Assembly (NCBI RefSeq): GCF_002775205.1
Contig: NC_036455.1
Location: 5,556,501 to 5,620,500 of the forward strand
Length of the DNA stretch: 64,000 nucleotides
Direction: 5' to 3'
From: Xiphophorus maculatus
Taxonomy: Eukaryota; Chordata; Actinopteri; Cyprinodontiformes; Poeciliidae
Shown: positions 1-64,000 of the stretch, piece after piece
How the letters are laid out: the number at the start of each line of letters is the position of its first letter
Position numbering within the stretch: position 1 is the first letter of the stretch
Notes under the pieces: model-generated
The model's input: the letters and a program-made list of their open reading frames with translations, nothing else
Databases searched by the model: none
What the model was told of the DNA's origin: nothing
Program-made: the position numbers and the translations under genes

Positions 1-399
1 TTATGGTTTTAATAAATTATGACAGATCAAATTACTGCAAAGAGAAAAGTAGCAAAGCATTGAAATAATCTGGAACCAAACATGTCTTTTAATTTTGCTT
101 TGACTGTCAACAAGTGATTAGAGTTGGGTCACTTACTTCACAAAAAAACTCATTCCCCCTCAGTCCACAAAACCAGGAAATCCACGATACTTCTTCTGAA
201 CTGCTCATCTCTAAAAATCTACAACAGGAAGCGGACAAACCGTTAAGCGTCTTTAAGTCCTTTGGTTTAATCAGAACCAAAAGCAAAAATCAGGTGAACA
301 GTTTAGAAATATTTCTAAATAATGTGTTGATCTAGAAACCACAAAAACCTTACAACAGCAATTTTTAAGATAAAGCAACTACTAATACTATTCGGTCAA

Positions 400-1033
400 A
401 TGAAGTGGACGTTACGTTTCCCATTCCTCGCTGTTGAATGAATGCAACACATAATTAACCAGAGGTTAATATTTACTTGAGTAACTTTTAGGAGTAATTT
501 TACTGCACCATGCATTATATTTTAAATTGAGTAATATTATGATTAAGTAGTGCAACATAAAATGCAGTTTATGTTGAAGTGAGATGCCTTATTTCACAAG
601 TTTGTTGTTTAAAAGTTATTTCTATCTGCTGGGGGTATTTGGAGATCAATATCATAAATACTATACAGTCAATGAAAGCACTTTACTCTGTTCTAACAAA
701 TATATACACATTATATACTGTAATCATTGGTTTCATAAATTTATATTGAAGAATTTTGATTTGGAGAAGTGTTTCTTCTGCCTAACTTTATTGTTTTGTA
801 ATCATGTTTGGATTTTTTTTCCATCTTCCTCATTAAAATACCACGTAACTTTATTTTTTAGTCTGACATAATTTAAAAAAATAAAAAGTTATGGCCAGTT
901 ACTCAAAACTTGAGTGACATTTTAATAAAATACTTGTTTACCCTTCATTGAGTTATTTCTTGGATAACTACATTTTACTTTTGAGTTAAAATGTGCTGAA
1001 GTAGTGCAACTATTACCAGACTACCCACCTCTG
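400..1033. repeat. Degraded hAT-like repeat ending in a CTACCCACCTCTG terminus
   Basis: This AT-rich stretch holds no coding exon that I can recognise. Its right end reads CTACCCACCTCTG, a terminus seen again at 60.24 kb after a similar AT-rich body rich in GTAACT/AGTTAC words. I read both as old copies of one dispersed non-autonomous DNA element. The superfamily call (hAT) comes from general resemblance; I could not find a target duplication. Bases 1-400 are likewise gene-free. Confidence 0.4.
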
Positions 1034-1476
1034 TAATATTTTTTCTGAATTATACATTTTTTTCTTTTACAAGCTCATAAAAATGATTGTCAAAGAGGAA
1101 ATTAATAGAGTATAGCACTCTTGACGCAAAATATATTGGCTATATGAGTGAAATCCAAACTATAGGAGCTAAAATGGCTAACGCTAAACAACCCAGTCAT
1201 AACCTTAAGTGAAGGTTTATTTTTAAAAACCAAGACTTTTGTTAACATTTCCTCAAACATATCGCAATGTGTAAATTAACAGGTGTTGATTCTGATTATA
1301 AATGTGTTTTAAACAAACGCGGTGGTTACTGAAGCCAAAGTTAGCTCGCTAGGCTAAAAACGGCTAATGGCGCAGCGTCAGAAAACAGGCCTCAAGCTAA
1401 AGACCGACTTCCGCTCGAACCTGCTTGTATTCCGTTTTTTATTAAATATCCCAGTCCAATCAGAATAAATACGTAC

Positions 1477-1640
1477 CTGTTTTTTAACTTTTAAATCCAG
1501 AAAAAAGCCGACTTTCAGTTACAAAGCTATTTCTCTAGTGTAAATAAAATGGACACCCCCTCCCGGTTCACTAAGCAGGATCTTCTTCTCCCTATGGCGG
1601 CAGACGGCTCAGTGCTGCCCCCTTCCGTTAGCTTCCAGTA
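1477..1640 (-). other. Candidate noncoding first exon and promoter of a minus-strand gene to the left
   Basis: Read on the minus strand, a CpG- and GC-richer block (about 1.54-1.64 kb) is followed by a strong donor, CAG|GTACGT, with the exon ending at 1477. The block is short and sits in AT-rich DNA, as expected for a first exon. The minus-strand frame has no sustained ORF, so it would be 5' UTR. The plus strand of the same block carries an ATGGCGGC (YY1-like) motif at 1594. The partner gene would lie outside the window. This is inference from a splice signal and base composition only. Confidence 0.3.
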
Positions 1641-1649
1641 GTACAACAC

Positions 1650-2534
1650 TAGTGGGGATTAAAAATAATTTTTAAAGTGATTAAAAATGAGAATTTCAGC
1701 CCTTTTTCAGTCTATTATTGAGCAGAAATCGTAATGAATTTATGAAAATGATTCTAATGTAGGCAGATTTAAATTTAGATTGCAAAAATAAAAAACAGTG
1801 GAATAACAGTGGAATGAAGACATATGAATAGTTGGATGTTAGACAAAGTGGATGTTTACAAGTTTTTGAAAATTATATAGGGAATAAAGCCTAAAAATAT
1901 CTTACATATTTATACAGACCTGAAAAGATATTACATTCAGGACTATCCAAGACGGTGTAGGAATCCCTGTGATAATAATTTTGAAAATAAGTTAAAAATC
2001 TTATGTAAACAAATTATTAAAGAAAATTTAAATGGCTGAAGAAAAAGGAGCAAAACAAAAAATGAAATAATATAATGATTAATTAGGTCTTGTCAGAATA
2101 TTAGGCCAGTTGAGAAAAATGCCAGATGACAATGACAATCTATTTACTAACTAAAATAAAATATGAACATAGAAAATATTAGATAAGGACTTTTAATGTC
2201 AAACTACTGAAAACTATTGAGTAAACCTTACTTGTCTGGGGCTCCCTTAGCATTAATTACTGCATCAATGGAACCAAGTCTGTTTTTCAGTGAGTCACTT
2301 AATGTTTGTAGTCCTATTTACTATGATATTAAATTGAAAGAACACAAACATGGCAGACTAAACATGGAGACTTTGTGTTTTTAAAGGTCTCTCATCAGTA
2401 ACATTTGCACCTTGACATCTTTTACACGATATCTGAATCAACCATATATTGAACTGAGCCACACTTGAATAATAATCAAGAACCTTTAGAAATTTATACA
2501 AAAAAACTCTTTAAATTGTCTGACTTTGTCCTTT
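1650..2534. other. AT-rich gene-free stretch
   Basis: No ORF, splice-flanked exon or RNA gene could be supported here on either strand. The composition is strongly AT-rich, typical of unconstrained intergenic DNA. Confidence 0.5.
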
Positions 2535-2941
2535 CACTGCAAAACAACCAAAAAAACTAGACACATTTCTGTCTAGTGTAAATCTCTTAGTACACTTGAG
2601 ACAAGACATAATTAACTTAAAAGCAACTTTTCAGCAAGATAAAAGTTTTAAGCTTTAAGCTCCTTAAATTAAGTTAAGGAGCTCAAGTTAATTTTTTGAC
2701 GTTGATGAAAATGTACTGCTAATATGACATTTTTCCCCACAGTATATGTGAAATAATCTGCCAGTTGAACTAGCACTTTTTCATCAATGTTAAGAAATTA
2801 TTTAATCAAAATGAGCTCCTATATTTAGCTGAAACATTGTAAGTTTGGTCTTATTTCACATGTACTTGTACATGTCTGTTTTCTAGATATTTGCACTAGA
2901 AAACAGACCAAAACCCTTGGTAAGATTTTGTTTTTGCAGTG
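2535..2941. mobile_element. Long-hairpin MITE, full-length copy A
   Basis: The element starts CACTGCAAAAC and ends GTTTTTGCAGTG, so its ends are inverted. The inverted similarity extends inward: the left arm carries TTAGTACACTTGA and CAGCAAGATA, and the right arm their reverse complements. Related copies occur at 12.96, 28.63, 47.30, 47.99, 48.86, 53.17, 53.99 and 57.95 kb. No coding capacity is visible. It is a non-autonomous foldback-type DNA element; I cannot name the superfamily. Confidence 0.75.
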
Positions 2942-3155
2942 AGACATCTTATGCAAATCCCCACGAAGAGAAAATGAGTCACAATTTTTTAACTAAATTA
3001 ACTTCAGTGATATTTTAATTTAAATAGATCTACATAGAGATGCTTGTCTGTAGATTTTGTCACCTGAACCCAGACGTCCAGTCTTAATGCGGCTGCAGAG
3101 AAAACATCGTTTCAATAACGAGACTTGCAATTATTTTCCATTAAATCAAAAGTAG

Positions 3156-3191
3156 TTTATTTAACTTTTGCCTTCTCTGTATAACTTTATT
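3156..3191 (-). terminator. Candidate distal poly(A) signals for prrc2a
   Basis: TTTATT at 3156-3161 and 3186-3191 reads AATAAA on the minus strand. A third candidate lies at 3718-3723. They are 1.9-2.5 kb past the prrc2a stop codon. Which one is used cannot be told from sequence. Confidence 0.35.
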
Positions 3192-5653
3192 ATAATAAGA
3201 CACTTCTCTGCTTGTACATTGCTCCCTTGAACTAAAAATTGCAACATTTGTTTGTGGGAATGTAAGTTGGGGTAGACAAAACTTAGATACATACCAATAT
3301 ACATACATGTGTGTATATTACGGCTCCTTTTTTTGTTTTTTTTTTATACTAAAAACCATAAATGCTAAAAACAGCTTGAACCACTCGGTGTACCTCAGTA
3401 TGTCTGGAAACATAATACAATCTTTGAGAGATCTTTCGCCGAGACACACGACTGGTGTTCATCTTTTTAACATGGGTACATACATTAATGTGCACGTCAA
3501 CGTTGAAGGAGGGATGAGAGACTCTTGGAGCCAGTGTTAAGTGTACAGCTATCAATGTATAAACCAGTAACAGGCAATGCAAGCAGCACCCAGCGGTGTT
3601 TTCATGCTAAGAAGAATTCAGAGTGAAAAATAAAAACGTCCAACTTCACTCGCCTGCTGGAGAACCGGTGCTTTAAATTACAGGAAAGAAAGTGAGAATT
3701 CTCCACTGCAGAGAGTCTTTATTAGGATGCTGAACATATACACACGGCTGAATGTATACATGTGGATGTATTTAAGAAGATTTATAGCTGTTAAATCACA
3801 TGTGGAGAGGAGAGGGAGGTGGGGGGGGGGCAAACAAGGCAGAAAATGCGCTTGCCGTTCGCTTTAACCCCTCCAGTCCCTGCCCCCCCCCTTCCCCGAG
3901 TTATTAACACCAGAAAACACACACCGACCCATGCACACGGGCGCGCGCTCACACACACACACACACACAAACACACACAGTTCATCAAATGCCCTACTCA
4001 CAACATCCCAGAGACAATCTTCAAAACTATTGTCAGTAAACAAACAAGAGCCCCAACTTACAGCAGTGACAGAATGGATGCAAATGAGGAAATCGTTTTA
4101 GTTCACTTTGGATGCTGTTATAAGCTGCTTTACGTCTCCTACGTGTGATAAAAATAAAAAAAACAAACACTTTTTACGAGTGTAATCCTACATCACTCCA
4201 GGTCACCATTTTTGTTGTTGTTGTAAGTAAAAATCCCACGGACCGTGTGAACTGCACATGTTCGGCATTGTCCCGGTTAACGGCCCGCCCCGTCTGCATG
4301 TGTGCCGGGTGAGAAATCGCTTTCCTCCCTCAGACGTCGAGTCCTTCGAGGAGCGACGGATCTCTGCATGGCGGCAGTAAGCGGAGAAAAGAGGGGAGGA
4401 TTGGTTTAAAAAAGTACAACACTGGCTCTGTTCTGTGGGGCCGGACGGCGAAACCTGTCCTGTAACATCCCCGAACATGTTACCACAAAACAAAAAAGAA
4501 AGAATAAAGAAAATGAAACAAAAATACTACAAGGAGTGCTTATTCGAACATATACGATTATCTACTGAAGAATAAACATTTGCATTAACCATCTAGTCTG
4601 GCGTTTAGATGAAGGATTTTTTTCCCCTCTCCTGTCAGAATTGATTATATTGGAAAAAAACCCAACAAAAACCCACACACAAAAACGCCGATCACTGAGG
4701 AAATAATGGTTGTTAAAATAAAGCCATCATGCTATCAGTACAGTCGTCACAAACACATCTGGTCAAACTATATTCAGTTGGGGATTTTTGCAGCCTGTGG
4801 GATTTCTGCAGGGAAGGATTATGCTACGGTGAGGCCAGAAAAAGAAATCCTACAGAGAGAAAAATAAAAATAAATGAGCAACTAATAACTACTGAAATGT
4901 CAGAGCAGGTTAACAATTTAGAGCAAAAATAAAATTCACACCATGTATCTGAACAAGGAACAAAAACACTTATACTAACGACAAATCAATGCAGGTGGTG
5001 GTGAGCACCGAGGAGAGACCAGACAATCTTTTCATGGAGGAATTAGGGGGAAAATGTGAGCAGGGAAGTAATTTAATAACCTGCTTTACAGAACTATGTT
5101 CATGTGTGGGGCTGAAATCCAACTAAAAATGCAACAAAAGCCACCAGAAACCTCAACCCTTTATGGTCTGAAGAGATTAAAAACAAGTTTTCTGCCTCCA
5201 TGAGGGAACCAATGCAGACCTGTGCTACCCGAGTCCCATCCAAGGTCAGAGTGTGGTGGAAACTGAACACATAAATAGAAAAATTAACCCAATCCAAACA
5301 TGTTCAGGGTTTCTAAGCAAACATTTTAATTCTGCCGTGTTGGTGCTTGTATAGCTTAGCGATACAGCCACATGCTTCTCAGTGTTTGTTAAAGGGCGGT
5401 TAAAAACAAAACAAAGGGGGTCCATGAACTAAAGGAGAGCAAGACCAAACAAAGAGACAGTGCTACAAAAACGGACGGTACGCAGGATGTAAAAGGAACA
5501 GCTGAAGTGAGTATGAATACCATCTCCATAAAACGGCACGATCCACTAATGTGTGAGGGGTGTCAACAGATAAGCCATGAAATAACAATCAGAAGGGGTT
5601 AAGATGGAAGGGTGGGTGTGTGGGCTCGTCTAACAAAACATCTTAATACTCCA
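3192..5653 (-). other. prrc2a: Probable long 3' UTR of prrc2a
   Basis: This stretch follows the prrc2a stop on the minus strand and contains no recognisable coding exon. I looked for the C-terminal exons found in human PRRC2A and saw none. It holds a CA/TG microsatellite (3950-3980), a moderately GC-rich block at 4.2-4.5 kb, and AATAAA candidates at the far end. The simplest reading is 3' UTR. If the last visible prrc2a codons are instead spliced to distant exons, it would be intron. Confidence 0.45.
3950..3980. repeat. CA/TG dinucleotide microsatellite
   Basis: An imperfect run of CA repeats, adjacent to a GCGCGC tract. Short ORFs across it on both strands are artefacts of the repeat. Confidence 0.9.
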
Positions 5654-18420
<12,767 letters not shown>

Positions 18421-18429
18421 CTGGGGCAC

Positions 18430-19870
18430 AAAGAGGGAGAGACGGTGAGCGACCCGACACCAGGGATGCTCAGGAAACAGAGAGAGAAAGTCTGTGAGAG
18501 TCGAAAATGACAGGCAACGTCTGAAAAGTCAGAGCATAAAATCTGATCGTTTGTTTGAGGTTTGCTGGCTTTATAAATGCATCACACTTTTAAAGACTAA
18601 TCTATTCATCTAGTGGAATAAATGCAATTTCATCTCTGTGTTTTTTTTTCTCACTTGCATATGTAAAAATACCAGAATCCAACATTTTTCAAAGTAATTA
18701 AATTTTTGCATAATAGTAACAGCCTAATCGGTGAAATGGAACAATGTGCTTCCCAGTTTAAACCAGATGATTATTTTGGCAAAACTAAACTACAAAGAGA
18801 ATAGCAAAAGGCTAACTTTTCTGTAACATTTTTTAATTTGTTATTGTTTTTAAATAATACTTAACAATAAATCACACTTCATCTTTACAAATGAAAATAT
18901 TTAGATTATCTTAGCACAACAAATAACCATTAATGATGTGAAGGTATTTGTAGGTAAAAACCAGAAACTATGAAGACTAATAAATTAAAATATATAAAGG
19001 TACACCTATTTAACCGTAATCTAAGGTGGAAAATGTAATTTTTGTACAAATAAAATTACTTATTCACAGTTGTATTCTGTAGATTTGCTCCAATAATTTT
19101 CTTTTCGGAAAACTAAAACACTTTAAGCAGGTATTAAACAGGGAAGAGCGATATGCACCTAACATTTTAATCACAATATTTGGTGTTATTTATTGTGATA
19201 ATGATAAAACAAATGCATATTTAACACTTATCTGCAGTGTTTTTAGGTAACTGTGTGACTGTGACTCTTTTACAACAATAAAAACATTTTAAAAACACTT
19301 CTTCAGGGCACCATAAAGAAGTGTGACTTTTATCACACAATAACTGCATTTAATCCTATTTCCATTTTTTATATATTTAATAATGCTTTCATGAAAACAA
19401 CAAAGGAGAAAACAGCAAAAAAAAGTAATCTGGATTTATTTAAGGATAAACAATACAATAATTACCCGTCACCAATATTAAACACATTTTCATTAAGGCA
19501 ATTTTCTATATCTAATTTTTTTGAGAAATTATGTAATACAATAATGTAAGAAATGAATGCTGTAACTTATTTGAAATTAAGCCCATCTCCAGTGTATGAT
19601 TCCTGAGCATCAGTCTTAATTACTAACATTTCAGTGGATTTCACTCAGAACACATTAATATTTTAAAACAACATGTTAAAAAGGCAGACATTACTGTATC
19701 ATTGTGAATATATTTTAATGTCAAGCCTGATAAAAAGGGAGAACTTATCAGATCTGCAGCAAAAAGTGCTGGTCAAGTTGGTAAAGCCGTTAGCAATGGC
19801 ATTTTTATTTTTAATAAATATATCTGCAGTGACAAACTAAACTGCACGACCCTTTGAACACATCACAAAT
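18430..19870. other. prrc2a 5' intron, AT-rich, no gene seen
   Basis: This is probably intron 1 of prrc2a. I see no exon, RNA gene or well-bounded repeat in it. Confidence 0.45.
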
Positions 19871-19879
19871 ATTTCACAT

Positions 19880-20230
19880 CATCATCATAACGGCACTAAT
19901 TGCCTGCAGGTCGGTTTCAGCATTGTGGTAGAACGGGCTCAATGCAGCGCCGTGTTCATTATTGGCAAAAGTCTGAAGAGACCGAAACGCAGGATCCAGG
20001 TTACTATGGCAACACGTTGCAAGTTCTTTCCTCCCCTGGTCAGGAGACGAGTTCATGGCGGCCAGCGAGCGCTCAGATTAAACTCCGTTTGATGAGCATC
20101 ATCAATAAAAAACACCCAGCATGGACATCTGTCCACTCCGGCAGGATTCAGCTGCTGCTCTAACCTCGTCCGACTGCTTTAAACATCGATGCTGAACAGC
20201 GTCCATTACGCTCTAATTGGGTCTTCATTA
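19880..20230. promoter_or_regulatory. Candidate enhancer with an RFX X-box in the prrc2a 5' intron
   Basis: A GC-richer island in AT-rich intron DNA contains a textbook X-box palindrome, GTTACTATGGCAAC (20000-20013), fitting the RFX consensus RYYNYY-AT-RRNRAC. Homeobox-type TAATTG/CTAATT words flank it. No splice-bounded exon or repeat family explains the island. Enhancer function is inferred. Confidence 0.4.
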
Positions 20231-20234
20231 CTTA

Positions 20235-23040
20235 TTCTGAAAAGTGTAAAACAATTCTAACCTGTACTGATTGCCCATGATGAGCTTTAAAGCCAAAAAA
20301 AGACAAAAGTAGGAGGTGTAATACTTTATTATAATGAATAACATGAGTGATAAAAATTAAAACAGAAAGCTCTTCCGATCTAAAATATGGCTTCAGAAAC
20401 ACCAAAAAGGTGTTTCGTAAACCAACTTAAGTAAAGAAAGATTAAAAGGTTTATTAAAATAATAAATCATGTGATATACAATTATGTTCAGAAATATTCA
20501 TACCTCTGACAAAGGTCGTTGTTTTTAACCCTACCAGTTTATTTCAGTTAGGAAGTGACACAAGCACCTACAAAAAGATTAATTTTAATGTACACAGGGT
20601 ACCAATTAAAAAAACACAATGCAGCATATTGAAAATAATCAGTGGAAGACACTTTGTTGGAATTACGGTGCCCAAATCAATCAAGCTTTCAACATATGTT
20701 AAGACTGTTATGTTGAGATTACTGCCAGGCAGAAAAAAAAGACACACTGGCAAAATTAAAATATTATTGTAAGAATAATGTTGGGTAAAACTGCTACCCA
20801 TGCTGGGATGAAAACAAATTCAAGAGTTTTCAGCATATAAAGCATACAAAGTTATGCTACTGAGTGGAGCTTGAGATGATGGTCAGAGGTAAACTGGAGC
20901 ACAAGTCTATCACTAACCATCCCAGCATGTTAGTCAACATATGCTGGGTAAAAAAAGAAAAGAAAAAGGTTTCCAAAACAAACAAACAAAAAAAAACATT
21001 GAATCTTTAAGAACTACATTAGTTATTTTTATTCCAATGTTTTCTACCTAAAGACACAACTCTAATGTGAGGTGTGAACTATCAAAGTGCTCACTCTGGA
21101 ACCATCGATCACTGCAGATGAGCAAAAATAAATAGGAGTTTTCTTTATACTGACAGACTCATTCAGCTGCTATAGATCTCCCTTCACAAAGTTCATATTT
21201 GACATAAGAAACATACCTGCACTCTGCAACCAAACTATAGCTAAGGTACCAGTGTATGTGATTTCACCAGACGTGAACTGATGGTTTGTGTAATTATAAC
21301 AAAGTAATCTGGCATAATACATGATAGTTACAATCCCCTCCTAATATGTGAAATAGTTAACTCAAACAGCAGAGGCTGCATCTTTTCAGTATGCCAAACT
21401 AAATGTTTTTACAGTTAAATATCCAACAAATGGGAAGAAATGGTCACCATTTTTTCGACAGGTACTGCCAAAGCAGTACATCCAGGAGCAATTTATTTGT
21501 TTTTACTAGTTTAATATAAAGACTAACAGCAAAACAATATATAAAATAAAATCAGGACTAATAAGAGCATGTGGAGCACACTGATGTGATAACGTGCTAC
21601 ATTTATTAGAGTTAAATTAATTAATTTCCACCCTTTTATGAAGCTAAAAGATTAAATAAAACTGATGAGTCAGATTAAGAGGATAGAAAAGAAATACACA
21701 GATTCTGCCCTGTAGACAATATTATGACCTCTCCATTTTGGCTGGCCACCTACATATTAATTCTTCATAAATATGAATGCATAATGTCAAGGGAATACGG
21801 TATAGTAATGATATTGTTGTACGTAGAAAGCGTTTAAATCAGATTTTCTCAGCCTCTGTCCTCTATGATCATAATTATGCCCACTGTTTCTGTTCACAAA
21901 GAACCTACACAAGGTAAAACCACTGAAGACACCGGAGGTTCATCAACAATACAGCATCCAATTGTGATACTGCCCACACTGAACTCACAATGACGACAAT
22001 GACTGAATATATTGTGTAGCTCTTTTCACAATCTAATAACTCCACATCGCCCAACTCTACCTGAGACTAGGAGACTCAAACAGGAAGCAAACGACCCAGA
22101 GCTGCCCTGACCTACTAACTGAAAATAGTTTTTTAAGGCCTATAACCAATAAAAAGTAATTTGTGTAATTTTAATTTTAACTCAACAGTTGAATGCACCA
22201 AACACTGATCATAAAGCAGGGTTTCCCTCAGTCATTCATCCAGTGTACTGATGTGTTTTGAGTTGAAAAATGTTTAAAGTTGACAGCAATTCTTTTGAAA
22301 TATCAATTGTTAATTATGTGTAATTGGAAGACTAATATCTGAACACCAACTATAAAGTCTTAAAAAATGCAAACATAAAAAAATAAGGAATGCTTAGCTT
22401 GGTGGGGGTACAAATAAAGCCTGGTGGCCCACCAGGCTTCATTTGTTTCTGGAAAGAAAAACATTTCCATTACAGTCTACAATAAAGGTAAGCAATTTTG
22501 AACCCAAAGCAAAATAAAATCATTACAAGATCAATTTAATTTATTCATCAAAAATATCCCTAACCTTTGTCTGATTTTGTTACCACAGAACATTATGTTT
22601 GTCGCTGTGCTTAATTTTCAATTCTGATGCTTTTAACAATCAAGCACAAAGAAATCATTGCTGATCAAAGGAAAACTGAATATCTGATTTGATTGGTGCA
22701 TTACTATCTGTCTGATACAAGACAAACAAATATAGATTCACATCCTAACTGATGGTTTTACATTATAATCATAGAACAGCAGCACTCCAGCGTGCCTCAG
22801 TAGCCAGATGAGATTAGAAAATTAGGTCGTGGGATGGCTGGTGAACTACGTGTTGTACGGGGATTAACAGGGGACCAAACGTACAAAGAGGGCCTGCTAA
22901 GCTCCAGGCAACCATGGGTGGGAATGATCTTTGAGGAGAGAGAGAAAAATCACTCCACAGCTACAACACGTCCACCTGCAGCCCTGCACTGAAGTATGAT
23001 GGTGAAAAATAAATGTATCTTGTAGCTAATTATGGTTAGC
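20235..23040. other. AT-rich gene-free stretch (prrc2a intron 1)
   Basis: No exon or RNA gene could be supported. Some short repeat-like words recur, such as CCAGCATG near 20.80 and 20.92 kb, but no complete element was delimited. Confidence 0.4.
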
Positions 23041-23049
23041 TGCCTTTAC

Positions 23050-23310
23050 ACACAGGCCCTCTCTGTTCTCTTTGGGGAGGAGGGGAGCTGCGTTGTTTCA
23101 TAACACATTTCAACACCTACAGCAGCTCCGAGACGTCCACTACTCCCCAAAAACGACCCGCTCGATCCCAGCACACGCTCACGTTACACCCGGACGCGTT
23201 CACGGCGCTCATTCACAGATGGCAACAGAGATGAAGCAGAACAAACGATTTTATTAGCGGACAAAACAAAATGGCGGAGGAGAACGGCCTAGAGCCGTTA
23301 ACGTAGGACG
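23050..23310. promoter_or_regulatory. CpG-richer promoter-like block upstream of prrc2a
   Basis: CpG frequency rises sharply here compared with flanking DNA. The block includes an AAAATGGCGG YY1-type motif at 23268, usual near transcription starts, here on the plus strand. It lies between the prrc2a start exon and the probable UTR exon at 23.8 kb, so it could be an alternative prrc2a promoter, a divergent noncoding transcript start, or an enhancer. The ATG within the motif opens only an 11-codon frame. Confidence 0.35.
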
Positions 23311-23814
23311 GTTGAAAACTACCACTGTAAACACAACTCACCAGCTGAAATCATTAAAAATACAAGCAACGTAGGGATATAAATCTACTTAAGTTTAGAA
23401 ATAAGTTATACAACATGTTAATTCGAGTGATGGCAGTGTATGCTATAGCAGAAGGGTAGGCTAGCCCAACCTACGAGTAGCATCAAACCAAGCTATCGTT
23501 TATCCGGTAACATCTGGTGTGTAGTTTTTGATCCTTAACACCCAATCACACCAGAAACAACTTAAACATCTCATATGTAGCATAAAACAAGCAAAACATC
23601 CCCCAGTTGAACAGCCAACGCGTCCATTGCAAATCAAACTCCCAAGCTATGCTACTTGACCGTTGGCTAACAACAACAATAAAGACACAAAAATATCACC
23701 GCTTCTCTACAGAACGTCGTTTTAGCTAACCATCAGGGGTAACAAGGACATACTCGGGTTCAGATTAATGTAACCGAAGAGTTAATAGCGTGTTGGAAAC
23801 GTCCATCCACTGAC

Positions 23815-23894
23815 CTGGTCTTGTCCCGACTTGTCTCGAGGATGTATCGCAGAATAAGCTTAGCTTCGATGCTACGGTGTAGCTTTCTAACCTC
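23815..23894 (-). other. prrc2a: Probable 5' UTR exon of prrc2a
   Basis: On the minus strand this 80-base block is bounded by a strong acceptor (GTGTCTTTGCAG) and a donor (ACCAG|GTCAGT). It lies 5.4 kb upstream of the start exon, which itself has an acceptor and so needs an upstream exon. The block is open in one frame but resembles no protein I know and would not join in frame to a better start. A second acceptor-donor pair just upstream (24.00-24.03 kb) may mark another small UTR exon. Confidence 0.4.
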
Positions 23895-24219
23895 CTGCAA
23901 AGACACGCAGAGACACACGGAAAGAAAACGTCTTTGCAACAACTGCTTCCAACTTTGATTAGATCGATGCTGCACAAGATAACAGGAGGTGTTCGGCTTA
24001 CTTTCTTGTTCCTTTTCCCCCCCTAAAAAAATAAACGAAAACGGGAAAAGAAAATTGTTGATTCTGGACTCAATCCGTCACCTAAAGAGCCGTCAACGGC
24101 TACTGGGTGAATTTCGTGCGATGGGAGCCGTTTGGGACCCTCAACAGAAACGACAAATGTCACAATTATTAATATTATTTGAAAAATAAAAATTGGGAGG
24201 GAAAAGTACTTCATTCAAG

Positions 24220-25835
24220 AAGAGTATATATATTTCGAAACAATACAAAAAGCTGTTATGTATCCCGTCTTGTTTTTTGATACCATCAAGTGCTGCTTTG
24301 GAGGACTTTAAAATTAGATCAGTTCATTTGATCGATGTGGGTTATAGATTTTAAAAATAGAAAACGTTCCAAGTACGACAAAAGAATAAATAACTACAAT
24401 AAAAAAAATGCGCGTTTTTCCATAGGGAGTGCTATTGCATGTAGAGCAACAGTGTTATCAGGCAGTTCCCAAAGCATCTGACAGCCAAAACTGGGATTTA
24501 AGGGCATCAAAGATGCTCCATACACACAATTTTTGAAAATTACTACAACTTGATATGTAAAAGAAAAAATGTAGGAAATTTTAATATAATCTAAAGGTTT
24601 ATTGTTTTACAAATTCAACTGAAAAACACTGATTTGATACACTGAATTTATCATTTTGTTTTGATGAAATGAAATTCTATTAAAAAAAAATCAATGTTCC
24701 ATTTCGCTGAAAATCAGCAACCTACATAAGACCAAATGCAAATCATAATAATCAAAAATATATATTCTGAAATGTTGACCTACTTAAAAATAGAATAAAA
24801 ATAACTTTTATTGTCACTTAGTGGGGAGATATCATAAAGTAAGAAAAGAATGTACAGTAAGGGCAAAATTACAGCGTAATAAAAAATGCCATTGTTTAAA
24901 AAACACACTAATTCAAAGAAATGTGCAGCTGAGCAGAATAATAAAAAATGTGCTTGTATCTGTGAACAAAAACAGGCTATTTGCAAGGATGTAAACATTT
25001 ATTAACTTTACTAAAAGTGAATAAACAGCTGGAGGAGATCAGCCTGTGACAGGAAGCCCAGGTTGCTGTAAAATCAGCTTTCAACTCGTCTTCCTCTCAA
25101 ATTACTCCATAAACTCTCTAAAAAGTTGAGATTAGACCAGTTCCATCACAGTAATCTCCTGGTTATTAAAGTATTAGTATGATTGGACTGTGTGGGCAGG
25201 TGCCAAATCCTAAACCAGTTTCCCTTTAAAGCTGGGCAGGAAAAAAAAATTTTACATTTCCTAGTGGATGACTGCAATGGCTTTTGATTTAACAAAACTC
25301 AGTGGACCAACACCAGAAAATAACATGATAACTCCCCAAAGCCTGAATCTGGACCTTAGTTAACATGTATTTTGTATTTCTACCGCCTCTTGATATTCAA
25401 ACTAAAAGAAAATTTACTTTAATCTGAAAAGTAATTTGGACCGGTTGAGCAATATCATGGTCTTTTTTTCTCATTACTTCTGGTACAAAACTATAAGTAA
25501 TGCTTCTAATGTTATGTCAGAAATAAAAATGTGTCTTTCTCATACTGTATGAAAATATCTGCTTTCAACTGTATTTATACTAGGAGTTTACAACTTTTAT
25601 AATCTAAAGGGTCAATTTTTAGGTGAGTTTAACAAACAAAAACTAATTCAGAGCCGCTAACATGAAATAACCGTTGAAAAAAGGCAAGTTGTACTTTTTG
25701 ATGAATATCTACTATAGAAAGATTGTTGTAATTTTTGAAGAACAATAATTTTGTTTATTTTTTGGGTAGGAATTTAAAATGAAAAACATAAAAGTATAGC
25801 ATAAAAAGGATAAAAACATAGTTTCTGACATAATG
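24220..25835. other. AT-rich intergenic stretch between prrc2a and neu1
   Basis: No gene or delimited repeat could be supported. Confidence 0.4.
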
Positions 25836-25840
25836 ACATA

Positions 25841-26206
25841 CAGCTCTGTAAAAACTTAAGAGGCCACTGCACTGAACCACATTGAAAACCTCCTGCTTAT
25901 TCCACCAAATATTGATTTCTGAACTTTTCCTAAGTTAAAACATTAGTACTGTTGTTCGTAAATGAATATGAACTTGTTTTCTTTGCATTATTTAAGGTCT
26001 GGAAGTGCTGCATCTTTTGGTTATTTGACAATTTCTCATTTTCTGCTAATAAATACTAAATTTTTGCTTGGAATTTCAGAGACATGTTGTCAGTTGTTCA
26101 TAGAATAAAAGAACAATATTCATTTTACTCAAATATAAACCTATAAAAGTAAAATCAGAGAAACTGATCGTTTTACAGTGGTCTCTTAATTTTTTTTCCA
26201 GCGCTG
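25841..26206. mobile_element. TA-flanked MITE (Tc1/mariner-type signature)
   Basis: The ends are inverted: CAGCTCTGTAAAAACTTAAG on the left, and on the right a stretch whose reverse complement begins CAGCGCTGGAAAAA. TA dinucleotides abut both ends, consistent with a TA target duplication. Both ends carry GAGACCACTG-like words. The 366-bp body is noncoding. A partial copy is at 16.74 kb. Confidence 0.75.
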
Positions 26207-26209
26207 TAT

Positions 26210-27630
26210 ATATATATTTTTTAAAAGAATCATGTTTATTATCATAACTACTCCTTGAATAAACTGCTACAACCTGTATTTGTTATTGTGTCTATATTTA
26301 AAAACATTTTTTTTTATCATTTCAGCAGAAGTTATTACTCCTGACTTACACTATTTTTAAGTTGACCTATTTTTTTGATACAGAAATAAATATAATCAAG
26401 CAATGCTTGACTATTATCCATGGCAATAATTACATTTTCTCCAGTAGCTATTTGCCGGAAAAAATCTAAATGTTGGAGAGAAAATTATCTTCTTACACAG
26501 ATTATTGATTTTATAATATTATATAACTTGCAATCAAACTTCTCATAGAATTATGTGTTTATTTTAACAGTAATAGGAATCAGGATCAGACTCAAGTCTA
26601 CAGATTAAATACTTTCCATAAATAAATATAACACATAATCAGCAAACTGATTTTATTTATTTGAACAGCATTCCCTCAAAACAATAACATGTTGGGAATT
26701 TGTATTTATGAAGTCATAAGGTCAAAGTTCAAACAGCAACAGTCTCCTAACAGCGCAGAGTGATGGATTTAAAGTGTCTTGTGATGAAAAACATAAAGAA
26801 ATAAACCACTGCTGGGAATTAGTTTGTGTTTAGACAGAAACTAGATGTTTTTGTCATTTGACCACTTTAGAAAAATCTTAGTGAATTCAAAGTATTTTAT
26901 GATAATTAGGTCATATTTACTCATCTCTTTCACATACAAATATAATTAAAAAAAACAACATTGCAACTGTTTTTAAATCACTCAAACTCAACAAAAGGTA
27001 TTACAAAAATATACAAGTGCATTATCCCATAAGACTATTTATATTACTTTATATAATTACATAAAACAAAAGAAAAAAAAATCATGCATGAATTTATGGA
27101 GGGAAGAAAATACAGAATTTCTGAACTCAAATGAATCATAAAGAAAGTAATTGCCTCATATGTTAGCTATACCAGATATCTGACTGCTACATGTAATGAA
27201 ATCCCAAAACAATAAGGCCTATTTAAAAAATAAAAGTTTTGTTTCATGGTAAAAACAGGATTTCACTGCAGTGGCTGGAAACTGTGGAAAGATTAAAAAG
27301 GAGTGGGATCTAATTTCACAGTTGTTCTCTGTGCTTTTTCCTATCATGTGAAACTCAAACCCAGAACAGTCAAAATCACTGGAAAATGTATAAAGTCCTC
27401 TGGTTTACAGCGAGTACACAGCATAAAAACCTGACTTTACATAGCAGAGAATTCAGTTATGCTATAAAAAGGTTGTTTTTTTACTCTGAATGTCTGTTTT
27501 CTGCAGAAGACTCTGGATTTTTCACGACCATTTTGCATATTTTACATTAGTTCACACAAATTTGCTCATTCTGCTGACATAGAACCTCTTTCTTTCTTTG
27601 TATCAAACCTCCCAAGCTGTCAAATATAGT
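26210..27630. other. AT-rich intergenic stretch, nothing recognised
   Basis: No exon, RNA gene or clear element could be supported on either strand. Confidence 0.4.
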
Positions 27631-27640
27631 ACCTTTAGAG

Positions 27641-28226
27641 CAGGGGTGTTGAACTCATTTGGGCTCTTAAAGGGCCGTTTGTGCCAGAATGTATTGATAA
27701 AACTCGTTAAACTATTAAAAACATAAATGAATTCTTAAAATTAAATAATATTGAATATATTTTCAGTCCCTCCAGAATTTTGCGATTGTTTTTGTGATCT
27801 TTTTTGGGTGCAAAAATCAAAATGTTTATAGTGCAAATTTGGAAATATGACGTTAAATGCAACTTTTAATTCCTCGTTGTATAGATTATGGATTATAACC
27901 TGAGAGCAATTAAAGCTGAGGCAACTGTTTAGTACAAGTAAGAAAGTTTTTGACAATTTCTGAGAAAAATCTGCAATAAACTCCCAATTATGTATTAACA
28001 CAAAAAGCGTGGGTATTTGTTGATTTTGTGTGAATTTCCACAATAATTCACAAGAAACTGGAGGGACTGACTGATATAATTTATAGTAAACAGATAAACA
28101 CTGTATTGATTTGATTGAAAACATGATATTTAAGCAGACTTAATGTTTAATCTAGAGCCTAGAGGGCCACATAAAAAGCTACGTTGGGCCGGATTTGGCC
28201 CACCAGCCTCGAGTTTAACACATGTG
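27641..28226. mobile_element. Non-autonomous hAT-type element, near-perfect 8-bp target duplication
   Basis: It begins CAGGGGTGTTGAACTC and ends GAGTTTAACACATGTG, short imperfect inverted repeats. The flanks are CTTTAGAG (27633-27640) and CTTTAAAG (28227-28234), an 8-bp duplication with one mismatch. The interior carries GGGCCGGATTTGGCCCACC near the right end. Relatives lie at 46.16-46.63 kb and 61.06-61.65 kb. Confidence 0.8.
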
Positions 28227-28289
28227 CTTTAAAGAGTTTTTTATGTACCGATATGTTACATTATTTAAAGTGACTTAAATAACTGTTGA

Positions 28290-28580
28290 TATGAGTTTTA
28301 CGCTTACTCTAGGAAGCAGCTTGATTCAGACCTCCTGGTTCTTGACATCAGAAATAGTTTTTAGTGAAGTCGTAGTTTCAGCATCTGGAATAAACACAAA
28401 AACATCCATGAGCTGCGACTCGATGCAGGCTGGATTTGGCCCGTATGTCTTCTCCAAGGAACTGACCGGCTTCGGCCGTCTGGAACGCCCGTGTAAAATC
28501 TTTCCATGAAGTAGAAGGAAAAATTACATTTTTCCTGCTGTTTTTAGAAATTAGTCCACCAAGCATCTCTAAAGACAAAG
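28290..28580. other. Unassigned GC-richer block with open frames on both strands
   Basis: This island has an open frame on each strand (plus 28291-28509; minus 28578-28378) and a higher GC content than its surroundings. I do not recognise either peptide, and neither has convincing splice boundaries. It could be a decayed exon, a repeat fragment or a regulatory island. Confidence 0.25.
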
Positions 28581-28627
28581 TTTAAAAGTAAACCATATAA
28601 TTGTTGTGGTAAAAATAGCATAAATCC

Positions 28628-28905
28628 CTGCAAAAACACAAAGTCTTTTTTTAAAAAACAGTTCTAATTCTATTGGCAAATTATTTCAATTATAGCAAGA
28701 CATTTTTGCATGTTATAAATGAAATAATCTGCCAGCGGAACTATCATTTTTAATCAATATTAAGAAATTATTCACTTAAACAAACTCCTATTTCTTGCTG
28801 AAAAGTTACTTGTAAGTTAGTTTTGTCTTATTTCAAGTGCGCTAAGATATTTGCACTAGAAACTGGACCAAAAATACTTGGTAAGACTTTGTGATTTTGC
28901 AGCGA
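28628..28905. mobile_element. Long-hairpin MITE, copy C
   Basis: It starts CTGCAAAAACACAAAGTC, has a degraded left arm, and contains a good right arm with GAAATAATCTGCCAG, TCTTGCTGAAAAGTTACTTG and AAAATACTTGGTAAGAC, ending TTTTGCAG. Same family as 2535-2941. Confidence 0.7.
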
Positions 28906-28922
28906 TGAATCATTCTTTCATT

Positions 28923-28928
28923 TTTATT
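28923..28928 (-). terminator. Candidate poly(A) signal of neu1
   Basis: TTTATT on the plus strand gives AATAAA on the minus strand, about 360 bases past the neu1 stop codon. Confidence 0.45.
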
Positions 28929-29285
28929 CCCCAAGAATCGCCTGTTCAGAAATGCTTTGTCCATTAAAATACAAATTGAGGCTCATCAATTATTTGGCAA
29001 AACAAGATTTTGTTATAAAAATAATAAAAGTAGGAAAAACAGATGAAGAAGCCGGAAATTCACAGTGCAGGGCCTCCTTTTTCCAACATCCATTTTTTTA
29101 AGTGTGTTTAAAAAGTCTCTTATTCTCTTCCTGAGAAAGTTGTTGTACTATCTTCTTGCATCCTTTTTCCCTTTAAGGTTTAGATCTGAAAACAAAACAG
29201 AATTAAGTAGGAAATCAGAGGAAAGTGAAAATATTTTCATCGATTGACTCCTGGTGGTGTTGTTTCTTCTTACCTCCAACCTGTC

Positions 29286-32200
29286 CTACCGCCCGCCGTA
29301 CAGGTGGATCTTCACAAACGAGATGGTCTCAATGATGTCCTTGTGGCCCTTCTCATAAATGACAAAGATGTATTTCTGGTCTTCTACAGAGTCACCGTTC
29401 AGAGATGTAAGGCAGGAGTAGCCGCTCGGCCCCGGCCAGATCTGGACTGCTTTGTTCTCCCAGGTTTTTCCGTTCGTTAGCGACCATCGTAGCGTCAGGT
29501 TTACTCCTGAGGAGAGTTCAGTAAGGTTGGATATGGCTCACACTACGGCCTAGATGGACCCAATTACGATTTATTTGTCTTAAACACTTCCAAATAAATG
29601 CGACTTGTATATGATCTCCAGTGTGAACTGCAAACGGCCTGAAAGTGTCCTGCGTGCGCAGTAGAGGGAGCAATAATGTCACATTTAGAGAGCGTACTCA
29701 GTGTTTCGCCAACTGCCATAAAAAAGAAGCAGAAGAAGAAGTGCTCAGTGTTTGTAAAAAAGTAAAAGAGAGAAGCTATATGAAGAGAGAATTTGAAACT
29801 ATTAAGGAAAATGTTAGGTTTTTTTATTTAAAAAAGAACTTGGGTAGTAAGTAAGCATATACAAATCATTATTTGATTTTTTGAGTAAACTAAATTTAAG
29901 ATAGACAGACAGATTTAAATCCTTACGAACCAGTATACCAGTAGGTGGCGATAATGCTACTTAACGTCTTTTGTCAAGCGCCAATAACAACAAGAAGAAG
30001 AGCTCCGTGTTTGAGGAAGTAAACATGGATGCTAACGGAGGAGCTTATTGATTTTAAAGTTGTTGTCCGACCGGAGCCAGAATATTAACAACTTAATCCT
30101 CATTATCGTCCGCCATCGTTGTTGTTTTTCTTCCTACTTGCGCGTATCAGGACGCAGAATAGTGACGTTTGTCGAGTATCAATGACGTTCCGTTCAGATG
30201 AACGCGACCTGGGCGTTAGGATTCAGGTCACATTTGAAAAACTCTGGATCGTATCGGATCCAAGCGGCCTGGGTTACATTCGAAAAACAATCCGATCTGT
30301 TTTGTTAAAACTGTCATAAAAAGATCAGATTCAGGTCGCGTTAAGGCGAAAAAAAAATCGGAATTGGGTCATTTCCGGCTGCAGTATGAACGTAGCTTAA
30401 GCTAGGTAACTTTATCTCTTCTGATTTTACCAACAAAAGCGAATATTTGTAAAGGTTTTTACTCTTTTGGTCGCTGGACGGGTTGGTGAAGTAGAGCACT
30501 CCGTCTTTCTGCAGAGCTCCAGCCGCGACTGCGGGATCAATCAACGCGGTGTCGAAGAACAGCTCTTCTACGGGGAGAGTCAGGCCTCCGTCCAAGCTGC
30601 GCACCACGATGCGGCAGTGGCAGTGGTAGTTGTTCTGGTTCCGGACGTTGATCATGATGCTGCCGTCCATCAACTCAACCGGCTGCAGGAAGGCAGAAAC
30701 AGACGGACAGAAAGGAGGTATGTTAGGAACAGTGATTTGTTTTCCGGGGCATACAAAGCTCAAAATCCTTATAAAAATACCAAATATTATTTTGTTTATA
30801 GAATAAAAAATGGAGACCTTTGGTGCAACATCAACAGAGGTTTGAACCTTTGCAGTTGAGGCAATCAGGTATTAAGTAACGCATCATTTATTGCATTAAA
30901 AGTAAATAAATATTGTTTGTAAAAGCAGTGAGTGTGGCCAAAAAGTCTCCAGTAAGGGATAATATTATCCAACACCGAGTTTTAGTTAGTGAAAATATAG
31001 GAAAAATGGAATCTGAACTTCTGTTGAATGTGTAATTATTTTTGTTTAATTTTTGTTCCGTTCACCCATCCATTATCTTGTCCTGAATCAGGGACCCAGG
31101 AACCGTCTGCAGTCCTTGGAATATATTTTAATATAGATCTAAAACTGTTTTGTTTGTTTTTTTTAAATGTTGGATACAACACAAAGCATTTCTCTTTTAT
31201 CAATCATATTTTTTTTTGCTTTCATTTTGTTGTCATAAATGAAAGCAAACTTCCTGAGACTTCTTTCTCAAAAGATGGACTTGAGCACAACCATTCTTTA
31301 AACTAGGATAAATGCAGTAAAGGTTTTTGAATGAAGTTCTCGTTGTTGTATAGTAAAAACATTTTCTAAACAGTAAAATAAAACACATTCAATATAAAAA
31401 GTTGAGAATCTTTACTTTTATTAAGGCAAACACTTGAGAAACTATGTTGGACCTAAAGTAATTCCTTTTTTAAATTGTAATATTGCATGTTTGATTTATT
31501 TTTTTATTTTTTTATTTTAAATTTTTATTGTAAAAAAAGGAATGATAACCCCTCAAGACCTTTGGCGATAGTAGTAAAACTTTTCATAACTAGATTTTGT
31601 GTTGAAAAAAAACATAGCAGTCACCAGGGGGCGCTAGATCTCAGATTCAGACTAACATCAGCTGTTTTTCAGTGACTTTACCTGATATTAACATGTAAAA
31701 CATTTAAATGTAAACAAAAAGCAAAAACAAAAGAAATTTGGAACTGCTCACCATACTGCTGAAATACTTGGAGTTTTCTTAGTCATAGTTGGAGAAAACA
31801 GCATGTTTCTGCTACAAACAGCGCAATAAATAAAACAAAAAATGGGATCCTGCAGCGTGCAATCCTCTCTGTCTGGACAGAAATGTACCTGGCACTCATC
31901 AGGGTTGAAGTCCTGAGATTTCTTCGGTTGGTTGTAAGGGATGCTCTTGAGGGCTGCTCCGTTGCGCCACGTTTCTCCATGATCGTCGCTCAGGATGCAA
32001 AACACTCCGTCCCCCTCAATCGTCCCATGGCCGCACACCACCAACCGCCCCTTTGCAGGATCAAGGCGCTTCTATAGTGCAAAAGGACACAAAGGGTGCA
32101 GAATTTAACAGCTCTTATTGTTATCACACAGGTTTTTATCATTTTTTTAGGTAAACAGAATGAATGCATCACAGTTTTTGTCTGAAAAAGGGCAGCTAAT

Positions 32201-35200
32201 ATTGCTGCAAACCCCACACATCCTGGACACAAACTGCCAGAGTGCTGTATAGGGCTGCAACAAATGATTATTTTAGTAACTTGATTGTTTATTCTGACGA
32301 CTAATCGAAAAGAAAAAATGTCACATTCTGCAGATTTTTTATCATACGGTATTAAAAACACATAACAGAAATGTGTTGCAACAAAGTGGAAATCAGACGC
32401 CCCCCTTCCAATTAAAATATGGTTTGGGAGATCATTAGCTGTGTGACCCTAGAAAAAATAACCTATTGGATGCAGAATAGAAGTAAGACTTTTTATAAAA
32501 CGTGGCAGTCATTTTTAAGGTATATGCAAAATCTACCAGCACATTGGATTGACTGATCTTCCTGTAATGGAGCTGGACTCACAGGATTTATGGGCGAATC
32601 TGATACCATCTGTCTCTCAACCTATTTCCAATTCATATACATTTTTATTTCATCCTTATTGGTTACCCTCCTCCCCCACCTTACTCGCCCCTATCCAGTC
32701 CTTCTTGTCATTTGGTTGTTGTGTTATATTATTATAAACTTATTTTACTTTAGGTATGTCTCATTGTTTGAATTGTGTTTTATTGTGAACCAATTTTGTC
32801 CTGTCAGTTAATACTTGTGATGTTATTACAAAAATCCAAAATAAAGTATTCTTTAAAAAAAATAAACACATAACAAAATACAAATAATTCAATTCCGTTT
32901 TTAAATAAGAAAGCAAATACTTTATAGCCGAAAATGCAATAACATAGCATTCCTTTAACTTATGGCTGATCGTTTGTAACAAAGGATGCATAATAAAAAC
33001 AACATAAATAGAGATTAGATGTAAAAGCAAGATAGATTGTTTTAGTGTTGGAAAACTTCTGTTGGTTTTGCTTACAAATGGAAAAAAAGCTTCTAATTTC
33101 ATCCGCAATCATGTGAGAGAGATGCCTGAATGAGGAACCGCATCAAATTAAATGAAAATGAAAATAAATAAATGTACCTTAAATGTACCTTAAATAGGTG
33201 ACTTCCTATTTTATACTAAACTATAAGATTTCAAGGTCTCTTTTGTAGGAAAAGAGGCAAAGGAAAGAACAAACTCATGAATTATTTTGTTTATAGGTTG
33301 TAGCGACACAGTAACTGATAATCTGGTGCCCGCAATGTAAACAGCACTTTCAAAGTCCATCGTTCCTGTTTGGACCAGGAATAAAATGTCCTCAAAATAC
33401 CCAGCTGCAGCAACTTCCACAATCACATCCTTCCCTTTGGAGGAGGTCTGAAAAACACGTAAAAATAAATCTACCTTCCTGTGCTACAGCATAACTTTAC
33501 TAGAAGTGTAGAAAAATTAAAAAACCAAGTAACATAACAGCTATTATGTCGGATAAAGACGTGCATTGCAAATCTTACATGACAAAGTTTTGTCATATTA
33601 GAAAAAAGTAAAGAAATTGTTGGTGCGTATAATGGTGTTATTGGTAATTTTGCAAAAACAAAAATAAAAGCTATTTCTTTACATTATTTTTTTCTTTGGC
33701 CCATCACAAAGCGTTGCCCTGTCGAGTATCTGCACCGAAATCCACAAGAAAACAAACAAAATGGGAGCAAATTAAACAAATTATCTGCCTGAAGCCTGCG
33801 TCACTGGGCAAAAAGATGGTGACAAAGACGACGCAACGCCCAGTAATGTTTGCAGAGTTGTAAGCAGGGAGATAATTTTCACTTCTCTTTGTCCACCAAC
33901 AGATAACCAAATCACTCAAACTTGTATTGATATTAGGAGAACAGATAATCCAAGTGAGTCAATAAAATGTTGTTTTTAAAACATAAAAGGTTAAAATTAT
34001 GCTGGATGGTTTCAGCTCTAACATGCAGTTCCTCATTTTGGAAACTGTTTATCTGCTCTTTGCACGCTCTATTTTTAGCTTTAATATAAAGCTACATTTT
34101 AAAACAATGTTTTTTTTTCCAACATAAAACTCAGCCTGGAGACTGTTCAGTCTGACTGTCTCCTGGATTGCAACAAAATGCCCAGAACAACTTTTATTAT
34201 CAAGCGACTGAGGCTGGGATTCTCTTTCTTTCACTGAGAATTGAAAAAACATCTGAGCTGATGCAGAGGGAAACGTTTTCATTTCATAAAGAAAGAAGCT
34301 GCTGACACCAAACGCAACAGCAAACATCTCAGAGGTTTCACATCACTTTTAATGGACTGTGGCAGGCTTCGCTTGTGGCTAATTTTGCTATAAAATCATG
34401 TCATCACATGCAGAGTGTTGCATGAAGAGGGATCCATAAAACCGGGTTTTCTCGCTGCAACCTGGCCTGATTCAACCTAAAACTGGAGATGACATGTTGG
34501 TTTGTTTTTCCAGCTCCAGCTTACATGAAAAAACGCAACATTTCCACGCATATCAATATTTTACACTTAAAACTGGGGGCAAGGATGGATAAATTAGGGC
34601 ATTTCTTTTCAGTATGGAGTGAAACTACAAAGGAAGGTAAAAATGTATGAAATTAACACATCAACCTAAACAGCCAGGCTGAAAATCACGATTCTGTTGC
34701 TGTCCACAAACAGTTTTCATTCACAAACTGACAAAATGTTGCAAATTCACTCTGACCAGATCAGATAAACGCAATTACAATTATATACGAGTATGGCAAG
34801 TCTCAGTGTAGCTACACAACAACAAAATGAAATACAAAATTCAGCTTTAATAATCCAGGTGGATGATTTTTTTTTTTAGAACATTTGCAACCTGGAAATC
34901 AACATATTCCTTTGCCCACATCTGATGTTTATTGAGGCTTTTAGGGTGATTTTTTTCCCCTGACTCGAAACAAGAACTAATTTCGTTTCCTGTTTTATTG
35001 TAAACAGAATTGAAAAACAAAAATACCACAATTGTTCAATGTTTAGCTATGAAGGAAACAAAATAAACGCTGTTGCTCACTCAGGAGCTGAATACCTTTG
35101 CAGTGACTCAGAAAGATTCTTCTAAAATAATTATCTCAAGCCTCTAACTATGTGCATGTGATGTGAAAGATATAACATGCACATGTGATTTCTTATGACC

Positions 35201-38200
35201 GCAATAAAATGCAGCTGTAAAACAGGCCATTCAGCTTAAAGATTTGCTAATTTAACAGTTAAAAATCTTTCTTTGTGGTTGTTATCCCTAAATTAAAACT
35301 GAACTTGGATCTGCAGACACTCCAGGACTGTTTTAAATGTGACTGGATTGCAGAAAACATGGCGCACCTTCTCAATTTGAAGGTAATTATTCGCTAAACA
35401 GGTTTCTGCTGCTGCTTTCCTTGCTGTAGGCACTTTCTGCATCTCCACCATCAGTTACAGTAATACTGTGCAGGAGGAAACACCAATAGTGTTGTCCTGT
35501 TTTCATCACCTTATCAGCAAAGTTTCAGTCAAAATGCTGCCACTACACAGAGTGTGGCTTCCTGAAAAATAATTTTAACCTGAGATAGAGCAGTGGGCGC
35601 ATACACTTGGTGAATGCTGTCAAAAGTTGTAATAAACCCTATGAAGTTCTGCTTGTACATCTAAAACTTTTTCGTCCTTCTCCTTGATAAATATGATGGA
35701 AAATTGTTACTTTGACAATCTGAAAACTACATTTTAAACTGCAGCCTCCCAGCTCCGTCTCCCAGCAACCAGCACAGCCACGCCAGGGTTTCTGCAGGTT
35801 TCACTAACTCAAATTTAAGACATCTTAAGACTGCTATGAATAAACTTTAAGACCTAAATTATAACAGAAATGTACAAAAAAACGGCATATTTTATATAGT
35901 AGTGCCGAGAAAAGACGAAGTATCATACAGGTTGGCAATGTTAGAAAGATTAGTTAAATTATGCTAATTTTAATGATGTTTAAACTTTAGCGCATGTTGA
36001 AATATTAGACTGATCATGATTGTTTTGAGTAGGCCTCAATTTAGGTTAGATTTAGACTCATAGTTTAATCAATATATAACTTAATCAGTAGAACATTTTT
36101 CTTAAATATAATGATCAAGATTTGATTAAAATTAGTCTAATTAAACTAATATTTCCAACAGCAACAAAAGTGTCATCCAGCCAAATGGAGATAATTTACA
36201 CTTACCAATGATAGAAACAAAAGAGCAAGCTAGCTAACAAGGTTTTATTAGCAGCTAGTTAGCGGTAGCCTCAACTGAGAAAAATAAACTACATAAAATA
36301 CAAAATTAAATAGTAATGCCACGACAAAATGTAGGACTTGCGTTAACGTATTTAAGGCCAATTTACAGAATTTCTCATTTTAGATGTATTAATTTAAACC
36401 TTTTAAGGATGCCTGCCGCAATTTGGAAGCGTGTGTGTATCGTGTCAAACTGTTTTATTGAGGGATCTGTTGTGAAAAATCAAAGCAACAACAAAACAAT
36501 TTTGTCTTCTTTTTTCAATTCGGCCATAAAAAAATCATAAAGAAAATACAAAAACAGAACAAAAGTGGCATAAATGAACAAGAACAACTCATTAGAGGTG
36601 TATTAATTTAGCTAAGAAGAGCTATGAATTCAACACAGGCAGCCGATTTATCGGCACAGATTTCCTTAATTTTGGGAGATCGGCTGATACTTACCAATCT
36701 TGTCTACCTCGGCAAAGGTCTAAAAACCAACCTCTGTCCTCTTCTGCTCTGCAGTGAGAGACGTTTGGCTGACAGACCGGCCCACCAGGTCAGGTCTGCA
36801 CGTTGGCAATTAACAATATTCACCCCACTGTTGCCAACTCTGCAACTTTCTTGCTATATTTAGCGACAGTTCAGACATAAAATTGGTATTAGCCAAAATT
36901 GAAATCGGCAAGTCAGGCTTTTTAGAGCTCAGTAATCGGCGATCGACCAGAAAACTGTAATCGGTGCACCACTAATTCTCAGGTCTCACCCACCTCCTTT
37001 TCTGTACGACTTATATTTGATCACATCAAAGATCAAATCAATCCTTCAGTTAAAGTTATCAATATATTTTAGAAGGGGTCCCCAAGTCTTATTGAGTCCA
37101 ACCAGGATTCTTACAGTTCATGTATGAAGAATTCTAATGCGATGTTATTCAAGCATATCGGGGATCTCCTTTCTCACCTGGATGCCGAATCCCGGCCCAG
37201 GAGCGAAAGCCTTCACTCCCAGCTGGACCGAGAGGTTTTTGGGTCGGCTCCAGCTCAGGCCGTCGTCCCAGCTCTCCACCATCATGGTGCTAGCCGGCTT
37301 GCAGTGGTACAGGTGGAAGCAGATGCTGTAGATCAGAATCACCGAACCGGCCTCTTCGTCCACAACCACGGAGCCCAGGTTCAAGCCATCCGTAAAGCTG
37401 CCATCGTCCACTATGAAGGCGGTCGGAGACCAGGTGTTTCCTGTAGCAGATGATGGAAGTGAAACAGACCTCAACTTTCTGGAAACCAAATGCTTTAACG
37501 TGATCTAAGAGTCTATCCAAAACCCATAAGTATGTGAAGCTTTATTTGATATTTTTCAGTGTGGTGGTCCTGCCTTTGTCAGTGGATCGCCTCACTGCGA
37601 TAAACTTTGCTCCTATGTCACCGGACGACGACTTCCTGCCCTCGGCGATGGCCAGCAGGCTTCCTTGGGGAGTAAAAGTGATGAGCGGGATTCTGTAGGT
37701 GTTCACTTGACCCTGGGCGCCGCTCACCCACAGCAGCTGCTCCTCAAACACCAGCGGGTCAAGCTAAGCAACACAGAAAAGGTGATAAAGAGTTAGCGTT
37801 GAGGATAGTAAAGGCTGACAAAGGGAAGGATAAATAGTTTGAATGTTTGAGAGCAGAACAGGCTGAGGCATGAAAAAATATCTGTATCATCAGCAGTCTT
37901 GTTACAGTCTGGTGAGTATGTGAAAGGGAAGAACAAAGCAAAGCCTTGAGCAACCTCGCCCGCATTTCTCTGCATGTTGTGAGAAAAAACAGCAAACAGG
38001 TGAAGAAAACATGATTACACCTGAATAATACTAGAATGTATGTAAACACCTTTCTAATGAGCCTTGGAGTTTAACATCTGGAATGACTGCGGATATATTA
38101 TATCATCAGCAACATTCAAACTCTACTTTTAAACTTTTTTCTTAAAGGGCGGTAATATATATTTTCCAGGTACATTGTGCCGTTTTATAGCACAATCAAG

Positions 38201-40729
38201 TAGCTATGTTACCTTTCGCTGTCATAATAATGCTGAATTTATCAACCATAACCAGTTAAATTTGATGCTTCTGTCTTTTTAAGAAGCTCCTCCTCTGTCT
38301 TACACTCCGCCTTCATTAAGTGATCACATCAATGCTCCTCCATTATGGCATTTACAACCATTCTTAGGAAAGCTGGGCTGATAATTAGTTTTTATAATAA
38401 ACTCAGGCAGTACCACCAAGTGTTTACTATAATGTTATATAACATTATACCATTATATAAACATTAAAAAAACGTTGATTTTAAACAATGCTGCCCTTTA
38501 ACAAAATTTCTTCCAAGTATTTTCAGAATTTAATGACGATAACTCCACTTTAACAGGAAGAAACCTCCAGCAGAACCTGGCTCCGTACAAACAATCATCT
38601 CCCACCACTGACTGGAGGTTTGAGGAGACAGAAAAGATAAATAAAAAATATTCCTAGAAGCAAGAAGTCTGGTTAAAATTAAAAAATTAAAAAACAGCCC
38701 CTTTTTCTTTGTTTTGCTTCATACAAACGATATGGAAGCATGGAATCTGTTGAAGTTTAAATTTTTACCCAATGCTAACGTCCGTCCGTGACGTATGTAA
38801 CGCGCCAGTTCGACGCTGTAAAGCGTACTGGACGTTGCGTACGCTGTCAGCAGCCATCCTCCGCTGCGAAGAGAGACGTACCGAGCCGAACGAGGCGACT
38901 GTTAATGTTAATTCAGTATTTGTAAGCGCGACCAACACGGACTGAACGTCATCGTTCACGTTCCCCGCTGCCGTTGATAAAAAAAAAAAAAAAAAAAAAG
39001 AACAACGCAGAAAATTTACGTCATCGTTCAGAAGTTCTCTGTTCGCTGATTGGCCCGGTATAGAAATCTGAAATGTGAGACTCTCCGTTGAATATGTCCG
39101 CAATATTCTGCGCAGATAAGAAGACTACACTCTTTGGATAACATTTCTACAGACTGAATAGACGGCAACGTCAGAATTGATCAAATTCTTTGTGGAATCG
39201 ATTCAACAAAATATCAGTAACATTTCTCAGATATTTCTGTTGTTGACATGGTAACGCCCCAGTGTTGCTGCAAGTTTATCAGCGGGGTATCTATGATGCA
39301 AGTCTCCACATAAATTGATCTATTGAATTGAGATCTGGTGATTGTGGAGGCCATTGGAGAATGGCGCTATCATGCTCCAGAAACCAGTTTCAAGTGATTT
39401 ATACTTTGTGACATGGTGCATTATCCTGCAGCCTTCAGAGGAAGTCATCATGAAGAGATGGAAATGATCAGCAGCAATACTTGGGTGCTTAATTAATGCT
39501 GAATTGTGTCAATAAAATATCCGCAATGCCTCCACCAGCCTGAACCATTGATATAAGGCAGGATAGATCAGTTCTTTTATGTTATTTTTTTCCTAATTTT
39601 GACCCAATAATATGAATGTTGCCACTGTAATCAAGACTCACTGGACCAGGAAACGTTTTTCCAATCTATTATTGTTCAGTTTTGATGAGTTGGTGCCAAT
39701 TATTGCCAAAGTTTCCCATTCTTAGCTGACATGAATGACATGTGGTGTGGGCATCTGTTACTTTGGCTCTTCTGATTTAAGGCTGCAATGGTATTCAACA
39801 TACCTTGATTGTATTCAGTGGTTATTTAACCCATTGTTGCCTTTTATTATTCATTATTTGTAAATCCAACAACCCTTGTAGTTTCTAAATTGCATAACTT
39901 CCAAGTTTTTCTTCCGCCTGATACTCAGTTTTAGCTTCACTTCCAGTGTACCTAATAATAAAGCTGGTGAGAGCATATTTGCAGATATCTTAAATAGAAA
40001 ACCAAACAAATAGGAATAAGAAAGTAGAATATAATGTGGGAAATCTGAATTGACGGGGCTCCTAGCATCTTTAGCCCCAAATCCGATTTATTTTGAAATC
40101 TTGAGATATGAAGATATGTAGAGTTTTTACCTTGGGAATCTTGTCAGTGAAACTACTGTATCCAGGTGGAACTGAATTATAATTGAATACAATTAAAAAA
40201 ATGTAATCTGACACACTGTGAATATGAAACTGCCAAGGCATTTACTTTCAATGTTGCTCTTCATGCACAACAGTAGGTTATATAGAATATTTGTAATAGT
40301 GCAATGGTTCATTTGTTTGTGTTAAGTGACAAAAAGACAATTTTCAAAAACTTTTCAGCAGATATAAACAGCTTGGAATATTTTTTTTCCCCAAAAGCCT
40401 GTAAAAAAAATCACGAGTCCAAATCAGCCTTACAGAAAAGTCTGGCTCCTGTAAATGTGGAATAAAGAGGGTGGAGTTTGACACTCCATCTGCTTTATAG
40501 ATGACATAACTGAATTTCTCCATTTCGGTTTAAATGAACCACTACATTCAACAGCTTTATTGGCACGGCTTTTACCTGCTTCTACCAGCAAATAACAGCG
40601 TTATAGCATAATAATGATAGGTTAATAACAGTTTCAGTGTACCTGAGCCGGGCTGTAGGCACAAAGACATCCGGAGAGCAGCGCGCTGAGCAGTAAGAAC
40701 CCAGCAGAAGTCCAACTTCCGGTTTCCAT
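29286..40729 (-). CDS. neu1: Lysosomal sialidase (neuraminidase 1)
   Basis: Exons in transcript order: 40729-40643, 37763-37574, 37440-37178, 32071-31889, 30682-30463, 29506-29286; in frame, 387 codons (human NEU1: 415). The enzyme removes terminal sialic acids in lysosomes, in a complex with cathepsin A and beta-galactosidase. Residues 1-24 form a signal peptide (hydrophobic [12 protein letters not shown]). YRIP lies at 52-55. Asp boxes are STDKGNTW (89-96), SWDDGLSW (149-156) and SDDHGETW (208-215). Using human numbering as I recall it, active-site residues are kept: R53 (R78), D78 (D103), E239 (E264), R255 (R280), R315 (R341), Y344 (Y370), E366 (E394). Sequons NLS and NLT are present. Intron 2 has a GC donor. 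The C-terminus ends YGGR rather than the human YGTL. The start is the only ATG that gives a signal peptide in frame. Confidence 0.95.
29536..30398. mobile_element. Candidate non-autonomous DNA element filling neu1 intron 5
   Basis: Near the left end the sequence reads GACCCAATTACGATT, and near the right end AATCGGAATTGGGTC, its near-perfect reverse complement, so the ends are inverted. Internal CpG-rich words (ATTCAGGTCACATTTG, CAGATTCAGGTCGCG) are typical of fish DNA elements. It takes up nearly all of the intron between neu1 exons 5 and 6. No transposase frame is seen, and the family was not identified. Confidence 0.5.
32395..32868 (+). mobile_element. 3' end of an old LINE-like retrotransposon
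   Basis: The start of this block decodes, with breaks, to a W-rich peptide with FYKTWQSF, resembling the end of a fish L1-type ORF2. An untranslated tail follows, with AAAATAAAGTATTC and an A-rich end. It lies in neu1 intron 3, in the opposite orientation to neu1. The assignment is from general resemblance only. Confidence 0.4.
32870..36630. other. neu1 intron 3, mostly AT-rich with no gene seen
   Basis: This is intron DNA between neu1 exons 3 and 4. It holds a repeat fragment near 35.79-35.87 kb (GTTTCTGCAGGTTTCACTAA) that resembles one near 10.38 kb in prrc2a, but no exon of another gene. Confidence 0.4.
36634..36972 (-). mobile_element. Diverged hAT-type element (family of 17.7 kb), inverted orientation
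   Basis: Reverse-complemented, it shares GGTGCACCGATTACAG, AAAGCCTGACTTGCCGATT and GACAGAGG with the 17719-18045 element. It lies in neu1 intron 3. I found no clean target duplication. Confidence 0.65.
38765..39115. promoter_or_regulatory. CpG-rich block with CRE-like sites in neu1 intron 1
   Basis: CpG-dense DNA with several TGACGT/ACGTCA words (near 38.79, 38.95 and 39.02 kb) and an inverted CCAAT box (CTGATTGGCCC, 39.05 kb), interrupted by a 21-base A run (38979-38999). It could be an intragenic promoter or enhancer. CpG-rich fish transposons look alike, so a mobile-element origin is equally possible. Confidence 0.35.
39240..39975 (-). pseudogene. Degraded Tc1-like transposase relic in neu1 intron 1
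   Basis: On the minus strand the block keeps recognisable words of a common fish Tc1-like transposase, including a W-S-D-E-like catalytic region near 39.65 kb and a glycine-rich stretch near 39.53 kb. The right edge, TGTACCTAATAATAAAGCTG, resembles that element's usual terminus (CCTAATAAAGTGGCCGG). Stops, frameshifts and internal deletions prevent any product. Confidence 0.65.
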
Positions 40730-40910
40730 GTTGGATTCAGCTCCTCCAAGTTTCTTCTTCTTCACTCCGAACAGATAAAATTAAACGCAACGGGAGCCGA
40801 GCGACCAAGCAAGCCACTAAAAACCAACTCTGTCTCTCACTGACTGGTGCACATTTTATGCTCTGTTTATCCGGTAGGTCATATGATCAGGAGGTCACGT
40901 GACTGCCGCG
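40730..40910 (-). promoter_or_regulatory. neu1 promoter region
   Basis: This is the segment just upstream of the neu1 ATG on the minus strand. It contains the perfect E-box palindrome GTCACGTGAC and a CATATG E-box (40880-40885). No strong TATA box is evident. The exact start site cannot be read from sequence. Confidence 0.5.
40894..40903. promoter_or_regulatory. CLEAR element (TFEB/TFE3/MITF site)
   Basis: GTCACGTGAC matches the full 10-base CLEAR consensus and is a perfect palindrome. It lies 165 bp upstream of the neu1 start codon. CLEAR sites drive lysosomal gene expression under TFEB, and mammalian NEU1 belongs to that network. Confidence 0.75.
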
Positions 40911-40969
40911 ATCTGTCAAAATAAAAGAGGAAATGACGCAATTTACGTCGCATCTATCAAAACCATAAA

Positions 40970-42590
40970 CCTCGTCTCCGTTCACTTTTTTTTGTTTAAT
41001 TTTTTAGGAAGCGCTACTTTTTAATTTTGTGTTTGTATTATTTCCACAAACTTGTGTAATTATTAAGATATTACTATTACATATTTTTACTGCTACTATA
41101 AATAATAATATTATACTAATAATATTATTATGAAATAGTGAAATATTAATAAAGAAAATGGTAGAAATGTTAATTTGTTATTATGTATGTATAGGTGAAA
41201 ACTTACAGCTACTACTGCTATGACTATTATAACTATAACTACCAATCTTGGCTACTTTTACATTTCAGATTTAGTTGCTCTCGTCAACTATTATTGCGTC
41301 TTCTGTTATTATTAGTAGTAGATTGTCGTCATTAATAACAATCTAGATTGCTTTCTATATTTTTGGATCTGGATCCTAATCTTTTTATGAATGCTACGGT
41401 TTCACAACACAAACCCATAAAAATAATAGTACTAATAATATTCGCAGTTGATATAAGTAGAACAGGGAATTGGTAGCAATCTTAGCATGTTATCAAAATT
41501 ATAAAGTAGTGGAAATTCAACAATATTCAACAATACTGCTACTTCTGTCGCCATCGCTATAAAAATCTAAAACCCAAACATCAAGTTGTAATTTGTAACT
41601 GGTCCTTTTCATATTAATCACCCAATAAAAACTGTACAATAAAAGCATTTCTCTCAGTTATTAATTGATTTACTTAGTTTTTCAACTGTAATACAGCAAT
41701 ACTACAAAGCGGGTTGGGTTCAGTTACCAAATTCAGCCACAAGGGGGCAGAATAGCCCAAAAACTCAATAACTTTCCAGCGGATATAAACAGTCTCCAGT
41801 GGAACAGAGATTTTTAAATTATACTTTTTAGTTGTCCAATCGCTTGTGGGGTTTTCCTTTTTGTGTGTTATGTTAATAATCCGTCACACGTTGTGTTTTC
41901 TTGTTCCGGAAGTTTAATTTTAGTGTAAGCAGAACATTCGCTTCCAGTGTTTTGGAAAACTGAATTTTTCTTTCAGTAAAAAGCAATTTTCTTACAGGTT
42001 TAGTGAGAAATCTGTGCTCTATAACTAGGTGTTTTTCCCTACATATTGTGAAATTATTATTTGGTTCAGATTGCAGCATTAAGTTAAAACTCACAATTCA
42101 AGATTAATGAAGTTAAAAACAATGTTCAGACAATTTGTCTCTTATTAAATCAACTTCATGAACTAATTTCTGAGTTAAAAGCAAAAAAATTCAATTATTG
42201 ACTTAAATTGCATTTTCAAGGCAGCAGTTGGACTTTCATTTCCAAGTTAAACAACCTTATGTGAAATATTTTAGTTAAAAAAAACAAAGATATTAAACAT
42301 CATGAAGTCTCTCACCCACTCACTTCTCTATATTTATGCAGCTCTGTGGTTGGGACACTTCCCATTTATTTATATTTTTGTCTTCAGTGAAAGAACCATA
42401 AAAATATCTGTACTCTTGGTATGACCTCTTCTGACTCTTTGGACTTCATGAGTTAATGTGTAACAGCTCCAATAAAACGTCAACAAGCTGACGTATCGTT
42501 ACAAATCCTGATCAAATAAAAGCACTTCATGCATAAAAAAAACAATTATTTTGAATCCAGACGTCATTTTTAGACCGTAGAGGAGTTCAG
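40970..42590. other. AT-rich intergenic DNA between divergent neu1 and tmem268
   Basis: It contains ATTACTATT/TACTAATAAT trinucleotide-like tracts (41.07-41.5 kb) and no coding exon that I can support. Confidence 0.45.
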
Positions 42591-42769
42591 CTCGGTTTTC
42601 TTCTTGCTCCTCCTGCAGACATGAGGATCACAAACCGCATTCCTGCAGTCATGAGGCGCAGCTGATCTGAGTCACAAGCCAGAGAGCGAAAGAGAGGAAC
42701 AAGCTGAACACGTTCAGACACGAAAAGAAAGAAAAGTCAAAGTCTGAACTGGCAACCAGCTGCTTTCAA

Positions 42770-42859
42770 GGAACCAGTTTAAAAGGCTCTTCACTTCTCA
42801 GGAAGAATGACGACGCGGAGACTCATCGACCAGAAGATGGACTTTCATCTGAGCCACAG
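42770..42859 (+). other. tmem268: Probable 5' UTR exon and promoter of tmem268
   Basis: A TATA-like TTTAAAAGG at about 42779 is followed by a block ending in the donor GCCACAG|GTGGGA (exon end 42859). The tmem268 start exon has its own acceptor at 45335, so an upstream exon is needed. An ATG at 42807 opens a frame that, after splicing to 45336, stops within about 20 codons: an upstream ORF, not the start of the protein. Confidence 0.4.
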
Positions 42860-42864
42860 GTGGG

Positions 42865-45330
42865 AAACATTCGGTCCTACTAAAAACAGCATCTCCGGAT
42901 CCGTAACGCTGGTTTTTGATTCCATTTCTCACTGAAATCAAACTTTTTAATTGAGAAAAAGTTTGAAAAACGTTAGCAGACTTCCTTTTGTTCAAAGATA
43001 CACAGGCTAAGAAACGCTTTTCTGTTAAAAGATGTGACGTCTAATCCTTGGAACATAACTCACAATATTCAAGTTCAGTTTATACTGAGCAGGAAATGTA
43101 TTGGTGTCATGTTTACAGCAACGCCACACACTGAAAGATGCCGTTTTCAGATAGCGACTTTCTTACTAGTAATTTGGTCTGTGTGGTGACAGAGCACTCA
43201 GCATGCTGCTTACGATAAGATAGGCTGCTTATTGCATACATGCAATCTGCACCATCAGGCGATCAGAGCTGTGTGTCAGCAGGTCTTCATTAACGAGGAA
43301 GTGAAAATGAAAGAAACTCAAGAAGGTGGGGTTGTGTTTTCACACCTCTCTGCCAAAAATGTGACAGAACCGCTGATGGAGGGAGAAGGTTGGGTCTGTA
43401 AGAGGGATTTTTACTTGATTCTGTTAACACAAACACAACTGAAAACAGTTTCTAAAAAATAAAACGGAGAAAAGGTCTGAAAGCTAAGTCTGAGAATTAG
43501 AGCACGAAGTTTCAGTGTCACTAGAGTAAATGTCATGTAGGAAGTAAAAGCAGAAGTAACCGAGTTTCCTGCTGTTTGTCATGCTTCTGCCTTTTAAGTG
43601 AACAGTCGACGTGTTTATGAGAGATAAAACCTGAGGCCGTTTTCAAAGCTTTTCTGACATAAAGGTTCTGCTTTCATCAACCATGAAAGTTTTCCACTTC
43701 ACGTATCGACCCAGAAGAGCTCATGGCACCAGCTGTGAAGCCCGAGGCAGCTTTTTAGAAACCGGTTATAACTTAACACTGGTCAACAGCCAAAAACGCT
43801 GCCTGGGCCTTTTCAACTGTTTCAGGGTCATTTTGATGAGCTGCATCCAAAAATCACATTGGTTTTGCACAATCGGGTCAACTTTCTGAACTATGGAGCA
43901 ACATGAACATCAAAATGCACAACTTGTTCTCACATCTGGATCAGTTTCCTGAGGATCTGGGATAAATGAGTGATGAGGAGGAGGAGAGATGAACAAAGTT
44001 CAATTTGCATGGACTTTCCCTTATCAGTGTTTATTATTCAATTTACAGAAATCCAAGTTTGTAACATTTAATTAATACACTCTGTTAGGAAACAGAAAAA
44101 CCTTTATTGGATGACAAATATTAACAGAAATGAACCGATATTGTCACAAAAATGTCATCAATTTAGTCAGAAGATAAGATTTCTATAAATCAAATTAGAA
44201 TAAAAACCTGACCAGATTGAGAAAAATGGACGTCATCTTTGGATTCAGCGGTGCAAAAATAGTCCTAATTCAGTTGAAAAAACATGGAAAACAACTTAAA
44301 AACCTATTTTTTTGTAACGCGGTGTTATTTAATGCTGTTAATTATGCAGAGTTAGTTATAACTGCAGTTTTCACCCATTAGTTCATCAATATTCACTTTA
44401 TGGCCTTTGATATTTGAAAAACAGGTTTTATCGAAAGCAAAACCTGTTTAATGCAAATGATAAGTCTGCAGTAAATACAAGAGGATTGCTTTGAAACTCT
44501 TTCACACAGAGCTAGACAGTTATTTAAAAAACGTCTCATTAAAATATACTTTAGATTACTCCATACAATATGAATTATGCAAAACGTATAAATCCAGTTG
44601 TTTTAATTGTACATTCTTTCCATTCTTGCTCATAAACTTTCACCAGTAAAGCTATTAGCTTCAGAGTTAGCGGCGGCCATTTTCAAACTGTTTTTGCTCC
44701 AAATTAAACTCATTATTTTAAAATGTTTTGAACAATTTCAAGTGCCCATTAGCTAAACTTAAAACCATTTATACCAGTTAAATTCTCTATTTTCAGCCAA
44801 ATGTTTTTAATCTTCACTCACGTTATTCAACAGCTAAGCTATTAGCATTAGCATTAGCATTTGCCACTTTTGTAAAAGTGAACAACTGTTTTCTTACTTT
44901 TAGCTATTTGGTGTTAGACGCTGTCCTTTTTTTCCGTCATGACGGCATTCAGCCATTTTTATTTTAAGTATATATTACTGTTTTGCAGCTGCTGCGGTTT
45001 ATTGCCCTGAATATTGTTGACATTTTGTTATTTGCTCCGTTTGTTTGCTAGTTTTCTGCAACCTTCAGTGTTTCAACTGAACAATCTTAAAAGACCTTTC
45101 AACATTGGTTTCAGCAACTTAAGAAACAGAGTGAATATTGTTGTTGGTGTTTAAAAAAACACTAAAATATGTTTATGTCAGTTTTATATTAGTTCCACTG
45201 ATGACTTTGTTTATAAAGTTACTGTCACATTAATAAGGAAAATCCCCAGAATAATGATAATTATGGGGTTTTTTTCTGGACCAGTTAAAGTTTAAGTAGG
45301 TTGGTAGAGAGATTTTATTTTTATTTTTTG
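42865..45330. other. tmem268 intron 1, no other gene seen
   Basis: Intronic DNA between the probable UTR exon and the start exon. Small open frames near 43.23 and 43.68 kb lack splice or homology support. Confidence 0.4.
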
Positions 45331-45356
45331 TTCAGGACCTTGTGACCTTTGACCTA

Positions 45357-48300
45357 ATGGAGGACAGGAATGGGGATTGCCAGGCGTCGGAGGAGACTGC
45401 TGTGGACTTTGAAACCAGACGAACCCAAACGGACCAACAGACCAACAACAACAGATCCAAATGGACAAACGGTACCGACATGCAGCTTTTATTCTTTTAA
45501 TATCAAAGGAATATCTAGAATTTATTACGAGTTATGTTATATTCAGATGAAATTAATGTTCATTCATCAAATATCTATCAACAGGTGGCGCCATTTCACT
45601 TTATTTTATTTATTTTTTTATGCTTCAGTTAGATTTATTGTCAGTCAAGAAACTTTTCGACTGAATCAAATACAAATATTTTTGCATAATATAAGCAAAT
45701 TGAGTTTAGGTTCATTAACTGGTTGACTGCTATTAGTTATATCTAAATATATTTACAAAAATAACTTTAAAAATATCTATTTTTTAAACCAGTTTGTAGA
45801 TTTTTAATTTCTGAGTTAAGTTATGTTACAACCACAAACTTCCATTAATTGTATTAGATTTATATGTGATAACCAAACACAAAGTAGTGTATTATTTGGA
45901 TTTGAAAGGAAAACAATACTTTATTTTTACATTATTTTATAAATAAAAAATTAACATTTACTACACATTTGTATTCAGCACCTCCTTTTTTACAAGTTGT
46001 TATGCTTTTTGGTCACATTTTATTTTATTATGGATTCATTGGGGAATGTTTTACAGTTTCAATGTGCTAAGATGACTTTTTTTTTGAACAAACACTTCAA
46101 TGTTTCCACATAGTTTGATTTGTTCATTTATTGCCCCTCTTTAAGTTTAAACCCTTAAATCAGGGCTGAAAACTCAGTTATGGGCCTAATCAAAAATCTT
46201 TTTAAACGGGCCGGTTATGCCAGAATGTATCGATAAAACCATTAAACCGTTAAAAAATGAAGAAACAGCTGTTTGTTTGTGTTTTTTTAAATGAAGCACT
46301 GAACATCTCTTTACACTGGTCAGTCCCACAAGGATTTTCTGATTGTTTTTTGTGGCATTTTCCAATCAAAATAACAGATTCTGTAGCTACTTTAGAAATA
46401 TGTGTACTAAGAAATCTTAATATTTGAGCTAATGTGTGAGGTTAAATGTGACTTTTTATTACTCGCCGTATTATTTACGGACTATAACTTGATATCTAGT
46501 TAAGGCTGAGGCAACAGTCACTTAAGCCAAAGGTTTTTGACCAATTTTGAGAAAGATTTGCAGTAAAATCATGAAAAAAATGTGGAGATTGATTGATTTT
46601 GCGTGAATTTTGCAAACTTAATTGATGTAATTTGTTATATATATTTGTATATATAGTATGCCTTAAATAATCTTTTCTTTTTGTCTTTGGCAGGTCAGTG
46701 TATCGCGGCGATCCCGACCAGTTCAACGCTGAACCCCAGATTTGATCTGGATCTCTGTCGATCCAAACTGGAGCAGGAAGGATTTGAAGTTAGTCAAATC
46801 ACTTCATTTTACAGTGAATACAGGATTTTAATTAGTTTTAATTATTTTTTACTGTATGTTTTAATCAGATTCCTGTGACAGACATGGAAGATCCACTGAA
46901 AACAGCTCTGGATGTCCCTTCAATCAGAAGATACATGGTTTTCAACTCGGGCCTTTTCCACTTTGTTCTAGCGCCGGTATTCAAAGTTTAGCCAAATCTT
47001 TTTCTGCTTTTACTTCTTCATTTTCACTTCTTTAACCACTTTGGGTTTTTTCAATCTTCCTTATTAACTTATTTTTGTCTAGAGAGTCAAAATATGAGTA
47101 ACGTAGACACAGGAAGCGAGCATTTCCTTCTTTCATCAGGTGACAAAAACTACTTGTGTAACTTCTAACGAACATTGTGAGTTGGTCTTGTAGATTATGC
47201 TAACAAATGAACAAAAAAATAAATAAATACACGAATAAATACAGTGCTGCATTAATAAACTCATCAAATGATCTGGTTGGTGTGCAACCAAAGAGTCACA
47301 CTCTGTAAAAACACCAAATCTTACCAAGTATTTCAGTCTAGGTTCTAGTGCAAATATCTTATTACATGTGAAATAAGACAAAAGTAACTAATCAGCACAA
47401 AATAGAGGCTTGATTTAAATCAATAATTATTTAATATTGATTTTAAAAAAGTACTAGTTACTTTGGCAGATAAATTTACTTATACAAAACATTTTCCTCG
47501 TGTTTTTAGTGAAATAATCTGACAGTAGAACTACAACTTGGTTGCTAGGTTACGGGCGAGGCTTGGCAGGCGTTGCTAGGTAACGGCGCCAGTGGAACTT
47601 GTACTTTTTCATCAATATTAAGAAATTATTTACTTAAAACAAGCTGCTGTATCTTGTTAAAAAGATACTTTTACGTTAGTTTTGTCTTATTTCAACTGTA
47701 CTAAGATCTTTGTACTAGGAACTAGATAAAAAAGACTTGGTAAGATTTAGTGTTTTTGCAGTGTAGATATCTAAACACCTCAGTTGATGTTTTGTGGAAC
47801 CATTTTTTGCTGCATTTATCTAAAGTTGGACATTTGTTTTTGCTTAATTGCTAAGTTAATTAGAGGCACACTGTCAATGTCTGTTTTCAAGTTTACTACA
47901 AATTCTTTATTGGGTTTAGTTTTGGACTTTGACTAGACTAGGGGTTGCCAAACGTCCGCCCCCTGGTGGCAATTCTCCATCTCCACATGTTATAATTTAA
48001 ATAATCTTCCAATTAAATTAGTATTTTTTCATCAATATCAAGGAATTATTTACTTAAAACAAGCTTCTAAATCTTGCTGATGAGTTACTTCTGAGTTTCT
48101 TCTGTCTTAATTCAATATTTGCACTGCAAACAAGATAAAAAATACTTAAGATTACATGTTTTTGCAGTGTGTTTATTGGCATCTTTGATTTTAAAAAATG
48201 TGTAAAAAGGTTTAAAATGAATTGTAAATTAATCTTACATCTTTCAATCTTACAATAATCCTAATTATTGTAAGATTACATGAGTAAATGACAGTTTGAG

Positions 48301-51300
48301 TATATATTAGAAAGAAAAACTTGCCGTTGGACCATTCTTTAGAAATACAGATGGATATACTTAAATTTTTGAATCTTTTGCTCCCACCAGGTGCTTTATG
48401 TGGTGCTGTGGTGTGGGGTTTTCTCAACCCTCCACCTGTACATCACCGTTACCGACTACTGGGTCCTCATTCTCTCCGTCAGCCTGGTCTCCATCCTCCT
48501 CACCACCGCCATCATCTACATTCTTCATCACAGTAACAAAAATGTAAAGCGCTACGTTTTAACGCACAACTGGACACGTTTGTATTCAGAAGCAAACTAA
48601 ATTTCTTCTCTTCAACCAGATCAATATCAACATCGACGTTCGGCTGATCCAGGTGAATGAGAGAATGATGAAACATAAGCTGATGGTGGGCGTTGCCGAC
48701 TGGATCCAGAACTGCACCGGACACATGCAGGTACTTATTTAAAATCTGAAAAGTGTGTTTTAATTTTGCTACAAATGCTACAAAATATGTAAAGAAAAAT
48801 CAACTTTTTGAACGTTTTCCTCACTTTTATTTACTATTTGGCATAAATGTTGTCTCATACCTACTTTTTCCTCAATATAAAGGAATTATTCACTTAATAC
48901 TAGCTTTTATATCTTGCTGATTAGTTAGTTTTGTCTTATTTCAAGTGTAGTAAGATATTTGCACTAAATACTAGATAACAAATACTTTCAGTTCATCTGA
49001 AAAAAACCTAAATTAAATAATTTTTTCACTGCACAACTATGTACAGCAAGGTATTGCTCTGTGTAAAAACACACTGAAGTTTGTTGCTCTAACATGACAA
49101 AAACAGATGAAGTTTTATAAAGTCGCAGATTCACCCCAGTTGATCTTTGCGATGCTGTTTACCAAGCTGGAATCAGATCACAGGTTCACAAACCGTTTGT
49201 TTCCACTTGTTTGTGTGTCTCTGCAGCTGTACTTCGTGTACTGGGACATGTCTTACTGCTGGAGGACGCTGTGTGAAACTTTAGAGGAGCGCAGCTTTGT
49301 GACAAATGAAAACCAGGTGAGTCGACTGCAAGTGGCCTGCTGTTTGACTGACTTTACTGAAGCTCCGCTGGTTTGCCCTCATTCATATTAAATAGAAGCG
49401 TAACTCCTTGCTTGGGAAGCCGTCTTTGTCTCAGTTTAAGCATGAATTCGAGGGGGTTGCGGTACTTGTGGTTTCCAGTCTTGTGTCAGAACAATCAGAT
49501 CAGTCTCTCTCCTCAGAAAACCATGAAGAGCAGAATGTCACATCTAGTCTTGGTGACGGAGCTCCCTCCCATCAACCCCGAGGCCGGCGGTTCAGATGTC
49601 GAGCAAGACTCTGATGAAAACAGACCTCTGCTGAGAAATGAGGACACGGGGTGCAGTACACCGTCCAGCCAGCGGGGGGACTCAAAGGTCACCTCTAACT
49701 ACAGCCTTGTTCCTGAAACTTCACTACCTGCTCAGGTGAGATGAGAATCATGGGGATGAGTGTGTGTATGGGGATGTTTTAATAAACAAATCCTGTTTGT
49801 AAGAAAAACAGGTTTGATCAGGTTCTGAGGCTCTGTTTGGTACAAATTAAGGTATTAACCCTTTCACTGCAGTAGACAGCTATCTCAAAGCCATTTTCTT
49901 GTGTATCTTGCGGATTCTTATGCTATAAATGCACACAGACCACTGAAGTGGACACTCATACAATACACTATGATGCCAACTACTGGCCATCCACTGCCAT
50001 TGCAAGAACATTTTTGTTAAATCCAACATGGCAGACAGACGAAAAAGGAACTCAGAAATATCCAGTCCCTCCTTCTACTGTAGACATCAAGTAATGCCTA
50101 AACACCAATACCACTGATGTATTTTCCAAATAACAACTTTGTATTGGAAAAAATTACAATTGATCATCTAGAAAAAAATACTAGAACAATTTGTTTTCTA
50201 CTAAAAAAAAATCCCATCTTTTTTATGCCTTAAGAAAATCAAAAACACTTTGGAAAAACATAAAGAGTCATAATTAATGCATGAAAGGGTTAAATGGATT
50301 TTGTGTAATTCTGTTTGAAAAACCTAAATGTATGACTGAAGCCGTTCAAACAGAAACGTCCACTTATAAACATTATAGGGCGTCTAGTCTTCCTATTGTT
50401 CAGGGACTCGACGGGTTCTGTGTCTCAGTGATGATCCATTTTTGGTGTGAAGTAGGGATGCACCGATTGCAGTGTTTTGGCCGATCATGATTACCGATCT
50501 ATAAAAAGCCTAACTTCCCGATTCCGATTTTGGCTGACACCAACTTTTTGTCTGAAATGTTGATAAATATAACAAGAAAGTTGCTGAGTTGGCTATTGTT
50601 AACTACAAACATGCCGACATGTTCTGGTGGGCCAGTCTGTCAGTCAAACCTCTCTCACAGCAGAGGACAGTGGTTGAAGCAGCCTAATTATGCAGCATTT
50701 TTAGGAAATTGTATTTAGGATTGAACAGTTCCAAATGATACACTCAACTTTCAATGAAATTTGCAGTTCCTTAAGACCTCTTGGGAAGCCAGCTGTGCAT
50801 TGTCCAAGGAGAAAATTGTCTACAAATAAGTGCTTTGCTGCAAAATTCCAGCAGAATTCCATTTTGCACAATTTCACGATCAACAGAAACAAAACTGCTG
50901 TCACGAACTGGATGCCAAGATTTACACCAACATGGACTGAACACAAAGGAAACGCCTGGTCCAAAATCAACACAATCATGGTCAGACGAGGCAAACATTA
51001 AGCTCTTTGGTCACAATGATTGGGTTTGTTTGGAGAAGTCCATGTGATACCATACAATGCTAGTTGTGAAGCATGGCGGTGGCAGAACCATGGCTTGGAA
51101 GGCTGTTTTGCTGCCAATACTTACAGATCGTTGTATAAAGAAGGTGAAATAATGGAGAAAGACTACCTCCTGATTCTCTAACTTCGCCTCTGGTGACCTT
51201 TCAATTTTGCTCTATTCTTTCAGGCTAAAGCCTACCAACTTCTGATGACCTACGGTGCAGTGTATGTGAAGCTGCTAATGTCTGAGAGGCTGTCGGGGCC

Positions 51301-51391
51301 GTCCCGTCACCGCCTGCGGCCCCTGAGGAGCCACTGCACCAGGGCTCCGGTCTGCCTCTGCCAGTACATTAAAACCAAAGTCCTTCAATAA
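45357..51391 (+). CDS. tmem268: Transmembrane protein 268
   Basis: Coding exons: 45357-45471, 46694-46788, 46869-46976, 48391-48543, 48620-48730, 49227-49316, 49517-49735, 51224-51391; GT-AG and in frame, 352 codons (human: 342). The identification rests on SIRRYMVFNS aligned with human RRYIIYNS, two adjacent hydrophobic segments (about 100-122 and 129-151), the following VRLIQVNERMMKHKLMVGV helix, LYFVYWDM, an acidic DENRPLLRNED stretch (human APLLPGN) and a CLCQYI tail (human CPCQLI). The human protein is reported to bind and stabilise integrin beta-4; its wider role is little known. The N-terminus (38 residues from exon 1) is polar and Q/N-rich and poorly conserved. The start is the first ATG after the acceptor at 45335. 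The stop overlaps an AATAAA, with another AATAAA at 51965. Confidence 0.92.
46161..46635. mobile_element. Diverged hAT-type element (family of 27.6 kb)
   Basis: It starts CAGGGCTGAAAACTC and shares GGGCCGGTTATGCCAG, AATGTATCGATAAAAC, TTGCGTGAATTT and GATGTAATTTGT with the 27641 and 61055 copies. The right terminus is missing. It lies just upstream of a tmem268 exon (46694). Confidence 0.65.
47298..47763. mobile_element. Long-hairpin MITE, full copy D with X-box-like centre
   Basis: The left arm starts near CACTCTGTAAAAACACC and the right arm ends GTTTTTGCAGTG. Between the arms lies a GC-rich core (47541-47592) with GTTGCTAGGTTAC and GTTGCTAGGTAAC. The core recurs, reverse-complemented, in the copy at 53.17 kb. 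Located in tmem268 intron 3. Confidence 0.75.
47988..48169. mobile_element. Long-hairpin MITE, right-arm copy E
   Basis: It carries TTTTTTCATCAATATCAAGG, TCTTGCTGATGAGTTACTT and AAAAATACTTAAGATTAC, ending TTTTTGCAGTG. Located in tmem268 intron 3, 220 bp from copy D. Confidence 0.65.
48861..48987. mobile_element. Long-hairpin MITE, right-arm fragment F
   Basis: A short fragment with TACTTTTTCCTCAATATAAA, TCTTGCTGATTAGTTAG, TTATTTCAAGTGTAGTAAG and ACAAATACTTTCAG. Located in tmem268 intron 5. Confidence 0.55.
49740..50450. other. tmem268 intron 7, first part, nothing recognised
   Basis: AT-rich intronic DNA without exon signals. A pair of matching short blocks flanks it: CCCTTTCACTGCAGTAG at 49859 and the GAAAGGGTTAA word at 50283. 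Confidence 0.35.
50456..50690 (+). mobile_element. Partial hAT-type element (family of 17.7 kb)
   Basis: It begins GGATGCACCGATTGCAG and continues with AAAAAGCCTAACTTCCCG and CAGTCAAACCTCTCTCACAG, matching the left part and middle of the 17719-18045 element. The right end is replaced by the Tc1-like relic that follows. Confidence 0.65.
50700..51180 (+). pseudogene. Tc1-like transposase relic in tmem268 intron 7
   Basis: A plus-strand frame (50781-51047) contains WSDEANIKLFGHNDW, which fits the Tc1 WSDE-x-LFG catalytic signature. The continuing similarity (VWRSPCD-like, then SMAVAEPWL, a shifted GGG-type region) moves to another frame, so the gene is broken. No intact transposase can be made. 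Confidence 0.65.
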
Positions 51392-51970
51392 AAAAGAAAA
51401 CTGAAAACTGAAGGCAAACAGACAAACGAACAGGATTTATCCTTCTGGAGCCAATGTGGATTTAAGTTACGTTGATCCGCTGATGGACTCGTTGGGACCG
51501 TAACACTCTATATTTTGTTGTTGTTGGTTTTTCTCTTCATCCTGTGAGGCAGCTTGTTTTATTTTTACTTGCCTAGCTTCTGATTTTCTGCCAGCTCTGT
51601 GTTTGCACCACCTGGGTGTTAATTTGTTCGCATTCAGCCAAATGCTGTCAACATTCAGCCCAACTGCTGGCAAACAGCATTTATAATGGTTTATACATGA
51701 CAATCACCACCATATTTACTATCTAGAGTTGTTTAAATTATTTATACAAATGATAATTACGCTGTAGAGCTGTTTGATGTATATATAGTATAATATAGTG
51801 AGCCACGAAGAAAGCTTTTCTGTGCTGTGAACTATAAGGACCTTTAGTTGAAAAGGAATGGATGGATACAATGTTAATCACATTGATTCACACGTTAACT
51901 CTTGATCAAATGGAGAAAAGAAAGTACACCCACTTTCAGTTTGAGCTTTTATGCATCAGGACATAATAAA
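51387..51970 (+). terminator. tmem268: tmem268 3' UTR with AATAAA signals at both ends
   Basis: AATAAA at 51387-51392 overlaps the stop codon, and another lies at 51965-51970. The second gives a plausible 0.6-kb 3' UTR. Use of the first would leave almost no UTR. Confidence 0.45.
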
Positions 51971-52097
51971 TATTATCTGGTTTTTAGTATTTAGAATATT
52001 TTTGGTACAATGTGCCCTGGAATGTAACAAAATATTTTTTTCTAAAATACTCAAAAAGAAAATGCAGCTTTTTGAATCATGATCTCTATTCTCCATC

Positions 52098-52645
52098 TTA
52101 AAGTTGCAGTACTTATTTTTTTTTTATAAAACATATCTTTTACATATTTGCTAAAATCTGTCACCATATTGTGAAAGTGTAATATGAGACAGAAAATCTT
52201 TGAAAAGCCCAGACACCTCCACCTCTTCTCTGAGCTGTGATTGAAGAAATGCACCACTCCCAGCCAAAAAGAGCCAATCAGAGCCAGGAGGCGGGTCTTA
52301 GCGCTGCCAATCATCTTCATGTACGCTGTTAAACGTGTTAATGATGAAGAAACAACAGGAAAACCATTAATCTGCTGTAATTGGTGGCCATGCTAACTAG
52401 ATTTAGCATTCATGACATATTACACTATGCTATAAGGATGAGCAGGTGCAGGCAAGGGTGATTGACAGCACTAAGACCAGCCTCCTGGCTCTGATTGGTT
52501 GATTCTAGTTTGCACTGGGAGAAGGCAAAGGAGCTAAATGTTTTTCACATATTATCTGTCTCATAACATACAGTCATGACAAGGTGACAGTTTCAACAAA
52601 TATAAAAAAAATATTTTTGTAAAAGTTACATTCTGCAGCTTTAGA
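52098..52645. mobile_element. Inverted-repeat MITE
   Basis: The left side reads AGCCAATCAGAGCCAGGAGG then TCTTAGCGCTG (52.27-52.31 kb). The right side reads ACAGCACTAAGACCAGCC then CTCCTGGCTCTGATTGG (52.46-52.50 kb): the reverse complement. The outer ends, AAAGTTGCAGTACTTATTT and AAAGTTACATTCTGCAGCTT, are also inverted. A partial copy is in prrc2a at 10.8-11.2 kb. Confidence 0.6.
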
Positions 52646-52859
52646 GTCCAAATGACAACCCTGTAGCGTAAATATCAGAGAGGCTGAAACTTCACCCTAT
52701 AAACATACTTCTTAGAAAGTCACTGTTTATCTCCCAAAAATTAAGATAAAAAAATTATATTCTGTCATTTTTAAACAGACAGATAGGGTTTCTAGTTAAA
52801 AAAGAGAGAAAACCCAGCTTGCATTGGATTAAAAAAGAGATTAGAGAGAAAATAAGAAG

Positions 52860-53130
52860 GAGTGGAGCCAACCTGTGTCTGTGAGATCACAGATGGCCAT
52901 TTAGCTTCCTGAAGAGATCTGGTGTCTCTGAGATCGTTTAGCTTGGCCTCGAGCTGCACGCCTCCGTCTACCATCACAGAGTCTCGGCTTCCCCTGGTTC
53001 AGCCTCGCTGGATGTCTCACTGTGTGTGTTTGTGTCATCCTGCTGCACCATGCCGGGCTGCCGCCGCCGCCGCAGCATCAGGCCTGGTGATGGATGGAGT
53101 TTCAGGAAGCCGGGTAGAAAATATCTGAGC
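52860..53130. other. Unassigned GC-rich block with open frames
   Basis: GC content and CpG rise here (GCCGCCGCCGCCGC at 53.06 kb). A minus-strand frame ends QQDDTNTHSETSSEAEPG and has an acceptor-like CCATCCATCACCAG. An overlapping minus frame reads VQLEAKLNDLRDTRS. I recognise neither. It lies between tmem268 and prrt1 and may be a lone exon, a decayed gene or a regulatory island. Confidence 0.25.
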
Positions 53131-53170
53131 TTGTTGAACTGAAACTGGTGACTTACAGCCATCGTAAGAA

Positions 53171-53895
53171 GAAAACACAGCAAAAATACCAAATCTGGCC
53201 AAGTAGTTTTAGTCTAGTTTCTGGTGCAAAGATCTTAGTACACTTGAAATAAGACAAAACTAACATAAAGGTAACTTTTCAACAAGACATAGCAGCTAGT
53301 TTTTAGTAAATAATTCCTTAATATTGGTGAAAAAGTACAAGTTCCACTGGAGCCGTTACCTAGCAACGTCCGCCAAGCCCACCCCGTCACCTAGCAACCC
53401 AGTTCTAGTTCCACTGACAGATTATTTCACTAAAACATGAGGAAAATGTTTTGTATAAGTAAATTTATCTGCCAAAGTAACTAGTACTTTTTTAAATCAA
53501 TACTAAGGAATTATTGACTTAAATCAAGCCTCTGTTTCTTGCTGATAAGTTACTTGTAAGTTACTTTTTTTTATTTCACACGTATTAACTACATTACACT
53601 TGAAATAAGGCAAAACTAACTTAAAAGTAACTTATCAGCAAGATATAGAAGCTCGTTTTAAGTCAATAATTCCTTAATATTGATTAAAAAGTACTAGTTT
53701 CCCCATGTTATAATTGAAATAATCTGCCAATTTAACTATTATATTTTCATCAATATTAAACAATTATTTACCTAAAACAAGCTCATATGTCTTGCTGATA
53801 AGTTACTTTTGAGTTAGTTTTGCCTTATTTCAAGTGTACAAAGTTATTTGAACTAGAAACTAGACAAAAATACTTCAGATTGTGTTTTTGGAGTG
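53171..53895. mobile_element. Long-hairpin MITE, compound copy G with X-box-like core
   Basis: A left arm (53171-53340) is followed by the GC-rich core carrying GTTACCTAGCAAC (53355-53367) and GTCACCTAGCAAC (53386-53398), then right-arm, left-arm and right-arm segments in turn. It looks like one copy nested in or fused to another. Confidence 0.75.
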
Positions 53896-53984
53896 TGTTT
53901 ATTGGCATTTCTGATAAAAAGAAACGTGTAAAATGTTTAAAATAAATAGTAAATTAACCTTTTTAATCTTATGGAGAAAATGTC

Positions 53985-54113
53985 CTGCTAGAAGTTAAAT
54001 AATCTGCCATTGGAACTAGTACTTAGTTAGTTTTGTCTTATTTCAAGTATGCTGAGATATTTGCAATAGAATCTAAACAAAAATACCTGGTAAGATTTTA
54101 TGTTTTTGCAGTG
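53985..54113. mobile_element. Long-hairpin MITE, internally deleted copy H
   Basis: AAATAATCTGCCATTGGAAC joins directly to TTAGTTTTGTCTTATTTCA and ends GTTTTTGCAGTG, so the central part of the right arm is missing. Confidence 0.65.
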
Positions 54114-54119
54114 TAAGGT

Positions 54120-57100
54120 GCACACTTCTCCAATTTGTAACAAATGATGCTTTTTAGACCAGAAAACGTCGGGGAGATGATGGACATTTTAGGCCTTAAT
54201 TCATTCCATAGAATATTTTTGATCATAATCTTCTTCCATACCAAAATCTGAAACGATCCATTAAAAAGAAAATATCCCGGCTGTCATTTTAAATGTTTGA
54301 TGTTTCACTTTGTTAAACACCCCACAAATAAAGAGATGTGCTGCATCACACTTCCATGTTTTTTTTTTCAAATGAGATATTAAAAAAGATTCAGTTACTG
54401 TAGCTCGTGCTGGTCAATGGAAGATTAAATGAGCTTTCGGGGGTTCTGAATGTTTTCGCCCAAGGCCCCAAATAGACTAGGATCGCCCCTGGGAATAGGA
54501 CTGACTATCGTTGTTTAATGAAATTGTTTTTGGAGCTGATCTTCCACAGAAGCAACAAAATCCAATCATTTAAATTCTACAGTGGAAAGATCTGGGGGGA
54601 GATAATTATCTTTCATGTGGTGCAGAAATGTCAGCAGCTGCAAAACAAATAGCCACAGACCTCCTGTGATTAAACACAAGATTGTGAGAGCTTCTGTGTA
54701 TCATTCTGTGACAGACTAGGGAGGAAGAAAAACCGGGGCAACTATAAATAGCATCCCAGTGATGAGGGAAAGTTGAGATGCCACAGAGACAGAGGATGGA
54801 GAGGTGATGCAGAAACCAGGCACCAAACATTTTGTTCACAAACCAGAATTATTCTTTTATTCATTACTCAAACAACTGAACTCAGAAACAACCAATGCAT
54901 GTGCAACACAGCCCCAAAACATGAGAATAATAAACCCCCACGTTTACACAGGTAGTTTTTGGCTCCTTGAACAAGCAACCCCTTAAAAACTGAAGATAAT
55001 GAAATAAACGGGGAGTCATCTCTGAGCTGCAGTTACTGTAAAGCACAAAGGGAGATGCAGCCTAATGCCACATAACAGAAGTCTCTATATTCAGCAGACA
55101 CACACTCACCGCCAAAGCCTTCTTTACAATAATAATAATACTAAACAGCACTGTGCCTCAATTACGCTGGAACACTGAATATCATTGTCTGTATATAATA
55201 GCAGGGCCTGAATTTATCAAACAGGAAAACATGGAAAATGGGCAAAATGCATAAAGATAAAAACGTACACCTGTTCACTATTACTTTAATAAATACAATA
55301 TAAATCTGAGACTGTCAGAGGTATATTTTATTTGGCTTTCTTGCAGTGATGCATTGCTAAGCTAATGTAGCTTCAGCTGTTAGCTTTAGCACCAGCTAGT
55401 CGTCTATCAAAAATGGATAAAATACAACTGCTAGCTCTAATATGCTGACCGAGACATCATATAACATATTTTAAATATGTACAAAGATTAAAACAAAATA
55501 AAGAGGTGAGAGAAGGCAAGTTAAAAACCGTTTGAGACAGCAAGGCTAGCCTGAGCTAACCTTAGCTAGACTAACATGTACAGGCTCAATTTAACAGCGA
55601 CCTTATGGGTTTTTGTGCAACAAAAAATAATTTACAAAGTGAAAATTCACACAAATGACCCATTCAGTCAGAGTAACGTCTAAGAAAAAGTGAGGGACAA
55701 TTTAGGCGTTGTCTAATTTAATTTAATCACAAGCCTGTAGAAATTTGTCACTGTAAAATGTTTTTATTTCAAGTAAATAGAGAATTAAAAAGTAGATGGT
55801 AACTTTCAGTTTATTTCTACATATCCTTCCCCGTGCGCATTGTCATGCTAAAACCATTAGCATTCTCTGTACAACAGTCTGTCACGCTAACAATATAGAG
55901 CAAGTTAATTCAAACACCTACTGTCCTACCCATAGGGTGAATATACTGATATACAGTGCTCCGAAAAGTATTTCCCATTTTATTTCAGCCTTTTATTGCA
56001 TTTAAATAATTCAGATAATGAAATAAATTCTAATATCAAGTATAATCAGAGTAAATAGTCATAATAAAAAGAATATTTTTCAAATTGTGATTTAATTTAG
56101 AAGGGGAAAAAAGATTTTAAAACTAATGTTAAAAAGTAATTGTCTCCTAAACCTAGTAATTTTATTTATGATGACTATAAATTACTAAAAATATCATCCA
56201 AGTAAGTAGTTAGCAAAGACAATTCATGACTCGTAAAAGAAAAATAATTTAAACATAAACCCACAACTGATTTTACAAAAGAATAACATTTCCTTTTTAA
56301 GAATTACAGTACAGCTGCAGGGTAAATCCTTGTTTCTGATTAATAAATGAAGGCCCAGATGTTCCCAGATATACAGAAAATAACACATCGCCATTAATAA
56401 TACTCTTATTACAAACTACAGCATATATCTTTTTTTAAATACGGTCTGTAAATTTAAATAACTATAATATTTTTTAAAATATCATCATCAAAGGGAGAAG
56501 CAGAGAAACAATGTGGAGCAGAAGAGATATGTAATAGGTCCATTTATCATTAAATAGGGACTCACAGGGAGGGATAAAGTTTTCATAGAGCAGAAAGTGC
56601 TACAACACAATGTAGGCATTAATATGTCCTCTTTTACTTGAAACATTCACTTCATAACCCTAAGATAAAAGTTCATAGAGCGACTTCACAGCCACGATAC
56701 CTCTCAGAGACAACAGCCCAGCTGCTGTTCGGAGCTACATTGTAGAAACGCACACATCTATCCTTAATACTTAGGACAAATGGAAACAAACTGAGGATGA
56801 CATGCAGGGTTATGTTACCTCATATGTCTACTGCTGCACTAAGAACAGAGTCTTAGAGGGTAAATATTAGCTCTGCCACAGAAAAAAGGCTAAAACTCGC
56901 CTAAATTACTTGCAAAAAACAGAATATCTGCAGATCTAATCTGTATATTCTTCCTTTCTATGTCTCCATTTCTTGTTTTTTTTTTTTTTTTTTTTTTTGG
57001 AGTAGCTTGTTTACCACTTTCGAAAATACTGCATCACAAACCCATTGAATATTTTAGGAAATGTTCCCATGAGCAGCTGGGTGCACAGTTACTTTTGCAC

Positions 57101-57940
57101 TAAAAGCCCATTAGCCTAGATCTATATTCATCATGCACTATAAGATCTATAAATGTAAACAGCTGTGTCATTTTATCTGGTTACTACAAAGTGCAATATC
57201 ATCATCATTACCATCACGAGGTACTAACGGTAAGCCAATTCAGAGTATCAGGTAGCTGCAACGACTCACTACAGATTACAGCAGACAAGGTTGATGCAAG
57301 GGTCAGGATTAAATAAATAAGAAAATAATTCACATATAAATAAATTAGAAATCATATAGTTTATAATAGTGCTATCTCATCTGGCATTTAATATGGAAAT
57401 TAAAGCAAAGTTTGCTGACAGCTAACATCAGAAAGTATTCACCACTTGTACACCAAAATCCATAAATAAATAAATAGATAAATAAATAATAGACAAATGA
57501 AGAGGTGTGAATACTTTCTGGTGATACTACATGTTGGGCCTCATATGTGTTTTGATCAGGCTGGGGGCTCACAATGGGCCAATGCAACCAGTGTTGGTAA
57601 AACCAGTTATAAATCTTGGTTGGAACACAAATGAGTATCATTTTAAATTATCCAGCTCATCTGAGACCCATATGGGTCCCGATTATTACCCAGAGTTGAA
57701 CTGCCTCTAACCCATTTGGAGGAAACATTACATAACCAAAGGACACTGCATCTGAGACCCATTATTTAATTACGCGAATGGGTCCCACGCATAACGATAG
57801 TGGTATAAATGCATAGTGGCCAATCCATCTTCACAAATTAATGCCTTGTGGAGCAGAAAACCTTTATAAGAACAAATAAAAACTATTTCATGCTCCAAAA
57901 ATGATGCATTATGCACTGGGCAGGACTAAAAGTGCATTTG
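54120..57940. other. Gene-free stretch between tmem268 and prrt1
   Basis: No coding exon could be supported. A T run (56976-56998) and a TAAATAAATAGATAAATAAA-type tract (57.46-57.49 kb) are present. Part of this may be prrt1 3' UTR, but no poly(A) site could be chosen. Confidence 0.4.
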
Positions 57941-57951
57941 TCTAACTTACA

Positions 57952-58527
57952 CTGCAAAAACACAAAATCCTACCAAGTATTTTTGGTGAGGTTTCTACTG
58001 AAAATTACAGGTAACTTTTCAGCAAGATATCGGAGCTTGTTTTAAGTCAATAATTCTTTAGTATTGATGAAAATGTGGTAGTTTCATTGGCAGGTTATGA
58101 TAAAAATGTCTTCCTAAAAGTTTAATAATCTGCTAATGGAACTAGTAATTTTTTAAATCAAAGTTAAGGAATTGTTTAGAATTTTATATACTAAAAACTC
58201 ACCTGTTTGGAGTTGCTTTTTAACCAAAATTAAAGAAACGCTAACCAACATTTTGATTTGTAAGGACTTGGCAAAACGTAATGTTGAAATTGTTGCTCTA
58301 TGACTTCATATTTCTGTGCTTTACATCAGAAAGCGCTTTATGATGTAAAGCACTTTGAGCTGCCTTGTTGCTGAAATGTGCTATACAAACAAGCTTGATT
58401 GATTAAAACAAGCCCATACATCTTATTGAAAAGTTACTTGTAAGTTAGTTACCTCTTATTTCAAGTGTACTAAGATATTTACAGTAGAAACTAGACCAAA
58501 CATACTTGGATTTAGTGTTTTGCAGTA
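57952..58527. mobile_element. Long-hairpin MITE, copy I, split by a nested insertion
   Basis: The left arm starts ACTGCAAAAACACAAAATCC and the right arm ends at GTTTTGCAGT. About 58185-58405 is foreign: it ends GTGCTATACAAACAAGCTTG then ATTGATT, preceded by GTAAAGCACTTTGAGCTGCC, the typical 3' tail of fish L2-type LINEs and SINEs. After it the right arm resumes at AAAACAAGCCCATACATC. Confidence 0.7.
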
Positions 58528-58906
58528 TAATAAATGGACGTTGTGAGTCGGTTGTTGAAATATTAAACACACAGTGACTTACAGATTGTTACCTAACTGC
58601 ATCAATTAGCAGCAGACAAATGGATCGCGAACACAAGAAGGGTTGTCTCCATCCTGCAGCTCATACTTTTAATATGAAAGCAAATATGAAGTGGTCATTC
58701 TGGACCTATTTAACAACCGCTTGCTATTTTTGGTCATTGGTGGGTGTTTGATAGAAGCAGGTTAGGTCTTTAAACTGTGTGGGTAGCTGTACAGAAAGGG
58801 CCGACAAGCAGAAGCAGTGCATTTTCCTTCCCCCCCTCCTCACCAAGCGATTGACAGTAGTTAGATAGATAATATTTAGACGCTCTGGTTGGGAAAGCGG
58901 GACCAG

Positions 58907-64000
<5,094 letters not shown>

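Follow-up and report, generated by a model that had tools for sequence, protein, structure and literature searches.

PRRC2A is an RNA-binding translation protein, and the PRRC2 proteins are vertebrate translation factors and binders of m6A RNA. The prrc2a gene described here, in a fish, raises the question of where its protein ends: the reading frame stops one codon past a point that is shared with the human protein, and either a short PRRC2A is made by intron read-through and exon loss, or an intron leads from this point to C-terminal exons further away. The window is the whole stretch of DNA that was analysed, 64,000 nucleotides of Xiphophorus maculatus (C13:5556501-5620500 of a 704-Mb genome); prrc2a lies on its minus strand, and downstream therefore means towards window position 1.

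Structure of prrc2a up to the stop codon

The features of prrc2a in the window are as follows.

17365-17189, minus strand: BAT2_N exon (PF07001, E 1.2e-29, 104.6 bits, profile positions 42-95 of 196)
8785-17365, minus strand: upstream exons with blocks matching the human protein (human residues 38-820)
within 11663-11502, minus strand: RER-motif block, 91% identical to the human protein over 54 aa
8546-5657, minus strand: terminal coding exon of 963 complete codons and 1 nt, from the open reading frame and the human protein
5654-5656, minus strand: TGA stop of the frame, with an in-frame TAG 7 codons further
3140-5653, minus strand: probable 3' UTR, from AATAAA signals and low coding signal, with an estimated end

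The terminal exon follows the acceptor TTTCTCTCTGTAG|A, its start at 8546 corresponding to phase 2, and its frame stays open for 963 codons on the minus strand (8545-5657) up to the TGA at 5656-5654. Translation of this frame confirmed that it ends with PSPKNR and a single K (protein ...PSPKNRK; DNA CCC AAA AAT AGG AAG TGA TGG), as the earlier note on this DNA had described. The possible donor which that note had seen overlapping the stop, GAA|GTGATG, is also present, and 5658 would be the last base of the exon if it were used. Stop-codon read-through at the TGA was set aside because of the TAG 7 codons beyond it.

The human PRRC2A sequence used for comparison has 2157 residues and reads GDKRSWPSPKNR (ending PSPKNR) up to residue 1439. 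Another 718 residues follow this point, which agrees with the claim that the human protein runs several hundred residues past the position of the prrc2a stop. When human PRRC2A was searched against 68 kb (window 1-18000 and the 50 kb to its left), 11 minus-strand blocks were obtained in order at E<0.1, covering 604 of the first 1439 residues. The lone minus-strand match of human residues 1440-2157 in these 68 kb (E 0.08) was spurious and lay inside an upstream exon at 9.66-9.80 kb.

Judged from its sequence, a frame of 963 codons with blocks matching human PRRC2A is not a product of chance. Features of the PRRC2 (BAT2) family are present in prrc2a, namely the BAT2_N domain (PF07001), the RER charged helix motif and the large RG-rich exon, which contains 28 RG dipeptides in 963 aa compared with 15.6 expected from its composition. 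The fish gene has in common with human and mouse PRRC2A (BAT2) the BAT2_N exon, the RER motif, the big RG/GRE-rich exon and, by the human sequence used, the exon end at PSPKNR. In contrast, human PRRC2A continues for its 718 residues, for which no homologue was found in fish prrc2a.

The exon end in prrc2a and its paralogues

When the genome was searched with the 963-aa prrc2a exon, the exon's own locus was recovered together with two matches on C9 (best E 3.5e-17) and two on C8 (best E 3.3e-5), five in all. We take the C8 locus to be prrc2b and the C9 locus to be prrc2c. Their big-exon frames end in AAGAG|GTGAGG (prrc2b) and AAAGG|GTGAGT (prrc2c), both strong putative phase-2 donors, and the corresponding place in prrc2a was located by where each of the three frames ends, not from aligning the last residues.

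5652-5662, minus strand: prrc2a exon end, AATAG|GAAGTGATGG (AG|GAAGTGATG), without a canonical donor at the place corresponding to the paralogue donors

The weak donor GAA|GTGATG sits 3 nt past this place and is still in phase 2. With a simple donor-site matrix, the donors of prrc2b and prrc2c scored 10.25 and 10.0, the shifted donor of prrc2a 2.84 and the corresponding place in prrc2a -7.8; the value of 2.84 was reached by 52 of the 404 GTs in the scanned segment.

Read-through of the donor gives an immediate in-frame TGA in all three genes (prrc2a, window 5652-5662; prrc2b, L016 ~1315-1330; prrc2c, L013 ~1785-1800), since the GTGA of a phase-2 donor brings a TGA into frame. The overlap of stop and donor in prrc2a is therefore expected, as prrc2b and prrc2c show the same read-through TGA, but the weakness of its donor is not. 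It also follows that intron retention after the big exon would cut each PRRC2 protein at the same point. The paralogues thus resemble prrc2a in having the same kind of big exon, with a likely phase-2 end and a read-through TGA, and they differ from it in that their donors are strong and that C-terminal exons, similar between the two, follow.

The DNA downstream of the stop codon

The C-terminal genomic DNA of prrc2b and prrc2c, when compared with each other by tblastx, gave 15 gene-sense rows at E<=1, 6 of which had at least 30 bits, and the motifs common to both include GPIGxERSLKNRK, PQMESARKAWENS, QAQLGL and KPxRTGxIKPxAxKxEEGK. In the 5.65 kb after prrc2a, the prrc2b DNA yielded no gene-sense row at E<=1 and the prrc2c DNA seven, all of them in a CA repeat at ~3.93-3.99 kb; in the 90 kb to the left, no gene-sense row (E<=1) came from either. 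The C-terminus of PRRC2A need not closely resemble those of 2B and 2C, which limits this comparison; within that limit, these data agree with the earlier observation that no C-terminal exons are recognisable in the remaining 5.6 kb.

With the human C-terminus as query, nothing matched at E<=5 in the left-hand 90 kb, and the best phmmer --max scores were 1.2 bits in the 5.6 kb that follow prrc2a and 2.7 bits in the 50 kb to the left, compared with 18.6 bits after prrc2b and 5.7 bits after prrc2c in the control runs. At E<0.1, however, the same probe found a single block in prrc2b and nothing in prrc2c, both of which have C-terminal exons, and its silence at prrc2a is therefore weak evidence. 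Among the matches listed for searches with the human C-terminus that had no low-complexity filter, all were weak and proline-rich and were judged to be due to chance.

The genome-wide search with the human C-terminus, which the earlier note had proposed, scored seven candidates and gave one match (C19, E 0.024) in a frame with two stops. No credible displaced C-terminus was thus detected, although the reach of this single run was limited, as the C-terminal exons of prrc2b and prrc2c were not reported either. A search for fish contamination in bacterial and archaeal genome contigs (53 pattern matches) and in viral contigs (14) found no relative.

The coding potential of the downstream DNA was estimated by a codon-usage scan, a rough guide with frequencies from three big exons only. 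In the 4 kb downstream of prrc2a, two of the top eight 30-codon windows exceeded 15 bits, versus 8, 8, 8 and 6 of the top eight in four 4-kb paralogue C-terminal stretches (two of these stretches share 0.7 kb). The two coding-like windows, at 4372-4283 and 3897-3808, scored 29.0 and 26.0. These scores are not outstanding, because the best window exceeded 29.0 in 12 of 40 other segment-strands of C13, which represent 80 kb left of csnk2b, are unannotated and may hold genes.

The same DNA looks like a 3' UTR with AATAAA sites, as had been proposed: on the minus strand between the stop and 1600, AATAAA occurs at 3723, 3191 and 3161, and ATTAAA at 5330, 5077, 3019, 2806 and 2197. The G+C content per 250-base step was 0.27-0.54 over 1-5500, with 0.27-0.33 in the steps from 2001 to 3250, compared with 0.57-0.66 inside the big exon. 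The 3' UTR of prrc2a may therefore be about 2.5 kb long and perhaps end near 3140. Within this presumed 3' UTR, a G+C-rich patch was observed at 4251-4500 (G+C 0.54, CpG observed/expected 0.99), which holds one coding-like minus-strand window.

The C-terminal exons could in principle still lie between 5654 and ~1600, diverged past recognition and joined through GAA|GTGATG; this donor, weak as it is, keeps phase 2, the human C-terminal query is insensitive, and the windows at 29.0 and 26.0 would be in line with such remnants of coding sequence. We consider this unlikely, as only those two windows rise above 15 bits in 4 kb where the paralogues have six to eight of their top eight, the G+C content stays below that of the big exon, the paralogue blocks are absent apart from the CA repeat, and the donor score is equalled or beaten by 52 of the 404 GTs. 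A whole set of C-terminal exons downstream of prrc2a is accordingly unlikely on this comparison, and a single diverged short exon could still be there.

The neighbouring gene csnk2b and the gene order

The next gene found downstream of prrc2a, on the same strand, is csnk2b, the start of which lies at the left edge of the window.

128-208, minus strand: first coding block of csnk2b, beginning with the ATG at 208, from comparison with human CSNK2B
1250-1600, minus strand: possible csnk2b promoter and 5' non-coding exon, suggested by a CpG observed/expected of 1.26 at 1251-1500

Six blocks of csnk2b were identified, with 87-100% identity to residues 1-215 of human CSNK2B, and the other five of them lie left of the window, down to ~C13:5551400, about 5.1 kb past its left edge (span C13:5551400-5556708). 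In the human genome, we take the order to be PRRC2A, then BAG6 and several other genes, before CSNK2B. A search of 174 kb surrounding prrc2a with parts of BAG6 was negative at E<=0.01.

This difference in order could be explained by a rearrangement that broke prrc2a in the intron behind the big exon, moved the C-terminal exons, bag6 and their neighbours elsewhere and joined prrc2a to csnk2b; the displaced exons may then persist as a relic or within another gene. The position of csnk2b as the next gene found, where BAG6 and others presumably intervene in human, and the unmatched BAG6 parts speak for such an event, but the single genome-wide search, of limited reach, gave no credible displaced C-terminus. 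Moreover, in zebrafish, bat2-like, ck2b and bat3-like genes are all located on chromosome 19 (PMC1309616), so that the neighbourhood of prrc2a and csnk2b may be old, may predate the truncation and may be unrelated to it. Based on this evidence, a rearrangement that left displaced exons elsewhere is quite unlikely.

An assembly error, either a collapse or a deletion that took the C-terminal exons out of the contig, is very improbable, since csnk2b follows in the same contig (C13, 28.7 Mb) and the weak donor would need a separate explanation. Least tenable is the other possibility raised in the earlier note, a very long intron, or one spanning csnk2b, to C-terminal exons left of the window: only the existence of a weak donor at 5658 speaks for it, it would have to cross csnk2b, which runs leftwards from window 208 on the same strand, and the 90 kb to the left held neither a human C-terminus match (E<=5) nor a gene-sense paralogue row (E<=1), for which reasons it was rejected.

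Two further open frames of the window showed domain matches. A CD225 (interferon-induced transmembrane) match was found at 62365-62733 on the minus strand (E 1.2e-10), in a frame that we take to resemble a PRRT1-like gene, and a DUF4481 (PF14800) match at 49361-49744 on the plus strand (E 7.4e-12).

A probably shortened prrc2a gene

Since prrc2a appears to end at the point from which the human gene splices on to its last third, and a neighbour gene starts a few kb further on, the fish probably makes a shortened PRRC2A. With probes of limited sensitivity, neither the 5.6 kb downstream nor the left-hand 90 kb yielded a credible block of the C-terminal third itself (human 1440-2157). The weak donor, the lack of paralogue matches other than the CA repeat and the 3'-UTR-like stretch support, within one genome, the first of the two readings in the earlier note, a short PRRC2A formed by read-through and exon loss, and this reading is favoured over a very long intron.

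We therefore regard it as fairly likely that prrc2a was shortened at its 3' end by decay of the donor and loss of the exons behind it, the big exon now running on into the 3' UTR. In this process, prrc2a would have been left without a good donor for the intron that the paralogues have behind their big RG/GRE-rich exon, an older AG|GT at the exon end possibly having been lost by a small deletion or insertion. The big exon would then be read through and end at once in TGA, the downstream exons for about 700 residues would be gone, and the DNA up to csnk2b would serve in part as the prrc2a 3' UTR. The paralogues prrc2b and prrc2c, which keep their C-terminal exons, could cover for the short gene. 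A phase-2 GTGA donor would make such a clean truncation possible, as read-through leads to a stop at once.

A more far-reaching form of this shortening is that a lineage of fish has fixed a minimal PRRC2A, reduced to its N-terminal and RG/GRE parts, after one rearrangement in the intron behind the big exon had taken out bag6 along with the C-terminal exons and brought csnk2b to the position directly behind prrc2a; we offer this tentatively, as a possibility against which the odds lie. In the literature searched, no truncated fish PRRC2A was found. The gene is the orthologue of a known gene in shortened form, and it is a modest curiosity unless other fish share the same end.

Possible function of the short protein

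Several findings in the literature bear on what a short PRRC2A could still do. In the portions of a PRRC2B study that concern these regions, interaction with initiation factors is assigned to the N-terminal BAT2 domain, the RG-rich region gives the long isoform additional partners among RNA-binding proteins, and all that is said of the C-terminus is that it contributes to protein binding jointly with the N-terminus (PMC12700102). For mouse Prrc2a, the fragment data show binding of m6A RNA and YTHDF2 by P2 (761-1408), and P3 and P4 comprise 1409-2158 (PMC6318280). As far as these accounts go, the big exon of prrc2a appears to be equivalent to exon 16 of human PRRC2B and roughly to the mouse P2 (GRE, m6A-RNA-binding) fragment; the short fish protein would then correspond roughly to P1 and P2, and the missing part roughly to P3 and P4.

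A shortened PRRC2 protein that arises by a change at the same big exon has been described in human, namely the short PRRC2B isoform PRRC2BS, which in the description drawn on here skips exon 16 and keeps both termini (PMC12700102). The fish gene differs from it, since in prrc2a the counterpart of exon 16 is kept and it is the C-terminus that is lacking.

The open frame, long and conserved, suggests that the short PRRC2A may still work. It would keep the BAT2_N, RER and RG/GRE regions, which have been studied best and to which, in the mammalian work cited above, binding of initiation factors, m6A RNA and YTHDF2 maps. Therefore, by analogy with that mammalian work, the short protein should still join initiation complexes and bind RNA, and loss of the C-terminal region may cost it some protein contacts. 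If the truncation is real, a vertebrate without the PRRC2A C-terminus in one paralogue would show what is dispensable, and if it is fixed in the lineage, such fish would represent a natural experiment on the role of the C-terminal third of PRRC2A.
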